Positions 1 to 64,000 of a stretch of DNA of 64,000 nucleotides are shown here, in pieces. The notes beneath the pieces are model-generated. The model was not told the DNA's origin. It worked only from the letters and a program-made list of their open reading frames with translations, and did no database searches. The stretch spans positions 60,393 through 124,392 of the forward strand of contig LARD01000007.1 in the NCBI GenBank assembly GCA_000980375.1. The letters are read 5' to 3'. Within the stretch, counting starts at the first letter, position 1; each line of letters opens with the position of its first letter. A program made the translations under genes and the position numbers. The DNA comes from Clostridium sp. K4410.MGS-306. Lineage in GTDB: Bacteria > Cyanobacteriota > Vampirovibrionia > Gastranaerophilales > Gastranaerophilaceae.

Positions 1-1181
1 TAACGAAGCGGCTCTGAGCCTGCTTTCATCCGTGAGATGTAGTCCGTTCTTTCAGCCTGGGACATATTTGCCCAGCGAAAAGCGAGCCTTTGCATTCTTT
101 TAACATGCAAAGTATCTCTATCAGCCTCTGACAGGTTTTCTTGGAATATTTTCAAGTTGTTCGCTGCCCATTTTAAAAACAATTCATCCTGGCTCAATTT
201 GTTAGAACCAACTTTTGAGTGTTTTCTTGGCTCTGTTGGAGTCTCCTGTGGTTCCTGCTTTGCGGGGTTGAGCTTTTGCTGTGCGCGTTGTTCTTTTTTA
301 AACATTTTGAGCATATCAAGCCCTGAAACTTGGTCAGCAATCATGTCTAATTTCTGGTTTTTGGTAAGGGAATTCCACCAGTTTTCCATTTTTTCTACAG
401 ATTTTTTTGCGCGCTCTGTTCTTTCTCTGTCATCGAGCGAATCCCAGAAGGCTCTTTGCCCCTGTGAAATTTTGTCACCCACAATGTCTGCATAGCCTTC
501 GCGTGTATATCTTAAAGACTGCTGGTATTCAAATTCCGGCATTTGTATGCCCAGTGCTTTTAGTGTGGAGCCGTATACATAAGGAGAGTTTGGATTTTTA
601 AATTTGAAATCCGCTTTAAAATCAGGGTCAAGGTCATTTTCAAGGTCTTTGTTTAGCTCGTCGATGGTCTTTGCCTCAAGAAAAACTTTTTTTACAAGAT
701 AAACAGTCAGGTTTTTGTTGTTTTTTAAAGCGCCCTGTCCGGACAGCTCAAGCAGCTCTTTATTTTCTTTGTAAGAAGCCAGCATACCGCGTGTTGCACG
801 GGACTGTTCAGGTTCGATAAGGTTTTCAAAAAGTTTTTCTCCATCAAATGCTTTTTTGATATCCTGTACATTTTGTGTATTTTCCAGTTTTGAAAAAGCC
901 CTTCTTTGCGCTTCCAACGGGGTAAGGCGGGTTTTGTCATCGAGGTTTTCAATGTATCGTCTGACAGGATGGGGCATTCTGTCTTTATTTGTCAGGTAGA
1001 ATCTGTCGAGCCCTTTGTCCACGCGTGCGCCGAAAGAAATTAGATGGTCATTAAACTGTGATCTTAATTCAAAATTGCTGTCAGGGCTTTGTGTTTCGGG
1101 TGATGTGTTTTGTTGTTTGTTTTGCTTTTTAGGGGTATCTGTTATTTTGTAAAAACCGTTTGTGTTGTGAATTTTCATCAT
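1..1181 (-). CDS. Hypothetical protein, 3' end cut by window edge
   Basis: A single minus-strand frame is open from an ATG-ATG pair (1181/1178) to base 1, giving about 393 residues without a stop, so the C-terminus lies outside the window. I do not recognise the family. The protein starts MMKIHNTNGFYKI and is soluble-looking, charged and rich in Lys, Glu, Gln and Asn. A Gln/Pro/Thr-rich linker lies near residues 310-325. Two similar helical stretches end in Trp-Asn/Trp-Ala (near residues 250-275 and 340-385). A GGA box lies about 9 bases before the first ATG. Short plus-strand ORFs at 157-601 overlap it out of frame and look spurious. Confidence is high that it codes, none for function. Confidence 0.75.
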   Translation of the reverse strand, partial: MMKIHNTNGFYKITDTPKKQNKQQNTSPETQSPDSNFELRSQFNDHLISFGARVDKGLDRFYLTNKDRMPHPVRRYIENLDDKTRLTPLEAQRRAFSKLENTQNVQDIKKAFDGEKLFENLIEPEQSRATRGMLASYKENKELLELSGQGALKNNKNLTVYLVKKVFLEAKTIDELNKDLENDLDPDFKADFKFKNPNSPYVYGSTLKALGIQMPEFEYQQSLRYTREGYADIVGDKISQGQRAFWDSLDDRERTERAKKSVEKMENWWNSLTKNQKLDMIADQVSGLDMLKMFKKEQRAQQKLNPAKQEPQETPTEPRKHSKVGSNKLSQDELFLKWAANNLKIFQENLSEADRDTLHVKRMQRLAFRWANMSQAERTDYISRMKAGSEPLR

Positions 1182-1317
1182 TTTGTAATTTCCTGCCTTA
1201 CTGCCAGTAGTAAGGTGCAAAATAGATGAAAGTTGCGACATTAGAGAGCATTCTTTACAAATTGCAACAAAGTATAAAGTTAGGCGAACCAAACATTGAT
1301 TAAAAAATCTTAAGTAC

Positions 1318-1329
1318 TATAATAACGCT
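1318..1329 (+). promoter_or_regulatory. feoB promoter, probably leaderless
   Basis: TTGATT (1296-1301), a 16-base spacer and TATAAT (1318-1323) form a good sigma-70-type promoter. The -10 box ends only 6 bases before the feoB ATG at 1330, where transcription itself would be expected to start. There is no Shine-Dalgarno sequence. I infer a leaderless mRNA. No convincing Fur box is visible. Confidence 0.6.
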
Positions 1330-3699
1330 ATGAACAATATAAAAAACGAAACTACTCTTGATAAACTACAAATAGGCAAAGACGCGCATATTGTGTCAAT
1401 AGACTGTGAGGATAAAGCATTAAGACAGCATATTCTTGATATGGGGCTTACGCCTGGAGTTGAGGTTACGCTTGTAAAAACAGCTCCGATGGGAAATCCT
1501 CTTGAGCTAAGGGTTAGAGGTTATGCACTGACTTTGAGAAAAGAAGATGCGGCAAAAATTACAATCAACAACATACACGATGCTCACGATTGCACGCGCA
1601 AAAAGGAAGAGTTTGAGGACATAGAACATTCCAAAATAGGCGAAATAACTCCATATAAAACAAGAAAAGATTTAAAAACGCCTTTAAAGAAAAATATAAA
1701 TTTTGCACTGGCAGGCAACCAAAACAGCGGAAAGACCACTCTTTTTAACCAGCTCACAGGCTCAAACCAGCATGTGGGCAACTTCCCCGGGGTGACAGTC
1801 GACAGGACAGATGGGGTAATCAAAAACCATCCCGATGTTACTATTACTGATTTACCGGGTATTTATTCCCTTTCTCCTTACAGCAGTGAGGAGATTGTGA
1901 CAAGAAACTTTATTCTGAATGAAAAGCCGGACGGCATTATCAACATCGTAGATGCAACAAACATTGAGCGGAATCTTTACCTTACAATGCAGCTTATTGA
2001 GCTGGATGTACCTATGGTTATTGCGCTCAATATGATGGATGAAGTAATTGGAAGCGGCGGCTCTGTTGATGTAAACGCAATGGAGGCGGCATTAGGAGTG
2101 CCTGTTATTCCCATTTCGGCGTCAAAAAATGAAGGTATCGAAGAGCTGACCGAGCACGCAATAAACGTTGCCCGATACAAAGAACACCCCGGCAGGCTAG
2201 ATTTTTGCAGTCCTGATGATGCCAATGAGGGTGCTGTGCACAGGTGTATTCATTCAATAATACATCTTATTGAAGACCATGCAAAAAACGCGGGGATTCC
2301 TGTCAGGTTTGCTGCAACAAAACTGACTGAAGGCGACAACCTGATAAAAGAGGCTCTAAATCTTGATGAAAAAGAAACGGAAATTTGCTCTCGAATAATT
2401 GCAGAGATGGAAGAATCCCGCGGTCTGGATAAAGAAGCTGCACTTGCGGATATGAGATTTTCATTTATTGAAAAGCTCTGTGCAAAATGCGTGCACAGGC
2501 CCTCGGAAACAATCGGGCACAAAATTACCGTTGCTGCGGATAAGATTTTAACAGGCAAATACAGTGCAATGTTCGCATTTTTTGCAATTATGGCCGTTAT
2601 ATTTTATCTTACATTCGGACCTTTGGGGACGTTTTTGTCAGACATTATGGATGTAGGAATAGACTTTTTTACAACTCTTACAGACAGTGCACTTACTGCC
2701 TACGGGCTCAATCCTGTTGTGCATTCATTGATTATTGACGGTGTGTTTGCGGGAGTGGGCAGTGTTTTAAGCTTTTTACCCGTCATTGTGGTTTTGTTTT
2801 TCTTTCTTTCAATACTTGAAGACAGCGGATACATGGCACGTGTGGCTTTTATTATGGACAAATTGCTGCGTAAAATAGGACTTTCCGGAAGGAGCTTTGT
2901 GCCTATGCTCATCGGGTTCGGGTGTTCGGTGCCGGCAATCATGGCAACAAGAACTCTGCCTTCGGAACGCGATAGAAAAATGACCATACTGTTGACTCCG
3001 TTTATGAGTTGTTCTGCAAAGCTGCCTATATATGCTCTTTTTACAGCTGCATTTTTTAAAGAAAATCAGGTGATTGTGATATTGAGCCTTTATCTTATTG
3101 GCATAATTGTGGGCATAATATTTGCATATTTTATGAAATTTTTTGTTTTTAAAGGACAGCCGGTACCGTTTGTTATGGAGTTGCCTAATTACAGGATGCC
3201 CAGCTTCAAAAATGTTTACAGGCTGATTTATATGAAAGCAAAAGACTTTGTAACAAGGGCTTTTACAATAATTTTTGCTGCAACAATTATTATATGGTTT
3301 TTGCAGTCCTTTGACTCAAGGCTGAATCTGGTTGCAGATTCTTCCGACAGTCTGCTGGCTATGCTGGGTAACCTTCTTGTGCCTGTGTTTAAGCCTCTTG
3401 GAATTAACGATTGGCGTGTGTCTACGGCGTTTATTACCGGTTTTATGGCAAAAGAGAGTGTTGTGAGCACGCTTACTGTTTTGCTTGGCGGGGATGTTAA
3501 CAAGCTTCCTGTGTTGTTTACAAAGCTTAGTGCGTTTGTATTTCTTGTGTTTTCACTATTGTATACACCATGTGTGGCTGCAATTGCGACTGTACAGCGC
3601 GAACTCGGCAGAGCGTATGCGTTTTTTGTGGTGCTTTTGCAGTGCTCTATTGCCTGGGTTGTTGCATTCATTGTTTATATGGCAGGCAGCTTGTTGTAA
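1330..3699 (+). CDS. feoB: Ferrous iron transporter, FeoA-FeoB fusion
   Basis: FeoB imports Fe(II) across the inner membrane using an N-terminal G-protein domain. Here a FeoA-like SH3 domain (about residues 8-80, with LRQHILDMGLTPG) is fused in front. The G domain follows: P-loop GNQNSGKT at 129-136, switch I through NFPGVTVDR, G3 DLPG, and G4-like NMMD. A long membrane half comes next with the Gate motifs (CSVPAIMATRT and the later SCSAKLPIY) and about ten hydrophobic segments. At 789 residues it matches FeoB plus FeoA. No separate feoA or feoC is adjacent. The start at 1330 is fixed by the -10 box 6 bases upstream. Very sure of identity; iron control is inferred only from the family. Confidence 0.97.
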   Translation: MNNIKNETTLDKLQIGKDAHIVSIDCEDKALRQHILDMGLTPGVEVTLVKTAPMGNPLELRVRGYALTLRKEDAAKITINNIHDAHDCTRKKEEFEDIEHSKIGEITPYKTRKDLKTPLKKNINFALAGNQNSGKTTLFNQLTGSNQHVGNFPGVTVDRTDGVIKNHPDVTITDLPGIYSLSPYSSEEIVTRNFILNEKPDGIINIVDATNIERNLYLTMQLIELDVPMVIALNMMDEVIGSGGSVDVNAMEAALGVPVIPISASKNEGIEELTEHAINVARYKEHPGRLDFCSPDDANEGAVHRCIHSIIHLIEDHAKNAGIPVRFAATKLTEGDNLIKEALNLDEKETEICSRIIAEMEESRGLDKEAALADMRFSFIEKLCAKCVHRPSETIGHKITVAADKILTGKYSAMFAFFAIMAVIFYLTFGPLGTFLSDIMDVGIDFFTTLTDSALTAYGLNPVVHSLIIDGVFAGVGSVLSFLPVIVVLFFFLSILEDSGYMARVAFIMDKLLRKIGLSGRSFVPMLIGFGCSVPAIMATRTLPSERDRKMTILLTPFMSCSAKLPIYALFTAAFFKENQVIVILSLYLIGIIVGIIFAYFMKFFVFKGQPVPFVMELPNYRMPSFKNVYRLIYMKAKDFVTRAFTIIFAATIIIWFLQSFDSRLNLVADSSDSLLAMLGNLLVPVFKPLGINDWRVSTAFITGFMAKESVVSTLTVLLGGDVNKLPVLFTKLSAFVFLVFSLLYTPCVAAIATVQRELGRAYAFFVVLLQCSIAWVVAFIVYMAGSLL

Positions 3700-3766
3700 T
3701 AAAAATCAACATGGAGGTTGCAAAAAACAAATCTTTTTGCTAACTTTATAACAAAAGGAAAATCAT

Positions 3767-3835
3767 ATGTCATTTACAACAATAAAAACTCAACATCATC
3801 ATATCCATATAGTCCCGACAAGGCTGATGGATTAG
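3767..3835 (+). CDS. Possible 22-residue His-rich peptide
   Basis: An ATG at 3767 with AAAGGA about 6 bases upstream opens a 22-codon frame ending TAG, with an HHHIH cluster in the middle. It sits between feoB and a terminator. The His cluster next to an iron transporter is suggestive, but a frame this short can arise by chance, and it could also be a gene remnant. Confidence 0.2.
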   Translation: MSFTTIKTQHHHIHIVPTRLMD

Positions 3836-3869
3836 TTGTGTATTTATTGTAATAACGATTCTAAAATAA

Positions 3870-3909
3870 AACAGCCTTTCGGGATAAAGCCTTGAGGGGC
3901 TGTTTTTTT
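3870..3909 (+). terminator. Rho-independent terminator after feoB
   Basis: AACAGCC (3870-3876) pairs with GGCTGTT (3898-3904) and is followed by a run of seven T. It ends the feoB transcript and separates it from the next gene. That is also why the next gene cannot start at the TTG at 3892. Confidence 0.75.
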
Positions 3910-3936
3910 ATACAGAATCGGAATTGGAGAAAAAAA

Positions 3937-5226
3937 ATGACATTAACAGGTATTATATCGGCCATAGGAAACAATAACAGTGTTTATCCTCTCATAGTAA
4001 GAGATTGCGGGATTGAGGTCCCTTCAAAGATAGCGCTTACTTACAACCAGAACAAAAAAGAATCTAAAGAAATAGCAAAACTTGCTGCCAGAGAAAGATT
4101 TCTTGACGAATACGCAGTTTCTGCCGTGTGGCTCGGCGGGATTCCTCTTGTGGGTAAAGTTGCGGATTATTTTATCAAAAAACAGGGCTACAACCCTGAT
4201 GTGAATCTTAAGCTGTTTAACAAAAACAGTGTGCAAAATATTGATGATAACATCAAAAATTTCAGCACCAAGGTGTCTAAAGAAATTATTGATGAGCTAA
4301 AAGCTGTAAAAAATAACAAGCCTGCTTATGAAAAACTGCTTGCCGTAAAATTTGCAGCGTCCACGACTATACCAATCCTTTTTATGGGGGTAATTCTGCC
4401 AAAGCTCATTTTTGCTTCTTCTGCAAGAAAGATAGAACAACAAAGACAAAAGGAAGCTCAAAAAAACAAGGACAGTTTTAAATCGTCTAATGTCAATTTT
4501 CAAAAATCTATTGATTTTATGAACAGAAAAAACACTTCGTTTAAGGGCAGCTGGATTTCTGCTGCGGCTAATTTTTCTACCGTGGACAAAATGGCGGTGA
4601 CTGACGGAGGGTATGCTCTCGGCCGTGTTGGCACTGCAAGAAACAAAAATGAGGCAATTGATGTTGGTTTTAAAATGGCAGGCATGATGTTTTTAAACTT
4701 TGTTGCGCCAAAGTATATTGAAAAATATCTTGATAAATTTATAGCTAAAACCTCTGGTCTTGAAGTTGCGCTTGACCCTTTGATGCTTAATGACGAAGAA
4801 TTTATAGAAAGCATTAAAAACAAAACGCTCAAGCTGCCAAAAAGTTTAAACGAAAAAGAAATTCTTGAATTTATAGATAAAAATCCCGACAGTATTTTTG
4901 TTAAATACGCAAGAAAGTTTGGTAAAGTAAAATTTTTAGAAAACAATATTCGCGACCCGCGTGCGTTTGTTGATATTAAAGATATAGTGAAGTTTAAAGA
5001 AAACATTGAAAGCTTTATGAATAAAGCTGCTGTCTCAAAAAGCATTGAAAAATATGCTAAAAAAGCAAAAGCCGTAAAAAGCGTAAATATCCTGACAAAT
5101 ATAGGCTTGAGCAGCTTTTTGCTTGCTTATGCACTGCCAAAGGCTCAGTTTGCGTTCCGTAAACTGGTTACCGGCTCTGACCTGGAGCCGGGCCTTGCTC
5201 CTGCGAAAAAGACAATTACTGGATAA
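3937..5226 (+). CDS. Hypothetical membrane-associated protein
   Basis: Unrecognised orphan of 429 residues. I start it at ATG 3937, which has GGAGA 7-12 bases upstream. The in-frame TTG at 3892 lies inside the preceding terminator. Hydrophobic segments occur near residues 45-60, 135-155 (TTIPILFMGVILPKL), 240-260 and close to the C-terminus (LTNIGLSSFLLAYALPKAQ). Between them are long Lys/Glu-rich helical stretches. A short NTSFKG motif near residue 197 resembles Phe-Lys/Gly tags seen in other orphan proteins of this genome. It is monocistronic between a terminator and the next promoter region. Function unknown. Confidence 0.8.
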   Translation: MTLTGIISAIGNNNSVYPLIVRDCGIEVPSKIALTYNQNKKESKEIAKLAARERFLDEYAVSAVWLGGIPLVGKVADYFIKKQGYNPDVNLKLFNKNSVQNIDDNIKNFSTKVSKEIIDELKAVKNNKPAYEKLLAVKFAASTTIPILFMGVILPKLIFASSARKIEQQRQKEAQKNKDSFKSSNVNFQKSIDFMNRKNTSFKGSWISAAANFSTVDKMAVTDGGYALGRVGTARNKNEAIDVGFKMAGMMFLNFVAPKYIEKYLDKFIAKTSGLEVALDPLMLNDEEFIESIKNKTLKLPKSLNEKEILEFIDKNPDSIFVKYARKFGKVKFLENNIRDPRAFVDIKDIVKFKENIESFMNKAAVSKSIEKYAKKAKAVKSVNILTNIGLSSFLLAYALPKAQFAFRKLVTGSDLEPGLAPAKKTITG

Positions 5227-5357
5227 AGTTTATATGTAACTGAACACTTAGTTTGATTATTTTGGGATAAATAAACTTTACAATGTACAAATTTTGGCAA
5301 TTTTTAATTTAATAATGACTTTATATAATATATATGGGAAATTAGGAATTATACAGC

Positions 5358-5753
5358 ATGGGGAATATCATAATAAACGCATTAACTAAAGCGGAAAGAC
5401 TTGCTCGATACAAAGCAATGCCTAATGTAGGATCTGCTACAGAAGTTGTTACAAATTTAGTTAATGGAACCGATGATGTTGCTAAACAGGCTCAACGATT
5501 AGCAAGAAAAGCCAAGTACAATAGCCAGTTTCAATCTACTCCCAATATAGATCTTTTTGTTAAGGAATCTACACCTACGGTGCAAGTTGACAGAGCAAAA
5601 TCTTTTACCATTCCTAGCCATGTAGCAACACCAAATATCGCCCAAGTTAAACTAGATCCTAAAGAAATTGCTTTCTTTAGTGAAAACCTAAAAGGAGCCG
5701 AACACGCAGATATTGAACAAGTTGTTAGTGAAATATTAGCTTTAAAAAAATGA
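5358..5753 (+). CDS. 5' part of a frameshifted orphan gene
   Basis: 131 residues starting MGNIIINALTKAERL and ending at TGA 5751, directly after seven A (5744-5750). The region is polar, Ala/Lys-rich and helical, with no recognised domain. If one A is removed, the frame continues without a stop into the 279-residue ORF starting at 5818. The linker then reads LALKNEEILTIVKLNKEG, which looks like normal protein. I therefore read 5358-6657 as one gene of about 432 residues. An AGGA box lies about 10 bases before the ATG. The composition looks more AT-rich than flanking genes, which may indicate transfer. Confidence 0.6.
   Translation: MGNIIINALTKAERLARYKAMPNVGSATEVVTNLVNGTDDVAKQAQRLARKAKYNSQFQSTPNIDLFVKESTPTVQVDRAKSFTIPSHVATPNIAQVKLDPKEIAFFSENLKGAEHADIEQVVSEILALKK
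5744..5750 (+). repeat. A7 tract at the frameshift point
   Basis: Seven consecutive A end the upstream ORF. Six A would fuse 5358-5753 in frame with the downstream cysteine-protease-like ORF. The cause could be a fixed mutation, slippage-based switching, programmed frameshifting or a sequencing error. Confidence 0.6.
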
Positions 5754-5817
5754 AGAGATACTCACTATAGTAAAATTAAATAAGGAAGGAAAAATTAAAT
5801 ACTTCCCTCGTTTTGTT

Positions 5818-6657
5818 ATGCCTAATGGTAAAACTAATCCTTTAGTTAAACAAGATATAGAAGCAATTTTAAGTGGTAAAAACTATTATGAGCAATTTTC
5901 TAGGTTAGATACTACAGAAATACTAACTAAAACTAAATTTGGAGATGTATTTTCCGTAGGAGACAAAATGTTTGTCCGAGATGTTAATGGGTACATACCA
6001 CTCAAAATGGATAAATTAACATATGAGTTATTATTTCCACCAGTTGATAGATATGCAATGGCACAGGGGGCTTCGCAAAATTGTGGTGCAATAGCTGTTA
6101 TCAATAACATGGTGCAAGTACCTTCCAATCGAGTAAAAATGTTACAATTATATGAGCAAAAGGGAAATAAAGTAACAGTTCATTCATTAGGCGACACCAC
6201 TTGCAAAATGACTTTTGATTTAAAGGACCTTAAATCTTTAGATGACGGAATTCTCTCCGATACATCTTATGGTTTAAAAATGCTAGAGCGTAAAGGACAG
6301 CTTGCTGGTGGAAAAAGTGGTTACTGTCCACCAAACTATGTAGAACGAACTCAAAAGTTTTTTGTTCCAGATATTAATAAAACACCAATTGATTATATGA
6401 GCGATACGCCTTTATATCTCAGTAAACAACAACTGGAAAGAGAACTTGCAACAATAGGTAATGGACGTACATTTGTTACAGGTGGGGGTGGCAATTATTC
6501 TTTAGGTACAGGAGATTCTCATTGGTGCTCTGTTTATGATTATAGAAATGGTAATATAAGATTTGCCAATCCAAATGCAACTGCTGATTATAAAGATGTA
6601 CCAATATCAACCTTTATTGATGATTACTTAGGTGTTGGTGTTTTCCATAATCATTAA
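5818..6657 (+). CDS. Papain-fold-like cysteine protease domain (3' part of frameshifted gene)
   Basis: 279 residues from the first ATG, but this ATG has no Shine-Dalgarno sequence, and the same frame is open upstream to 5742. It is probably the C-terminal part of the gene starting at 5358. The motif AQGASQNCGA (Gln87, Cys89) resembles the oxyanion Gln plus nucleophile Cys of calpain/papain-fold proteases. GDSHWCSVYDY (His235) and FANPNA (Asn251/253) could supply the His and Asn, in the correct order. No signal peptide is visible. A transglutaminase-like or deamidase activity is equally possible for this fold. Assignment rests on motifs only. Confidence 0.55.
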   Translation: MPNGKTNPLVKQDIEAILSGKNYYEQFSRLDTTEILTKTKFGDVFSVGDKMFVRDVNGYIPLKMDKLTYELLFPPVDRYAMAQGASQNCGAIAVINNMVQVPSNRVKMLQLYEQKGNKVTVHSLGDTTCKMTFDLKDLKSLDDGILSDTSYGLKMLERKGQLAGGKSGYCPPNYVERTQKFFVPDINKTPIDYMSDTPLYLSKQQLERELATIGNGRTFVTGGGGNYSLGTGDSHWCSVYDYRNGNIRFANPNATADYKDVPISTFIDDYLGVGVFHNH

Positions 6658-7137
6658 GTTTTTTTGTTTATCTTTGACCATCAAAAGATAGTTTTAACCA
6701 TTTGGAGCTTAGAATACACAAACCATTTGCGACTATTCAAAAATCTTCCGACTGTAAACTAACAATTAATTTGAAATAACATAACCTAAACTTGAGAAGA
6801 AGACAATATGAAGATTTATAGATAGTTGAATTTCAATACAATCTTAGTTCTGCAAGTTCCGATTAATTGGTTTTGCAGATTAAAAAAAATTGTATGATTT
6901 TACTAAAATTTCTCAAACTTGATGTTAATCATTCTTTTTTTGCCATAAATACCTGTTATTATTGAATTTTAGTTATTTTGATTTAAAACAGTTTTATTGA
7001 ATTTGAGCCACAAAAGTTCCGCATTTTTAAGTTCCGTAAATTTTCTAACATGCAAAATTTGCCTTTCCGAACTTTGTTGCTTATATTTCCGACCAAGTCG
7101 TTTATTTTTATTTTATATGTTACTTTACAGTACGCAT
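6658..7137. other. Intergenic region without recognised gene
   Basis: About 480 bases of AT-rich sequence. I see no ORF with a ribosome binding site and no clear RNA gene. The octamer AAGTTCCG occurs three times (6854, 7014, 7029), which may be chance. The region lies between the frameshifted gene and the tRNA-Ser terminator and could hold a degraded gene. Confidence 0.4.
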
Positions 7138-7170
7138 TAAAAAGTCCACCTCAACAATCAGGGTGGACTT
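7138..7170 (-). terminator. Terminator of tRNA-Ser
   Basis: AAGTCCACC (7142-7150) and GGTGGACTT (7162-7170) form a perfect 9-bp stem. On the minus strand it is followed by T5, placed just downstream of the tRNA. Confidence 0.8.
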
Positions 7171-7175
7171 AAAAT

Positions 7176-7264
7176 CGGAGAAGGAGGGATTCGAACCCTC
7201 GATGCAGGTTACCCCACATAACACCTTAGCAGGGTGCCGGTTTCAGCCACTCACCCACTTCTCC
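7176..7264 (-). tRNA. tRNA-Ser (GCT)
   Basis: On the minus strand the acceptor arms GGAGAAG and CTTCTCC pair, with discriminator G as usual for serine tRNAs. The anticodon loop contains GCT, there is a long variable arm typical of class II tRNAs, and the T-loop reads GGTTCGAATCC. CCA is not encoded. Its terminator follows at 7138-7170. Confidence 0.95.
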
Positions 7265-7425
7265 ATTTGTTCAATTTTCAAGTAATGCTATATTATCAAA
7301 AAAAACAGATTTTTACAAATATTTTCTATTTTACCCCAGTTTCTCATTCTTGTGACTAATATGAATCCTCAAAACTTATTGTATGTTATATTTAGAAAAA
7401 ACAGCATAAAAAACAGGAGATAATT

Positions 7426-7830
7426 ATGAAAAACTGGATTATTGCACTTGCTATTTTAATCATCCCGATGGTGACATACTATGTTTTAGACAAAACTCAC
7501 AGCGACAAGGCTGCTTTTGAGGCTAATGCTCAAAGCACATATTCAAAACCTGTTGTGATAAAGTTCGCTTCACCTATGTGTTTGGACTGTAAAAAGCTTG
7601 AAGGCGTGATGAATGAGGTAATGCCAGCATATGCGGATAAAGTTACATACCAAAAAATCAATGCCCAATCCAATGATGAAAACACACAGGCTCTGATTAA
7701 AAAATATACAGTAACACTTGTTCCTACAATGGTATTTTTGAAAAAAGACGGCGCTTTGTATAAAAGAACAGAAGGCTACATGCCCAAAAGCGAACTAGAA
7801 AAAATTCTTAAAGGATTAATCAATGGATAA
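7426..7830 (+). CDS. Membrane-anchored thioredoxin-like protein
   Basis: 134 residues. An N-terminal hydrophobic segment (residues 3-21) acts as a signal anchor. A thioredoxin fold follows with the redox motif CLDC near residues 49-52 (KFASPMCLDCKKLE) and the cis-Pro region VTLVPTMVF. It should reduce or oxidise thiols on the outer face of the membrane. It overlaps the following CcdA-like gene by 8 bases, so the two are translationally coupled. The pairing suggests CcdA feeds electrons to this thioredoxin. AGGAG lies about 6 bases before the ATG. Confidence 0.88.
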   Translation: MKNWIIALAILIIPMVTYYVLDKTHSDKAAFEANAQSTYSKPVVIKFASPMCLDCKKLEGVMNEVMPAYADKVTYQKINAQSNDENTQALIKKYTVTLVPTMVFLKKDGALYKRTEGYMPKSELEKILKGLING

Positions 7831-8533
7831 TTTGATACAGTTTTTTCAAACTAACGTTAAAGGCGAATTTTCTTTACTGATTCTTGCTTTATGTTTCTTA
7901 GGGGGGGTAGTGTCATCACTGTCTCCCTGCGGAATAGGCATGCTGCCTGTAGTTGTAAGCTACATTGGCGCTTCGCCCGAGCAAAAGGTATCAAAGTCTG
8001 CAATGCAGATTATCTCGTTTATTTTTGGTCTTGCTGTGAGTCTTACAGCCATAGGCGTTGTTGCAGCTATCACAGGTCAGGTTTTTGGTGCGGGTAACAG
8101 AGCCTATTTTATACTTCTGTTATCAGCGTTGATTATGATATTCGGGCTGAACCTTATTGGCGTAATTGATATTAATTTTCCTGTTCTTGTCAAAAAATTT
8201 CCGCAAAGCAACAAAGCCAATGCCTTTTTCTACCCCATGCTGCTTGGTATGGTGTTTGCTTTTGCAACAACTCCGTGTTCAACACCGATTCTGGCAGGAA
8301 TCATGGCCGCTGCTTCTTTGAGCTCAAACATTGCTTATGCAGCTTTAATGCTCTTTTTGTTCTCCATTGGACAGGGCATGATTATACTCGTTGCAGGGTT
8401 ATTTACATCAGCTTTAAAGAACATTTCTTCGTTTGCGAGATATTCTGAAATTCTCACCAAAATAAGCGGCGTTATTCTTGTATTGTTCTCTTTATTCCTT
8501 TATTACAAGGTGTTTAGCGAGTTTATTGTATAA
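7823..8533 (+). CDS. ccdA: CcdA/DsbD-type thiol-disulfide electron carrier
   Basis: 236 residues, mostly membrane (six hydrophobic segments), the size of CcdA. Two conserved Cys-Pro elements are visible: SLSPCGIGMLP near residue 36 and TTPCSTPILAG near residue 154. These cysteines carry electrons from cytoplasmic thioredoxin across the membrane. The gene starts within the end of the thioredoxin-like gene and likely serves it, rather than a full cytochrome c maturation locus, since no other ccm/res gene is nearby. Confidence 0.9.
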   Translation: MDNLIQFFQTNVKGEFSLLILALCFLGGVVSSLSPCGIGMLPVVVSYIGASPEQKVSKSAMQIISFIFGLAVSLTAIGVVAAITGQVFGAGNRAYFILLLSALIMIFGLNLIGVIDINFPVLVKKFPQSNKANAFFYPMLLGMVFAFATTPCSTPILAGIMAAASLSSNIAYAALMLFLFSIGQGMIILVAGLFTSALKNISSFARYSEILTKISGVILVLFSLFLYYKVFSEFIV

Positions 8534-8542
8534 GCAAAAAAA

Positions 8543-8569
8543 AGCTATGAATCTTTTTGGTTCATAGCT
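8543..8569. terminator. Hairpin after ccdA
   Basis: Stem AGCTATGAA (8543-8551) with TTCATAGCT (8561-8569). The T-tract is poor on the plus strand but A8 precedes the stem, so it is a stronger terminator when read on the minus strand. It probably ends the thioredoxin-ccdA transcript. Confidence 0.55.
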
Positions 8570-8876
8570 ATTAGATTAGGGATATGCGTATCGTCGTCTT
8601 TTATTTAAGGAGTATAGTGTTATTCTACACATACTTTTGTTGTATAAAATCATACATTGTTATGAATAATTTTTAAGTTGTTCATACATTTAAGCGATTA
8701 GCTCATGACTTCTTTAAAAAAATCATTATGCATGAATAGTGAAAGGAAAATCAGGGTTGTCAGGCATGTTGCTAATTTAGGCCAAATGTATGATTTCTGT
8801 ATAAAAAACTGTACTAAAACCCTTTTGTTCCGATAACGATAGTAGGGCAAATTTATCAAATCAAGGGTGTTAAAAT
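8570..8876. other. Intergenic region
   Basis: About 300 bases between ccdA and the TPR gene. I see no convincing gene. An AAGGAG at 8607 precedes a 19-codon GTG frame, too weak to call. Confidence 0.4.
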
Positions 8877-10355
8877 TTGTATAACAGTATTTATCCGGTA
8901 CAAATAAAACCATATGTTCCGCCGCAGAACAAAAAGGTTGGAAATAAAGAAGAGGAGCAAGAATCCTCTCAGTCGTCCGACCTTAATAAAGGCAGAAGAG
9001 CCTCCGGCTCAGAGTCTGCCGGTTCTTACGGTGCAACAGACCCTAACGGTAAAAGCAAATTTGAACGTCAGGAGTTTCCAAACGGTCAAAAAACCACAAT
9101 CGATTATTCAAAGTCTAAAGTAAACATTGCCCAGATTTTAACGGATTTTAAAAACACAGCCATTGCCATAGGCTCTCCGCCAAATATTATCCAGGAGGTG
9201 GAAAGCTATCTTAATATTGCGGAATCAGAATCTTTAAAAAACGAACCCAATAAAAAAAGAATACAGTCTAATTTAAAAAATGCCTCAAATATCCTTGATG
9301 AATTTATTTCAAAAACCCTGAACAAAAACTCAAAGGTTGTTGAAAACTGGATAGATGCCCTGTTTTTGCAGCAGGTAAACTACAAATCAGACCCCACAAC
9401 AGTCAATGAGGATTTTCTTGTCAAACTGCCTGACAAAGAAACAGGCGATATGAAGCCTATTTCAAAAAACCTGTCACAGCAGGCACAAAAGACAGAAGAA
9501 CCACCCGCACAATCAGCGCAACCGGCCCCTGTCAACGAACAGCCGCAGCTTCAGCAGGCTGAGCCGGTTGCACCCTCAAACCCAAATGTTTATATTCCAC
9601 AGGATAGCGAAGTAAAAAAAGCGTTTATTCAGGGTAAAAAATACTCTGCCATAAATCAAACGGATAAAGCACTTGCGGCTTTTCAATCTGCTCTTGAGCG
9701 CTCACAAGTGCTGGGCGATACAAATGCGCAGGGCATGATTTGTTTTGAGATGGGGCAGATTTATGATAAAAATGACAACCTTGAACAGGCCCTTAATTTC
9801 TATAATCAGGCTCATCAATCCACAACAGACAACAATCTTAAGGCAAGAGCATATTACTCCATGGCACAGATTTATGACGATGTTGTATATTTTGAACCTG
9901 CGATGAATCATTACTTCGCCGCAATTTCTTTTGCGGGCGAAGCCGACAACCTCAATGCCCAGACCCGTGCTCTTTCTGATATAGGGGATATGTACGCGGA
10001 AAGATACGATATTCAAAACACATACACCTACTATGGCGCTGCCAAAAATATTGCCCTTGAAACCAATAATACTAAGACCATGGGCGCCACATGGTCACGC
10101 TCGGGAGATGCTTTGACCATGGTTAACGAAAACGTTAACGCGCTGCAGGATTACAAAGCTTCGGCCAAATTCTATGAACAGTCAGAGTCTCCCGTAAAAA
10201 CAGCAAGAAACTATGAGAAAGCTTCTGTTGTCATGCTGAAACTCGGCAACAGAACAAAAGCAAAATCACTCCTTGAAAAAGCTCAAAAGATTGCCCTTAG
10301 TGCTTCTGATAATGATTATGCCCAAAAAATCCAAAAACAGTTGAATGTTATTTAA
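8877..10355 (+). CDS. TPR-repeat protein
   Basis: 492 residues, starting at TTG 8877 with AAGGGTG about 8 bases upstream. No in-frame ATG occurs for more than 190 codons, which supports the TTG. The first 70 residues are disordered (Pro, Glu, Ser, Gly-rich). A helical region follows, then a Gln/Pro/Ala linker near 200-235. From about 245 to the end there are at least five tetratricopeptide repeats, for example FEMGQIYDKNDNLEQALNFY and YSMAQIYDD. TPRs mediate protein contacts; the partner is unknown. There is no signal peptide. It precedes the aro operon but is separated by 76 bases. Confidence 0.85.
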   Translation: MYNSIYPVQIKPYVPPQNKKVGNKEEEQESSQSSDLNKGRRASGSESAGSYGATDPNGKSKFERQEFPNGQKTTIDYSKSKVNIAQILTDFKNTAIAIGSPPNIIQEVESYLNIAESESLKNEPNKKRIQSNLKNASNILDEFISKTLNKNSKVVENWIDALFLQQVNYKSDPTTVNEDFLVKLPDKETGDMKPISKNLSQQAQKTEEPPAQSAQPAPVNEQPQLQQAEPVAPSNPNVYIPQDSEVKKAFIQGKKYSAINQTDKALAAFQSALERSQVLGDTNAQGMICFEMGQIYDKNDNLEQALNFYNQAHQSTTDNNLKARAYYSMAQIYDDVVYFEPAMNHYFAAISFAGEADNLNAQTRALSDIGDMYAERYDIQNTYTYYGAAKNIALETNNTKTMGATWSRSGDALTMVNENVNALQDYKASAKFYEQSESPVKTARNYEKASVVMLKLGNRTKAKSLLEKAQKIALSASDNDYAQKIQKQLNVI

Positions 10356-10431
10356 CACATTGCGATAAGGCCTGAATTAACTTATAATTGCCTTATAATT
10401 GGATTATCAGACTATTGAAAGCCGCAAATAA

Positions 10432-11526
10432 ATGAACAAATTTAGATTTTTAACCTCGGGCGAATCCCACGGAATATGCCTGAACGCAATAATAGAAGGC
10501 ATGCCTTCAAATATAACAATAGACAAAGACTTTATCGATGAGCAACTTGCCCGCCGTCAGCAGGGATACGGCAGAGGCGGCCGCATGCAGATAGAAACTG
10601 ACAAGGTAAAAATTTTATCCGGAGTACGTTTTGGCAAAACAACAGGCGCACCTGTTTGTTTGGAAATTCAAAATAAAGACTGGCAAAACTGGACAGTGCC
10701 AATGTCTGTGGAGCCTGTTAATATGTCTGACCCCGATATAGCAGAAGCTGTTGAGGCTAAAAAAATTACACGTGTCCGCCCTGGCCACGCAGACCTTTCG
10801 GGTGCAATAAAATACAATCAAGACGATGTGAGAAACGTCCTTGAGCGCTCAAGCGCAAGAGAAACAGCCTCCCGTGTGGCTGTGGGTGCTGTTGCAAAAT
10901 GTCTTTTAAAAGAGTTTGGAATCACAGGCTCTTCTAAAGTGCTGCAAATAGGCAATGCCTTTGAAGAAGAGTCAATGAAAAAAGAAATTGATAATGCAAA
11001 AGAAAAAGGCGACACCCTTGGCGGCAGCTTTGAAGTGAGATTTACAAATTTGCCTGCGGGTTTAGGGTCTTTTGTAAACTGGGACAGACGTCTTGAAGGT
11101 AGATTGGCACAGGCTTTGATGAGTATTCCTGCAGTAAAAGCCGTTGAAGTCGGAGCGGGTGTCCAAGCTGCGTCTTTAAGCGGTTCGAATATGCATGACG
11201 AGATTTTTTACAACCCTGAAACAGGCTGCTATTACAGAGAAACCAACAACGCAGGCGGTATTGAAGGCGGGATGACAAACGGGGAAGATGTGGTTTTGAA
11301 AGTAACAATGAAAGCAATCCCCACAATGAAACAACCGCTGCAATCAGTTGATATAAAAACAAAAGAGCCTTATACCGCTCATTTTGAACGCTCAGATACC
11401 TGCGCTGTGGAAGCGTGTGCAGTAGTCGGCGAGGCCATGGCTGCAATAGTGCTTGCAGACGCATTTTTAGAAAAATTCGGCGGCGACAGCCTTGAAGAAA
11501 TAAAGAGAAATTTTAACCGTGGATAA
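10432..11526 (+). CDS. aroC: Chorismate synthase
   Basis: Catalyses the last shikimate-pathway step, EPSP to chorismate, using reduced FMN. 364 residues, the normal length. The N-terminal signature TSGESHG, the RRQQGYGRGGRM motif, the central SSARETASR motif and GGIEGGMTNG are all present. It is the first gene of an overlapping aroC-aroK-aroB operon; its stop overlaps the GTG start of aroK. No strong Shine-Dalgarno sequence is visible before the ATG. Confidence 0.97.
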   Translation: MNKFRFLTSGESHGICLNAIIEGMPSNITIDKDFIDEQLARRQQGYGRGGRMQIETDKVKILSGVRFGKTTGAPVCLEIQNKDWQNWTVPMSVEPVNMSDPDIAEAVEAKKITRVRPGHADLSGAIKYNQDDVRNVLERSSARETASRVAVGAVAKCLLKEFGITGSSKVLQIGNAFEEESMKKEIDNAKEKGDTLGGSFEVRFTNLPAGLGSFVNWDRRLEGRLAQALMSIPAVKAVEVGAGVQAASLSGSNMHDEIFYNPETGCYYRETNNAGGIEGGMTNGEDVVLKVTMKAIPTMKQPLQSVDIKTKEPYTAHFERSDTCAVEACAVVGEAMAAIVLADAFLEKFGGDSLEEIKRNFNRG

Positions 11527-12046
11527 CAAAAAAAATATAGTATTAATAGGCATGATGGGTGCGGGAAAAAGCACGATAGGGCATCTTTTGGATGAAAAAC
11601 TGCATGATTTTTTGTATCTTGATATCGATAAAGAGATAGAAAAACTTGCGCAAAAGCACATCCCCGAAATCTTTGCACGTTATGGCGAATCACATTTCAG
11701 ACAGCTTGAGCATAACATGATTGAAAAATACTCAAACTACCACAATCAGGTGATCTCAACCGGCGGCGGTGTTGTGGAGAATCCTGATAATATCAAGCTG
11801 TTAAAGAAAAACGGGGTTGTTTTCTACTTAAAAGCCTCTGCTGATGAGCTGTATTCAAGGGTGAGCAAAGCTCATCAAGGCAGCCGCCCGATGCTGAACC
11901 ACCCAAACCCTAAACAAAGACTAAAAGAGCTGATAGAAAGACGAGAGCCCTTTTATAAATTAGCAGATTTTGAAATAAATACCGAAAACAAAGACCTTTT
12001 ACAAATTACAGATGAGATTTTAAAAAACTATGACTCAATTGATTAA
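11519..12046 (+). CDS. aroK: Shikimate kinase
   Basis: Phosphorylates shikimate at the 3-OH. 175 residues. The P-loop GMMGAGKST, the shikimate-binding DIDKEIE with FARYGESHFR, the STGGGVV motif and the lid (RPMLNH) are visible. It starts at GTG 11519, overlapping the aroC stop by 8 bases, which indicates translational coupling. Its 3' end overlaps aroB by 17 bases. Confidence 0.96.
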   Translation: MDNKKNIVLIGMMGAGKSTIGHLLDEKLHDFLYLDIDKEIEKLAQKHIPEIFARYGESHFRQLEHNMIEKYSNYHNQVISTGGGVVENPDNIKLLKKNGVVFYLKASADELYSRVSKAHQGSRPMLNHPNPKQRLKELIERREPFYKLADFEINTENKDLLQITDEILKNYDSID

Positions 12047-13139
12047 TCTAAAAGTTGATATACCGGAAAAAAATGCATACAGCTACGATATCCTGATAGG
12101 CGAAAACCTTCTTGCGCAGGCTGATAAACTTGTTAAAAAATATTCAAAAGCAAATAAGTTTTTGATTGTAACAAACGAAACCGTGGCCGGACTTTACAGG
12201 GATTCTTTAAAAATAGATAATGCTTTCTGGCTTGTTTTAAAAGATGGGGAAGAATACAAAAATTTTGATAATCTCAAACTTATTCTCGATGCAGCCGTAG
12301 AGCACAGACTTGAGAGAAAAGACTGTATAATTGCCTTTGGCGGTGGTGTAATAGGTGATATGGCGGGGTTTGCTGCTGCGAGTTATATGAGAGGCTGCGA
12401 TTTTATCCAGATACCCACAACTCTTCTTGCGCAGGTGGACTCTTCTGTCGGCGGAAAGGTTGCGATTAACCATGAACACGGAAAAAATCTTATCGGTGCT
12501 TTTTATCAGCCAAAGCTTGTGCTGGCCGATATTTCAACTCTGAAAACGCTTGATTTAAGACAGCTTAAAACAGGGCTTGCGGAAGTTTTAAAGTATGCTT
12601 TTATTGAAAAATCGTGCGGTACCTCTTCAATTTCAAATTCTAATGACAGGCTTTTTGATTTTTTACAGCAGTATAAAAAAGATATATTTGCACTCAAGAG
12701 TGATACTATGTCGCGGCTTGTTGAAATCTGCTGCACGCTGAAAGCCTGTGTTGTTAATCAGGATGAAACTGAAAAGGGGCTTCGTGCAATTTTAAACTTT
12801 GGTCATACTTATGCTCATGCTATTGAAAATCTGACTAACTACACTGTTTACACGCATGGCGAGGCTGTTGCCATGGGGATGAAAATGGCGTTTAATCTAT
12901 CTTTAAAACGCGGATTTGTCGACAATAACTATTACAATCAAGCGATTGAATTAATTGAACACTATGATATTGCGCCAAAAGGTGCGGCTTTTGACAAAGA
13001 AAAATTTTATGACGAGATGTTTTTGGACAAAAAAGCACAAGATGGCAAAGTCCGTTTTGTCTTGCCAAACGGTCATTACAGCGTGGTAATTGTCTCGGAT
13101 TCGTCTAAAGAACAGGTGCTTGACAGTCTTGGATTGTAA
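12030..13139 (+). CDS. aroB: 3-dehydroquinate synthase
   Basis: Converts DAHP to 3-dehydroquinate with catalytic NAD and a divalent metal. 369 residues, usual length. DGEEYKN, the NAD-binding GGGVIGDMAGFAAA, PTTLLAQVDSSVGGK and the metal-ligand region NFGHTYAHAIE followed by HGEAVAMGM are all present. It is the last gene of the aro operon. A loop around residues 193-208 (SCGTSSISNSND) is a small insertion compared with typical AroB. Confidence 0.97.
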   Translation: MTQLINLKVDIPEKNAYSYDILIGENLLAQADKLVKKYSKANKFLIVTNETVAGLYRDSLKIDNAFWLVLKDGEEYKNFDNLKLILDAAVEHRLERKDCIIAFGGGVIGDMAGFAAASYMRGCDFIQIPTTLLAQVDSSVGGKVAINHEHGKNLIGAFYQPKLVLADISTLKTLDLRQLKTGLAEVLKYAFIEKSCGTSSISNSNDRLFDFLQQYKKDIFALKSDTMSRLVEICCTLKACVVNQDETEKGLRAILNFGHTYAHAIENLTNYTVYTHGEAVAMGMKMAFNLSLKRGFVDNNYYNQAIELIEHYDIAPKGAAFDKEKFYDEMFLDKKAQDGKVRFVLPNGHYSVVIVSDSSKEQVLDSLGL

Positions 13140-13213
13140 CAGAGTTGTAATAAACTAACAAAATTTTTTATATTGGCTACTTAAACCTTTTGTTAAGAAA
13201 GGATATTGTATTA

Positions 13214-13801
13214 ATGATAAATAACATGCGTCCAATTTCATTTGGTACAAAATTTGGAAATGACGTTAAAGAAAAATTGCTGCTGGCACAATCAAATGGT
13301 TTATTAAAAGAAGAACATCTAACAGTGTTGGAAGACTTGAGTAATGACGGTTCAGATTCGTTTTTGAAACTGAAAGAGGATAATTGGTGTGTAAGCCATC
13401 TTTATGTTGATAGTCCGGTTATTATAAAAGCAAAAGATATTGTTGAAACAGCAGCTAATAACACTCCAGTTGATGACAAACATTACAGAAAAACGCTCAA
13501 GTCATTGAAAAACGAACTTGAAAACGACAAGAAAAACATGGCATTGTTTGATCAAGGTATTGTCGTAGATGAAATTACCGGCACAAATTGGATGCGCAGA
13601 TATCATTCTACAAAGTTTGATATGGCAGCATTTTTGAAATGTTTTACAAAAAAAACAAATCTTTCAAAATTAATAACTAAAAAAGAAAATGCTGTTAATA
13701 AAAAAATGACAGAGCATATATCCGATATAGCAAGGCTAAATGCCGAATATTACAAAAATAAAAGCAGTTTTGAAGAAAGACTGCATAAATTGTTTGATTA
13801 G
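13214..13801 (+). CDS. Hypothetical protein
   Basis: 195 residues from ATG 13214, which has AAGGA about 11 bases upstream; the TTG at 13190 lies before that site. The N-terminus MINNMRPISFGTKFG carries the short ISFG tag that recurs in small orphan proteins of this type of genome. The rest is charged and helical, without membrane segments or a known domain. It ends 6 bases before the stop of the convergent XRE gene. Function unknown. Confidence 0.7.
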   Translation: MINNMRPISFGTKFGNDVKEKLLLAQSNGLLKEEHLTVLEDLSNDGSDSFLKLKEDNWCVSHLYVDSPVIIKAKDIVETAANNTPVDDKHYRKTLKSLKNELENDKKNMALFDQGIVVDEITGTNWMRRYHSTKFDMAAFLKCFTKKTNLSKLITKKENAVNKKMTEHISDIARLNAEYYKNKSSFEERLHKLFD

Positions 13802-13807
13802 TATTAT

Positions 13808-14029
13808 TTAGTCATGAAAATTTAATAAATTTTCTATGTCAGTCTCTAAAAACTGTGATAATTCAAGGATTTTGACAAGTGACATATTTGCTTTTCCGCC
13901 TTCAATTATCGAAATATATTTTTGAGAAACATTCATTTTTTCAGCAAGATGCTCTTGTGTTAAATCTTTGCGAATTCTTTCAATTTTAACATTTTTGCCG
14001 AATTTTTTAAGTAAACTTTCTCTATTCAT
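13808..14029 (-). CDS. Small XRE-family repressor
   Basis: 73 residues, almost entirely a Cro/C1 helix-turn-helix: LTQEHLAEKMNVSQKYISIIEGGKANMS (about residues 23-50). It has no sensor domain, as in autoregulated single-domain repressors. It is divergent from the HAD-like gene at 14116, and the shared 80-base intergenic region holds a 16-bp palindrome. TATACT lies 8 bases before the ATG with no Shine-Dalgarno sequence, so its mRNA is probably leaderless. Confidence 0.9.
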   Translation of the reverse strand: MNRESLLKKFGKNVKIERIRKDLTQEHLAEKMNVSQKYISIIEGGKANMSLVKILELSQFLETDIENLLNFHD

Positions 14030-14049
14030 AACTTATAAGTATATAAATA

Positions 14050-14103
14050 TTGACTTATAAATAGAATTGACGTATAAGGTATAAAATACTATTTATAAAT
14101 AGT
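14050..14103 (+). promoter_or_regulatory. Promoter and palindromic operator for the HAD-like gene
   Basis: TTGACT (14050-14055), 17 bases, TATAAG (14073-14078) form a plus-strand promoter. A perfect 16-bp palindrome ACTATTTATAAATAGT (14088-14103) covers the expected start point. Its half sequence TTATAAATAG also occurs at 14055-14064. It is the likely binding site of the divergent XRE protein. Confidence 0.6.
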
Positions 14104-14115
14104 AGGATAGTGGAT

Positions 14116-14457
14116 ATGAAAAAATTAATTCTGATTGATTTGGATGGAGTATTAAATAAATATTCTGGTGACTTTCGTCCTGATTACATCCCTCCATTAA
14201 ACTCTCAGGCAGAAGATATGTTAAAAAAACTGCATAAGCGTTATAATTTGAAATTATTTACAACAAGAAATGCAACCCTTGCCGCACAGTGGCTGTCAGA
14301 AAACAATCTTGATTCTTATTTTGTTGGCATAACAAATATAAAAGAATTGTGTTGGCTTTTCATAGATGATAGAAGTATTTGTTTTGATGGGGATTATGAA
14401 ACTTTATATGAAAAAGTTAAATATTTTAAGCCCTGGTATAAAAAAGTAGAAATTTAA
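14116..14457 (+). CDS. HAD-superfamily phosphatase-like protein
   Basis: 113 residues from ATG 14116, chosen because AGGA lies 9 bases upstream; the GTG at 14110 is too close. Motif I is DLDGVL, where the first Asp is the expected nucleophile. TTRN resembles motif II (Thr). A later Lys-Glu and FIDDR resemble motifs III and IV. The size suggests a cap-less HAD enzyme acting on a phosphoester; the substrate is unknown. Divergent from an XRE repressor through a shared operator region. Confidence 0.75.
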   Translation: MKKLILIDLDGVLNKYSGDFRPDYIPPLNSQAEDMLKKLHKRYNLKLFTTRNATLAAQWLSENNLDSYFVGITNIKELCWLFIDDRSICFDGDYETLYEKVKYFKPWYKKVEI

Positions 14458-14458
14458 A

Positions 14459-14484
14459 AAAAGGAGCGATTATCGCTCCTTTTT
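14459..14484. terminator. Bidirectional terminator
   Basis: GGAGCGA and TCGCTCC form the stem, flanked by A-runs on one side and T5 on the other. It lies between the convergent HAD-like gene and the aminotransferase gene and serves both strands. Confidence 0.85.
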
Positions 14485-14487
14485 ATG

Positions 14488-15636
14488 TTAAACAAGATTT
14501 TCAATGGCTGCTTTGACGCCGGAGCCTAATTCAAACTTGTAACCGAGCTTGTGAAGGCTTGCCTCAAGCGAGCTTACAGCTGCGAGCACATCTCTGTCGC
14601 AGACAAAGCCGAGAGTTCCCATTCTGAAAATTTTGTCTTTCAAATCATTCTGTCCGTTTGCAACCACAATGTCAAAGTCTTTTTTCAGAGTGCTTCTTAT
14701 ATCAGGCACGCTGATACCTTCCGGAGGATAGATTGAAGTGATTGCGTTTGAAGCAATCGCGTCATCTTCTACCATTGGTTTTAGTCCTATTGCTTTAATT
14801 GCAGCACGAAGCGCCTTTGCATGTTTTGCGTGGCGTTTAAGTATATTTTCCAGTCCGTCTTTTTTCATCATTTTTAGAGCCTCATTCAAAGCCACAATGA
14901 GATTAACAGCAGGTGTGTAAGGTGTGGAATTTGCTCTTACTGATTTTCTGTATGCGCTCCAGTCAAAGTAGAATGACGGGTGTTTGCACTGTTCGTGCAT
15001 TTTGAATGCTTTTTCGCTTGCTGCTAAGAAAGCCAGCCCCGGTGGAATCATAAAGCCTTTTTGAGAACCGGAAATCAGTACATCAATTCCCCATTCATCC
15101 ATTTTGCACTCGATTGCGCCGACAGAGGTTACGCCGTCAACAACTGAAACAGCACCGTGTTCTTTTATCAATGCAACAAGCTCTTTTAAGGGATTTGTTA
15201 CGCCTGTTGCGGTTTCGTTATGTGTTAGAGTAACGATTTTAATTTCTTTGTTAACATCGGCATCAAGTCTTTCTTTCAAAACTTTCGGGTCTATTGCTTT
15301 GCCTGCTTCTACCTCAATTTTTTCAACATCAGCTCCGAGTTTTGCTGCTATTTTTGCCCATCTTGCGCCAAAGTTTCCTATCACAAGCGAAAGAACTTTA
15401 TCACCCTCGTTTACAAGGTTAGACAAAGCGCCTTCCATAGCTCCGGTGCCGCTTGAAGTATAAATAAACACGTCGTTTTGTGTTTGAAAAAGCCATTTTA
15501 AATCCGCATAAGTTTCTTCCAGAATTGCGGAAAATTCCGTGCTTCTGTGCCCAATAGGGTGTTTTGCCATAGCAAGCAGTATGCTTTCGGGAACGGGTGT
15601 AGGGCCGGGAATCATCAAAAATGTTTTATCTCTCAT
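14488..15636 (-). CDS. Class V aminotransferase (alanine-glyoxylate/serine-pyruvate type)
   Basis: 382 residues, PLP-dependent fold type I. The N-terminal MIPGPTPVPESI and HRSTEFS, the cofactor region SSGTGAMEGAL, VDGVTSVGA and the Schiff-base lysine in SGSQKGFMIPPG fit the alanine-glyoxylate/serine-pyruvate aminotransferase branch. Cyanobacterial homologues of this branch have been labelled the small subunit of a soluble hydrogenase, but the fold is an aminotransferase. It probably interconverts serine or alanine with glyoxylate or pyruvate. Monocistronic, with a terminator shared with the gene on the other strand. Confidence 0.92.
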   Translation of the reverse strand: MRDKTFLMIPGPTPVPESILLAMAKHPIGHRSTEFSAILEETYADLKWLFQTQNDVFIYTSSGTGAMEGALSNLVNEGDKVLSLVIGNFGARWAKIAAKLGADVEKIEVEAGKAIDPKVLKERLDADVNKEIKIVTLTHNETATGVTNPLKELVALIKEHGAVSVVDGVTSVGAIECKMDEWGIDVLISGSQKGFMIPPGLAFLAASEKAFKMHEQCKHPSFYFDWSAYRKSVRANSTPYTPAVNLIVALNEALKMMKKDGLENILKRHAKHAKALRAAIKAIGLKPMVEDDAIASNAITSIYPPEGISVPDIRSTLKKDFDIVVANGQNDLKDKIFRMGTLGFVCDRDVLAAVSSLEASLHKLGYKFELGSGVKAAIENLV

Positions 15637-15708
15637 TATATAAACTCCTCAAATCTTATAAGACAAAATTATTGTCTCATATTTTTTGGAATTTATAAAG
15701 CAGATTTT

Positions 15709-16104
15709 TTAATGGCAGCTATGTCCGCAGGAATGCCCTTCTCCATGGTGGTGTTGGTGTCCTTCGCCGTGATGGTTGCAATTTGGAGAAGTTGTCTGTT
15801 CCAATGTGCCGTTTAGCAAAGCATTCACAGCTTCGTCAGCGCTGCCTGAAATACCCGCAAAAATTTCAATGCCGGCTTGCCCAAGAGCATTAACAGCACA
15901 TCCGCCGATTCCTCCGCAGATGAGTTTGTCAATATTTTCATTTTCCAAAAGCTGGGCAAGCGCGCTGTGGCCTTCTCCGTCAGAAGAAAGTATTTTTGAA
16001 GAGATGATTTCGTTGTTTTCTATTTCATAAATTTTGAACTGTTCTGTATGGCCGAAATGCTGAAAAACGTTTTGATTTTCATCATAAGTAACTGCAATTT
16101 TCAT
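15709..16104 (-). CDS. NifX/NifB-associated cofactor-binding domain protein with His/Cys tail
   Basis: 131 residues. The first about 105 residues match the dinitrogenase iron-molybdenum cofactor domain: MKIAVTYDENQNVFQHFGHTEQF at the start and ICGGIGGCAVNALGQAGIEIFAG in the middle. Such stand-alone proteins bind Fe-S or metal clusters and are common in non-diazotrophs. The C-terminal 25 residues are a metal-binding tail made mostly of His, Gly, Glu and Cys. No nif genes are near. It lies between the aminotransferase and the beta-lactamase-fold gene, same strand. Confidence 0.88.
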   Translation of the reverse strand: MKIAVTYDENQNVFQHFGHTEQFKIYEIENNEIISSKILSSDGEGHSALAQLLENENIDKLICGGIGGCAVNALGQAGIEIFAGISGSADEAVNALLNGTLEQTTSPNCNHHGEGHQHHHGEGHSCGHSCH

Positions 16105-16144
16105 AACTGTTTAAACTCCTTTATTACTGCTTAAATCAATATTA

Positions 16145-16960
16145 TTATATAGCAAAATCAAAATTTATAACCAGTCCTGATGAGCACTCACGGAATGATT
16201 TTAAAGAACTGAGCATACATTGAGCTTTAAAACCCGTGCAGTGGCAGGGGTAAAGTGTTTCTAAATTCAGGCTTTCTAGGTAGTTAAACGTCAATTCCAG
16301 CTGTCTTTTAGGCGCATTTATCAAATGCAGGCCGCCTATTATTGAGTGGATTTTATGTGTTTGAAAAATTTCTTGAGCGTATCGGCAGATGTTTACTATG
16401 CCGGAGTGAGAGCAGCCTGTTAAAATAACGATTCCTTTTTGCGTGTTGATTGCAAGTGCGCTGTCGTCAGGTACAAAATCGGGTTCTTTTGTTTCTTTAT
16501 TAAAACCGACAGGTGATTGTGCTTCAAAATCGTTTTGTCTTTTGATTCGTCCTAAAAATGCAATATTGCTTGAGATAAAATACGGTTCCTTTGTGTAGAC
16601 GGGAGTGAAGTATTTTTCAATCTCCTGTTTGGACACGGGGCAGCCAAACTCTCCGTCGCAGTCGTAGCGCTGTTTAAACGCTTCAGGGCAGGCAACAAGA
16701 AACGGCTTTGATTCTTTTACAATTTCTTTAAAATACTTTAACCCCCCTGTATGGTCGTTATGTCCGTGAGACAGGACAACGTATCCGGCCTGACTAAGGT
16801 CAATTCCTGCTTTTTTTGCATTTTGTAAAAACACATCAGAATAACCCGTATCAAAAAGGATTTTTTGTCCGGATGCTTCGACATAAACACAAAACGCCGG
16901 CTCGCCAAGATAATATTTGTCGATACTCGTATTATTGTCCGCTAAAATTGTTAATTTCAT
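16145..16960 (-). CDS. Metallo-beta-lactamase-fold hydrolase
   Basis: 271 residues. The metal motif SHGHNDHTGG (near residue 64), a later TGCSHSG and IIGGLHL, and the C-terminal PCHCTG match the family annotated as dihydropterin-RFAP synthase-like or cyclic-phosphate hydrolase-like MBL proteins. It is cytoplasmic with no signal peptide. It is probably co-transcribed with the NifX-like gene 40 bases downstream, a pairing that suggests a metal-linked role. Substrate unknown. Confidence 0.88.
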   Translation of the reverse strand: MKLTILADNNTSIDKYYLGEPAFCVYVEASGQKILFDTGYSDVFLQNAKKAGIDLSQAGYVVLSHGHNDHTGGLKYFKEIVKESKPFLVACPEAFKQRYDCDGEFGCPVSKQEIEKYFTPVYTKEPYFISSNIAFLGRIKRQNDFEAQSPVGFNKETKEPDFVPDDSALAINTQKGIVILTGCSHSGIVNICRYAQEIFQTHKIHSIIGGLHLINAPKRQLELTFNYLESLNLETLYPCHCTGFKAQCMLSSLKSFRECSSGLVINFDFAI

Positions 16961-16988
16961 ATTTAGAAGATACCATTAATTTATGCAT

Positions 16989-17014
16989 AAAAAAAGAGCC
17001 ATCCAGCTCTTTTA
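16989..17014 (-). terminator. Terminator of tRNA-Glu
   Basis: AAAAGAGC (16992-16999) pairs with GCTCTTTT (17006-17013). On the minus strand it ends in a T-run just after the tRNA. Confidence 0.8.
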
Positions 17015-17017
17015 AAA

Positions 17018-17093
17018 TGGTACTCCCAAGGGGATTTGAACCCCTGTCGCATCCGTGAAAGGGATGTGTCCTAGGCCTCTAGACGATGGGAGC
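17018..17093 (-). tRNA. tRNA-Glu (TTC)
   Basis: The minus strand begins GCTCCCATCGTCTAGAGG, the typical D-arm of tRNA-Glu. The anticodon loop is CTTTCAC with anticodon TTC. T-arm GGGGTTCAAATCCCC follows and the 3' CCA is encoded (17018-17020). A terminator follows. Confidence 0.96.
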
Positions 17094-17228
17094 CTATCGG
17101 TTTGTAAAAATAATATATCGAAGACATAATTTAATGTCAACAAATTGTTTACATTTTTGTTTACAGATTTGAAAAACACTGTTATTTATAGTAAATTTCT
17201 TGTATAAGCGAGGGGGCATAAATAGAAT

Positions 17229-19823
17229 ATGGCAAAATCGGAAATTAATTATATAAACAGCGTAGACGTTGATATTAATGACGCTTCACCTATGCTGAAA
17301 CAGTTTTTGGAAATCAAAAATAACAATCTTGATGTTCTTTTGCTTTATCGTATGGGTGATTTTTACGAAACTTTTTTTGAAGATGCACTTACATTGTCAA
17401 AAGATTTGGAAATCACACTCACAAGTAGAGAAGGCGGCGCTCTTGGCCGTATTCCGATGGCCGGAATTCCTGCCAAAGCCGTGGATAACTATCTCCCAAA
17501 GCTTCTTGAAAAAGGTCACAAAATTTCTATCTGCGAGCAGCTGGAAGACCCCGCACAGGCAAAGGGGCTTGTTAAAAGAGATGTTATAAAAACTATCACA
17601 GCAGGTACTCTCACAGAGACAAACCTTTTAAAATCAAACATGAACAACTACCTCGCTGCAGTTTTCAAAGATAAAAAGTCAGGCATGTACGGGCTTGCTT
17701 ATACGGATATTTCAACCGGTGAGTTTAAAGTTACGCAAACTGATTTTGAACAGCTTTTGAGTGAACTTTCAAGAATCAAGCCGTCGGAAGTTGTAGTGCC
17801 AAAGATTTCTCAAAAAGTACTGCCCTTTCAAATTGTAGGTGATGAAAAAATTGACCTGCCTGAAGAAATCACTGAAAACTATAACTGTTCAAAAATGAGC
17901 TACATGGCTTTTGATGAGGATAGGGCAGAAAAAAATATTAAAGAAATTTTTAAAGTAGAATCCACAGACGCGTTTGGCTTTTCGGAGTTTAAAGCAGGTT
18001 TTTGCGCTGCCGGCGCAATATTTGAGTACCTTTTTAGAACTCAAAAGGAAAATTTTCCCAAATTCGAAAGAATTGATACCTACAGCCTCACCCAGTATGT
18101 GTCGATTGACTCCAATACAAGACGCAATCTTGAGTTAACTGAAACTTCCCGTGACAAGGCAAAATACGGCAGTCTTTTGTGGGCAATTGATAAAACTGAA
18201 ACAAACATGGGTGCAAGACAGCTGAAAAAATGGATTCACCAGCCTCTTAAAAATGTTTCAAAAATTGTGGAAAGGCAAGATGCTGTTGAGGAGCTGATTA
18301 AAAATACCTCTTCAAGAATCCAGTTGATAGGACTTTTGGAAAAAGTTTATGACATTCAGCGGCTTTCTACAAGAATAAGCAATAATACAGCAAACCCGCG
18401 AGATTTTTTGGCATTGAGAGACACTGTCAACCTTTTGCCCCAGTTTAGCGAGGTTCTGGCTAGCTTTAATTCAAAACTTTTGACAAAACTTGCAATGGAA
18501 AGAAACAGTCTGCTTGAATTTGCTAATGTAATAGACAGAACAATTTCCGATGAGGCGCCTATTGTTGTTAAAGACGGCAACGTTATCAAAGAGGGTGTTT
18601 CCGGTGATCTGGATTATTACAGGGAGCTTTTAACAGGCGGCAAAAAATGGCTTGTCGAATTTGAAGAGAAACAAAAAGAAGAAACAGGCATCAAGTTTTT
18701 AAAAGTTGGTTTTTCAAAAACATTCGGATATTTTATTGAAGTTTCAAACTCCAACCTGTCAATGGTGCCTGACCATTATATCAGACGCCAGACTCTTACT
18801 AACGGAGAAAGGTTTATAACAGAAGAGCTCAAAAACCATGAGTCGGATGTTTTGTCTGCTCAGACAAAATCTATTGAGCTTGAGACCAAAATTTTCTCTG
18901 ACTTAAGAGAGTATTCAAAAGAGTTTGTGGACAGCGTAAGAGAAGTTGCCGAGGCTCTGGCTGATATTGATGTTTTGGTTTCGTTTGCGGTGTGCGCTAT
19001 AGAAAACAAATATGTGCGTCCGCTTGTTACGGACTCAAACGAGCTTGATATAAAAGAGGGCAGACACCCCGTGCTGGAAAAAATCCTGCCTATGGGCAAG
19101 TATGTTTCCAATGATTTAAAGCTAATTGCAGACAACCACAGTGAAACAGATGCGCAGTTTATGGTGCTGACAGGACCAAACATGGCAGGTAAATCTACAT
19201 ATATGAGACAAAATGCTCTTATTGTAATTCTTGCGCAGATAGGAAGCTATGTCCCTGCTGATGCTGCAAAAATAGGTATAGTGGATAAAATCTTTACCCG
19301 TGTAGGGGCAGTGGATGATTTATCTTTGGGCCAGTCAACATTTATGGTTGAGATGAATGAGACTGCTTTTATCCTAAACTCTGCAACAGAAAAAAGCCTT
19401 ATTTTGCTGGATGAAATAGGCAGAGGAACAAGCACCTATGACGGTGTAGCTATTGCGTGGAGCGTTGCGGAATATATAGCTACAAATATCAAGGCAAGAA
19501 CCATTTTTGCTACTCACTATCACGAGCTTAATGTAATGAGTTCGCTTTTCCCGCAGATAAAAAATTACAGGGTCACAATCTCTGAAAATGACGGTGACAT
19601 AATCTTTTTAAGAAAAGTAATAGAGGGTTCAGCCAGCAAGAGCTACGGCATACAGGTTGCAAAAATGGCCGGACTCCCGCGTGCTGTAATAAAAACAGCC
19701 GAAGATATGATGACCAAAATGCAGATTGATTATTCAAAAGACCTGTCAGCAAACAAGCGTAAGAGCAAAGTTCCTACGCCTGATGTGCCACAATTATCTC
19801 TGGTTTTTGGGGATAAAGACTAA
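17229..19823 (+). CDS. mutS: DNA mismatch repair protein MutS
   Basis: Binds mismatches and starts repair with MutL. 864 residues, normal MutS length. The mismatch-reading Phe-x-Glu motif is in YRMGDFYETF near residue 45. The core and lever domains follow. The ABC-type ATPase has Walker A GPNMAGKST, signature-like DDLSLGQSTFMVE, Walker B ILLDEIGRGTST and the ATHYHEL switch. GAGGGGG lies about 13 bases before the ATG. Its stop is one base from the stop of the convergent XRE gene. Confidence 0.98.
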   Translation: MAKSEINYINSVDVDINDASPMLKQFLEIKNNNLDVLLLYRMGDFYETFFEDALTLSKDLEITLTSREGGALGRIPMAGIPAKAVDNYLPKLLEKGHKISICEQLEDPAQAKGLVKRDVIKTITAGTLTETNLLKSNMNNYLAAVFKDKKSGMYGLAYTDISTGEFKVTQTDFEQLLSELSRIKPSEVVVPKISQKVLPFQIVGDEKIDLPEEITENYNCSKMSYMAFDEDRAEKNIKEIFKVESTDAFGFSEFKAGFCAAGAIFEYLFRTQKENFPKFERIDTYSLTQYVSIDSNTRRNLELTETSRDKAKYGSLLWAIDKTETNMGARQLKKWIHQPLKNVSKIVERQDAVEELIKNTSSRIQLIGLLEKVYDIQRLSTRISNNTANPRDFLALRDTVNLLPQFSEVLASFNSKLLTKLAMERNSLLEFANVIDRTISDEAPIVVKDGNVIKEGVSGDLDYYRELLTGGKKWLVEFEEKQKEETGIKFLKVGFSKTFGYFIEVSNSNLSMVPDHYIRRQTLTNGERFITEELKNHESDVLSAQTKSIELETKIFSDLREYSKEFVDSVREVAEALADIDVLVSFAVCAIENKYVRPLVTDSNELDIKEGRHPVLEKILPMGKYVSNDLKLIADNHSETDAQFMVLTGPNMAGKSTYMRQNALIVILAQIGSYVPADAAKIGIVDKIFTRVGAVDDLSLGQSTFMVEMNETAFILNSATEKSLILLDEIGRGTSTYDGVAIAWSVAEYIATNIKARTIFATHYHELNVMSSLFPQIKNYRVTISENDGDIIFLRKVIEGSASKSYGIQVAKMAGLPRAVIKTAEDMMTKMQIDYSKDLSANKRKSKVPTPDVPQLSLVFGDKD

Positions 19824-19824
19824 A

Positions 19825-20484
19825 TTAGTCTATACCGCGAGCCAGTTTCATACCTTCGACAAGATTGTCCAATTTCTTCAAAGCAGCGTCGTTGCCCAGT
19901 GATTCTAGCGCAAGTTTGATAAATTGTGTTGCAGCTTTGTCCTTGGCGATTTTCTTAAATTCTTTCATCATGTAGTTAAGGTTTTGCTTTGCCTCAACGT
20001 CAACAGAATTCATGATTACTTTTTCTTTTCCGTCAGGATAAAACACCACAATCTTGGAGGTCTTTTTATCTTCAAAATATTCTACAAACACGGGTCTGTT
20101 CAAAGCTTTTGCTGTGCTGGCCATTGTTTTGTCAGTACAGGTTTTGGGTTTTGAATCAGTGTCTGAACTTTTCGGGAACATTTCATAGACATTTTCTTTA
20201 GAGGATTTTGTTACCTGAAAAACAGCAGCATTGTCTGTGCCTGTCATTGCACCTTCGTTGCTGTCAACCAGAAAATCAAAGTCAAACAAAGTCTGAGGTT
20301 CAATATCCAGAGCAATGCAAGCTTTTTCAAGAGTTTTGCAAGAAGGAAAATGCTCACCTGTTTCTATTTTAGAAAGTTGTCTCGGGTGGATACCGATAAT
20401 GCTGGCAAGGTCTTCTTGAGTAATGCCTTTTGCTTTTCTAATAAGTTTTAAGTTGTGGCCAACGCCGAGTTTGAAGTTTGTCAT
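19825..20484 (-). CDS. XRE-family regulator with C-terminal domain
   Basis: 219 residues from ATG 20484, placed 7 bases after AAGGA; the GTG at 20490 is too close. The N-terminal helix-turn-helix reads IRKAKGITQEDLASIIGIHPRQLSKIETGEHFPS (about residues 14-47). A Ser/Thr-rich linker and a Lys-rich domain of unknown fold (about 105-219, VEYFEDKKTSKIVVFYPDGKE) follow and may sense a ligand or bind a partner. It is divergent from a glycosyltransferase gene, and the shared region contains two GTTTAAC-centred palindromes. Confidence 0.85.
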   Translation of the reverse strand: MTNFKLGVGHNLKLIRKAKGITQEDLASIIGIHPRQLSKIETGEHFPSCKTLEKACIALDIEPQTLFDFDFLVDSNEGAMTGTDNAAVFQVTKSSKENVYEMFPKSSDTDSKPKTCTDKTMASTAKALNRPVFVEYFEDKKTSKIVVFYPDGKEKVIMNSVDVEAKQNLNYMMKEFKKIAKDKAATQFIKLALESLGNDAALKKLDNLVEGMKLARGID

Positions 20485-20531
20485 AAACACGTCCTTTCGT
20501 TTTAGTGTATAAGTATTTGAGGTGTAACGTA

Positions 20532-20621
20532 ACGTTGTTTAACGTGAATAAATTTCAAAATTTTCTATTGACTTACGCGTTTTACGACATATCATGTAAA
20601 AATGGACAATGTTTAACATTG
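20532..20621 (+). promoter_or_regulatory. Promoter with two candidate XRE operators
   Basis: TTGACT (20568-20573), 16 bases, TATCAT (20590-20595) form a plus-strand promoter for the glycosyltransferase gene. A perfect palindrome CAATGTTTAACATTG lies at 20607-20621, near the expected start point. A related inverted repeat ACGTT-GTTT-AACGT lies at 20532-20545. Both contain GTTTAAC, so they may bind the divergent XRE regulator. Confidence 0.5.
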
Positions 20622-20704
20622 GATTTGTGTTTTCAAAATAGCGGCGATTCTTTTTAGGCGTACTTTTTGACAAGTTTGTGGAGAAATCGTATTCGGATCA
20701 AAAA

Positions 20705-21469
20705 ATGCACTCTAAGACAAAAAAAATTTTTACTTTTCTTGAATTTGATGAAAACGTACAGATGCCTGCGTATATTTATCTCTGTTTAAAAACATGGCAG
20801 AAATATTTAAAAAATGATTACAAAATTGTAATTTTAAATAGCAAAAATATTGAAAAATTTATATCAAAGTCTTTATTACCCGATATCTCTAAACTTAAAC
20901 AGAGATACCCTTTCCCCCGCTTTTGTGATTATATTGCAGCGCTTGTGCTATACGAAAACGGGGGGATTTTTTTAGATGCAGACACAATCATTACCGAAAA
21001 GTTTAAAGATGAAGAGGTCTTGTATTACCACTGCGATACGGTTTTGTATTCAAACTCTCTTTTCAATGTGTGTCCCGGGTTTATGAAAGCAAATAAAGGC
21101 TCTTTGTTTATGGAAGAGCTTATCAGACGCTACAGGTTTGATACTCATCTGCCAATGGCTTTTGACCCGCATCGCAATTACATAATCAATGATGTCATCA
21201 AATATTTTGACAAAGAACACATTACACTGATAGATAGTGAAAAATCAGGTTATTGCATGGAAAAGGCAATGTATGGCGTCTGGGATGATTATTTATATCA
21301 AAACTATTATTTTTCTTCACTTGATTCGATAGAAGATTTTTTGAAAACTACAAGAGGTATTACCGCTCTTAGGAACTCGGTTACAAACAAAAGATATAAG
21401 GAAATGGATGTTGATGAGTTTTTAAGCATGAATTTTTTGCTGGCAAAAATTTTTAAGGTGATTTTGTAG
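20705..21469 (+). CDS. GT32-type glycosyltransferase (DXD sugar-binding)
   Basis: 254 residues from ATG 20705 (GGA 7 bases upstream); a GTG at 20678 is an alternative start. The layout fits the capsular-type glycosyltransferases with a sugar-binding DXD region: KIFTFLEFD at the start, MPAYIYLCLKTWQKY, then RFCDYIAALVLYENGGIFLDADTII with the metal-binding DAD. It likely adds a sugar from a nucleotide sugar to a surface glycan. It stands alone, not in a polysaccharide cluster, and appears to be under the neighbouring XRE regulator. Confidence 0.85.
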   Translation: MHSKTKKIFTFLEFDENVQMPAYIYLCLKTWQKYLKNDYKIVILNSKNIEKFISKSLLPDISKLKQRYPFPRFCDYIAALVLYENGGIFLDADTIITEKFKDEEVLYYHCDTVLYSNSLFNVCPGFMKANKGSLFMEELIRRYRFDTHLPMAFDPHRNYIINDVIKYFDKEHITLIDSEKSGYCMEKAMYGVWDDYLYQNYYFSSLDSIEDFLKTTRGITALRNSVTNKRYKEMDVDEFLSMNFLLAKIFKVIL

Positions 21470-21560
21470 CAAACTTTGCTAAATATTTTTAGCATTTTTG
21501 TAATTGCTCTTTTGATATAGCCTTTGAGCTCTGTAAAGAGTGATGCTGAAATTTTATACT

Positions 21561-21586
21561 CCTTTTTGTATGAATACACAAAAAGG
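21561..21586 (+). promoter_or_regulatory. Palindrome over the pirin promoter/RBS
   Basis: CCTTTTTGT (21561-21569) and ACAAAAAGG (21578-21586) are perfect inverted repeats. TATACT (21555-21560) directly abuts the left arm. The right arm contains the AAGGA ribosome binding site, 8 bases before the pirin ATG. It may be an operator over the start site, or an RNA hairpin hiding the ribosome binding site. Confidence 0.5.
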
Positions 21587-21594
21587 ATAATAAT

Positions 21595-22311
21595 ATGTTT
21601 AAATTGAGAGCGAGAGAAGAACGCGGAAAAACGCTCACAGACTGGCTGGATAGCTCACATTCTTTTTCTTTTGCACAGTATTTTGACCCGTTTAATATGG
21701 GTTTTAGCGACCTTAGGGTTATAAATGATGATATAGTTGCCCCTGACGGCGGTTTTAAGCTCCATCCCCATGCCAATATGGAGATAATAAGCATTATACT
21801 TTCAGGAGAACTGGAACATAAGGATTCTATGGGTGTGTCGCAAATCCTTCACCCGGGACATGTTCAGGTAATGAGTGCAGGTTCTGGCATCATGCACAGC
21901 GAGTTTAATCCGTCATCTGTCAATTTCTTACATTTTTTACAGATATGGATTTTACCGCACAAAAAGAATTTTGACCCTTCATATTCTTCAAAAGAATTTT
22001 CCAAAGACAAAATGCACAACAGGCTCTGCCTGATTGTGTCCGGAAGCGGTGAACGAGGCTCTTTAAAAATCCATCAGGATGCTGAAATTTATCAATGCAT
22101 TATTGATGCGGATAAAACAGTGTTCTATGATTTGCCAGAAAATAGAAAACAATGGATACAGGTTGCAAAAGGCGCAATAGAAGTTAACTCTAATATCCTG
22201 GAAGCAGGAGACGGCATGTCTATTGTGAATGAACATGGCGAGCTTGAGATTACCGGCGTGGACGATGAGTCTAACTTTGTGCTGTTTAATTTAAGAAACC
22301 TTACGCTGTAA
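21595..22311 (+). CDS. Pirin-family protein
   Basis: 238 residues, bicupin. The N-terminal cupin has the metal ligands in HPHANMEIISI and GHVQVMSAGSGIMHSE, the pirin signature. The C-terminal cupin is degenerate, as usual. Bacterial pirins of this size (YhhW type) can act as quercetin 2,3-dioxygenases or redox-sensitive iron proteins; the real substrate here is unknown. Monocistronic, ending 25 bases from a convergent transporter gene, and controlled by a notable palindrome. Confidence 0.93.
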   Translation: MFKLRAREERGKTLTDWLDSSHSFSFAQYFDPFNMGFSDLRVINDDIVAPDGGFKLHPHANMEIISIILSGELEHKDSMGVSQILHPGHVQVMSAGSGIMHSEFNPSSVNFLHFLQIWILPHKKNFDPSYSSKEFSKDKMHNRLCLIVSGSGERGSLKIHQDAEIYQCIIDADKTVFYDLPENRKQWIQVAKGAIEVNSNILEAGDGMSIVNEHGELEITGVDDESNFVLFNLRNLTL

Positions 22312-22335
22312 AAAAGATGACACAGGGGCACCGGA

Positions 22336-23652
22336 TTAGAATATATACACCGCAATGACTGCAAATATAATAAGCGGTATGTTGTAGTGTAAAAATGTCG
22401 GGATACAGGTGTCTGTGATATGGTTGTGCTGTCCGTCAGCATTCAATCCGGCAGTAGGGCCAAGGGTTGTGTCAGAAGCCGGCGAGCCGGCATCTCCAAG
22501 CGCTGCTGCTGCCGAGAGCAGTATCACTGTGGCCGGTATGCTCAGGCCTATTTTTGCGCAAACAGGCACAAACAATACAGCCAGAATCGGAATTGTACCA
22601 AAAGATGTGCCGATTCCCATTGTGATAAAAAGGCCTATGGCAAGCATTATAGTTGCAGCCAGCAGTCTGCTTCCTCCCATAAATACGGATGCTGCCTGAA
22701 CAAGTGATTCTATTCCGCCTGTTTGCTTCAGCACAAGTGCAAATCCTGCTGCAACAAGCATTACAAAAGCAACATAGCCCATAAGTCCAATGCCTTCATT
22801 CATCAACTTGTCCATTTTTTTGTGGTCAATTGCACCTGTACCAAAAATCACTGCCAGCCCGACAAGCGCCCCTAACGGAAGCGAGTTTGTCCACAGCTGC
22901 ACGCCAAGGGTGGCAAATGCTGCAACAAGTGTCAGATAGTGGCTTTTTGTGAATTTGAGCGACTGCTCTTCATCCTGTATTGCAGTATCTTCGCTTATTT
23001 GTATATCTTTATATTCACGCGGTTTTCTGTAAGTGACAAATACGGCAATCAAAAGCCCTGTGAGCATTGCAAGAGCAAGAAACCAGTTTGATTTCCAGAT
23101 ATCGCCTACAGCTATTTGCATTCCGTTTTGTGTGAGGTTGTCTGCAATCAATCCTTGAAAAATCAGCCCGAAACCCGCTGGTATTGCTATATACGGTGTC
23201 TTAAGTCCGAACGCAAGAGCACATGCTACTGCGCGTCTATCGATTTTGAGTTTGTTCATAAGGTGCAGCAAAGGCGGAATTAAGATGGGGATAAACGCAA
23301 TGTGCACGGGTATGAGGTTTTGCGACATCATTGCAATAATTGTAATTATCAAAATCAGCATAAAGGCTCTGCCTTTAATTATATTTGCGATTTTTTTTGC
23401 AAGCACAGGAGCCAGCCCCGTATGTGTCATGGCTGCTGCAAAAGCTCCGAGCAGTATATAACTCAGGGCAGTTTCCGAGTTGCCTCCCATTCCCGAGATA
23501 AATGTGCTCATTATGTCGCTTATTTTCATATGCGCGCACAGCCCTGCTGCGATGGAAGAAAAAATTATAGCCAAAAGCACGTTTATCCTAAAAACACATA
23601 ACGCACAAAGTACTACTACAGAAACGATTACGGGGTTAAATAATATATCCAT
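22336..23652 (-). CDS. YuiF-like (NhaC/ion-transporter superfamily) permease
   Basis: 438 residues from ATG 23652 with AAGGA upstream; an in-frame TTG at 23676 lies within the ribosome-binding region. About 11-12 membrane segments. GGNSETALSYILLGAFAAAM near residue 60 and the C-terminal ALGDAGSPASDTTLGPTAGLN motif match the YuiF group of putative Na+/H+ antiporter or amino-acid transporters. Homologues in Bacillus have been linked to amino-acid uptake; the substrate is not decided by sequence. Confidence 0.85.
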   Translation of the reverse strand: MDILFNPVIVSVVVLCALCVFRINVLLAIIFSSIAAGLCAHMKISDIMSTFISGMGGNSETALSYILLGAFAAAMTHTGLAPVLAKKIANIIKGRAFMLILIITIIAMMSQNLIPVHIAFIPILIPPLLHLMNKLKIDRRAVACALAFGLKTPYIAIPAGFGLIFQGLIADNLTQNGMQIAVGDIWKSNWFLALAMLTGLLIAVFVTYRKPREYKDIQISEDTAIQDEEQSLKFTKSHYLTLVAAFATLGVQLWTNSLPLGALVGLAVIFGTGAIDHKKMDKLMNEGIGLMGYVAFVMLVAAGFALVLKQTGGIESLVQAASVFMGGSRLLAATIMLAIGLFITMGIGTSFGTIPILAVLFVPVCAKIGLSIPATVILLSAAAALGDAGSPASDTTLGPTAGLNADGQHNHITDTCIPTFLHYNIPLIIFAVIAVYIF

Positions 23653-23793
23653 GGTTCTCTCTTTTCCTTGCTCCAATCAGGATAACATGAATATTATGTT
23701 TATAATACTTCAAGATTCATTGACTTGGTAATATATAGATTTAATAATTAATTTAATAATTTACTTAATATTTAAAATGAAAGAATAATAAAA

Positions 23794-25839
23794 ATGATAA
23801 AGCGTATTTTTTCCCTATTTTTATTGGCTGTAATGACAACCTGTTATACGGTTGCCCCGTTTGCTTCTTCTTTGGCTTATGGCTCCACGGCTGCTGTTTA
23901 CAGTACATCTGCCGGGTATGAAAACCTTGTGCCAAAGAAGCTCGAAGCCTCAATGAAAGATGCAATTGCCCACATATACGGCAAAGAAAATGTGGATGTA
24001 ATTTATTGCAACATTGAAAAAATGATAAAAAAGGCCAAATTTGAAAGAAGGCCTGATCTTTATGAAGATGATCTAAAACGCGACTCTGACTGGTACAAAG
24101 ACGAAGTTGTGTACATGTTTTATCCTGACCAGTTCGGTGTGGACGAATCAGGCAAACCTGCTACTTTTAAAACTCTTATAAACATGCTTGATTACCTCAA
24201 GGATTTAGGGGTTACAACGATTTATATCCTGCCGTTCGCCGATTCTCCCATGGGTGATTCGGGTTTTGACGTAAGAAACCCCAAAAACGTACGCGCAGAC
24301 CTTGGCGGTATGGAAGAGTTTGGCCAGTTTATGGCAGCTGCAAGACAAAAGGGTTTTAAAATCAAAGCAGACCTTATTCTCAACCATTTTTCAGATCAGC
24401 ATGAGTGGTTTCAGCAGGCGCTTAAAGGAGATATCAACAAGCTCCACTACTTTATTGCAAGAGAAGATATGCCTGAATACCGCCAGTACAAAGATGAAAA
24501 ACTTGGATACATGGTTGAATATAAGGAAAAAGACGGCACAGTAACAAAAAGACGTCTTATATTTCCTGAAATCACGGATAATCACTACAGAAAAGTGACT
24601 ATAAAAGGGAAAGATTATTACGTTTACCACACATTTTATCCTTTCCAGCTGGATGTTAATTGGGAAAACCCCAAAGTTCTTTATTACATGCTTGATGCAG
24701 TTACTTTCTGGGCGAATATGGGTGTGGATATTTTCAGAATGGATGCTATACCTTATCTTAGCAAAGAGGAAGGAACAAGTGCCGAAAACCAACCAAAAAC
24801 ACATTACGTAATCCAGCTCATAAGCGCGTATCTGCAAACTATTGCGCCTCGCTCTGTTATTCAGGCAGAGGCCTGTCAGCAGCCAAAGAAAATTTTGCCT
24901 TACTTTGGTACAGACAGAAAAGTTGAACATAATATTAAAGGAAATATTAAAGAAATCACAAGAACGGATAAGGTGCAGCTTTGCTATCATTTCCCTTATA
25001 TGCCGGCAATATGGGCATCACTTGTGACAGCAGACAATTCGTATTTTTGGAAAGCATACAAAAATACTCCTCAAATCCCTGATTCTGCTGCGTGGGCAAT
25101 GTTTTTAAGGGTTCATGACGAGCTTACGCTTGAGATGGTTAATGAAAAAACAAGAGAGCTGCTCTATGACGGGCTTGCGCCAAAAGGTGCTGCCTTTAGA
25201 AAAGGCTACGGTGTCTCAGGCAGGCTGGCAAGTTTTCTTGACAAAAACCCTGATCGTATAGGTATGACGTTTTCCATTCTGCTTTCTTTACCCGGTGTGC
25301 CGATAATTTATTACGGTGATGAAATCGGTATGCCAAACAACTATGCCAACGCAAAACAAACTGCAAAAAAACGCGAAGCAAAACAAAAAGCTGACAAAAA
25401 GAACAAAACAAAAATGCTCAGCTATTTTGACAGCCGTGATATTAACAGAGGCCCGATAAAGCAGAGTGTTTTCTATGACGCAATGAAAAACACCCAAACA
25501 TATAACCACAAAGTTTATGCAAGGGTGCAAAAGCTTATCAAAATAAGAAAACAATACCCTGTTATGACACGCGGTACATTTACGGAAATAAAAACAGAGT
25601 CGCCTGAAGTTTTTGCTTATGTAAGAGAATACAAAGACGATAGAATCGTTGTAATCAACAACCTTTCTGCTGACAAAGAAAAAGCAACGGTTATATTTAT
25701 CAACGACAACTTTGGCAAAAAAGCAAAAGATGTTTATTTAAAAGACCTTCTGACAGACAAAATGGTACGCGCAAGAGTACAGAACAAAAAACTGACTGTA
25801 AAGCTCAACCCGTATGACGCAATGTGGCTTAAACTTTAG
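23794..25839 (+). CDS. Exported GH13 enzyme, trehalose-synthase-like
   Basis: 681 residues with a signal peptide (residues 1 to about 29, ending SSLA). The GH13 barrel has region I DLILNHFSDQH, region II FRMDAIPYL with nucleophile Asp317, region III QAEACQ with acid/base Glu359, and region IV VHDELTLEM with Asp442. FRMDAIPYL, QAEACQ and HDELTLEM are the variants seen in maltose alpha-D-glucosyltransferase (TreS, GH13_16) rather than in alpha-amylases. Region IV has Val where TreS has Asn before His-Asp. TreS is normally cytoplasmic, so export is unusual; the enzyme may act on dietary or secreted alpha-glucosides. The 3' end overlaps convergent bioC by 11 bases. Confidence 0.82.
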   Translation: MIKRIFSLFLLAVMTTCYTVAPFASSLAYGSTAAVYSTSAGYENLVPKKLEASMKDAIAHIYGKENVDVIYCNIEKMIKKAKFERRPDLYEDDLKRDSDWYKDEVVYMFYPDQFGVDESGKPATFKTLINMLDYLKDLGVTTIYILPFADSPMGDSGFDVRNPKNVRADLGGMEEFGQFMAAARQKGFKIKADLILNHFSDQHEWFQQALKGDINKLHYFIAREDMPEYRQYKDEKLGYMVEYKEKDGTVTKRRLIFPEITDNHYRKVTIKGKDYYVYHTFYPFQLDVNWENPKVLYYMLDAVTFWANMGVDIFRMDAIPYLSKEEGTSAENQPKTHYVIQLISAYLQTIAPRSVIQAEACQQPKKILPYFGTDRKVEHNIKGNIKEITRTDKVQLCYHFPYMPAIWASLVTADNSYFWKAYKNTPQIPDSAAWAMFLRVHDELTLEMVNEKTRELLYDGLAPKGAAFRKGYGVSGRLASFLDKNPDRIGMTFSILLSLPGVPIIYYGDEIGMPNNYANAKQTAKKREAKQKADKKNKTKMLSYFDSRDINRGPIKQSVFYDAMKNTQTYNHKVYARVQKLIKIRKQYPVMTRGTFTEIKTESPEVFAYVREYKDDRIVVINNLSADKEKATVIFINDNFGKKAKDVYLKDLLTDKMVRARVQNKKLTVKLNPYDAMWLKL

Positions 25840-26578
25840 TTTTTAAAATGACATAAACAGGGTTGTACGTTAGTGTGACCCTGTCATTTATTCCAAAGCT
25901 TTGTCTGTAATATTCATCAAATTTTTTTAGCTTGGACGGTGTCCAGTTTTGTGTTTTTATACCGTTTGTGCCCGAGTATTTTATGTGTTTTAAAACATCT
26001 AATGGCGAGTCAAAACAGAGCGTTTGGATGTTTTCTTCAAACTCGGTTATTTCAAATTTGTGAGTACATTTTTGTTTGAGAGTTTCGGTTTTTAAATAGT
26101 TTAGAGAAACACCTGTTGTTTCTTTTATCTCTTTAAAATTTTGCTCCCCAAATGTTGTAAAAGCAAAAAATCCTTTGTCCGTAAGGTTTCTGTGTATTTT
26201 TAAAAGCAGCTCATCAATGTCTGTTATCCACTGCATTACGGCGTTTGATACTATAAGGTCAAATTTTTCTTCCAAGTTGATTTTTTCGATGTCGCCTGCC
26301 ATGAATTTTGCGTCGTTGATAATATTTTTTATACAAAATTCTGATTCTTCTATGATATCGTTTGCGCAGTACTCTTTAAAAGATATACGGTTGAGCATAT
26401 TTTTTGACAAAAACCCTGTGCCTGCTCCGAATTCAAACACCTTGTCAAAAGAGTTTCCGCAGTTTGCGAGTATTTTTTCAATAAGCAAATGCGCCATCTC
26501 TTTTTGTATAACAGCAGAGTTGTCATAGGTGTTTATGCTTTTTTGAAATCTGAATTTTACTAAATTTTTGTTTATCAT
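25829..26578 (-). CDS. bioC: Malonyl-ACP O-methyltransferase
   Basis: 249 residues, SAM-dependent class I methyltransferase: motif I FEFGAGTGFLSK near residue 48, then FDLIVSNAVMQWITD. The N-terminal FQKSINTYDNSAVIQKEMA and the length match BioC, which methylates malonyl-ACP to prime pimelate synthesis for biotin. It lies directly after bioG, whose product removes that methyl group, which makes the assignment firm. Third gene of the gltX-bioG-bioC group. Confidence 0.93.
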   Translation of the reverse strand: MINKNLVKFRFQKSINTYDNSAVIQKEMAHLLIEKILANCGNSFDKVFEFGAGTGFLSKNMLNRISFKEYCANDIIEESEFCIKNIINDAKFMAGDIEKINLEEKFDLIVSNAVMQWITDIDELLLKIHRNLTDKGFFAFTTFGEQNFKEIKETTGVSLNYLKTETLKQKCTHKFEITEFEENIQTLCFDSPLDVLKHIKYSGTNGIKTQNWTPSKLKKFDEYYRQSFGINDRVTLTYNPVYVILKTKV

Positions 26579-26581
26579 TGT

Positions 26582-27235
26582 CTATAATAAGTCTTCTAAC
26601 GAACTATAATTATAAAACGGGAAATGCCCTGTCTCAAGCTCTTTTATTTCAACATTGCTCACATTTCTCCAAAAATTTTGCTGGTTGCGAGTTGGCACGC
26701 ACCTGTCGTATTTTGCAATATAAATCTTATCAAATTTTATAGACGGCACAGTAAATTGCGGCACATATCTTTTCATGCCCATAAGCTCTTGCGTGCAGCT
26801 TTGTGCATTTCTTTTTGGCAGATGGTTTTCAAAGATTTCAAAATGCTCTTTTGCTTTTTCGCCGCCAAATAAACGTTCACGGAATTTCACTACCGTTTGA
26901 GAGTCCATTTTTTCTGTCAGCTCAAACTGTCGGATTGGCACGCCAAGTTTGTCGTCTATCGGTATAAGCGTTCCGTTTATTGCTGTTCGCGAGTTCAATT
27001 TTACATTGCTTAGGTTTGCAATACTAGACGCATAAACACCGTAAGAAAATGCCAGCAGGTCAACTTTTTTGTATGCTGAAAAATCAAAAACGTCAAACTC
27101 TGGTGTTGTGTAGTCGTAAACGTACAAAACATCGGACGTATTATTAAGAATGGAGAACGGATTTTCATCCATTCCCCATCCGCAAAAGAATAAAATTAAG
27201 TTTTCGCTGTTGTTTTTTTCTAAATGTATACGCAT
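26582..27235 (-). CDS. bioG: Pimeloyl-ACP methyl ester esterase BioG
   Basis: 217 residues of the DUF452/BioG family, an alpha/beta hydrolase. ILFFCGWGMDENPF at the start and LLAFSYGVYASS near residue 65 (nucleophile Ser in FSYG) are typical. A C-terminal TGHFPF supplies the catalytic His. BioG ends the BioC cycle by hydrolysing pimeloyl-ACP methyl ester. The ATG overlaps the gltX stop region (TAAAATG), and bioC starts 3 bases after its stop. Confidence 0.92.
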   Translation of the reverse strand: MRIHLEKNNSENLILFFCGWGMDENPFSILNNTSDVLYVYDYTTPEFDVFDFSAYKKVDLLAFSYGVYASSIANLSNVKLNSRTAINGTLIPIDDKLGVPIRQFELTEKMDSQTVVKFRERLFGGEKAKEHFEIFENHLPKRNAQSCTQELMGMKRYVPQFTVPSIKFDKIYIAKYDRCVPTRNQQNFWRNVSNVEIKELETGHFPFYNYSSLEDLL

Positions 27236-27236
27236 T

Positions 27237-28679
27237 TTATACAGCTTTTTTTATTCTGTGTACAACTCTGTCTTTGCCAAGCAAAAGCAGTGTTGCAACC
27301 ATGTCTGCACCGTGGGTTCTGCCTGTAACTGCAGCTCTTATTGCCCACATTGTTTCTTTGGGTTTTATGCCCTGCTCTTTAAAGTATGTTCTCAAATCAG
27401 CGAGCTGCTCGTGGAGCTTTTCTTCGTCATCAAAATCCCATTTGTCCAGCTCATTTTCAATTACATAAGGAAGTACTTTTTTGGCAACTTCGCCGTTAAG
27501 AATTTTTTCCTGTACTTCAGGTTCTACTTCCACATCTTTGCCAAAGAAGTATTTTGTGTCATTTGTCAATTCTGAAAGAATTGTAATTGGTTCTCTTGTA
27601 ATTTCAACGATTTTTTGGAGTTGTTCTTCTGTATACTCGCTCAAATCGTAGCAGGAAAGGTATGGTTTAACGAGCTGCGTCAATTTTGCCAAATCCATTT
27701 TCTTGATGTATTGTCCGTTCATCCAGTTGAGCTTGTCGTATTCAAAAATAGAGTTGGATGAAGAAACTTCGCCGATTCTAAAATCTGCTGCGATTTCATC
27801 AAGGGTTTTGATTTCCTGCCCGTCAGAAGGTGACCAGCCTAACAAAGCTACAAAGTTTACGAGTGCTTCTGTTAAGTAACCTTTTTCAACAAATTCGGAA
27901 ACCGCTGTTGCGCCGTGTCTTTTTGAGAGTTTGCTTCTATCCGGTGCCAGAATCATACCGAGGTGGCCGAATTTAGGAATTTCTGCACCCAGTGCTTCGT
28001 AAATCATGATTTGTTTTGCAGTGTTTGAGATGTGGTCTTCGCCGCGGATGATGTGAGAAATCTTCATTTCCATATCATCTATTACAACCGCAAAGTTGTA
28101 TGTGGGTGTGCCGTTTGATTTCATGATTACAAAATCGCCGATTAACGCGTTGTCAAAGTGAAGGTGGCCTTTAACAAGGTCGTCAAAGTTTGTTTCGCCT
28201 TCAGGTACATGGAATCTGATTGAAGGTTTTCTGCCTTCGGCTCTTAATTTTTCTTTTTCTTCTTCTGACAAATGTCTGCATTTGCCGGAATATTTGTGAG
28301 GTTTTTTATTTTTGATTGATTCTTCTTTTTCTGCATCGAGCTCTTCTTGTGTGCAGAAGCATTCGTATGCATAGCCTGCTTCTATAAGTTTTTGAGCGTA
28401 TTTTGGGTAGATATCAAATCTGTCTGACTGCTGATAAGGGCCGTAAGGACCGCCAACATCAGGGCCTTCGTCCCAGTTGAGACCGAGAGCTTTTAGGCTG
28501 TCATAAATATTATCAATATATGCCTGGCTTGAGCGGTCAAGGTCTGTGTCTTCAATTCTTAAAACGTATTTGCCGTTATTTTTCTTTGCAAACAAATAGT
28601 TGAACAGCGCTGTTCTTGCTGTACCTATGTGTAAATTACCGCTCGGGGAAGGGGCAATTCTTACTCTAACTTCGTCCAT
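27237..28679 (-). CDS. gltX: Glutamate-tRNA ligase
   Basis: 480 residues, class I synthetase. The HIGH-type motif is in APSPSGNLHIGTA (near residue 10), the KMSKS-type motif is DRSKLSKRHGA, and GEDHISNT matches bacterial GluRS. I start at ATG 28679, with GGAG 8 bases upstream; the TTG at 28691 overlaps that site. It leads a tight operon with bioG and bioC, so biotin priming is co-transcribed with a housekeeping synthetase. Confidence 0.97.
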   Translation of the reverse strand: MDEVRVRIAPSPSGNLHIGTARTALFNYLFAKKNNGKYVLRIEDTDLDRSSQAYIDNIYDSLKALGLNWDEGPDVGGPYGPYQQSDRFDIYPKYAQKLIEAGYAYECFCTQEELDAEKEESIKNKKPHKYSGKCRHLSEEEKEKLRAEGRKPSIRFHVPEGETNFDDLVKGHLHFDNALIGDFVIMKSNGTPTYNFAVVIDDMEMKISHIIRGEDHISNTAKQIMIYEALGAEIPKFGHLGMILAPDRSKLSKRHGATAVSEFVEKGYLTEALVNFVALLGWSPSDGQEIKTLDEIAADFRIGEVSSSNSIFEYDKLNWMNGQYIKKMDLAKLTQLVKPYLSCYDLSEYTEEQLQKIVEITREPITILSELTNDTKYFFGKDVEVEPEVQEKILNGEVAKKVLPYVIENELDKWDFDDEEKLHEQLADLRTYFKEQGIKPKETMWAIRAAVTGRTHGADMVATLLLLGKDRVVHRIKKAV

Positions 28680-28736
28680 TACTTTCTCCAATCTTTGTTA
28701 TTCTGTATATAATTTTACCACTAACAAAATGTCCGA

Positions 28737-28779
28737 AAAATTTTCGTTATAAGGAGTAAACGACGTTAACGAAAATTTT
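28737..28779. promoter_or_regulatory. Perfect 13-bp inverted repeat
   Basis: AAAATTTTCGTTA (28737-28749) and TAACGAAAATTTT (28767-28779) are exact inverted repeats with a 17-base loop containing AAGGAG. It sits between gltX and element copy A and may be an operator or an RNA hairpin. Confidence 0.55.
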
Positions 28780-28788
28780 GAGTGACAA

Positions 28789-28847
28789 TTGAAAAGGTGA
28801 GCAGTGGCGGCTCGAAAGCTCGAGGCGGCAGCTGCGACACTAGATTA
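28789..28847 (+). ncRNA. Candidate structured element, copy A
   Basis: TTGAAAAGGTGA (28789-28800), basal stem GCAG/CTGC (28801-28804 and 28832-28835), then GACACTAGATTA (28836-28847). GGTG can also pair with CACT outside the basal stem. The interior GGCGGCT...TCGAGGCGGCAG is nearly the same as in copy C. It lies upstream of the sigma-28-type promoter of the 28963 gene. Confidence 0.5.
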
Positions 28848-28894
28848 GAATGTAACGATATGTAAATAAATCGTAAAAAGTTAAGACTTCTCCC

Positions 28895-28922
28895 TAAAGT
28901 TTATTAAACTTTAAGCCGATAA
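28895..28922 (+). promoter_or_regulatory. Sigma-28 (flagellar) type promoter
   Basis: TAAAGTTT (28895-28902), 12 bases, GCCGATAA (28915-28922). The FliA consensus is TAAAGTTT-N11-GCCGATAA, so both boxes match exactly and the spacer is one base longer. It drives the gene at 28963. The -35 half also lies in a 17-bp palindrome (28896-28912). Confidence 0.7.
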
Positions 28923-28962
28923 CCATGATGTGGAAACAAAAAATTAAACAGGAGAAGATAAG

Positions 28963-29349
28963 ATGACAAACAACATTCATGGAATTGGTATTAACACAAA
29001 TTCAGTAAATCCTTATGGCAATCAGCCAAAAGGCGGCGAAGCTAAAGCCGAAGAAAAAGAACAACAGGCACCTCAAGCGCAGCCTCAATCAGCACAGGTA
29101 AACCCCGGCGATGTACTTGCTTATATGGCACAACAGGCGGTTGTTGTAAACCCCAAAGTTTCAGCACAAAAAACTTATGACGTTTCAAAATATGTTACAC
29201 CCGAACAGGCACAACGTATTGCAGGCTTTGTAACAAGCTTTGAAGACCAGGTGGCAGAAGGCTTGCTTGCAATCAACAAAGAGTTCGGTGAAAATTCAGG
29301 CCTTTCTGAACAGGCAAAATATGAAATTGCAGCCAACATGGTAGGCTAG
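28963..29349 (+). CDS. Hypothetical protein under a flagellar-type promoter
   Basis: 128 residues, with AGGAG about 7 bases before the ATG. Residues 1-45 are Gln/Pro/Ala-rich and look disordered, beginning MTNNIHGIGINTNSVNPYG. The C-terminal half is helical (TPEQAQRIAGFVTSFEDQVAEGL). I do not recognise the family. The sigma-28-like promoter 40 bases upstream suggests late flagellar expression. The small size, disordered N-terminus and helical C-terminus would be compatible with a FlgM-like anti-sigma factor, but the sequence match is not convincing. Confidence 0.7.
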   Translation: MTNNIHGIGINTNSVNPYGNQPKGGEAKAEEKEQQAPQAQPQSAQVNPGDVLAYMAQQAVVVNPKVSAQKTYDVSKYVTPEQAQRIAGFVTSFEDQVAEGLLAINKEFGENSGLSEQAKYEIAANMVG

Positions 29350-29404
29350 CATTAAAGATTAAACCCGGTAAATACGCAAATTTCTTCACTTCTCCGATAT
29401 TTAA

Positions 29405-29440
29405 AAAGCCTTTAGTCTGGTGACTAAGGGCTTTATTATT
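29405..29440 (+). terminator. Terminator
   Basis: A 13-bp stem (29405-29417 with 29422-29434, one G-T pair) with loop TGGT, followed by ATTATT. It ends the 28963 transcript and sits just before the -10 box of the next gene. Confidence 0.75.
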
Positions 29441-29441
29441 G

Positions 29442-29453
29442 TATAATTTAATT
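29442..29453 (+). promoter_or_regulatory. -10 box of a leaderless gene
   Basis: TATAAT (29442-29447) lies exactly 6 bases before ATG 29454, with no ribosome binding site. This is the same geometry as feoB and mnmG. Confidence 0.55.
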
Positions 29454-29681
29454 ATGTATATACTTGAGCTTATTGCAAAAATCTTTACTGATAAAAAGAA
29501 CAAATCAAACACAAAAGAACGGCAAAAAAATTTAATGCCGCCCGAAACAGATTATGAAGAAAAATGCAATCATGTTTTCCTTCCGCTGGATTCCACGGGC
29601 GAAACTCTTGCCTGCACAAAATGCGGGCTTGTTGTAAAGAACGACCCTTTGCGTGTTAAGCCTAAAAACCCCTTTTTATGA
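29454..29681 (+). CDS. Small zinc-ribbon-like protein
   Basis: 75 residues from ATG 29454; the TTG at 29439 lies upstream of the -10 box and is unlikely. A short hydrophobic N-terminus (MYILELIAKIF) is followed by a Lys-rich stretch. The C-terminal half has CNH and then CTKCG, a Cys/His set able to bind one zinc ion. Function unknown. A leaderless mRNA is likely. It is isolated between a terminator and the next gene. Confidence 0.6.
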   Translation: MYILELIAKIFTDKKNKSNTKERQKNLMPPETDYEEKCNHVFLPLDSTGETLACTKCGLVVKNDPLRVKPKNPFL

Positions 29682-29785
29682 TTACGAATGTAAAGATATT
29701 TGACTTTTGTGTTTAAATCAAACGGACTTTAAAATATAATACTTATAACTAATATATATTTCATAAGTTCAAGAGGAAGATAACC

Positions 29786-30409
29786 TTGGCAAGCATTTCA
29801 AACGGACATTTAAAGTCCAATATTCAAAATTTCTCCGTCGAAACAGTTAGAAATCTTTTAAATACAGACAACAAAGGTATTGCAAAGCTGTGCGCACAGG
29901 TCTCTATGATGCCTAAAAAAGACGAACACGGCCGTACTTATTTTTCAAAAGATGATTTGGAAATACTAAGACGTGTAAAAAATAAAAACGATGAACAACA
30001 GGCTAAACAGCCAAAAAGAATGGCACAAAAATCTTATGCCACTGTGCCTGTAAAATCCGTAAGCCCTGTTACACCTATTGCACAGCCTCCGGTTAATCGT
30101 CCTGTTAAGGCGCCGGCAGTTGCACAGAGCCCTGCTGTTGACAAAATTTGTACTTCTTTAACAATTCTTGAAGATAATCTGACAGACAAATTTAGTGAAA
30201 TGCTTGATAAAAAATTGGACGAAAAGCTCGACGGTATGGACGAAGTGGTTGTTGAGCTTGTCAGATGCAAAACAGAAAATGAAACACTCCGCTACAAAAT
30301 GAACGAATTGAACAAAGAAGTTTATAACCTCAAAAATGAATTGAGCAGATATAAAGCGCTCGGTTTTGGTTTTTATATAAAAAATTCAGGTGATTCTTCT
30401 TTAATTTAA
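29786..30409 (+). CDS. MerR-like/coiled-coil hypothetical protein
   Basis: 207 residues, starting at TTG 29786 with AGGAAGA about 7 bases upstream. Residues 15-70 (FSVETVRNLLNTD...GRTYFSKDDLEILRRVKN) resemble a winged-helix/MerR-type specificity domain. A Pro/Ala/Val linker (about 80-115) follows, then a coiled coil (about 120-192, DKFSEMLDKKLDEKL... and NELNKEVYNLKNELSRY). This layout is seen in DNA-binding or cell-organising proteins of the MerR/ParA-associated kind, but no family is assigned. The 3' end overlaps the convergent XRE gene by 4 bases. Confidence 0.75.
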   Translation: MASISNGHLKSNIQNFSVETVRNLLNTDNKGIAKLCAQVSMMPKKDEHGRTYFSKDDLEILRRVKNKNDEQQAKQPKRMAQKSYATVPVKSVSPVTPIAQPPVNRPVKAPAVAQSPAVDKICTSLTILEDNLTDKFSEMLDKKLDEKLDGMDEVVVELVRCKTENETLRYKMNELNKEVYNLKNELSRYKALGFGFYIKNSGDSSLI

Positions 30410-30612
30410 AACAGCTCTTTTATGCTTACGCCAAGAGCATTGGCGAGTTTGTAGACTTTAGAAAGCGAAATGTCTTTTTCGGCGCGCTCAATCATTCCGA
30501 CAAACGAGCCGGAAAAACCTGCTTCGAGTCCCAGATTTTCCTGCGACATATTACGTCGTAATCGCAGATCTCTAACGCGATGGCCGAATTTTATAAAGAA
30601 GTCCCTAGACAT
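30406..30612 (-). CDS. Small XRE-family repressor
   Basis: 68 residues from ATG 30612. An upstream in-frame start at 30690 would run the protein through the palindromic operator, so I reject it. HTH: LRRNMSQENLGLEAGFSGSFVGMIERAEKD (about residues 17-48). CACAAT lies 6 bases before the ATG without a ribosome binding site, so the mRNA is probably leaderless. It is divergent from a probable small RNA across an inverted repeat, implying autoregulation plus control of that RNA. Confidence 0.85.
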   Translation of the reverse strand: MSRDFFIKFGHRVRDLRLRRNMSQENLGLEAGFSGSFVGMIERAEKDISLSKVYKLANALGVSIKELF

Positions 30613-30640
30613 ATTAACATTGTGGCTTCGAAACTGGTAG

Positions 30641-30669
30641 TTGTCCACAACTGACAGTTGTGGTATAAT
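30641..30669 (+). promoter_or_regulatory. Promoter with operator in its spacer
   Basis: TTGTCC (30641-30646), 17 bases, TATAAT (30664-30669). The spacer is almost filled by the perfect inverted repeat CCACAACT-GAC-AGTTGTGG (30645-30663). A related copy AACTGGTAGTTGTCCAC (30632-30648) precedes it with 17-bp spacing. A bound repressor would block this promoter. Confidence 0.65.
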
Positions 30670-30675
30670 AACACG

Positions 30676-30810
30676 CGAAGAACCTAACATACCGAAAAAC
30701 CTGGCTGTTTTCGGTTACAATTGACCGGTTGCCATCACGGGCACGGTTTAATGATTTATACGTTGTATAAGTTCATCCTGACCTGTTTTTTATAAACAGG
30801 TCTGTTTTTA
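30676..30810 (+). ncRNA. Candidate small RNA, about 135 nt
   Basis: Expected start about 7 bases after TATAAT 30664-30669. Hairpins: CCGAAAA/TTTTCGG (30692-30714), an ACCG/CGGT pair with inner GCC/GGC around 30723-30747, and TTATAC-GTT-GTATAA (near 30756-30770). It ends with a terminator (30780-30810). No ORF longer than 14 codons with a ribosome binding site exists within it. No known RNA family is recognised. Confidence 0.45.
30780..30810 (+). terminator. Terminator of the candidate small RNA
   Basis: GACCTGTTT (30780-30788) pairs with AAACAGGTC (30794-30802) and is followed by TGTTTTTA. No annotated plus-strand gene ends nearby, so it needs the upstream non-coding transcript to make sense. 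Confidence 0.75.
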
Positions 30811-30858
30811 TTAAAAAATAATGCTTGATTGTGTTTTAAGTTGTGCGAAAATAATTGT

Positions 30859-31476
30859 ATGAATAATTATGTTTATACACTGGATGGTAAGATTTATATT
30901 AATTTAACAAACCTTTGCACAAATGATTGTGTGTTTTGTATCCGCGCAATAAAAGATGATGTTGTCGGTGCAAATCTGTTTTTGGATACAGAGGTGCTTG
31001 ATATAAACGAGGTAAAAAAACAGCTTGATGGTTTTGAACCTGACAAATACAGCGAGATTATTTTTTGCGGGTATGGTGAGCCTATCTTAAAACTCGATGC
31101 ATTAAAAGAAATTGCAGCTTATATCAAAGAAAAATATCCTCATATAAAAACCAGAATCAATACAAACGGACATGGCAATCTTATTTACAAACGCAATATT
31201 GTACCGGAGCTTAAAGGTATTATAGACAGCGTTTCAATCAGTTTTAACGGAGAGGACAAGGCTGTTTATGATGCAATTTCTTTGCCAAAAATAGAAAATG
31301 CTTACGAAGGCATGAAAGACTTTATACAAGAATGTGTACAGCACGGCATTGAAACAACCGCAACTATTGTGACAGGATATAAAAACTATAAAGTAAACCT
31401 TGAGGATTGCAAATCGCAAATAGAAGCGCTCGGGGCAAAGTTTAGAGAGCGGCCATGGCTCGATAACGGATATTAG
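30859..31476 (+). CDS. Radical SAM protein, TatD-linked type
   Basis: 205 residues from ATG 30859. The [4Fe-4S] motif is CTNDCVFC (C-x3-C-x2-C) near residues 19-26, and IIFCGYGEP is the SAM-binding GGE-like motif. The compact size and the N-terminal YTLDGKIYINLTNLCTNDC resemble radical SAM proteins annotated as TatD-associated. No tatD is adjacent here. No clear Shine-Dalgarno sequence. It is followed 12 bases later by the 31489 gene, probably as one transcript. Reaction unknown. Confidence 0.85.
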   Translation: MNNYVYTLDGKIYINLTNLCTNDCVFCIRAIKDDVVGANLFLDTEVLDINEVKKQLDGFEPDKYSEIIFCGYGEPILKLDALKEIAAYIKEKYPHIKTRINTNGHGNLIYKRNIVPELKGIIDSVSISFNGEDKAVYDAISLPKIENAYEGMKDFIQECVQHGIETTATIVTGYKNYKVNLEDCKSQIEALGAKFRERPWLDNGY

Positions 31477-31488
31477 AAGAAGAAAACC

Positions 31489-31911
31489 ATGATAATAGTA
31501 AACACTAGCGACAAAGTAAAAGTAAATTTTAAGGGAAAAGTTTTTTTAAAATCAAAAAACATGGAGCCCCAAAAGGTTGAGGTTGTAAAGAGAATAGCAA
31601 AAACAATCAAACGGTTTATAAAAGACGAAAAGTTTGATTTGCTTTTTTATTACAAACTAAAAGACGGGCTTGACCCTTTGCATGTTTCGGCTCAAAAAGG
31701 GCATAAGCAAAACTTTTTTGTTAAATGTATTGATATTGCAATGCCCGAAGCTGAATATATTGATGACGAACACTACATTGAAATGGCAAAAGGTGCTGTT
31801 CAAAGATACAAAGAGTTTTTTCCAAAAGAAGCTAACACTGAAAATATAAACCTGCTTAAACAGGTGAAAAACAAAGCGAAAAATATGTTTACGAAACAAA
31901 AAGCCGGTTAA
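31489..31911 (+). CDS. Hypothetical protein
   Basis: 140 residues, basic, no membrane segment, no recognised domain. Short conserved-looking patches are LFYYKLKDGLDPLHVSAQKGHK and AKGAVQRYKEFFPKE. It follows the radical SAM gene at 12 bases and ends in its own terminator, so the two form a unit. It could be a partner or substrate of the radical SAM enzyme, but nothing in the sequence proves it. Confidence 0.7.
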   Translation: MIIVNTSDKVKVNFKGKVFLKSKNMEPQKVEVVKRIAKTIKRFIKDEKFDLLFYYKLKDGLDPLHVSAQKGHKQNFFVKCIDIAMPEAEYIDDEHYIEMAKGAVQRYKEFFPKEANTENINLLKQVKNKAKNMFTKQKAG

Positions 31912-31928
31912 ATTAACCCGGCTTTTTT
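31898..31928 (+). terminator. Terminator
   Basis: AAAGCCGG and CCGGCTTT form the stem (31900-31907 with 31918-31925), followed by T-run. It overlaps the stop of the 31489 gene and ends the radical SAM unit. Confidence 0.85.
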
Positions 31929-32027
31929 AATATTAATTTATGCTATTGGTTTGAATAAATATTTTGTTCGTAAGATAATTATAGTGATGGATTATAGCAA
32001 TCGAGTACCAAAAAGAAAGGTGAAAAC

Positions 32028-34190
32028 ATGTTAAAAGAACAAATGGACAAAATCATGCGTCCGAAAGCTATTGCTGTTGTCGGTGCATCAACAAAACCAA
32101 AAACTATCGGTTCTGAAATCATGCAGCGTCTTAGAGATTACAAATTTAACGGAAAAGTATACCCCGTTAACCCAAAAGGCGGCATGATTGAAGGATTTCA
32201 GGCTTATACATCAATTGCGGAAATCCCCGGTGAAGTGGATCTCGCAGTTATCGTTGTTAATGCAAAATTCGTTCTTGATACAATTGACCAGTGCCATGCA
32301 AAAGGCATAAAAGGTTTGTGTATCATAACTGCCGGATTTAAAGAAACAGGTGCTGAAGGCGCTGAAGCAGAAAAACAACTTCTTGCAAAAGTAAAAGAAT
32401 ACGGCATGAAATGCGTTGGCCCTAACTGCCTCGGTGTTTTGAATACAAACCCTGAAATCAGCATGGATGCAACTTTTGCGGAATCTCTGCCTGTTGCCGG
32501 TGATATCGGTTTTGTTTCTCAATCAGGCGCATTAGGCGGCGGTATCTTAAATATTTTAAAAGACCTTAATTTAGGTTTTGCGCAGTTTATCTCTATCGGC
32601 AACCAGGCTGATGTTAATGCTGAAACTGCTCTTGAATACTGGGAAAATGAAGATGATGTTAAACAAATTTTGTTGTACATGGAATCAATTCAAAACCCTG
32701 CTAACTTTAGAAAATTAGCTTCAAGAATTACAAAGAAAAAACCTATTCTTGCTTTAAAATCAGGCCGTTCAGCTGCAGGTGCATCTGCTGCTTCTTCTCA
32801 CACCGGTTCTTTAGCCGGCGCTGACAAAGCTGCTGATGCTCTGCTCAAACAGTGCGGTGTAATAAGAGAATTTTCTTTGAAAAATCTTTTTGCTAACGCA
32901 AAAGCATTTTCTAACTGCCCGATTCCAAAAGGCAACCGTGTAGCTATTGTTACTAACTCAGGCGGCCCCGGAATTATGGCAACAGACGCTGTTTGCGAAT
33001 CAGGCATGCAAATGGCTAAAATCTCTGACAAAACAAAAGAAGAATTAAGAAGCTTCTTACCTTCTGCTGCAAGTGTTAAAAACCCTATCGATATGATTGC
33101 ATCTGCTCCTATCGAACACTACAAACAAACACTTGAAACTGTTTTGAAAGACCCTGAAGTAGACATGGTTGCAGTAATTTATCTGCCTTTCTTAGGTTTG
33201 AAAGATATCGATGTTGCTAAAGCATTGATGGAAATCAAAGCTAAAAACCCTGAAAAACCAATCCTGGGTGTATTCATGACAAAGAGCGAATTCTTTACAG
33301 AAATTTCTAACATGGATGTAAATATGCCGTTCTATATGTACGCTGAAGAAGCTGCAGAAGCTATGTCAAGACTTGACAGACAAAGAAAATGGATGGAAAG
33401 ACCTGAAGGCAAAATGCCTGTTTACGACGTAGACAAAGCTAAAGCTGAAAAAATCATCAAAGGCGCTGTTGCTGAAGGACGTGCTCAATTGACTACATTG
33501 GAATCAATCGATGTATTAGACGCATACGGCATCAGAGCTTGCAAATACGGTCTTGCTACCAACGAACAAGAAGTTGTCAACCTCGGTAACTCAATCGGCT
33601 ATCCTGTTGTTATGAAAATGACTTCAAAAACAACTTCTCACAAAACAGACGTTGGCGGCGTAAGAGTAAACATCCAGTCAGAAGAACAATTAAGAGCTGA
33701 ATACAAAGACTTAATTGCTAAATTGACTGAAAAAGGCCTCATTGACGGTCTTGAAGGTGTAATCATTCAAGAAATGGTTAAAGGCAACCGCGAAATGGTT
33801 TGCGGTATTGCTACAGACCCGCAATACGGTCCGATGATGATGTTCGGCTTAGGCGGTGTGTTCATCGAAACTATGAAAGACGTAACTTTCAGAATTGCTC
33901 CTTTAACAGATGTTGATGCTGATGAGATGATTAAATCAGTAAAAGCATACGAATTGTTAAAAGGCGCAAGAGGCACAAAACCTGCTAATATTGAACAAAT
34001 TCAAGAAACTCTCTTGAGATTGTCTCAAATGGTTAATGACTTCAAATTCATTGATGAATTGGATATCAACCCATTGCTCATCTCTGAAAAAACAGGCGAA
34101 GGCATTGCTGTTGACGGACGTATCAAGGTTCGTATTGAAGAAGTTAAAGAATACTTTGGCTGCGGAAGCGAATGCACTTGCTGCAAGTAG
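32028..34190 (+). CDS. Acyl/acetate-CoA ligase (ADP-forming), fused alpha-beta
   Basis: 720 residues. The N-terminal CoA-binding Rossmann domain (AVVGASTKPKTIGSEIM), the succinyl-CoA-ligase-like domains with phospho-His in SSHTGSLAGAD, and the C-terminal ATP-grasp domain (about 480-705, VMKMTSKTTSHKTDVGGV) match ADP-forming acetyl-CoA synthetase with both subunits fused. It makes ATP from acetyl-CoA plus ADP and Pi, a fermentative step. Codons are more A/T-biased and uniform than in neighbours, suggesting high expression. The last residues, CGSECTCCK, hold four cysteines, unusual for the family. AAGG lies before the ATG and it has its own terminator. Confidence 0.9.
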   Translation: MLKEQMDKIMRPKAIAVVGASTKPKTIGSEIMQRLRDYKFNGKVYPVNPKGGMIEGFQAYTSIAEIPGEVDLAVIVVNAKFVLDTIDQCHAKGIKGLCIITAGFKETGAEGAEAEKQLLAKVKEYGMKCVGPNCLGVLNTNPEISMDATFAESLPVAGDIGFVSQSGALGGGILNILKDLNLGFAQFISIGNQADVNAETALEYWENEDDVKQILLYMESIQNPANFRKLASRITKKKPILALKSGRSAAGASAASSHTGSLAGADKAADALLKQCGVIREFSLKNLFANAKAFSNCPIPKGNRVAIVTNSGGPGIMATDAVCESGMQMAKISDKTKEELRSFLPSAASVKNPIDMIASAPIEHYKQTLETVLKDPEVDMVAVIYLPFLGLKDIDVAKALMEIKAKNPEKPILGVFMTKSEFFTEISNMDVNMPFYMYAEEAAEAMSRLDRQRKWMERPEGKMPVYDVDKAKAEKIIKGAVAEGRAQLTTLESIDVLDAYGIRACKYGLATNEQEVVNLGNSIGYPVVMKMTSKTTSHKTDVGGVRVNIQSEEQLRAEYKDLIAKLTEKGLIDGLEGVIIQEMVKGNREMVCGIATDPQYGPMMMFGLGGVFIETMKDVTFRIAPLTDVDADEMIKSVKAYELLKGARGTKPANIEQIQETLLRLSQMVNDFKFIDELDINPLLISEKTGEGIAVDGRIKVRIEEVKEYFGCGSECTCCK

Positions 34191-34215
34191 TTAATGTAAT
34201 TTTTTAGATTAAAAG

Positions 34216-34250
34216 AACAGACCTCTGAATATTTTGGGGGTCTGTTTTTT
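34216..34250 (+). terminator. Terminator of the acyl-CoA ligase gene
   Basis: AACAGACC (34216-34223) pairs with GGTCTGTT (34239-34246), followed by T-run. Confidence 0.85.
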
Positions 34251-34265
34251 TACACAAACTGCAAT

Positions 34266-34294
34266 AAAAAAAGAGCTCTTTTTAGAGCTCTTTT
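34266..34294 (-). terminator. Terminator of rpmE
   Basis: AAAAGAGCTC (34269-34278) and GAGCTCTTTT (34285-34294) form a perfect 10-bp stem; on the minus strand a T-run follows. Confidence 0.85.
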
Positions 34295-34317
34295 GAAATC
34301 TTTTAAGATAACTAAAA

Positions 34318-34518
34318 CTATTTGTTTTCGTATCTTTTTTTGAATCTTTCAACTCTACCTTCAGTATCCATAATTTTTTGGTTACCTGTGTAGAACGGAT
34401 GGCATTTGTTGCAGATTTCAACAGTGATGTTTTCTTCAATAGAACCTGTTTCTATTTCGTTTCCGCAAACGCATTTGATTTTCATTTTTTTATATTCCGG
34501 ATGAATATCTTGTTTCAT
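34318..34518 (-). CDS. rpmE: 50S ribosomal protein L31 (zinc type)
   Basis: 66 residues from ATG 34518 ([10 protein letters not shown]), the usual L31 start. An ATG at 34527 is too close to the AAGGG site. CVCGN and [10 protein letters not shown] give the zinc-binding cysteines of the C+ form, and the ending RVERFKKRY is typical. It is monocistronic with a strong terminator. Confidence 0.97.
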
Positions 34519-34638
34519 TGTTTTCATTCCCTTCTGTAAAAGTTATTTAGTACTACAATTTTAGACTGCTGAAAAATTATTATCAAGTTTTTTTGTGCTA
34601 ACATTAAAGAAAATGTAATATAAGAGGATTTGCAAACC

Positions 34639-36405
34639 ATGAAAATGTCGAGACTTTTTGTACAAACACTCAGAGAATTCCCCTCCGATGCCGAAGTTAT
34701 TAGCCATAAACTGCTGGTAAGAGCAGGCTATATAAGAAAACTGGCACAGGGTGTTTATAACTATATGCCTTTGATGTGGAGAGTTTTGAAAAAAGTCGAG
34801 AATATTGTAAGAGAAGAAATGGACGCAGCCGGCGCACAGGAAATGCTTATGCCTTTTGTGCAGCCCGAGGAACTCTGGCAGGAATCTGGCAGATGGAACG
34901 TTTACGGCAAAGAGCTGATGAGGCTGAAAGACCGCCACGGCCGCGGTATGTGCCTTGGACCGACACACGAAGAGGTTATCACATCAGTTGCCCGTGAAGG
35001 CATAAAATCTTATAAACAATTGCCTGTAAATCTCTATCAAATCCAATCAAAATTCCGTGACGAAGTCCGCCCCAGATACGGTCTTTTAAGAGGACGTGAA
35101 TTCATTATGAAAGATGCTTACAGTTTTGATTCATCTCAAGAAGGGCTGGAAAAATCCTACGCTGATATGGCGAAAGCTTATTACAAAATTTTTGAACGCT
35201 GCGGACTCGAAACAAAAGCTGTTCAATCAGATTCTGGAGCTATAGGCGGTGCTGTTTCACATGAATATATGGTTTTAATTGACGATACGGAAAACAATGC
35301 CGGTGAAAACGATGTTTTCTTCTGCAAAAATAAAAACTGCGGATACGCTGCAAACGCAAACCATGCTGTTTCAGTACTTGAACCTGCCGAAGTTGACGGA
35401 ACAAAATATTTCAGCGAATTCAAAAAAGTTGATACACCAAATACTACAACCATTGAAGAGCTGGCAGAGTTTTTGAAAATCCCTCAAACAATAATTTTAA
35501 AATCCATGATTTACGTTGCTGACAATAAAATTGTTATGGCATTAATCAGAGCAGACAAAATTTTTGAAGAAACAAAGGTCATGAACGCAGTTGGCGCTAA
35601 CGAAATCAGAAGTGCTGCACCGGCTGAACTTGAAGCAATCTTTGGTGCGAGCAAAGGATTTGTAGGACCTAAAGATATTGAACAGGTTAAAATCCCCGAA
35701 GATTACGAAGGCGACAAAATCACAGTCGTTGCTGACCTTACAGCCAAAGAAATGAAAAACTTTGTAATCGGAGCCAACGAAACAGACAAACACTTTGTGG
35801 GTGTAAACCTTTCAGACTTTGCACAACCTATTTTTGCAGATATCAGACTCGTTGAAAAGGGCGAAAAATGCCCCGATTGCGGAGAGCCTTTGTATGTAAC
35901 AAAAGGTATTGAGGTCGGTAACATTTTCCAGCTCGGAACAAAATATTCTAAAGCAATGAATGCTGTTTATCTTGATGAAAACGGAAAAACACAGCCGTTT
36001 ATCATGGGCTGTTACGGTATCGGTATTTCAAGAACCGCTGCAGCAGCAGTTGAGCGCCACCATGACGAGCATGGTATCAAATGGCCTGTTTCAATAGCGC
36101 CATACCATGTTGATATTGTGCCTGTTAATATTCAAGACCAATTGCAGATGAAAGTTGCAAATGAACTTTACGAAAAGCTCTCTAATGCAGGTGTTGAAGT
36201 TGTTTTAGACGACAGAGACGAGCGTGCCGGTGTCAAGTTTAAAGACTCTGAACTTATCGGTTTCCCTTATAGAATCACAGTAGGCAAAACAATTAATGAT
36301 GGGCTTGTTGAATTCAAAGTAAGAGAAACAGGCGAGTCTGAAACTTTGAAGCCTGAAGAAGCGTTTGAAAAAATTACAGAAATTTTGAAGCCGTATATAA
36401 AATAG
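34639..36405 (+). CDS. proS: Proline-tRNA ligase
   Basis: 588 residues, bacterial-type class II ProRS. I start at ATG 34639, 12 bases after AGGA; the TTG at 34630 is too close. Motif 2 FRDEVRPRYGLLRGREFIMKDAYSF, the YbaK-like editing insertion (about residues 230-385, with PQTIILKSMIY), motif 3 GCYGIGISR and the anticodon-binding domain are present. The editing domain hydrolyses Ala-tRNA-Pro. It is a single gene. Confidence 0.97.
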   Translation: MKMSRLFVQTLREFPSDAEVISHKLLVRAGYIRKLAQGVYNYMPLMWRVLKKVENIVREEMDAAGAQEMLMPFVQPEELWQESGRWNVYGKELMRLKDRHGRGMCLGPTHEEVITSVAREGIKSYKQLPVNLYQIQSKFRDEVRPRYGLLRGREFIMKDAYSFDSSQEGLEKSYADMAKAYYKIFERCGLETKAVQSDSGAIGGAVSHEYMVLIDDTENNAGENDVFFCKNKNCGYAANANHAVSVLEPAEVDGTKYFSEFKKVDTPNTTTIEELAEFLKIPQTIILKSMIYVADNKIVMALIRADKIFEETKVMNAVGANEIRSAAPAELEAIFGASKGFVGPKDIEQVKIPEDYEGDKITVVADLTAKEMKNFVIGANETDKHFVGVNLSDFAQPIFADIRLVEKGEKCPDCGEPLYVTKGIEVGNIFQLGTKYSKAMNAVYLDENGKTQPFIMGCYGIGISRTAAAAVERHHDEHGIKWPVSIAPYHVDIVPVNIQDQLQMKVANELYEKLSNAGVEVVLDDRDERAGVKFKDSELIGFPYRITVGKTINDGLVEFKVRETGESETLKPEEAFEKITEILKPYIK

Positions 36406-36474
36406 CTATTTTTTGTAAAATGAGATAAAATCATATAAGTTGTCTGATTTGTAAATGTAGAGTGGAGAGTGCTT

Positions 36475-37680
36475 ATGTGTAATTTGTGTTATTTAAAAAA
36501 AATATTACCGGTTTTGCTCGCATTTTGTTTTATTGCAAATGCTTCTTATGCTGCAAAGCAAAAGGACTTGCCAATAGATAAATCTGCCAAAAATGTGGAT
36601 ATTGTTTATATTCACGGTGCGTACGAAACCAGAGATGCTTTCAATGAATCTGTTCAAAATGTGCATGATGATATGATAGAGCAAATTCAAAATGATGAGT
36701 TGATGCATAAAAGACTTCTGGACAACGGCAAAAAAAGGATAGCGGAAGAGCCTGTTATATTCTTTTGGGCGGATAAGACCGAAGAAAATTTGAAGACACT
36801 GGACAAAGCACTTTCTTATGTAAAAAATGTCGGGTCAAAGATTGCTCAGTTTGGAAGGGAGACTCTTTCTCACACTTTGCATGATGCAATTTGGATTAGC
36901 AAACCCGTTAACTCCACACCTTTGCTTAACAATTTAAACGAAACTGTTAAACAGGAAAATGCAAAAGGTAATCAGGTAATTTTATACGGATACAGCGCCG
37001 GCAGTCTTCTTGCCTCGCAGTATCTTACGCAAAAGATGCCTATCATCAATATATCCGATATTGTTAAAAACGATGATTCTACCTATGTGGGACGATATTT
37101 TGCGCATCAATCCAAAAAACATCAGTTTAAACCCACCTGTATGGATGCGTTAAAAGAAAGCAAAATACTTTTTTATACAGACAACGATGAATTTGTCACA
37201 AATCCTGATATTTCTTATCTAAAACGTGAACTGCCTTTGCTTGATGAATATACAGACAAATATTGTTCTCCTAAAGGAGCTGTAGAAGGTTTTGTTGTTT
37301 TTGGCACACCGATGACAACGTTTGATTCCTCGGCTTCTCAACAGGGCACGTCTACAAATGCGCTGTTTCAGCTTGCAATGAAATATATTGTTGAAAATGA
37401 TATTTTCTTTATTGTATTGAATTATGAAAACGATTTTATTGGCATGCCATTAGCCGGAAAACCCAGGTTTGAAGATTTGCAAAAGTCTGATTTCCTTAAA
37501 GATACTTTGCCAAACGGCGGGTTTTTGTATGATGCTTCCGGGGTAAAATGCAGAACAAGCATTATCTCTTCGCACATGGCATACTGGTCTAACGGTAAAA
37601 GGTTTGCAAAAAATATTGTAAAAAGCTATAACGACGGGTATAAATTCTTTTATTCGGATAAATCCAATCAAGATTTATAA
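36475..37680 (+). CDS. Secreted alpha/beta-hydrolase-like protein
   Basis: 401 residues from ATG 36475, 8 bases after GGAG. A signal peptide covers about residues 1-27 (LPVLLAFCFIANASYA). VDIVYIHGAYE is the beta3-oxyanion-type motif, ILYGYSAGSLLASQ near residue 170 is a GxSxG nucleophile elbow, NDEFVTNP is a possible acid, and SSHMAYW near the C-terminus may hold the His. This suggests a secreted esterase or lipase. Cysteines are sparse. No known family could be named. It stands alone between proS and the phosphate genes. Confidence 0.75.
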   Translation: MCNLCYLKKILPVLLAFCFIANASYAAKQKDLPIDKSAKNVDIVYIHGAYETRDAFNESVQNVHDDMIEQIQNDELMHKRLLDNGKKRIAEEPVIFFWADKTEENLKTLDKALSYVKNVGSKIAQFGRETLSHTLHDAIWISKPVNSTPLLNNLNETVKQENAKGNQVILYGYSAGSLLASQYLTQKMPIINISDIVKNDDSTYVGRYFAHQSKKHQFKPTCMDALKESKILFYTDNDEFVTNPDISYLKRELPLLDEYTDKYCSPKGAVEGFVVFGTPMTTFDSSASQQGTSTNALFQLAMKYIVENDIFFIVLNYENDFIGMPLAGKPRFEDLQKSDFLKDTLPNGGFLYDASGVKCRTSIISSHMAYWSNGKRFAKNIVKSYNDGYKFFYSDKSNQDL

Positions 37681-37808
37681 TTGTAATATTTTCTTTACTT
37701 TAATATCTTGAAACGCCATGGAAAATACTTTTTTATGGTAGAGTGGTTGTGTGTGCCTTTTGGGTGGATACAAAATCGCAAAGACACTGTTTAGTGAAAG
37801 GAATTAAG

Positions 37809-38450
37809 ATGAGTAAATTCAATTTGTTAGCATACATTCTGCCTCCGGAGGAAAAAGTTTTTTATACACTGTTTGAAGAAAGCGCGCAAGTTTGTCACGA
37901 TGTTGCTAATTTGTACAGAGAGATTGTTACAACATCAATGACAGAGGATTATGCAATAAACGCAAAAAGACTTAAGCACAAAAGCAATGACCTGCTAAAA
38001 GAAACACTCCACCAGTTGAATGTTACTCTTATTACACCTATTGACCGTGAAGATATTCAGGCAATTGCATCTTTGCTCAACAAAATCACAAAAAGAATTG
38101 TTAAAGCCTCGCTCAACCTCAAAGTTTATCGTCTGGAAAACTTTACGGAAAATATGAAAAAACAGGCTGCAACATTGTATCAGGCAACAGAAGAGTTGAA
38201 AATCATTATCCACAACTTTAAAAAATCAAGCTCGATTAAAGAAATGACAGAAACTAACCTGAAAATGAAAGAGATTGAATCTCACGGGGATGAAATCCAC
38301 TATCATGCGATTGACGAGCTTTTTTCGGGTAAATATGATGCGTTGACCGTTATCAAATTGAGAGATATCCACAAAGATATTGAAAATGCGCTCGATGCGT
38401 GTTTCTCGGTTTCGGATGCGGTTGTTAATGTTGTTTTAAAACAGAGCTAA
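37809..38450 (+). CDS. DUF47 (PhoU-like) phosphate transport accessory protein
   Basis: 213 residues from ATG 37809 with AAGGA upstream; earlier in-frame starts lack a site. All-helical, with ESAQVCHDVANLYRE and IDREDIQAIASLLNKI, and the EXXXDEI-type metal motif in EIESHGDEIHYHAI. DUF47 proteins pair with Pit-type transporters and are thought to control phosphate flux. The pit gene starts 23 bases downstream, supporting an operon. Confidence 0.93.
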   Translation: MSKFNLLAYILPPEEKVFYTLFEESAQVCHDVANLYREIVTTSMTEDYAINAKRLKHKSNDLLKETLHQLNVTLITPIDREDIQAIASLLNKITKRIVKASLNLKVYRLENFTENMKKQAATLYQATEELKIIIHNFKKSSSIKEMTETNLKMKEIESHGDEIHYHAIDELFSGKYDALTVIKLRDIHKDIENALDACFSVSDAVVNVVLKQS

Positions 38451-38473
38451 TATCTAAGGAAGAAAAGATTTAT

Positions 38474-39487
38474 ATGACAGTTTCTATAGTATTGTTGGTA
38501 TTGGTAGTAGTCGGTGCGCTGGTGTTTGAATACATTAACGGTTTTCATGATGCAGCAAACGCGATAGCTACAGTTGTTTCCACAAAAGTTTTGACACCCC
38601 GTCAGGCAGTTGTTTACGGTGCAACTCTCGAGTTTACCGGTGCGCTGACAGGTACACACGTTGCAAAAACCATTGGAGCAGGGATTGTTGACCCTTCTAC
38701 AATTACTCTTCATGTTATATTCTGTGCGCTTTGTGCAGCTATTATATGGAACCTTATCACCTGGTTTTTCGGTTTACCGTCAAGCTCATCTCATGCATTG
38801 ATAGGCGGGCTTATTGGTGCTGCTGTTGTAAATGCGGGATGGGGCTGCGTAAGGTTTTTGGAACTTGTAGATAAAGTTATTGCACCGATGTTTATGGCGC
38901 CTGTTATAGGGTTTGTTACAGGTCTTATTGTGATGGCAATTCTGCTTCGTATTTTTTACAAGGCCAACCCTGACAAAGTTAACAGAAGATTCCGCCGATG
39001 TCAGATATTTTCGGCAGGTCTTATGGCATTGAGCCACGGGTCTAACGACGCACAAAAAACAATGGGGATTATTACTCTGGCTTTGCTTGCAGGCGGTATT
39101 GTAAAACACAATGCTCAAGGCAGTTTTGATATTCCGATATACGTTATTCTTGCCTGTGCGACAGTAATGAGTTTGGGCGTTATGTCAGGCGGATGGAAGA
39201 TTATCCGTACAATGGGAAGCAAGATTATCAAGCTCAAGCCCATAAACGGTTTTGCTGCAGAGACGTCAGCTGCTTCTATCATTCTTGCAGCTTCGCACTT
39301 TGGTGTACCTTTGAGCACAACACACGTTATTTCTACAGCAATTATGGGTGTTGGTACAACCTACAAAGCTCATGCCGTTAAGTGGGGTGTGATAGGCAAC
39401 ATTGTATGGGCGTGGGTTCTTACAATTCCCATCTGTGTTATAATTTCCGGTACAATCTACTTCCTGTACAGAACATTTATTTTATAA
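38474..39487 (+). CDS. pit: Inorganic phosphate transporter, PiT family
   Basis: 337 residues, about ten membrane segments. Both PiT signatures are present: FHDAANAIATVVSTKVLTP (near residue 22) and ALSHGSNDAQKTMGII (near residue 190). GLPSSSSHALIGG and VPLSTTHVIS are the repeated substrate-site elements. It imports phosphate with a cation, and forms an operon with the DUF47 protein. Its stop is one base from the stop of the convergent peptidase gene. Confidence 0.95.
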   Translation: MTVSIVLLVLVVVGALVFEYINGFHDAANAIATVVSTKVLTPRQAVVYGATLEFTGALTGTHVAKTIGAGIVDPSTITLHVIFCALCAAIIWNLITWFFGLPSSSSHALIGGLIGAAVVNAGWGCVRFLELVDKVIAPMFMAPVIGFVTGLIVMAILLRIFYKANPDKVNRRFRRCQIFSAGLMALSHGSNDAQKTMGIITLALLAGGIVKHNAQGSFDIPIYVILACATVMSLGVMSGGWKIIRTMGSKIIKLKPINGFAAETSAASIILAASHFGVPLSTTHVISTAIMGVGTTYKAHAVKWGVIGNIVWAWVLTIPICVIISGTIYFLYRTFIL

Positions 39488-39488
39488 T

Positions 39489-40742
39489 CTATGCGTTATA
39501 AATCATAAATGTTTCTTTAAGGAATTCATAGCCTTTTAAGAAGCTTTCTATATCTACCATTTCGTTGGACGAGTGCATGTTGTAAATATCTGCAAGGCCG
39601 ATAAGATACGGCTTTAGAGTCTGTCCGTGTTTGTTTTTTTCGTGCGCGTAGATATGGGTCTCGGCTCCGGCATGGAAAGATGATACATCGCCTTTTATGC
39701 CAATGTTTTCACAGGCTTTGACGCAGATATTCTGGATTGTTTCGTCACCTGATTTTTCAAACGCTTTCATTTTTGATTTCGCAATGAATTCTGCTTTTGC
39801 AAGACCTTCGTATTGTTTGTTAAAGTCTTCTACTATTTTTTTGATATCTTCAATAAGCTGATTTTCATTTTGCTCTTCAGAGCTTCTTATTGAATATTTG
39901 GCCATTGCTTTTGTGTTGATTATGTTTGTAAGGCAATTGTCAGCAACATATTCAATGTAGCTGTCTTCTTTTATTCCTTTTTGTGCAATCTTTTGGATAA
40001 CGGGTTCTACGCCACCGCCTATTACGCAGCCTATGTTAATGGAGGTTACCGTTCCGTATTCGTCTCTTTTGTATTCGCCTTGCGGGATTTTTGCAATCAG
40101 CTCGCCTATTAGTTTTACTGCGTTTAACCTTGTTTTGTCTCCGATATCAATACCGGAGTGGCCGCCTTTAAAGGTTTCTACTTTCAATGTGCCGTTTGTG
40201 TAGCTGGCGCCGGAAATTTGTATCTGGCCCAGTTTGTCAGCGTCAAGGACAAGCACATACTCGGAATCTATTTCATCAAATTTAACGTTGTGTATGCCTG
40301 TCATGTTTTGTTCTTCATCTTTTGTAAAAACAAGCTCAAGCCCGCCGTGTTTGATTTCAGGGTGTTTTTTCAAATACATTGCAAGCTGCATTGCACAAGC
40401 GACACCGACTTTGTCATCAGAGCCCAGAGTTCTTGTTTTGTCTGTTTCAATGCATTTGCCGTCTTGTGAAATTCTTATATTTACATCGGACGCATCGCCC
40501 ACAACATCCATGTGAGCGGAGAGAAGCAATGGTTTTTTAGACGGGTCTGTTGCTTCTATTTTTGCTCTTACGTTTTTGAAGTGGTCTTCTTTGGCTTCAA
40601 TGCCGGAGTTTGTCAGGATTTCTACAATTTTGGCAGACACTTTGTCCTCTTCGCCTGAAGGGGACGGGATTTGTGCTAATGTACAGAACAGGTCAATAAG
40701 CTCGTTTTCCTGTCTTAACGATTCAATAGTTTTTTCGGCCAT
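39489..40742 (-). CDS. M20-family (peptidase T-like) metallopeptidase
   Basis: 417 residues. Zinc ligands: SAHMDVVGD, TLGSDDKVGVAC, TKDEEQNMTG with the catalytic Glu, VLDAD, and the C-terminal FHAGAETHIYA with HSSNEMVDIESF. The order and spacing match the PepT-like branch of M20, which cleaves N-terminal residues from tripeptides. It is cytoplasmic. It is followed upstream, on the same strand, by a small orphan gene and murA. Substrate exactness is uncertain. Confidence 0.9.
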   Translation of the reverse strand: MAEKTIESLRQENELIDLFCTLAQIPSPSGEEDKVSAKIVEILTNSGIEAKEDHFKNVRAKIEATDPSKKPLLLSAHMDVVGDASDVNIRISQDGKCIETDKTRTLGSDDKVGVACAMQLAMYLKKHPEIKHGGLELVFTKDEEQNMTGIHNVKFDEIDSEYVLVLDADKLGQIQISGASYTNGTLKVETFKGGHSGIDIGDKTRLNAVKLIGELIAKIPQGEYKRDEYGTVTSINIGCVIGGGVEPVIQKIAQKGIKEDSYIEYVADNCLTNIINTKAMAKYSIRSSEEQNENQLIEDIKKIVEDFNKQYEGLAKAEFIAKSKMKAFEKSGDETIQNICVKACENIGIKGDVSSFHAGAETHIYAHEKNKHGQTLKPYLIGLADIYNMHSSNEMVDIESFLKGYEFLKETFMIYNA

Positions 40743-40768
40743 AATAAACTCCTTGGTATATAAAATTG

Positions 40769-41095
40769 TTAAGATTTAGGGGCGTTTCTGTCTACGCCGA
40801 TATCTTCTAATGTTTTAATAAAGTTTTCCGCAGCTGCTTTTTGTACTTCGGGGGGCACAACTCTTAAAAGTTCCACTGTTTTTGAAATAACAGGATCTTT
40901 GTCGTACCAGCGGTTGCCGTTTATAGGTTTAACCATTTCATAAAATTTGTCTATAGTTTCTTTAGATACTTTTTCTTCTATTTTCGCGAGAAAAATCTCA
41001 GCCTGCGCTCTTAATTCATCCTGATAATTGCGCAAAAGCTCAACAACTTCCATTAATACCGGATCATGATCGTACCATCTTTTATATTGAGGCAT
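40769..41095 (-). CDS. Small duplicated-motif protein
   Basis: 108 residues built from two similar halves. Each begins RWYDxDPV (residues 6-13 and 62-69) followed by a VELLR helix and a second amphipathic helix. No known family. Its start overlaps the murA 3' end by 14 bases, so it is translationally coupled to murA. That links it to cell-wall synthesis by position only. Confidence 0.8.
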   Translation of the reverse strand: MPQYKRWYDHDPVLMEVVELLRNYQDELRAQAEIFLAKIEEKVSKETIDKFYEMVKPINGNRWYDKDPVISKTVELLRVVPPEVQKAAAENFIKTLEDIGVDRNAPKS

Positions 41096-42419
41096 TTATG
41101 TTCCCTTTGCTAAGTTCCATCGAAGCGTTTTGAATTATATTATCGCTTTCATCATTGTATCTTACTATATCTGCACCCAGATTGGCAAATTTTGTTTCAA
41201 AAAGCTCATAACCTCTGTCAATGTGGTGAAGAGCTTCTATTTCGCTTTCTCCGTCAGCCATAAGGGCAGCAATGATTAAAGAAGCGCCTGCTCTAAGGTC
41301 GCTGGCTTTGAGGTTTGTACCGTTTAATGAATCTACCCCTCTTACAAGTGCGTGGTTTCTTTCCTGATGAATGTCCGCGCCCATTCTGCGAAGCTCAGGC
41401 ACCTGCATAAACCTGTTTTCGTATAAGCTTTCTGTGATAATGCTCACACCGTCAGCTGTTGTTAACATTGCCATTGCAAGTGACTGCAAGTCTGTTGGAA
41501 ATCCGGGATATGGCTGGGTTACGATGTTAACGGATTTTAAACGCTGATTGCAGCTTACTTCTATTACTGTGGGTTCAATAAGCTTTATGTTTGCACCCAT
41601 TTTGATTAATTTTGAATTGTAAAAAGTCAAATGTGAAGGCAAAACATTTTTGATAATCCCTTTGCCCTGTGTGGCAATGATAGCAGCCATGTATGTTCCT
41701 GCTTCGATTCTGTCAGGGATTGTTGTGTATTCAATAGGGTGAAGGTCGTTTTGTGTAACACCGTTAATGACAATTTCTGACGTGCCTGCGCCTGAAATAT
41801 CTGCACCCATTGCGTTTAAGAAGTTTGCAAGGTCAACAATCTCGGGTTCTTGAGCTGCGTTTTGGATTCTTGTTGCGCCTTCGGCCAAAATTGCTGCCAG
41901 CATAAGGTTTTCTGTAGCACCGACAGACGGGATATCTAAATAGATGTCTGTGCCGGTGAGCTTGTCGGCTTTGGCGTGTACATAGCCGTTTTCTATTTTG
42001 ATGGAAGCACCTAGAGCTTCAAGGCCTTTGATGTGGAAATCCACTCTTCTTTCACCTATTGCACAGCCTCCGGGGAGTGCAACTATGGCTTCTTTACATC
42101 TTGTGACCAGTGCGCCAAGGATAATAAAAGAGGCTCTCATTTTGCTGACGAGTTCGTATTTAGCAGTGATGCTTGTTATATCTGTAGAATCTATAGATAC
42201 TGTTTTTGCATTTGTGTCATATTTTGTTTTAACCCCGAGGCCTTCTATTACGCGAAGCATTATGTTTACGTCCGTGAGCTGCGGAACGTTGTGGATAACG
42301 GTTTCTCCTTTTGGCAGGATGGCTGCTGCCATCAATTTCAGTACGGCATTTTTTGCTCCGCTTATGGAGACTTCTCCGTGTAATGCCTTTGCGCCTTTTA
42401 TTTTAAGTTTCTCTGCCAA
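41082..42419 (-). CDS. murA: UDP-N-acetylglucosamine 1-carboxyvinyltransferase
   Basis: First committed step of peptidoglycan synthesis. 445 residues. ISGAKNAVLKLMAAAI at the start (with substrate-binding Lys-Asn), the active-site Cys in PGGCAIGERRVDFH near residue 115, and PYPGFPTDLQ are all present. The Cys form would be fosfomycin-sensitive. The long C-terminal tail (STHD-like region, NIIQNASMELSKGNINASI) overlaps the next gene. A single gene copy is seen in this window. Confidence 0.97.
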   Translation of the reverse strand: MAEKLKIKGAKALHGEVSISGAKNAVLKLMAAAILPKGETVIHNVPQLTDVNIMLRVIEGLGVKTKYDTNAKTVSIDSTDITSITAKYELVSKMRASFIILGALVTRCKEAIVALPGGCAIGERRVDFHIKGLEALGASIKIENGYVHAKADKLTGTDIYLDIPSVGATENLMLAAILAEGATRIQNAAQEPEIVDLANFLNAMGADISGAGTSEIVINGVTQNDLHPIEYTTIPDRIEAGTYMAAIIATQGKGIIKNVLPSHLTFYNSKLIKMGANIKLIEPTVIEVSCNQRLKSVNIVTQPYPGFPTDLQSLAMAMLTTADGVSIITESLYENRFMQVPELRRMGADIHQERNHALVRGVDSLNGTNLKASDLRAGASLIIAALMADGESEIEALHHIDRGYELFETKFANLGADIVRYNDESDNIIQNASMELSKGNINASI

Positions 42420-42516
42420 AATTCCCTCCGGAGTTATACTATTCTACTATCATAATATAACCAACATAATTTGTCGTACATAATTTAATTAATGTAGTTT
42501 AAATTTATTAATGAAA

Positions 42517-43866
42517 TCATTCCAGATGAGACATTTTGCCTATTTTTTCCAGATATATGTTTTTTAGATTCCAATCATAATAAGGCACATGTTTCTTTTC
42601 TTCTTGCTCTTTTGGTTCCTGTGTTTTTGGTGTTGCTTGTTTTACAACAGGTTTGTTCATCACAGGTTTTAGAAGTTTTGGTTCTTCTTTTTTCTGTGCG
42701 GGCAGCACTTCCACTGCCGGTTTTATATTTTTGTCAGTTTCCTTTTTAATTTCTGTTTTTGTCGTAGTCTGAGTTTTTTCCGGTTGAGAATTTAGCTGTT
42801 CTATTTGTCTTTCTTTTAGAATTTCCTGTTCTGTCGGAGGCGGCAGTGTATTAGACATGTCGTCTATGTTGTTTCTTATTGAGTCAAACAATCTTTCTTC
42901 CTGTTTCTTTACAGGCTTTGTTTGTTTTTTTATCTGTGTCTGTTGTTTGATTTTTTCAGCTTCCTGCCTTTTTTCAATGCGTCTTACGTTTTCGATGTGT
43001 TTTTTCTGCATTCTTTGACGCTGATATGTGTTCCATTTTTGTTTTGTGTCTGTTTTAAATTCGTTAAAGTTTTGTTTAACAACTTCTTCATTAACAGCAG
43101 GGTAGTGCAGTTTTGTGCCTTCGTTTAAGAATCTGCTTCTCATTTCTATTGCAGTTGGTTCTTTGGGCGGTACAATCCAGGGGTTAACTGTTTTGTCAAT
43201 GTTCATTGTTACATATTCTGACATTGTTTTTGAGTATTTTTTGATTTTTGCAAGCTGTGCATAGCTTGGTGAAAACTGGGTGATTGCAATATCTGCGTTT
43301 TCTGCTTTTAAATCTCTTTGATACAAGTCTTGCCATACAATGCTGTAGGTTCTTTTATCAATCAGAGTAAGCATTGTGGTGAGTCTGTATGTGGGAACAA
43401 CGGGTTCTGATGCTGATATGCCCCATTTGTTCCACCAGGTTTCTTTCAAAAACTGACTTTGTATATCCAGTCCGCTTGTTACCATCAGGATGTAATCTGC
43501 GGGAATATTTGCCGTTACACGTTTCAGGTTTACAAAATCTACGTTGTAGTTGTACTTGTATTCTTTAAAAAACGTGAGGTGATACAAGGGCAGAGTTTTT
43601 TGTGTGATTTTTGCCATATTTTCGCCAAGAAGTGGCGCTTTTATTCTTTTTGTTTTATTGAGTTCATTGATGATATCTTCGGCAATAATGTCGGACGCTG
43701 CACCGCAAATAATGTAGTTGGTGCCGTTTCTGTGGCCGGAATCTGTTAGTACAAGGACTGTGGGCGGTTTTCTTACAACCGCGGATGCTTGTGTATTAAT
43801 GCACATCATAACTGTAAATAAAACAAATATTATAGCAATGAGTTTTTTCATACTTTCAAAAATCAT
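42517..43866 (-). CDS. Secreted hypothetical protein with Lys/Gln-rich C-terminus
   Basis: 449 residues from ATG 43866, with GGGGA about 6 bases upstream; ATG 43851 is an alternative. A signal peptide is clear (KKLIAIIFVLFTVMMC ... QASA). Residues 35-230 form a globular domain (PPTVLVLTDSGHRNGTNYIICGAASDIIAEDI) that loosely resembles periplasmic domains predicted in envelope proteins. Residues 270-430 are a coiled, Lys/Gln/Glu/Pro-rich region. Function unknown; envelope role inferred from export. Confidence 0.75.
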   Translation of the reverse strand: MIFESMKKLIAIIFVLFTVMMCINTQASAVVRKPPTVLVLTDSGHRNGTNYIICGAASDIIAEDIINELNKTKRIKAPLLGENMAKITQKTLPLYHLTFFKEYKYNYNVDFVNLKRVTANIPADYILMVTSGLDIQSQFLKETWWNKWGISASEPVVPTYRLTTMLTLIDKRTYSIVWQDLYQRDLKAENADIAITQFSPSYAQLAKIKKYSKTMSEYVTMNIDKTVNPWIVPPKEPTAIEMRSRFLNEGTKLHYPAVNEEVVKQNFNEFKTDTKQKWNTYQRQRMQKKHIENVRRIEKRQEAEKIKQQTQIKKQTKPVKKQEERLFDSIRNNIDDMSNTLPPPTEQEILKERQIEQLNSQPEKTQTTTKTEIKKETDKNIKPAVEVLPAQKKEEPKLLKPVMNKPVVKQATPKTQEPKEQEEKKHVPYYDWNLKNIYLEKIGKMSHLE

Positions 43867-44006
43867 ACCTATCCCCATTATTTTAATTACATTATCGTTT
43901 ATTTACATGTGAATTTATATCCCTTAAATATACGATATTTCGCAGTTTAGGGTTAACGAATTACAAATATGTAGTAAAATGTTAATACACAATTTTACAG
44001 TGTCAC

Positions 44007-44107
44007 TTGAAAAAGTGAGTAACATGACACTCTGCCGAACAAAACAATCCGGTGAATTGTTTTGTGAGAGGGAAGGGCAGTTTTCGGCAGGTTACGACAC
44101 TAGATTA
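44007..44107 (+). ncRNA. Candidate structured element, copy B
   Basis: TTGAAAAAGTGA (44007-44018), stem GTAAC/GTTAC (44019-44023 and 44091-44095), GACACTAGATTA (44096-44107). Inside are CTGCCGAA/TTCGGCAG and CAAAACAAT/ATTGTTTTG hairpins. It ends 13 bases before the cdd ATG. Upstream AGTGTC (43999-44004) can pair with either GACACT (44026-44031 or 44096-44101), offering an alternative fold. Confidence 0.5.
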
Positions 44108-44120
44108 CAGGTAAAGGATT

Positions 44121-44513
44121 ATGCGCGATAATTTAGAATTATTAAACCTAGCAAAACAGGCTTGTGAAAACGCTTATGTACCTTATTCCAATTTTCACGT
44201 AGGTGCGTGTGCGTTATATGATACAGGTAATTATTATCTTGGCTGCAATGTGGAAAATGCCAGCTATGGTTTGTCTTTGTGTGCAGAGAGAAACGCAATG
44301 TCAAACGCAGTTGTTGCCGGAGAAAAAGGCAAGCTTATAAAGATAGCAATATTTTCTAAAGACAGAACAAACTGTATGCCTTGCGGCGCTTGCAGACAGT
44401 GGATGTCGGAATTTAAAAAAGACAATGATTTGCAAATCATTCTCGAAAGTGAAGATTCCAAATGCGCTGTGTTTACAATAGAAGAGCTTTTGCCATACGG
44501 GTTTGAGCTGTAA
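44121..44513 (+). CDS. cdd: Cytidine deaminase
   Basis: 130 residues, homotetrameric type. The zinc site is CAERNA (Cys and catalytic Glu) with PCGACRQ later. N-terminal AYVPYSNFHVGACAL is typical. It deaminates cytidine and deoxycytidine in pyrimidine salvage. AAAGG lies 7 bases before the ATG, directly after structured element copy B, which may control it. Confidence 0.96.
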   Translation: MRDNLELLNLAKQACENAYVPYSNFHVGACALYDTGNYYLGCNVENASYGLSLCAERNAMSNAVVAGEKGKLIKIAIFSKDRTNCMPCGACRQWMSEFKKDNDLQIILESEDSKCAVFTIEELLPYGFEL

Positions 44514-44519
44514 GGCGGT

Positions 44520-44735
44520 TTATTCATAATCCCACATATAAATCTGTCCGCAATAGCGACATACAGCGTGGTGGTTCATAAAATTCAGGTCGGGTACAAA
44601 CGTGTATCCGTCTACTGTTATGACTATGTCTTTGTTTTTATTGTATTCCTGTTTATAATTTTTTGCGCCTTTATAGCCTGGTGCAAACATTAGTTCAAAT
44701 TTATCTACGGATTTACAGTTTTTGCAGATAAACAT
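44520..44735 (-). CDS. Small zinc-ribbon-like protein
   Basis: 71 residues with CKNC near the N-terminus and CRYC near the C-terminus, a pattern for one zinc ion. There is no known family. Its ATG overlaps the stop of the membrane protein gene at 44735, so the two are coupled. Function unknown. Confidence 0.7.
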   Translation of the reverse strand: MFICKNCKSVDKFELMFAPGYKGAKNYKQEYNKNKDIVITVDGYTFVPDLNFMNHHAVCRYCGQIYMWDYE

Positions 44736-45724
44736 TAATCTTCTTCATCCTCAACGTTTTTTCTTTTTCTTGGTTTTGCCTGTTTTTGCGCACGTTCTGC
44801 CAATTTGTCGGCAGCAATTTTGCCTGCATAATTTCTTTTATTTATTTCTTTATAAAGCTCTGTGCAGCAGATGCTTCTCAATGGCAGAGTAAAAGCTGTT
44901 ACAGCAAAAGACACAACCGCTAACACGATGTGCTGTGCAATTGTATAGCTTTTTAGTGTATAAGGAACATGTGCCTGAGCGAGCATTGCATTAAAATCGT
45001 TGAGCGGTAAAAGTCTTATGTACTGTTCAACAGGATAAGAGAAAAATCCTGCAAGGTCACCTACTTCAAATCCCCAGCTTATCAGTCCCGGTATAAGCCA
45101 GTATGTTGTTATGCCAAGCAAAATTAACAACAGTGACGTTTTTATAAAATTGAATTTTATATAGCTTATGCTTGTTGTGATTGCACGAAATGCACTTTTG
45201 TCTTCTTCCAGCGCAAATACTTGAAAACTCAATGAAACAAATACAAAAACTATTGCAAGAAGACCCCACAAAATCGGGAAAGAAAGCACAAGATAAATTA
45301 CAGTTAGCATTAAAAGAAACAGGATATAAGAGCCTGTTCTTCTTTTTATGAGTTCTGCATGCATTCCTGTGTCTTCGAGTTTGCTTCCTTCTAAAAGGCT
45401 GCTTGCCATTGAGTTTAGGGCTGCCATGGCAATAAGGTATTCCCAGAATGCTTTACAGAAAATGAAAAATCCGGGCAGTGTCAACAAAAGCAACATAAGA
45501 AACACCAACGGAATGTTATCAAAAACAGGGCTTTTGGTTGTCAGTGTTGATACATGCAGTGTAAAAATATATGAAGCAAAAAATATCAAAGATACCCCTA
45601 TTATCTGGCCGAAAACAGGGAATGCCATATATTTAAAGAATTTTTCAAAGTTTAAAAAATACAGTTTTACACCGTTAAAAAATATTTTTACTGCACTTAT
45701 AAACACAGAATCTTTTTTAGCCAA
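44735..45724 (-). CDS. Hypothetical multi-pass membrane protein
   Basis: 329 residues, about six membrane segments (near 35-55, 70-95, 135-175, 190-215 and 265-285) and a basic C-terminal tail (AQKQAKPRKRKNVEDEED). FFNGVKLYFLNFEKFFKYM and YLIAMAALNSMASSLLEG resemble integral membrane proteins of unknown function in low-GC bacteria. It is coupled to the downstream zinc-ribbon gene. Confidence 0.75.
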   Translation of the reverse strand: MAKKDSVFISAVKIFFNGVKLYFLNFEKFFKYMAFPVFGQIIGVSLIFFASYIFTLHVSTLTTKSPVFDNIPLVFLMLLLLTLPGFFIFCKAFWEYLIAMAALNSMASSLLEGSKLEDTGMHAELIKRRTGSYILFLLMLTVIYLVLSFPILWGLLAIVFVFVSLSFQVFALEEDKSAFRAITTSISYIKFNFIKTSLLLILLGITTYWLIPGLISWGFEVGDLAGFFSYPVEQYIRLLPLNDFNAMLAQAHVPYTLKSYTIAQHIVLAVVSFAVTAFTLPLRSICCTELYKEINKRNYAGKIAADKLAERAQKQAKPRKRKNVEDEED

Positions 45725-45784
45725 ATTACTATCCTTTAATTAGTTTTTGTCTGTTCAAGTTATGTTTATATTAACATGTAAAGT

Positions 45785-46444
45785 ATGGACGAGCAAAATA
45801 AAAAAATAACACAATTATTATCAGGTTTTGGCAAGGCAGATTTTGAAAAGGACGTGGATTTGCATATGCATTCGTGCTTTTCAGACGGCAGATTGACGCC
45901 AGAGGAGCTTGTTGCGGATGCGCAAAAAAAGAATTACAGATACATTGCAATTGCTGACCACAATACAGTGGATGCTTATAAAAAAACAGAGATATTAAAT
46001 GCCTCAAAAGTTGAGATTATCACTGCAATAGAGTTTGATTGCTGGTACAAAGGCGTGCTTGTCCACATTCTAGGCTACGGCGTGGATATTTATAATGAAG
46101 AGCTTTTGAAGTTGTGCGCAAAAAACAAAAAGGAAACCGAAGCTGATATTGTGCGTCTGCTCAACAGTCGGCACCCTAAGGATGTTATAAAAGCTATTCA
46201 CTTAGCAGGCGGGGCTGCTGTTCTTGCGCATCCGGCATGCTACTGGGCCTTAAGCCTTGAACATTTTGTTAAAAGTCTAAAAGCACTCGGTTTAGACGGA
46301 ATAGAGGTCTTTTACCCTTACCGCAGGCACAGGGGGATTATCAAATTTCATAAAGCTTCTACAGTCAAAAAAATCGGCGAAAAATACAACCTGATTATGA
46401 CAGGCGGTTCAGATTCACACGGTGAGATTGAATCTATAATCTAA
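45785..46444 (+). CDS. PHP-domain phosphoesterase
   Basis: 219 residues. Metal ligands of the PHP fold: DLHMHSCFSDG (near residue 22), IADHNTVDA, IEFDCWYKG with LVHILGYG, AVLAHPACY, and GGSDSHG near the C-terminus. Such stand-alone proteins hydrolyse phosphoesters such as nucleotide phosphates (YciV/Trph-like). No ribosome binding site; TATATT lies 12 bases before the ATG, so the leader is very short. The stop is 2 bases from the stop of a convergent XRE gene. Confidence 0.9.
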   Translation: MDEQNKKITQLLSGFGKADFEKDVDLHMHSCFSDGRLTPEELVADAQKKNYRYIAIADHNTVDAYKKTEILNASKVEIITAIEFDCWYKGVLVHILGYGVDIYNEELLKLCAKNKKETEADIVRLLNSRHPKDVIKAIHLAGGAAVLAHPACYWALSLEHFVKSLKALGLDGIEVFYPYRRHRGIIKFHKASTVKKIGEKYNLIMTGGSDSHGEIESII

Positions 46445-46446
46445 TT

Positions 46447-46668
46447 TTAAATCGTGAAATTGAAAAGCTCTGTTATATCAACTTCAAGTGCATCAGCTAT
46501 TTGTTTTACTGTATAAATTCTTGTATCAGCTTTGCCGTTTTCTATAGTTCCTATATGGCCTCTGTCAATTGAAATTTTTTCAGCAAGTTTTTCTTGAGAT
46601 AAATTTTTTTCATCTCTTAAAATTCTTATTTTATGTCCGAGTTTCTTAAGAAATTCTACTTTTGTCAT
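46447..46668 (-). CDS. Small XRE-family repressor
   Basis: 73 residues, a single HTH: LSQEKLAEKISIDRGHIGTIENGKADTRIYT (about residues 23-53). It resembles the 13808 repressor in size and layout. TAAAAT (46675-46680) lies exactly 6 bases before its ATG and there is no Shine-Dalgarno sequence, so the mRNA should be leaderless. It lies downstream of infC and convergent with the PHP gene; its target is not evident. Confidence 0.88.
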   Translation of the reverse strand: MTKVEFLKKLGHKIRILRDEKNLSQEKLAEKISIDRGHIGTIENGKADTRIYTVKQIADALEVDITELFNFTI

Positions 46669-46706
46669 AAATAGATTTTATTTGATTGACAGAATAATTA
46701 TTTTAT

Positions 46707-47240
46707 CTAATTTGACGGAGCCAGGATGATTATGAGGTTGCGGCCTTCCATGGAAGGTTTTTTCTCAATGTTGATGGGCTCGTTTTCAAGGTCTGTAATG
46801 AATCTGTTGGCAAGGTCAAAAGCAAGTTCTGTGTGCTGCATTTCACGGCCTCTCAACATGATAACAATTTTAACTTTGTCACCTTGAGCAATAAATTTTT
46901 TGATATTTTTAATTCTTACGTTGTAATCGTGTACGTCTATTTTGTATCTGATTTTGATTTCTTTTACTTCGACAGTGTGTTGTTTTTTCTTTGCCTCTTT
47001 GGCTTTTTTGTCGAGTTCGTATTTGTATTTGCCGTAGTTCATTATTTTTGCTACAGGCGGGTTCTGGTTTGGAGAAACTACCACAAGGTCCAGGTCTTTT
47101 TCATCAGCCATTCTTTGTGCTTCTGCTGTTGAAATCACGCCGAAGTTTTCGCCTTCACTGCCTATTAATCTGACTTCTTTGCATCTGATGTTTCTGTTAA
47201 TCAGTGCTGAATCTTTGCCGCTTGAAAAATCTCTGCTAAT
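46707..47240 (-). CDS. infC: Translation initiation factor IF-3, AUU start
   Basis: 177 residues when started at ATT 47240. AAGGAG sits about 7 bases upstream of that ATT, and the N-terminal domain then reads INRNIRCKEVRLIGSEGENFGVIST, as in all IF-3 proteins. No in-frame ATG or GTG exists early enough; the GTG at 47138 would delete this region. A rare AUU-type start is the known basis of infC autoregulation, since IF-3 rejects non-canonical codons. The C-terminal domain (VKEIKIRYKIDVHDYNVRIKN, GDKVKIVIMLRGREMQH) is complete. rpmI and rplT do not follow, unlike the common order. Confidence 0.95.
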   Translation of the reverse strand: MSRDFSSGKDSALINRNIRCKEVRLIGSEGENFGVISTAEAQRMADEKDLDLVVVSPNQNPPVAKIMNYGKYKYELDKKAKEAKKKQHTVEVKEIKIRYKIDVHDYNVRIKNIKKFIAQGDKVKIVIMLRGREMQHTELAFDLANRFITDLENEPINIEKKPSMEGRNLIIILAPSN

Positions 47241-47362
47241 GGTTTGTTCTCCTTTATTACGCTATTATTCAATTATTTTAGTGTGCTAAAGGATGAAATG
47301 TCAACAATCATACGGTGTATGCATATAATATTTATTATGTAGTTTTTTGCTGTTGGCGTTCT

Positions 47363-47437
47363 GGAATAGTTTATATCCTTTGCCGTTCCGAAAAATGCTT
47401 CGCATTTTAAGTCACTCTAAAGGACATAAACTATTCC
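47363..47437. repeat. Large inverted repeat with inner hairpin
   Basis: GGAATAGTTTATATCCTTT (47363-47381) and AAAGGACATAAACTATTCC (47419-47437) match in 18 of 19 positions. The loop holds AAAATGC-TTC-GCATTTT (47392-47408). Confidence 0.75.
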
Positions 47438-47458
47438 CTTTCTTTACACACTCTATTT

Positions 47459-47492
47459 GCGCCGCTGCGCGGCGCGCGGCACGCAGTGCCGC
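47459..47492. repeat. Two adjacent GC-rich hairpins
   Basis: GCGCCGC-TGC-GCGGCGC (47459-47475) is followed without a gap by GCGGCAC-GCA-GTGCCGC (47476-47492). Both are perfect and strikingly GC-rich in an AT-rich genome. Confidence 0.75.
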
Positions 47493-47509
47493 AAAAGAAA
47501 GCCTGTAAA

Positions 47510-47594
47510 GTACAAAGTGAAGTATATTCATTTTTCGACGCCTATGGAGCGAAGCGGAGTCGAGCTAGAAAAATTAATATACTTTGCTTTGTAC
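47510..47594. repeat. Second large inverted repeat
   Basis: GTACAAAGTGAAGTATATT (47510-47528) and AATATACTTTGCTTTGTAC (47576-47594) match in 17 of 19 positions. The interior includes CGAC/GTCG and GGAGCGAAGCGGAG. Together with the previous two entries it fills the fliE-infC gap. Confidence 0.75.
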
Positions 47595-47625
47595 GCATAA
47601 ACAAAAAACAAGCAAAAAAATTGCG

Positions 47626-48156
47626 CTAAACTCTTACGTTGTTGATTTCGTTATAAGCGTTTACGAGTCTGTTTCTTAATTGGAGCGCCATTTGCATTGT
47701 GAGGTTTGCTTTTTGAGAGGCCAGCATTACTTCATGAACGCTGATATCTCCGCCTGATGCAAATGTTTCGGCTGCTTCGTAAGCAGCGTTTTGTGAAGTG
47801 TTTACATCATTCAATCCGTTAGAAAAAGCCTGACCAAATGAATTTGCAAGGTTTTCTACAGCAGAATTGCTTTTGCCTTTTGTCGGGTTTTTCGTGTTGT
47901 TTTGCGCTTCGTAGTTTCCCTCTATTTTGTCTATGGGTGATATCCCCATATTTTCAAGCCCCACATTCATTTGAATACCTGTGTTGATAATTGGGCCTTG
48001 CGCGACGCTTTGTGCGTCTTGCATTTTGCTGTTTAACACATTATCAAAAGCAGTCATTCCGTTTTTATCAGAGCTGATATTAAACGAATCCATCTGCTGT
48101 GAAAATATTTTGTTATAGTTTTGTATTGAGTTGTTTGCTATTTGATTAAACTGCAA
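47626..48156 (-). CDS. fliE: Flagellar hook-basal body protein FliE
   Basis: 176 residues, longer than the usual about 100. The last 80 residues match FliE (SVHEVMLASQKANLTMQMALQLRNRLVNAYNEI). FliE links the MS ring to the rod. The first 95 residues are an Asn/Gln-rich extension with no known domain. It is the last gene of the regulator-flgB-flgC-fliE operon, 13 bases after flgC. Confidence 0.92.
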   Translation of the reverse strand: MQFNQIANNSIQNYNKIFSQQMDSFNISSDKNGMTAFDNVLNSKMQDAQSVAQGPIINTGIQMNVGLENMGISPIDKIEGNYEAQNNTKNPTKGKSNSAVENLANSFGQAFSNGLNDVNTSQNAAYEAAETFASGGDISVHEVMLASQKANLTMQMALQLRNRLVNAYNEINNVRV

Positions 48157-48169
48157 TTTTTATACTCCC

Positions 48170-48676
48170 TTAAATTCGTAATGCAGCAGAAATCATACCT
48201 TTTGTTGTCTCTGCCGTTGTTACGTTGGCTTCGTATGCTCTTGAGGCCGAAACCATGTTAACCATTTCTTCAACAACGTTGATATTCGGTAATGTCACAA
48301 AACCGTCTGCGTCCGCTTCGGGATTTGAAGGGTCATAGATTGTTTTGTAAGGGTCGTTTGACGGTGTGATTTCGGCAACTTCAACGCCCTGTGAAATATT
48401 TTTGTCATCGTAAGAAATGCCGCCTTTTAAAGCAATAGTGCCGTTTGTCGGGCTGTAGTAAGCCTCGTGGTGTCCGTCGGGAAACGCCGGTGCATTTGAG
48501 CCCAGCCTGTCAGCGTAGATTGCTTTAAAGCTTACACTTTTTTTTATGTAAACCCCGGGTGTACCGTCAGGGTTTCTTGTTGTATTTACGTTTGCGATAT
48601 TTGAGGCGATGTTGTCCATCATTGTTTTCTGGGCATACATGCCGCTGCCTGAAATATCAAATGCGCTAAAACTCAT
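48170..48676 (-). CDS. flgC: Flagellar basal-body rod protein FlgC
   Basis: 168 residues. The N-terminal rod motif FDISGSGMYAQKTMMDNIASNIANVNT and C-terminal VNMVSASRAYEANVTTAET define FlgC. It builds the proximal rod. It is 3 bases from flgB, in the same operon. Confidence 0.96.
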   Translation of the reverse strand: MSFSAFDISGSGMYAQKTMMDNIASNIANVNTTRNPDGTPGVYIKKSVSFKAIYADRLGSNAPAFPDGHHEAYYSPTNGTIALKGGISYDDKNISQGVEVAEITPSNDPYKTIYDPSNPEADADGFVTLPNINVVEEMVNMVSASRAYEANVTTAETTKGMISAALRI

Positions 48677-48679
48677 TTA

Positions 48680-49186
48680 TTATGAACCTCCGCCTCTTAC
48701 CACATCAAGAAGGTTTGACATAAATCTGCCTTCTATTGTTGCCAGAACATTGTACTGTGAGCCTGTTTTGGCCATTGTCATCATTTCTTCTTCAACGTTT
48801 ACATTGTTGCCGTTGCCGTAGTCAATCCATCTTGTGTCTTTAATTACTTCCGGTGCGTAGTTGTCTGTGTCCGTGCGTGTCTGCTGGATATACATAAACT
48901 GTTCCTGCGGAAGCCTTTGAGCTATGTTAGTCGTGTTAGGATTTGTTGTATAGCCTGCTTTGTAAGGGTCTTTTTGGTAAGCAAGGCTGTTTTGCATTCT
49001 CAGATCTCTTCTTACATCATCTTTTGCAATGATTTCTCTCAGCTGGTCTTCAAAGGCCACCTGTTTTCTTTGATAATCAGGAGTCATTGCGTTGGCGGTG
49101 TTAGAGGCAATTGCGGTTTGTCTTTTTTGCAGCCCGTCCATGGCTAGTTTGGTAACTTCTATTGCTCGTATGTTAAACAAGTCCAT
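48680..49186 (-). CDS. flgB: Flagellar basal-body rod protein FlgB
   Basis: 168 residues. LAMDGLQKRQTAIASNTANAMTPDYQRK at the N-terminus and EEEMMTMAKTGSQYNVLATI at the C-terminus match FlgB, with the usual Asn-Thr/Ala rod motif. It is the first rod gene after the two-component genes, 13 bases downstream of the histidine kinase. Confidence 0.95.
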   Translation of the reverse strand: MDLFNIRAIEVTKLAMDGLQKRQTAIASNTANAMTPDYQRKQVAFEDQLREIIAKDDVRRDLRMQNSLAYQKDPYKAGYTTNPNTTNIAQRLPQEQFMYIQQTRTDTDNYAPEVIKDTRWIDYGNGNNVNVEEEMMTMAKTGSQYNVLATIEGRFMSNLLDVVRGGGS

Positions 49187-49199
49187 TTTTGCCTCCTTT

Positions 49200-50474
49200 C
49201 TATAGCTTTGGCAGGGATATTACAAAAGTTGTGCTGCCTTTTTCGGAATTTACAAGATTAAGGTCTCCGTATTGTTCTTTCATTGCTTCTTTTGAAATAT
49301 GAAGCCCCAATCCGCTTCCGGTTGTTTTTGAAGTGTAACCTTCTTCAAATATTTTTTCACACGCATCTTGTTCTATACCGCAGCCATTGTCTGTGATGTA
49401 GATTTTTAGCATGTTATCTGCTGTTTCTTCAGTATTGATTTTTATAACGCCTTGAGTTTTTGCTGATTCAATTGAATCAAGAGCGTTGTAAAACAGGTTA
49501 ATCATTATGTTTAGCAGTTTGTTTTCATCGCACAATACATTTGCGTTAAATTTGTTCGAAACTTCAAATTTTGTGGATGTTGCCATTGCTTTTGCCTGTA
49601 CAAGCTCAATTGCATTTTGAAGTATTTTTGAGAAATTGTGTGTTTCAAGTTTTGCACCCTGAATGGTTCTCAACTCTGTTAAGAGCTCTCCAATGGCTTG
49701 TTTCGACTTTTGTATGCTCAACACAGCATTGGACATGGAATCTTGCAGCTCTTTGTTTGCTACATTTTCGAGTCTTTTTTCCATGATTTTTGAATACAAA
49801 TCAATGATCGAAAGGTGGTTTTTAATATCGTGTGATATTATTTTGGCCTTTGTAGAAATATATTCGTATTTTTTTGCAATATCATCGCTTTGTCCGAGCA
49901 GTCCTGCTTCTGCCTGCGTGAGAGCTGCTTCTTCCACAAAAGAGTCTGCAAAGTTGATAAACTTGTGTACGGATTTGTTCAAAAGTTCGTTGCTTCTGCG
50001 CTCCGGAGTGTATTCTTGTGTGTATCTCATCAAATCGATTTTTGAGTTTTCAGAGATAATTCTTATTACATTATTCACATCTCTTGAGTTGAGCAGATAA
50101 TACAGGCATGAGGTGTCTTTTACTGATTCTGTGGAATAGTCCCACAAAAGGCAAACGGAATATCTTGGTGAGAGCAGCACAAGAAATTCTGTCTCGCCCC
50201 AGATATCGTCTCTTTGCAGGTTTTCGCCTTTTGTTGTGTTATCAAAAGAGTAAACCTCTGCGTTTGTGAATTCCAGCCTTTTTAAGACTCCTTCCAGCTC
50301 TGTTGAGTCAAAAAGTCTGGTGAGCACAACAGCTTTCTGGGTTTGTGCTTCCAGAAGCGGTTCCAGCGCAAAGCGGAACAAACCTTTGATGGTTTGTTTG
50401 TTAACGGGTCTTGTTTGACCCAGATAAATTAAATCTTTTAAAAGATTTTTTTGTCTGAAATTTGCTCCGCCCAT
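49200..50474 (-). CDS. Sensor histidine kinase, cytoplasmic
   Basis: 424 residues, no membrane segments. The N-terminal about 190 residues form an unassigned sensor region. The H-box is SHDIKNHLSIIDLYSK (phospho-His near residue 220). The ATPase has N-box NIMINLFYNALDSI, G1 DNGCGIEQD and G2 TTGSGLGLHIS. Located between a NarL-type regulator and flgB, it most likely controls flagellar genes, comparable to FlgS-type soluble kinases, although the partner regulator is not a sigma-54 activator. Confidence 0.93.
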   Translation of the reverse strand: MGGANFRQKNLLKDLIYLGQTRPVNKQTIKGLFRFALEPLLEAQTQKAVVLTRLFDSTELEGVLKRLEFTNAEVYSFDNTTKGENLQRDDIWGETEFLVLLSPRYSVCLLWDYSTESVKDTSCLYYLLNSRDVNNVIRIISENSKIDLMRYTQEYTPERRSNELLNKSVHKFINFADSFVEEAALTQAEAGLLGQSDDIAKKYEYISTKAKIISHDIKNHLSIIDLYSKIMEKRLENVANKELQDSMSNAVLSIQKSKQAIGELLTELRTIQGAKLETHNFSKILQNAIELVQAKAMATSTKFEVSNKFNANVLCDENKLLNIMINLFYNALDSIESAKTQGVIKINTEETADNMLKIYITDNGCGIEQDACEKIFEEGYTSKTTGSGLGLHISKEAMKEQYGDLNLVNSEKGSTTFVISLPKL

Positions 50475-50505
50475 TTAATTCTTACCATTATAAAAAGTGT
50501 TATTG

Positions 50506-51216
50506 TTATATAGCTATTTTAACTTTTCTTCTGTTCAAAAATCCGTTGTTCAATGCATACAAAACAGCCTGTGTTCTGTCATTGACCTGTAATTTTTGGA
50601 AGATATTGTTTACGTGAGTTTTTACTGTTGTTTCAGAGATAAACAGTTTTTGTGCAACACCTTTGTAGGTTATGCCCTGTGTAAGAAGGTCTAATACTTC
50701 TTCTTCTCTTTGAGTCAGATAATTGAGAAGGTTTTCTTCGTCTGCAACGACCTGTGTTTCTTCTTTGAAGGATTTTTGGAAGTATTCGAAAAATCTTGAG
50801 GACAAAGTTGCGGGAAGATAAATCTTTCCTGCTGCAACTTCATCTATAGCATAGATAAGCTGAGCAGAGGCCATTGTTTTTAAGATATAGCCTTTTGCAC
50901 CGATTTTCATTGCTCTGAAAATCAAATCAGGATCATCGTAGCCTGTCAAAGCGATAATACGCACTCCCAAATCCAGTTTTTCAATTTCCGCAATAGCGGT
51001 TAAACCGTCTTTTTCAGGCATGTTAATATCCATTAAAACGATTTCCGGACGATACTTCTTAATTAGGCTGATTGCAACACTTGCACTTGTAGCTGTTGCC
51101 ACTACATCAAAATCGCTTTCAATTTCAATTAACTCTTTGATACCGGAAAGGTGATCATAATTGTCATCCACAATGATGATTCTGGCTTTCTTCTTAAATT
51201 CTAGACCTCTTCTCAT
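50506..51216 (-). CDS. NarL/LuxR-type response regulator
   Basis: 236 residues. The receiver has IIIVDDNYDH, phospho-acceptor Asp in VLMDINMPEKDG (near residue 62), and YILKTM with the conserved Lys. The DNA-binding domain is LTQREEEVLDLLTQGITYKGVAQKLFISETTVKTHVNNIFQKL. It precedes the histidine kinase by 31 bases and starts the flagellar operon. GGGGGGAG lies just before the ATG. Confidence 0.95.
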   Translation of the reverse strand: MRRGLEFKKKARIIIVDDNYDHLSGIKELIEIESDFDVVATATSASVAISLIKKYRPEIVLMDINMPEKDGLTAIAEIEKLDLGVRIIALTGYDDPDLIFRAMKIGAKGYILKTMASAQLIYAIDEVAAGKIYLPATLSSRFFEYFQKSFKEETQVVADEENLLNYLTQREEEVLDLLTQGITYKGVAQKLFISETTVKTHVNNIFQKLQVNDRTQAVLYALNNGFLNRRKVKIAI

Positions 51217-51553
51217 CTACTCCCCCCAAGATTTTTCTTTTTTTAAGTTTTAAATTCTGTAATAAATTATATTTTTCGTGTGATTATATTATTTACACTC
51301 TGTATATTACCTCTAAATGAATGAGTCTCTCATCGACTAGAAGGTCGAAATAGTTGCAATTAACTCTATTCTGAAAGATTTAGGCCATCTGGTCTAGAAA
51401 ATGCCAAAATATTATGTCCCGTGTGCGTTTACAAAACCTCAAAAAGATAATTTATTAGTATTACTCTAGGTTTCGCGTATACATAGTTTAAATTAGTTAG
51501 TATGTATGAAAATTTAAATAAATTGTTTTGTAAATTGCCATATGTTAAAGTAG
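51217..51553. other. Intergenic region before rnpB
   Basis: About 340 AT-rich bases between the divergent response regulator gene and rnpB. It should hold both promoters. I see no gene and no clear promoter match beyond TTGTTT near 51529. Confidence 0.4.
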
Positions 51554-51556
51554 AAA

Positions 51557-51899
51557 AAGGAGCAGCCGGATAATCGCGCAATTTGTTTTGTGAGGAAAGT
51601 CCGGGCACCCCAGGGCAGACCGCCTGATAACGTCAGGTGCGGGCGACCGTGAGGACAGTGCCACAGAAATGCAGACTGCCGATGGCTTGTGATACAAGCA
51701 CAGGCGATGGTGCAACGGTGAGGTAAGAGCTCACCGGCAAGGCTGAGAGGTCTTGGCCAGGTAAACCCCGGTTGGGTGCAAGGTTGACTAAAAGGTTAAG
51801 GTGACCCGCCGTCTTTTGACAAACCGCTTGAGCTTACGGGCAACCGTGAGTCGAGACAGATGATTATTTAAACAGAACCCGGCTTATGAGCTGCTCCTT
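51557..51899 (+). ncRNA. rnpB: RNase P RNA, class A
   Basis: Outer stem AGGAGCAG/CTGCTCCT closes the molecule. Conserved GAGGAAAGTCCGGGC near the 5' end, ACAGAAATGCAG, TGCAACGGTGAGGTAAGAGC, AAACCCCGGTTGGGTGCAAG-type region and ACAGAACCCGGCTTA near the 3' end are the universal RNase P core. It processes tRNA 5' leaders. T6 directly after the closing stem acts as terminator. Element copy C follows 50 bases later. Confidence 0.97.
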
Positions 51900-51950
51900 T
51901 TTTCTCCGTTGCCCTATGCCAATATTTTTAGTAAAATTTTAAAAGATATA

Positions 51951-52010
51951 TTGAAAAAGTGAGTCAATGACGGCTGGAAGGTTCGAGGCGGCAGTGACGA
52001 CACCGGATTA
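51951..52010 (+). ncRNA. Candidate structured element, copy C
   Basis: TTGAAAAAGTGA (51951-51962), stem GTCA/TGAC (51963-51966 and 51995-51998), GACACCGGATTA (51999-52010). The interior GACGGCT...TCGAGGCGGCAG closely follows copy A. It lies 29 bases before the MetE-core gene. Confidence 0.5.
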
Positions 52011-52039
52011 AAGTGAAAATGTATTACGCGGGGTGAATT

Positions 52040-53128
52040 TTGAGCAATTTGACTTTAAAGGCAACTGCTGTGGGAAGTCTTCCTCATAAAGATGCTAAAG
52101 AAGCAATCGGACTTATTTTTGATACTTTTAAAGAAATACCATTCTGGCCGCAGCTGGCTAATGTTGACAGGCATGAGGATATGACTGTTCAGTATATTCA
52201 AGGAATTCCTGGGATAATATACGATGAAAAAAACTGTAAATACTGCTATGATGCCCAGTCTGACAAGTTTTTTGAAGAGCTTGAAGAATTCTTTATGGAC
52301 TATGAGGCAATCGTAAACGAAAAGGATTTTACAAACCTTGATAAATACGCAATAACAGCACCGTATACAAGTGCGATTCCTTTGTATTTGGAGAAATTTA
52401 AACAGGGAAATTACAGCTATGCAAAATGCCACATAATCGGGCCCTTTACATGGGGAACAAGCCTTTGCGGCGAAGACGGGGTGTGTGCCTTTTATGATGA
52501 GACATACAGAGAAGTTTTGATTAAAGGCCTTACGCTAAAAGCTGTTTGGCAGATACAACAGATAAAAAAAGCCAACCCTGACACTAAACCAGTTATGTTT
52601 ATGGACGAACCTGTTATGTCGCAGTACGGTACATCAGCTTTTATAACTGTAAAAAAAGAAGAGGTTGTTGAAGCATTAAAAGAAATATCTGATATAATCA
52701 AAGACTTTGGCGGCTTGTGTGCAGTACACTGTTGCGGCAAGTCTGACTGGTCAGTGCTCATTGAGGCGGGTGTTGATATCATAAACTTTGATGCTTTCTC
52801 GTATTCAAAGAGTCTTGGCGCTTATGCAAAAGACATGGAAAAATTCTTAAAATCCGGCGGATATATTGCCTGGGGTATTGTGCCGACTCTTGATAAAGAC
52901 GCGCTTGAGAAAACGAATTTAGAAGAACTTGAACAAAAATTTGAAAGCGCTGTAGATGACCTTGTGCAAAAATCAAAAGGGAAAATAGAAAGAGACATGA
53001 TTATAAAACAGAGCTTTTTTACACCATCATGCGGAGCGGGCGGTTTAACTATGGAGCTGGCCAAAAAGGCAATGGTGCTTGTGAATGAGCTTTCAGAGAG
53101 TTTAAAACAAAAATACGGGGTAAATTAA
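52040..53128 (+). CDS. MetE-core family methyltransferase-like protein
   Basis: 362 residues from TTG 52040 (GGGGTGA upstream). The length equals only the C-terminal catalytic half of cobalamin-independent methionine synthase. ATAVGSLPH near the N-terminus, MFMDEPVMSQYG, the zinc ligands AVHCCGKSD (His-x-Cys) and the last Cys in TPSCGAGGL match. Such short core MetE proteins are thought to use a methyl-corrinoid instead of methyl-tetrahydrofolate-triglutamate. The next genes, a CooC-like ATPase and folD, fit one-carbon metabolism. It could instead be annotated as a uroporphyrinogen decarboxylase-like methyltransferase. Confidence 0.75.
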   Translation: MSNLTLKATAVGSLPHKDAKEAIGLIFDTFKEIPFWPQLANVDRHEDMTVQYIQGIPGIIYDEKNCKYCYDAQSDKFFEELEEFFMDYEAIVNEKDFTNLDKYAITAPYTSAIPLYLEKFKQGNYSYAKCHIIGPFTWGTSLCGEDGVCAFYDETYREVLIKGLTLKAVWQIQQIKKANPDTKPVMFMDEPVMSQYGTSAFITVKKEEVVEALKEISDIIKDFGGLCAVHCCGKSDWSVLIEAGVDIINFDAFSYSKSLGAYAKDMEKFLKSGGYIAWGIVPTLDKDALEKTNLEELEQKFESAVDDLVQKSKGKIERDMIIKQSFFTPSCGAGGLTMELAKKAMVLVNELSESLKQKYGVN

Positions 53129-53880
53129 TGACATTAGCAATTGCAATTACAGGAAAAAGCGGAAGCGGAAAAACAACGATTACAAAGAATTTTGTAAAAG
53201 TTTTAAAAGAAACATACCCCGACAAATCCATACTACTTTTTGATAATGATCTTTCAACAGAGCTGGCCCACAGCTACGGCATGGATGTGAGAAACACAAT
53301 ATATGGTATCAGAAGCGGAAAACACGAATATAAAACAGGGATTCCGTCTCGTATGACAAAACAGGAATATATTGAATGGGCGCTTGAGGATATTCTTGTT
53401 GAAGTAGAGGAAAATGTTGACCTTATTGTTTCGTGGCTGGTTCCGTCAAAAGACTGTCGCTGTCCTGTCACCGGTTTGATTGCCGACGCTGTGGCAAAGC
53501 TTATAAATGGCTATGACATAGTTGTGTTTGATTGCGAGTTTGACCTTAAATATCTTCATCAGCTTGTGGACATCCCCATGGATGTTACGCTCATTGTTGC
53601 AAATCCGACAGAAGAATCCATATTTCTTGCTCAGCGTATTGAGGAGTTTTCAGCAAAATATGCTGCAGGCGGCCAAATGGCTCTTGTCTTGAACAATGTT
53701 GATAATGAGCAGTATAATAAAATACAGGATTATTTGAGCAAATATTCGCTTGAGGTTCTTGGCGTGATTCCAAAAGACAAGGCACTTTTAGAACACTCTA
53801 TTGATAAAAACTCAAAAATAGTGGAAGATGCTATTAAGGCACTTTATTTCAGATTGAATCTGCCTCAGGTTAGAAATTAG
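53128..53880 (+). CDS. CooC/MinD-like P-loop ATPase
   Basis: 250 residues. P-loop ITGKSGSGKTTITKNF with an extra Lys (deviant Walker A, as in MinD/CooC), FDNDLSTELAHSYG as the switch, and VVFDCEFDLKYLHQLVD as Walker B. CooC proteins load nickel into CO dehydrogenase or act on corrinoid proteins. A CRCPV motif near residue 110 has two cysteines that might bind metal. The start overlaps the MetE-core stop by one base (TAATG), so they are coupled. Confidence 0.82.
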   Translation: MTLAIAITGKSGSGKTTITKNFVKVLKETYPDKSILLFDNDLSTELAHSYGMDVRNTIYGIRSGKHEYKTGIPSRMTKQEYIEWALEDILVEVEENVDLIVSWLVPSKDCRCPVTGLIADAVAKLINGYDIVVFDCEFDLKYLHQLVDIPMDVTLIVANPTEESIFLAQRIEEFSAKYAAGGQMALVLNNVDNEQYNKIQDYLSKYSLEVLGVIPKDKALLEHSIDKNSKIVEDAIKALYFRLNLPQVRN

Positions 53881-53889
53881 GAATTAATT

Positions 53890-54735
53890 ATGGCAAAGTT
53901 GATAGAAGGAAAAGTTGTTGCACAAAAAATACTGGAGAATTTGTCTGATGAGATTTTGTTTTTAGACAAAAAGCCCTCTCTTGCCGTGATTATTGTAGGT
54001 GATGACCCTGCCAGCAAGATATATGTTAATTTAAAAAAGAAAAAAGCACAGGAGCTGGGTATTACATCACAGGTTATAGAAATGAACGCCTCGGTTACAG
54101 AGCAGGAGCTTTTGGACAAGATTGATGAGCTCAATAACAATAAAGAGGTTAATGCAATACTCGTGCAGCTGCCTTTGCCTGCGCATATAAATACGCAAAA
54201 AGTTATTGAAAAAATCAGCCCGATTAAAGATGTTGATTGTTTTCATCCATACAATATGGGTAAAATTGCCACGGGATTAAAACCCTATGTTTATCCTTGC
54301 ACGCCAAAAGGTATTATCAGGCTGCTTGAGTATTATGATATAGATATTGCAAGCAAAAACGCAGTTGTTGTCGGACGTTCAAATATTGTGGGACGGCCGG
54401 TCGGACAAATGCTTTTGAACAGTAATGCGACTGTTACTTTTTGCCACAGCAAAACAAAAGACCTTGCAAAAATTACCAAAACCGCGGATATTCTGATATG
54501 TGCAGCAGGCAGGCTAAACCTGATTACACGCGATATGGTAAAAGAAGGCGCTGTTGTTATTGATGTTGGCATGAACAGAAAAGAAGACGGAAAGCTGGCA
54601 GGAGATGTTGATTTCTTCAATGTCGAAACAGTAGCTTCGTACATCACTCCTGTGCCGGGCGGTGTGGGGCCAATGACAATTTGCTCTTTGATGCAAAATA
54701 CGTTTGACTTGTACAAAATTCAAAATGAGGTATAA
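53890..54735 (+). CDS. folD: Methylene-THF dehydrogenase/methenyl-THF cyclohydrolase
   Basis: 281 residues, bifunctional FolD. DPASKIYVNLKKKKAQELGI holds the catalytic Tyr and Lys (YxxxK), QLPLPAHI is typical, VVGRSNIVGRPVGQMLL is the NADP-binding loop, and TPVPGGVGPMT ends the domain. It interconverts methylene-, methenyl- and formyl-THF. Third gene of the one-carbon cluster, 9 bases after the CooC-like gene. Confidence 0.97.
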   Translation: MAKLIEGKVVAQKILENLSDEILFLDKKPSLAVIIVGDDPASKIYVNLKKKKAQELGITSQVIEMNASVTEQELLDKIDELNNNKEVNAILVQLPLPAHINTQKVIEKISPIKDVDCFHPYNMGKIATGLKPYVYPCTPKGIIRLLEYYDIDIASKNAVVVGRSNIVGRPVGQMLLNSNATVTFCHSKTKDLAKITKTADILICAAGRLNLITRDMVKEGAVVIDVGMNRKEDGKLAGDVDFFNVETVASYITPVPGGVGPMTICSLMQNTFDLYKIQNEV

Positions 54736-54739
54736 AAAT

Positions 54740-55924
54740 ATGGCGCAACAATCAGTAGAAAAAAATCCAAATAAAGCACAGCAGTTTTTAGAATACTTTA
54801 ACAAAGTTATTGTGCCCGAGGCTTCTTCTGTTGAGGGCAAAAGGAATAAAATCATTACATTTTTTAAGGTATGGGGCATTATTGTCACAGGTTGTGCACT
54901 TTTGATGGCTATAGCTTGTTTAAACCCCAAACACATTGATTTTGGCGTATTTTTCACTATATTCTTGCCGCCGGTAGTTATTCTGGTTCTTGTGCCGTTG
55001 TTTTTTGTAAGAAGCCTTTATGCAATCAGTGCAAAGAAAAAGATTCTGCCAAAACTGCTCTCTTTCTGGGGCGAATTTAATTATGTACCACCTATAAATA
55101 TTTATACAGCACTTTATGGATGTATTAAAAACAAAACAGGCATTGGCGGTCTGCTGAACGAAATATTTCAGGACAAAAGGTCGGATATTTCTATTGACCA
55201 CAACATAATGTCTCGTCTTTTGCGCTACGAAAATGTTTCCTTTGACGATAAAATTACAGGCCGTTATGAGGATATTAATCTCGAGCTGGCAGAGTTTCAT
55301 ACCTATTACACAACAAGAGACAGCAAGGGCAACAAAAGCAAACACATAACTTTTAAGGGTGTATGTTTTAGTGCTGTTATGAACAAAAGTTTTAAAGGTA
55401 TGACCGCTATTTCAACAACCAGCCTGGACAAAAGAAGACTCGATAGAGGCAATAGATTACTGATAGAAGGCGATGTTGATCTTGGTGACTTGTTTGATGC
55501 AGGTAAAAAGTTTTTGAAATCAGGTTTTGACAAACAAAAACTTATCCAAAAAACACAGGAGTTTGAAGCTGCCCAGGAAGCTGCTGAATCTGCCCCTAAG
55601 TGTCAGGATGTAATGCTTGAAGACCCCGAGTTTAGAGATATGTTCAGTGTCTATTCAAATGACCAGGTCGAAGCAAGATATATCCTGACAACAGCGTTTA
55701 TGGAAAGATTTAAAAAGATGGAAAAGTCTTTCAATGGTGGAATCAAAGCAATTTTTATCGACAACAAGATTTATATTCTTGTTGATGACAGAAAAAACTG
55801 GTTCGAAATTCCGTTTTTCAAATCAGCAACTGATATAAACAACTACAAAGAGTTTATCAACGATTTTACAAAACTGCTTGCTATCATCGAAACACTCAAA
55901 CTTAATGAGAATATCGGTCTTTAA
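54740..55924 (+). CDS. DUF3137 membrane protein
   Basis: 394 residues from ATG 54740 (GAGG 10 bases upstream). Two membrane segments lie near residues 40-60 and 68-90. The cytoplasmic part contains DPEFRDMFSVYSNDQVEARYIL, the conserved DUF3137 stretch, and later GGIKAIFIDNKIYILVDD. The family has no known function. It follows folD by 4 bases and is probably in the same transcript. Confidence 0.88.
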   Translation: MAQQSVEKNPNKAQQFLEYFNKVIVPEASSVEGKRNKIITFFKVWGIIVTGCALLMAIACLNPKHIDFGVFFTIFLPPVVILVLVPLFFVRSLYAISAKKKILPKLLSFWGEFNYVPPINIYTALYGCIKNKTGIGGLLNEIFQDKRSDISIDHNIMSRLLRYENVSFDDKITGRYEDINLELAEFHTYYTTRDSKGNKSKHITFKGVCFSAVMNKSFKGMTAISTTSLDKRRLDRGNRLLIEGDVDLGDLFDAGKKFLKSGFDKQKLIQKTQEFEAAQEAAESAPKCQDVMLEDPEFRDMFSVYSNDQVEARYILTTAFMERFKKMEKSFNGGIKAIFIDNKIYILVDDRKNWFEIPFFKSATDINNYKEFINDFTKLLAIIETLKLNENIGL

Positions 55925-55988
55925 TAAGTCGTTGCAGTAAGTTGAAAATTATAATATAATTTCGGTATACACAATTTTAGGTGAACAA

Positions 55989-56336
55989 ATGGCAAAACAT
56001 AACGATACAATTCCTATAGAAGTATGTATTTTAACAGTAGACCACGATATAAAAGGGACTGTGCACGTTTCTAAATATACCAACACAAACCGGGAATTGA
56101 CTGACCTTTTAAATGATAAGGAAAGAAGATTCCTCGCTGTTACCAATGTTGAAATATACCCGAGAAACTCAAACCAGCCTCCAAGAAGATACAACTTCTT
56201 AGAAATTCATATGGATTACGTTTTGATGGTTCATCCGTCTTCTCAAGTTGTGTTTAAAGAGTCATCAAAAGCACAGGAAGACATTGCAAGATTCAGAGAG
56301 TTAAGAAATAAATTGAGCCAGACAAAACCGTTTTAG
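55989..56336 (+). CDS. Small hypothetical protein
   Basis: 115 residues, beta-rich and soluble. Visible patches are GTVHVSKYTNTNRELTDLL and RRYNFLEIHMDYVLMVHP. It reads like a small protein family shared by cyanobacterial and melainabacterial genomes, but I cannot name it with certainty. AGGTGAAC lies about 6 bases before the ATG. It is 37 bases before the glycosyltransferase gene. Confidence 0.75.
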   Translation: MAKHNDTIPIEVCILTVDHDIKGTVHVSKYTNTNRELTDLLNDKERRFLAVTNVEIYPRNSNQPPRRYNFLEIHMDYVLMVHPSSQVVFKESSKAQEDIARFRELRNKLSQTKPF

Positions 56337-56373
56337 GCCTATCGGCTTAATTTTGTGAATTTGGTATGAAAAA

Positions 56374-57366
56374 ATGAAAAAGCCGAAAAAAATATTAATG
56401 GTTAACTTTGGCGGCATTGGGGATGAAATCCTGTTTTTGCCTGCTATTTCCAGCTTAAAAAAGGAATTTCCCGACGCTGAAATAACCCTTGCCCTGGAGC
56501 CAAGAAGCAAGTCTGTAAAAGATTTGTCTAACCTTATTAATGACGTTATGTGCGTTGATATAAAAGGTAAAGGCGCTAAACATAAATATTGGGAGCTGTT
56601 AAAATTCGCCATGAAGGCGCGTGAGGGCAAATTTGATATGGTGTTTTCATCAGGTGCAAATCAGCTCATCCCGCTTTTGTTGTTTTCAACAGGTATAAAA
56701 CAGCGCTATGGTTACAAGAGTGGTTTTTTGAGCAACTTGCTTTTGACACGCGCAGTTGAGCTCAACAAGAATCAGTATGCGTCTTTTATGTACCATGAGC
56801 TTGTTACTCCAGTTACGGACAAAAAAACGCTGTATCCGGAAATTGATGCCGGCGATATTGAAAAAGAGCCCGGCTCTGTGCTTATTCACCCCGGTGTGAG
56901 CAAGATGAGCGTTGTGAAAAATATGGTAAAAACCTGGTCTCCGGAAATCTGGGCAGAGCTTGTAAAAAAAGTCCTTGCAAAAGGTAAAAAAGTTTATTTA
57001 ATAGGCGGCCCAGATGACAAAGAATGTATTGAAAAAATTGTCGAAATAATCGGTGATACGCCTAACTTTGAAAATCTTTACGGCACAACAAAGAATATAA
57101 TGGACCTTGCGCGTCTTACAAAACGCTCTGAAACGCTTATCTGTTCAGACTCGGCTCCTATGCACATTGGTGTTGGCGTTGGTACAAGAACCCTTGCTCT
57201 TTTCGGCCCGACAGATGAAAAAAAACTTATCCCTGATAACGAAAAATTTGTTGCAATAAAAAACAACTGCGACTGCCGTCCGTGCCTTTGGGACAAACGT
57301 CAAACAACATGTGACGAGCTAAAGTGTCTCAAAATCGATTTGGACGAAGTTGTTAATCTTGTTTAG
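56374..57366 (+). CDS. Glycosyltransferase family 9 (heptosyltransferase-like)
   Basis: 330 residues, GT-B fold. MVNFGGIGDEILFLPAISSLKKEFPDAEI is the acceptor-side start, VLIHPGVSK and the C-terminal LICSDSAPMHIGVGVGTRTLALFGPTDEKK are the ADP-heptose site. It should add heptose or another sugar to a lipopolysaccharide-like core, supporting a diderm envelope. CDCRPC near the end is a typical Cys pair. No other LPS gene is adjacent. Confidence 0.92.
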   Translation: MKKPKKILMVNFGGIGDEILFLPAISSLKKEFPDAEITLALEPRSKSVKDLSNLINDVMCVDIKGKGAKHKYWELLKFAMKAREGKFDMVFSSGANQLIPLLLFSTGIKQRYGYKSGFLSNLLLTRAVELNKNQYASFMYHELVTPVTDKKTLYPEIDAGDIEKEPGSVLIHPGVSKMSVVKNMVKTWSPEIWAELVKKVLAKGKKVYLIGGPDDKECIEKIVEIIGDTPNFENLYGTTKNIMDLARLTKRSETLICSDSAPMHIGVGVGTRTLALFGPTDEKKLIPDNEKFVAIKNNCDCRPCLWDKRQTTCDELKCLKIDLDEVVNLV

Positions 57367-57381
57367 TTTTTTTATTAATAA

Positions 57382-57415
57382 AAAAAAGAACCTCACATTT
57401 GTGAGGTTCTTTTTT
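57382..57415. terminator. Bidirectional terminator
   Basis: A perfect 15-bp stem with loop ATTT; the inner part is GAACCTCAC/GTGAGGTTC, flanked by A-run and T-run. It serves the convergent glycosyltransferase and pseudopilin genes. Confidence 0.9.
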
Positions 57416-57434
57416 AGTTTAAGTTTCAATCAAA

Positions 57435-57977
57435 CTATTTTTGGTATAAAACCATACCCATTGTTTCGTTAGCAGGTAATGCTTTTTGAGGGTAAATAGC
57501 GATTGTGAAAAGGTCAAAGATTCTTGTTGTAGAAGTAGTGTATCTGTTAGGACCTTTCATACCGTTAACGTCAACTTCAACAACTGAACAAATGTTGCCT
57601 TCTGTTGCCTGGTCGTTAGCATTACAATTTGAACTAGGTTGACCCATAGCGCCTCTTTGTTCAGCATAAGTTTTGAACCACATACCGTCAGCAGTATAAA
57701 GTTCAGTGTTAGTTTGGTCAGAAGACATAACGTTTAATCTTTGTGTTAACAGATCAAAGAATGCTGTACCGTTATAGTCAGTAGCATCTCTACCGTCTAA
57801 CGCGTAGTTCAACGTAACTGCCTGGTTGATCATAGAAGTTGCTTTTTTGTAAGCAGCTCTAAATTCTTGTTGAGCGGTAGATTGCATCAATGAAGGAATT
57901 GTCATAGCTGCGATTACACCGATAATCATCAATGTAACTAAAACTTCCGCTAAAGTAAAACCTGATTTTTTGTTCAT
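57435..57977 (-). CDS. Type IV pilin/pseudopilin-like protein
   Basis: 180 residues with a type III (prepilin) signal: KKSG before FTLAEVLVTLMIIG, with Glu at mature position 5, then a hydrophobic helix ending TIPSLM. The exported part has two cysteines (SSNCNAND and NICSVVE) and acidic patches. This exact pilin style is abundant in Gastranaerophilales-type genomes. It may be a minor pilin or a type II-secretion pseudopilin. GAGGA lies before the ATG. Monocistronic. Confidence 0.92.
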   Translation of the reverse strand: MNKKSGFTLAEVLVTLMIIGVIAAMTIPSLMQSTAQQEFRAAYKKATSMINQAVTLNYALDGRDATDYNGTAFFDLLTQRLNVMSSDQTNTELYTADGMWFKTYAEQRGAMGQPSSNCNANDQATEGNICSVVEVDVNGMKGPNRYTTSTTRIFDLFTIAIYPQKALPANETMGMVLYQK

Positions 57978-58144
57978 AAGATCCTCTTTCTTTCTTATTT
58001 AAAAAGCCTTATTTCATTTAACACTAATTTGTATTATACCTATTAACTATATATCATTCATTATAAAAATGCAATACATTAACAAGGTTAATTACTATAT
58101 GCCCACAACCATAGGTTGTTAAACATGTTTTAAATTTTTTGGTT

Positions 58145-58156
58145 TATAATTTACAT
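58145..58156 (+). promoter_or_regulatory. -10 box of mnmG, leaderless
   Basis: TATAAT (58145-58150) is exactly 6 bases before ATG 58157 and no ribosome binding site is present. An inverted repeat ACAACC-ATA-GGTTGT lies at 58105-58119. Confidence 0.55.
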
Positions 58157-60010
58157 ATGTTTAAATTTGACTTAATTATAGTTGGTTCCGGCCATGCCGG
58201 ATGTGAAGCCGCCATAAGCGCTGCAAAACTGGGGCTTAAGACCCTTTTGATGACACTAAATCTGGATAATATTGCGCTGATGCCATGCAACCCTGCTGTT
58301 GGTGGGCCTGCAAAGTCATGCCTTGTAAGAGAAATTGATGCATTAGGCGGGGTAATGGGTATAGTAACAGATGCCACATATATCCAGATGAAAACACTAA
58401 ATTCCTCCAGAGGTCCGGCAGTACGTGCGCTAAGAGCGCAGTCGGACAAAAAAGAATACATGACTTTCATGAGACGTTTGATTGAAAGTAATCAAAATAT
58501 TTCCCTAAAACAGGCAATGGCAACAGAGCTTATTGTTGAAAACGATACAGTAAAAGGCGTTAAAGACGAATTTGGCTTGGAGTATTTGGCTCCGGCTGTT
58601 ATTTTGACAACCGGTACATCATTGGAGGGTAAATGCTACGTAGGTCTTCAATATGTCAATGCCGGTAGAATGGGCGAACGCGCTGCAACAGGACTCTCTG
58701 CTTCTCTTCTTAAAAACGGACTTGAATTGAAGCGTCTTAAAACAGGCACCCCTGCAAGAGTGGATTCGCGTACAATTGATTATTCAAAAATGACGATACA
58801 GCCCGGAGATGAAGAGCTAAGATTTTTCTCATTTGAACCAAATCGTCCTGTAAGAAAACAATACCCGTGCTATCTCACAAGAACAACTGAAAAAACGCAC
58901 GAGATAATAAAAAATAACCTTGATAAATCTCCATTGTATGCCGGACTCATCCACGGAATAGGCCCGAGGTACTGTCCTTCTATTGAGGATAAGGTGGTGA
59001 GATTTGCTCATAACCCATCACACCATATTTTTATTGAGCCGGAAGGCAAAGATACTTACGAAATCTATGTACAGGGCTTTTCAACCAGTCTGCCGGCTCA
59101 TGTTCAGGTAGAAATGCTCAAATCCCTTCCCGGGCTTGAAAATGTTCATATCATCAAACCTGCTTATGCAGTAGAATATGATGCTGTTCCTGCTTTACAG
59201 CTTTCGCATTCTTTGATGACAAAAAAAATCAAAGGGCTTTTCTGTGCAGGCCAAATTAACGGTACAAGCGGTTATGAAGAAGCTGCTGCACAGGGGCTTG
59301 TTGCAGGCATAAACGCCTATAATTACTTAAATAATAAAGAAATGCTCGAGCTTTCAAGAAGCAACTCCTATATCGGCACATTGATTGATGACCTTGTGAC
59401 AAAAGATATTCAAGAGCCATACAGAATGCTTACCTCGCGCTCGGAATACAGGCTGCTTCTGCGTCAGGATAACGCAGATGAAAGACTTACGCCAATCGGT
59501 TACAAAATGGGCCTGATAAGTGAAGAGCGTTATCAAAGATTCCTGAATAAACAGGAGCAAATTCAAAAAGAAATAGAGCGCATGAAATCGCAAAAAGTTT
59601 CACCGACTGATGAGGTAAACAGCATTCTTGCCAAATATGAAGAACACATGGATAAAGGCATGAAGCTTGCAGAGCTGGTTAAACGGCCTAATATAGATTA
59701 TAAAGTCTTAAAAGAAATCGATGCTCAAACACGTGAGTTGAATCTTTGTCCTGAAATTTATGAAGAAGCTGAAATCAAAATAAAATATGACGGCTATATC
59801 AAACGTCAAAACCAGCAGATAGAGACACTTGACCGTCTTGAAAAAATAAAAATACCCGCTGATATAAATTATGATGAAATAAATCACATATCAACGGAAA
59901 CAAAAGAAAAACTGGCCAAAGTCCGCCCTGCAACACTAGCGCAGGCTTCCAGAATCGGTGGTGTAAAACCTGCCGATATCTCTGTTTTGATGGTAATGCT
60001 CAAACATTAA
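58157..60010 (+). CDS. mnmG: tRNA uridine-5-carboxymethylaminomethyl synthase MnmG
   Basis: 617 residues from ATG 58157; the TTG at 58139 lies upstream of the -10 box. FAD-binding IIVGSGHAGCEAA, PCNPAVGGPAKSCLVREIDALGG with the catalytic Cys region, GQINGTSGYEEAAAQGL and the C-terminal helical domain are complete. With MnmE it modifies wobble U34 of several tRNAs. mnmE and rsmG are not adjacent. Element copy D directly follows its stop. Confidence 0.97.
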   Translation: MFKFDLIIVGSGHAGCEAAISAAKLGLKTLLMTLNLDNIALMPCNPAVGGPAKSCLVREIDALGGVMGIVTDATYIQMKTLNSSRGPAVRALRAQSDKKEYMTFMRRLIESNQNISLKQAMATELIVENDTVKGVKDEFGLEYLAPAVILTTGTSLEGKCYVGLQYVNAGRMGERAATGLSASLLKNGLELKRLKTGTPARVDSRTIDYSKMTIQPGDEELRFFSFEPNRPVRKQYPCYLTRTTEKTHEIIKNNLDKSPLYAGLIHGIGPRYCPSIEDKVVRFAHNPSHHIFIEPEGKDTYEIYVQGFSTSLPAHVQVEMLKSLPGLENVHIIKPAYAVEYDAVPALQLSHSLMTKKIKGLFCAGQINGTSGYEEAAAQGLVAGINAYNYLNNKEMLELSRSNSYIGTLIDDLVTKDIQEPYRMLTSRSEYRLLLRQDNADERLTPIGYKMGLISEERYQRFLNKQEQIQKEIERMKSQKVSPTDEVNSILAKYEEHMDKGMKLAELVKRPNIDYKVLKEIDAQTRELNLCPEIYEEAEIKIKYDGYIKRQNQQIETLDRLEKIKIPADINYDEINHISTETKEKLAKVRPATLAQASRIGGVKPADISVLMVMLKH

Positions 60011-60071
60011 TTGAAAAGGTGAATAATCTGATGGAAACGTTGAGTTTTCAGCAGATTATGACACTAGATTA
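60011..60071 (+). ncRNA. Candidate structured element, copy D
   Basis: TTGAAAAGGTGA (60011-60022), 8-bp stem ATAATCTG/CAGATTAT (60023-60030 and 60052-60059), GACACTAGATTA (60060-60071). The inner hairpin is GGAAAC/GTTTTC. It begins at the first base after the mnmG stop and ends 9 bases before the convergent thyX stop. Confidence 0.5.
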
Positions 60072-60079
60072 AAAATTAA

Positions 60080-60787
60080 TTATACCTTTGCCAAAAATTC
60101 TTCTTTTCTTATTTTTCTGCCGCAGCATTTGTCTTCGTCGCAGTAGCCGAGACGTTCACATTTTGGCACAAGGTAAGGTGCAAGCCATGGCTCTTCTTTG
60201 AGCAGCTCTTCGCACATCATTTTTACCATTACTCTTATTTCATATTGAGCACGTGTGCAAAGGCGGATATTTGCAATGTGAATCAACTCCCTGAGATTGA
60301 GCGATGCCACCATTGAGCTGGCTGCTGCATTTGGCAGAACAAATCTTGCGTCTTCGGCCGGAATGCCGGCTTCTGTCATTTCAAGGTAAAACTCTGAAAC
60401 TTTGCCCATGAACTCTTCATATTTTTTAAGAAGCTCAGGATTTTTTTCTATAGTGGGCGGAGTTATATAATCAAACTGTCCTTTTTCTTTGACATATCTT
60501 TGTGACTTTTGTGAAAAAGATACATGTCTGTGTCTAACAAACTGGTGTGTGCATGCTCTTGATACGTTAGAAATAGCAAAAGAAACCTGAATATGCTCAA
60601 TTGTGGAGTAGTGGCCTGATGAGATAACACGTTCTATAAGTTTGAGCATTTTTTCTTCATCAGCTGCATTATCGTAAATATTTACGGGAGAGTCTGCGCT
60701 GTAGCAGGTTCTGCATGCTGTGTAAATTGTTTTAAGCATATTTTCCGGTTTTGAAATAAGCTTTACTACCGGTTTGTTATTTTCCAT
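60080..60787 (-). CDS. thyX: Flavin-dependent thymidylate synthase
   Basis: 235 residues. The ThyX motif RHR-x7-S is visible in RHRHVSFSQKS near residue 82. It makes dTMP from dUMP with methylene-THF, FAD and NADPH, leaving THF, so it links to folD upstream. HIANIRLCTRAQYEIR is the conserved C-terminal helix. The tail has CDEDKCCG, three extra cysteines. GGGG lies before the ATG. Confidence 0.96.
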   Translation of the reverse strand: MENNKPVVKLISKPENMLKTIYTACRTCYSADSPVNIYDNAADEEKMLKLIERVISSGHYSTIEHIQVSFAISNVSRACTHQFVRHRHVSFSQKSQRYVKEKGQFDYITPPTIEKNPELLKKYEEFMGKVSEFYLEMTEAGIPAEDARFVLPNAAASSMVASLNLRELIHIANIRLCTRAQYEIRVMVKMMCEELLKEEPWLAPYLVPKCERLGYCDEDKCCGRKIRKEEFLAKV

Positions 60788-60886
60788 AATTCCCCTATCT
60801 TTATTTAATCTTTTTCAACATGATAACATTGTACAAATTTTTTGTAAAAAACATTAATCTTTTTTAATTTATAACCACGCTCATGG

Positions 60887-60914
60887 TTGACGCACGAGTT
60901 TTAAATGCTATGCT
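60887..60914 (+). promoter_or_regulatory. rpsO promoter
   Basis: TTGACG (60887-60892), 16 bases, TATGCT (60909-60914). About 70 bases of leader precede rpsO, room for S15 autoregulation as known in other bacteria. Confidence 0.6.
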
Positions 60915-60989
60915 GATTGTACGATAAATTTATTTTATTTAGTTTACGCCACCAACTTAAACTGATTAAAATAGAAAAAGGAAAACAAA

Positions 60990-61265
60990 ATGGCAATAAA
61001 CTTAGCAAAAGAAGAAAAAGAAGTAATCATCAAAAAATTCGGTAAAGACGCTAAAGACTCAGGCTCTGCCGAAGTACAAATCGCTTTGTTAACTCAAAAA
61101 ATCACTGAATTAACAGAACACTTGAAAATCAACAAAAAAGATTTCCAGGGCAGACGCGGACTTTTGATGATGGTTGGCCAGAGAAAAAGACTTCTTGCTT
61201 ACGTTAAAAAGCAAGACCTCCAAAAATACAGAGACCTCATCAAAGAACTCGGTATCAGAGGCTAG
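60990..61265 (+). CDS. rpsO: 30S ribosomal protein S15
   Basis: 91 residues, full length. [22 protein letters not shown] and [20 protein letters not shown] are the S15 rRNA-binding helices. S15 binds 16S rRNA early in 30S assembly. AAAAGGAAAAC lies before the ATG. It is followed by its own terminator, so pnp is not co-transcribed. Confidence 0.98.
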
Positions 61266-61282
61266 TCTTACATTTAAAATTC

Positions 61283-61320
61283 AAAGAGACCTTCCTTTAT
61301 ATATGGAAGGTCTCTTTTTA
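61283..61320 (+). terminator. Terminator of rpsO
   Basis: AAAGAGACCTTCC (61283-61295) pairs with GGAAGGTCTCTTT (61305-61317), followed by T-run. Confidence 0.9.
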
Positions 61321-61397
61321 TAGTTTTTTATTAATTTTATTAAAAAGTATAAAAATTCTAAGACTTAAGAATAGTATTTTTCATTTAGATAATAGTT

Positions 61398-61442
61398 TAA
61401 TCTGTTAATGGAAGAGTGCCATAAAAATTCGCGAAGCGGCAC
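61398..61442 (+). promoter_or_regulatory. Weak sigma-28-like promoter and leader hairpin of flagellin
   Basis: TAAT (61398-61401), 16 bases, GCCATAAA (61418-61425) loosely resembles the TAAA-N15/16-GCCGATAA flagellar consensus. GTGCC/GGCAC (61416-61420 and 61438-61442) form an inverted repeat across it. Confidence 0.3.
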
Positions 61443-61489
61443 AAAAAGGGATAAATGCAAAAGAAACAGAAAAAAGGCGGTGAAGCTTA

Positions 61490-61960
61490 TTGTTAAGCAT
61501 TAACACCGATACACTAAATATATTAATGCAAAAAAATCTGACCACTGCCCAAAATGCAGTGTCCCAAGCATTGGAACGAATGAGTACAGGCTACAAAGTA
61601 AACAGCGCCAAAGATGATGCAGCCGGGTTGTATATAGCAACAAGCATGAGGGCTCAAATAAGCGGGCTTAAACAGGCATATAAAAATACTCAAGACGGAA
61701 TATCCTTTTTAAATACAGGCCTTGGCGCGTTTGAAAATATGACAACAATATTAAACAGGCTTCGAGATTTATCTGTTCAGGCTGCCAATGGAATATATGA
61801 TACAGATGCAAGAAATGCAATGCAAAAAGAATCAGATGAATTGGTCAAGCAACTGGAACAAATATTAACTTCAACAAATTTTAACGGCCAAAAAATATTC
61901 AATTATCCTCCCGGCTCAAGCACCGCAAGAGTTTCCACCTACTCGGGGGGGGGGGGCTGA
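61490..61960 (+). CDS. fliC: Flagellin N-terminal part, frame ends in a poly-G tract
   Basis: 156 residues from TTG 61490, with AGGCGGTGA about 8 bases upstream. It matches the FliC/FlaA D0-D1 domain: MLSINTDTLNILMQKNL..., ERMSTGYKVNSAKDDAAGLYIATSMR, DGISFLNTGLGAFENMTTILNRLRDLSVQAANG. The frame stops at TGA 61958 right after twelve G. Removing one G (or adding two) opens the frame into the RTX-like region that runs to the window end. The gene is therefore probably a phase-variable flagellin in the OFF state. The symbol is the family name; the flagellin copy number is unknown. Confidence 0.85.
   Translation: MLSINTDTLNILMQKNLTTAQNAVSQALERMSTGYKVNSAKDDAAGLYIATSMRAQISGLKQAYKNTQDGISFLNTGLGAFENMTTILNRLRDLSVQAANGIYDTDARNAMQKESDELVKQLEQILTSTNFNGQKIFNYPPGSSTARVSTYSGGGG
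61945..61956 (+). repeat. G12 homopolymer, phase-variation tract
   Basis: Twelve consecutive G inside the flagellin coding sequence, at the exact border between the conserved N-terminal domain and the RTX-like part. Upstream and downstream frames differ by one base. In an AT-rich genome such a run is very unlikely to persist by chance. Confidence 0.8.
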
Positions 61961-64000
61961 ACCGTTAAAAAATATTCAGCGAGCAGGATTTCGCATTAAA
62001 AATGAATCTTTTGCAACAACAAATTCAAACCTCCAAAATACTCTTGCCGCCACTGATGATACAATAGAAGGCTCTATAGAAGTTCAGGGTAACGCTTCTC
62101 AAACAGTTATTATTGATGGCGTAGAGTTTTTGGTAAAGAATAAAAATGCAATCTCCCAGTCATTTAGTTATATAAAAAACAAAACAACCGGCGAAATTAC
62201 AATTAACGCAGGTGCATTTGATATAAAAGGAATTTCCGACGTTGAATATAATCTTATTATAAACGGCTATGGAAATACCGTAACAACAGGCGATAGAGAT
62301 GACACAATAAGACTAACAGAAGCAGGCAGGTCTACCACTCTTTCAACAAACGGCGGGAATGATAAGGTCTATGACGAGTCTCAAGCCGCAAACATTCGTC
62401 TTGGTGCCGGTGATGATTATTACGAAGGATCAAACTATTATAATGCAGTTTATGGTGAGGATGGGGATGATACCTTTGTTATTTCAAAAGCAACGCAGAC
62501 AATTAAAGGTGGAGCCGGTAATGATAAATTTATATTGAGTGGTGTAATGGGCTCTAGTGTATATTTTTACGGAGACGAAGGGGATGATACTTTTGATTTG
62601 ACTAATGTTAGTGCATCGTCAAATTTTACAATCGTGGGTGGTGAGGGCACTAATACTGTGATAGGGCAAGTGCCCAAAAACGTTATTGCTGCTGATATTG
62701 TTGGCGGTAACGTTTTTTCTTTAGATTTTGCAGCCAATGAAACAAAAGAAATTTTAATTAATGGCATAAAATACACTATTCAAGCTAAATATGACGGTTC
62801 ATTTGTGTATTATTTGAACGATGATGGCTCAATTGGATTTAACGGTAGATATTTTACTATCTGGGGAGAAGAAAACAAAGCACATAATGTAGATTTAAAA
62901 GGCTCTTATTTAACATTCCATGGCGGTAATCTGGCTGATAAAATTGTTCTCAATAGTAAAAGTTGTTCAGTCTATGGTGGAGATGGGGATGATGAAATTA
63001 TCATAAATCAAGGAGCATTATACGTAAACGGAGAAGGGGGCAATGATCATATTGTCGTAGCTGCATCATTGCAAGCAGATAGTTATGTCTCAGGCGGTGA
63101 AGGTGATGATACGATTGATGTTAAAAGCACTGCATATAACCTTCACGGCGGAAGCGGAAACGATGTGTTCAATCTTTTAAATTCTGCTGCTCTTGATTCT
63201 ATTATTGATTGCGGGGAAGGTGACGACACCGTAAATAACCAGACCTCAAATACCGCCTCTAACATTACTTTAATCGGCGGAGCAGGAACAAATACTCTTA
63301 ATGGTAAGTTTGATTCTGTAATGATTTCTGGGTTCGGAGATGATGTGTCAGAAGCAAAAGATGTTTCTTTTGCAGCAGGTGAAACAAAAGAAATCACCAT
63401 TAACGGCAAAAAGTATAAAGTTACGAATACTTCGACAGAAGGAAATACTTTTCAATATTATTACAACCCTCTAACAGACCAAATCACTTTTGGAGGACAT
63501 AAGTTTGATATTTATGCCCAGGAAGATGTTGAACACGACGTTATATTGAGAACAAATGACGTGAGTTTTCACGGCGGAAGCAAAAACGATAAAATAAGTA
63601 TTATGCAAAAAGGCAACGACGTCTATGGCCTTGGCGGGGATGACACAATAATTGTTAATGGAACTTCCAGCTGGGTTTCTGCCGGAGATGGCAATGACAA
63701 AATCTATTTGGAAGACGCAAGTTCCTGGAGTACTATATACGGTGGCAACGGAGACGATGAAATCTTTCTTAATGCAGTGACTAACGACTCTAATATTAAC
63801 CTTGAGAGCGGCAATGATACATATCACATAAATTATGCAAGTCCCAAGGCAATTATGAGAGATTATGATGGTGATAATACATATTATGTAAATGTTGACG
63901 ATATGGTAATAACCTCGGGTGTGGGCAACGATACGTTCATAATAAACGGCTCAAACAACACAATCTTAGGCCAAGGAGGAGATGACTACTACGAAATAAA
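61957..64000 (+). CDS. RTX/beta-roll variable region of flagellin, cut by window edge
   Basis: In the frame starting GCT at 61956 the sequence is open to base 64000, about 680 codons without a stop. It contains many glycine-aspartate nonapeptides of the RTX calcium-binding type: GGNDKVYDE, GAGDDYYEG, GEDGDDTFV, GGAGNDKFI, GGDGDDEII, GEGDDTIDV, GGNGDDEIF. A larger module (ETKEI-x-ING-x-KY ... HGG-x2-x-DKI) appears three times about 640-655 bases apart (near 62085, 62738 and 63382). A flagellin C-terminal domain would be expected beyond the window. It is likely surface-exposed on the filament. Confidence 0.8.

Follow-up and report, generated by a model that had tools for sequence, protein, structure and literature searches.

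The window (i.e., the whole 64-kb stretch of DNA analysed) contains, towards its end, a flagellin reading frame that opens with a TTG codon, matches Flagellin_N (PF00669) on residues 4–138 and ends in a run of twelve G (Table 1). One base 3′ of this G12 tract, a TGA stop (61958–61960) closes the frame after 156 residues. The original prediction, which placed 12 G exactly at the border between a flagellin N-terminus and a long open frame and took the present length for an OFF state, thus holds on both points. G12 is the sole run of at least 9 G or C in the window, the next-longest being a G7 at 7901–7907; none of 100 dinucleotide shuffles of the window matched the real count (largest count, 0), so that no G12 is expected. 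A leader GGCGGTGAGCTTAT comparable to that of the window gene lies ahead of the start in L001, the closest genomic relative. Since the window also encodes a fliE-like and a flagellar rod protein, the host is flagellated. Positions 57435–57977 (minus strand) encode a small protein of prepilin-like type that carries a methylation motif at its N-terminus.

Table 1. Positions of the flagellin locus and of other flagellar genes in the window.
Feature	Position	Strand	Evidence
Ribosome-binding-like leader GGCGGTGAAGCTTA	61476..61489	+	Sequence; precedes TTG start
Flagellin N-terminal ORF, 156 aa (OFF product)	61490..61960	+	Flagellin_N, E 1.5e-38
G12, proposed slippage switch	61945..61956	+	Same border in 20 other genes
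Downstream frame with predicted RTX-like β-roll insert, cut by window end	61959..63998	+	680 open codons
fliE-like gene	47626..48156	-	PF02049, E 7.7e-23
Flagellar rod gene, flgB/flgC type	48170..48676	-	Flg_bbr_C, E 5e-13; Flg_bb_rod, E 6.1e-6

The downstream frame, in a phase other than that of the stub, stays open up to the window end, where the gene itself is cut; among the matches listed, its relatives P0121, P0122 and P0140 measure 1335–1364 aa, above the 1000 aa that define a giant flagellin. This openness was correctly foreseen. The RTX-like nature foreseen with it is weakly marked in the window alone, for which the Pfam RTX profile (PF00353) gives 15.7 bits against a cut-off of 23. 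We assign an RTX-like character to the insert because of its relatives, in which the same profile scores 25.1 bits (P0242) and 52.1 bits (L064), and because of its predicted fold. The model of the 680 residues (22 homologues in the input) has a mean pLDDT of 88 and consists almost entirely of strands, with a single PDB fold match under E 0.001, namely an RTX domain (7usl_C, E 1.7e-7). As TM-scores on the query are 0.11–0.15 for the first five PDB fold matches, the claim is limited to the fold class of a predicted RTX-like β-roll, and such an insert gives no ground for a toxin label. Homologue P0242 is 85% identical to the last 489 residues of the window frame and then runs into Flagellin_C; judged by such relatives, the downstream frame would belong to the flagellin. 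Arrival at a flagellin C-terminus had been named in advance as one of the results on which the prediction would stand or fall.

All of the best 18 loci of the genome scan come from Candidatus Gastranaerophilales MAGs, and homologue P0010 bears the name Candidatus Gastranaerophilaceae bacterium. The N-part of L001 is 75% identical to that of the window gene; like the latter, L001 has a G12 tract in the OFF state, beyond which a frame of 1183 codons ends in Flagellin_C (E 6.1e-15). The second state is represented by P0003, a metagenomic fragment of 238 aa that is 90% identical to the window stub, continues through a Gly run and thereafter shares 92% identity with the window downstream frame over 77 residues. 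P0003 is evidently an ON form existing in nature. The stub endings GGGG, GGGGLNR and GGGLNR, found in P0005–P0007, P0009 and P0010, are the products of 12, 13 and 10 G, respectively, in the window context, with tract lengths of proteins being deduced from their endings. Orthologues in different states were also detected among the matches listed: L001 is OFF (G12) and its orthologues P0121, P0122 and P0123 are ON with two or three Gly, and L060 and P0140 are ON, with P0024 as an OFF stub and P0141 as a downstream-only ORF. With both forms of near relatives present in public data and orthologues differing in length and state, the phase-variation reading first proposed for this locus has gained in strength.

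A tract within a flagellin had been called unusual, which understated the matter, as 20 further flagellin genes bear one at this same border and upstream tracts exist elsewhere in the family (see below). Including the window gene, 21 flagellin genes with G8–13 or C7–13 at the border were found in six Gastranaerophilales assemblies, i.e., one each in the window and G001, two each in G003, G005 and G064, and 13 in G004. These genes were picked for having a tract (runs of at least 7 G or C at the junction were counted); L011 (no tract), L061 (interrupted, in frame), and L015 and L018 (both cut before the border) stand outside the set. The 13 genes of G004 are spread over nine contigs and therefore form a dispersed set. 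As assembled, seven genes are ON and 14 OFF, with L009 entered as ON on a contig that ends after just 24 codons; 7 of 21 is the share expected for random length, and there is thus no sign of a favoured ON state. The linker encoded by the tract is Gly (poly-G) or Pro (poly-C), both of which occur. The section of the gene preceding the border is the one that can be aligned to solved flagellins up to their residues ~138–150, as seen with the tract-free paralogue L011. Each of the five ON genes scanned with Pfam (of seven) displays Flagellin_N, an insert and Flagellin_C, the insert being GLUG in four and DUF3060 in one. The post-tract frame reaches a flagellin C-terminus in 16 of the 21 genes (15 by motif, L163 by Pfam) and runs past the end of the available stretch in the remaining five.

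Flagellin_N matches number 23 in G004, eight in G001, and 10 each in G002, G003 and G005. Across G001, G003, G004 and G005, 16 of the 30 G/C runs of at least 9 nt sit at the flagellin border; the other 14 lie away from flagellins, some of them inside other switchable-looking genes. The search of G002 returned no G/C run of at least 9, and its gene L002 has an interrupted GGGGTGGGGG at the junction, in frame. Tract genes are present in all four genomes of the genus of G004. For the genus of G001 (at least 23 genomes), no junction run of at least 7 was found in the 13 long-type loci examined, five of which have a C6 at that position, and 20 loci from the wider family gave a single junction run (C7, in G005). 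The four long flagellins of G067 (L167–L170), with equal N-part scores, share an identical in-frame C6 at the border. Separately, the Flagellin_N-type gene L157 (G021:C28) has an open frame of 3249 aa, with no tract at the junction or within 450 nt upstream.

In G044, G063, G029 and G034, long flagellins occur without a junction tract and with a tract upstream instead. These genomes fall in the family of G001 and are absent from the genomes listed for the genera of G001 and G004. We compared 25 long genes, whose open frames measure at least 495 aa, with 31 shorter genes of no more than 402 aa, all of our own choosing. A run of at least 8 G or C lies within 450 nt upstream in 16 of the 25 long genes versus 1 of the 31 shorter ones (Fisher p 6.6e-7, a test that, like those that follow, ignores kinship among genes), and within 160 nt in 13 of 25 versus 1 of 31; for L180, the upstream sequence comprises 159 nt only. 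The sole shorter gene with such a tract, L192, is truncated at the end of its contig and seems to be of the long type; conversely, nine of the 25 long genes have no upstream tract. The pattern emerged after eleven of the 25 had been looked at, and among the 14 fetched afterwards a tract is present in eight (p 1e-4 versus 1 of 31). Fifteen long genes outside the 25 (L152, L156, L157 and L164–L175) include just one with a tract (L156, C9 at 330 nt), 14 having none; with these added, a tract within 450 nt is present in 17 of 40 versus 1 of 31 genes (p 1e-4) and one within 160 nt in 13 of 40 versus 1 of 31 (p 0.002). In 10 of 13 cases (L192 included), the upstream poly-G ends 83–87 nt before the gene start, and in 6 of 13 TATAAT follows directly on its 3′ side. 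Of the orthologues L145 and L178, which share 95.6% identity across 1500 bases, the former has G13 and the latter G9, with flanks that match at 58 of 60 positions on one side and at 82 of 83 on the other. This is the layout that a promoter-spacing switch would have. None of the 21 junction-tract genes carries an upstream tract of at least 8 within 450 nt, where that distance could be read.

Long homopolymers can also slip during transcription. Slippage by RNA polymerase or the ribosome, through which a single DNA length would yield stub and full protein in a set proportion, may coexist with slippage in DNA, but as a substitute for it we judge this mechanism very unlikely, even if it is the strongest of the alternatives: tract lengths vary between orthologues, and upstream tracts, being outside the reading frame, are left unexplained. 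Slightly more improbable still is an assembly or sequencing error, whereby the true tract would always be in frame and assemblers would miscount long G runs. Most of the genomes are indeed MAGs, and homopolymers of 10–13 nt are the hardest to count; however, OFF copies exist with only G8 or C7 (L013, L162 and L017), which argues against miscounting. In addition, stub-form clusters recur separately, several with many members (189 for P0001, 57 for P0005 and 19 for P0010, in counts that mix fragments), the stub endings correspond to three tract lengths, and upstream tracts differ between near-identical flanks, as in L145 and L178.

Less probable again is that the G/C run serves mainly as a recombination joint for swapping inserts among paralogues. 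Seven G004 paralogues do have similar ends and divergent middles (N-domain 91–96%, last 250 bases 87–96% and middle 58–72% identical), and exchange between these copies is possible, but a recombination joint leaves both the effect on the frame and the tracts upstream of genes unexplained. Moreover, L063 (G003) and L061 (G004) represent one locus with the same neighbours, at which the insert has been kept (81% protein identity) and the tract differs, i.e., L063 is OFF with C13, and L061 has an interrupted, in-frame CCCCTCCTCCC and looks locked ON. Least probable of all is that OFF copies are decaying pseudogenes: 14 of 21 are OFF as assembled, yet the frames hidden behind the tract in those 14 genes are open for 432–1474 codons, and dN/dS is 0.15–0.32 in the five pairs in which both copies are OFF. 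These five belong to the 12 downstream-frame pairs with dS <2 (of 17 analysed by the Nei-Gojobori method; dS is over 2 or infinite in the other five), for which dN/dS spans 0.15–0.34. By these ratios, purifying selection evidently acts on post-tract frames, OFF-OFF pairs included.

We thus favour, at a probability of roughly 85%, slipped-strand phase variation of dispersed giant flagellins, acting through the reading frame in certain genomes and, in others, probably through the promoter. It is to this reading that the placement of the tracts, the two states, the length differences between orthologues, the C-termini of relatives, the selection on hidden frames and the upstream tracts all point when the sequences are compared. 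The tract would act as a slipped-strand contingency switch, with a change in length resetting the frame. At an OFF length, translation would halt shortly after the N-terminal D0/D1 helices (~156–185 aa in the 14 OFF genes); at an ON length, it would read through a large β-roll or GLUG insert to the C-terminal helices (~600–1440 aa). In other genomes, the tract, mostly ~85 nt before the start of the same gene class, could alter promoter spacing by its length and may in this way affect transcription. Ordinary flagellins of ~300 aa carry no such tract. Switching of single oversized flagellins by slippage is well supported by these comparisons, and reversible switching within one population would be the corresponding behaviour of the cells. 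Being of flagellin type, the long protein would be expected to use flagellar export, and it may then enter, or be displayed on, the filament. Adhesion, antigen variation or phage-receptor variation would each fit a β-roll that projects from the filament, and any of them may be its role.

As the tract genes form a dispersed multigene set, it would be possible for a cell to turn several oversized flagellins on or off separately. We lean, by a small degree, towards a wider reading, i.e., a combinatorial flagellar surface in a gut lineage related to the Cyanobacteria, with 13 tract-bearing copies in one genome. Dispersed giant and probably adhesin-like flagellins, each with its own G/C switch arisen in two places, would then offer thousands of coats, and plain flagellins would keep the filament working. 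Two tract positions on one gene class and almost none on ordinary flagellins suggest selection for the switching of these genes. Flagella are mostly viewed as propellers whose flagellins are constant and number one or a few. In this little-studied gut lineage, the subunit of the filament itself appears to be a switchable family, which opens to testing the ways in which such commensals alter what is visible to the host immune system and to phages that bind flagella.

Homopolymer slippage is known to affect flagella via fliP in Helicobacter pylori, flhA in Campylobacter coli and flgR/flgS in C. jejuni, and Salmonella chooses its flagellin by Hin inversion (PMC2831843, PMC4811654, PMC11868660); flagella are also described for Melainabacteria (PMC7018530). 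As far as these sources go, the fliP, flhA and flgR/flgS loci share with the present genes a reversible change in homopolymer length that switches flagellar function (here probably so), but they encode export or regulatory proteins, whereas the tracts here lie in or upstream of flagellin genes, many per genome. Hin likewise switches which flagellin is made, but by recombinase inversion between two alternatives rather than by homopolymer tracts on many independent genes. Giant flagellins (PMC6248924) and flagellinolysins (PMC5595980) similarly hold a large domain between the flagellin halves; the inserts here are RTX-like or GLUG in genes with tracts, and the accessible portion of PMC6248924 mentions neither a switch nor this lineage. 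RTX proteins would share the nonapeptide-type repeats, and supply the sole PDB match under E 0.001, but in the present genes such repeats would lie within a flagellin. Among the open-access matches listed, the literature contains no report of such phase-variable flagellins or of phase variation in Gastranaerophilales/Melainabacteria. The class of mechanism is thus known, and its target, scale and two placements appear to be new.

Several genes of other types also bear tracts. Four long genes of G001 (L106–L109) resemble those of autotransporters and begin with a signal-like N-terminus, with G9–G11 located ~26–36 codons into the open frame, in frame in some and out of frame in others; L108 and L109 have no Pfam match. 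An AlgX-like acetyltransferase gene (L096, L102 and L103) has, in each of three genomes, a tract (G13, C10 or G12) at a matching place, preceded by ~100 codons and followed by 482, and out of frame in all three. Finally, two acyltransferase genes (L101, with Acyl_transf_3, and L104) have a G11 close to the 3′ end.
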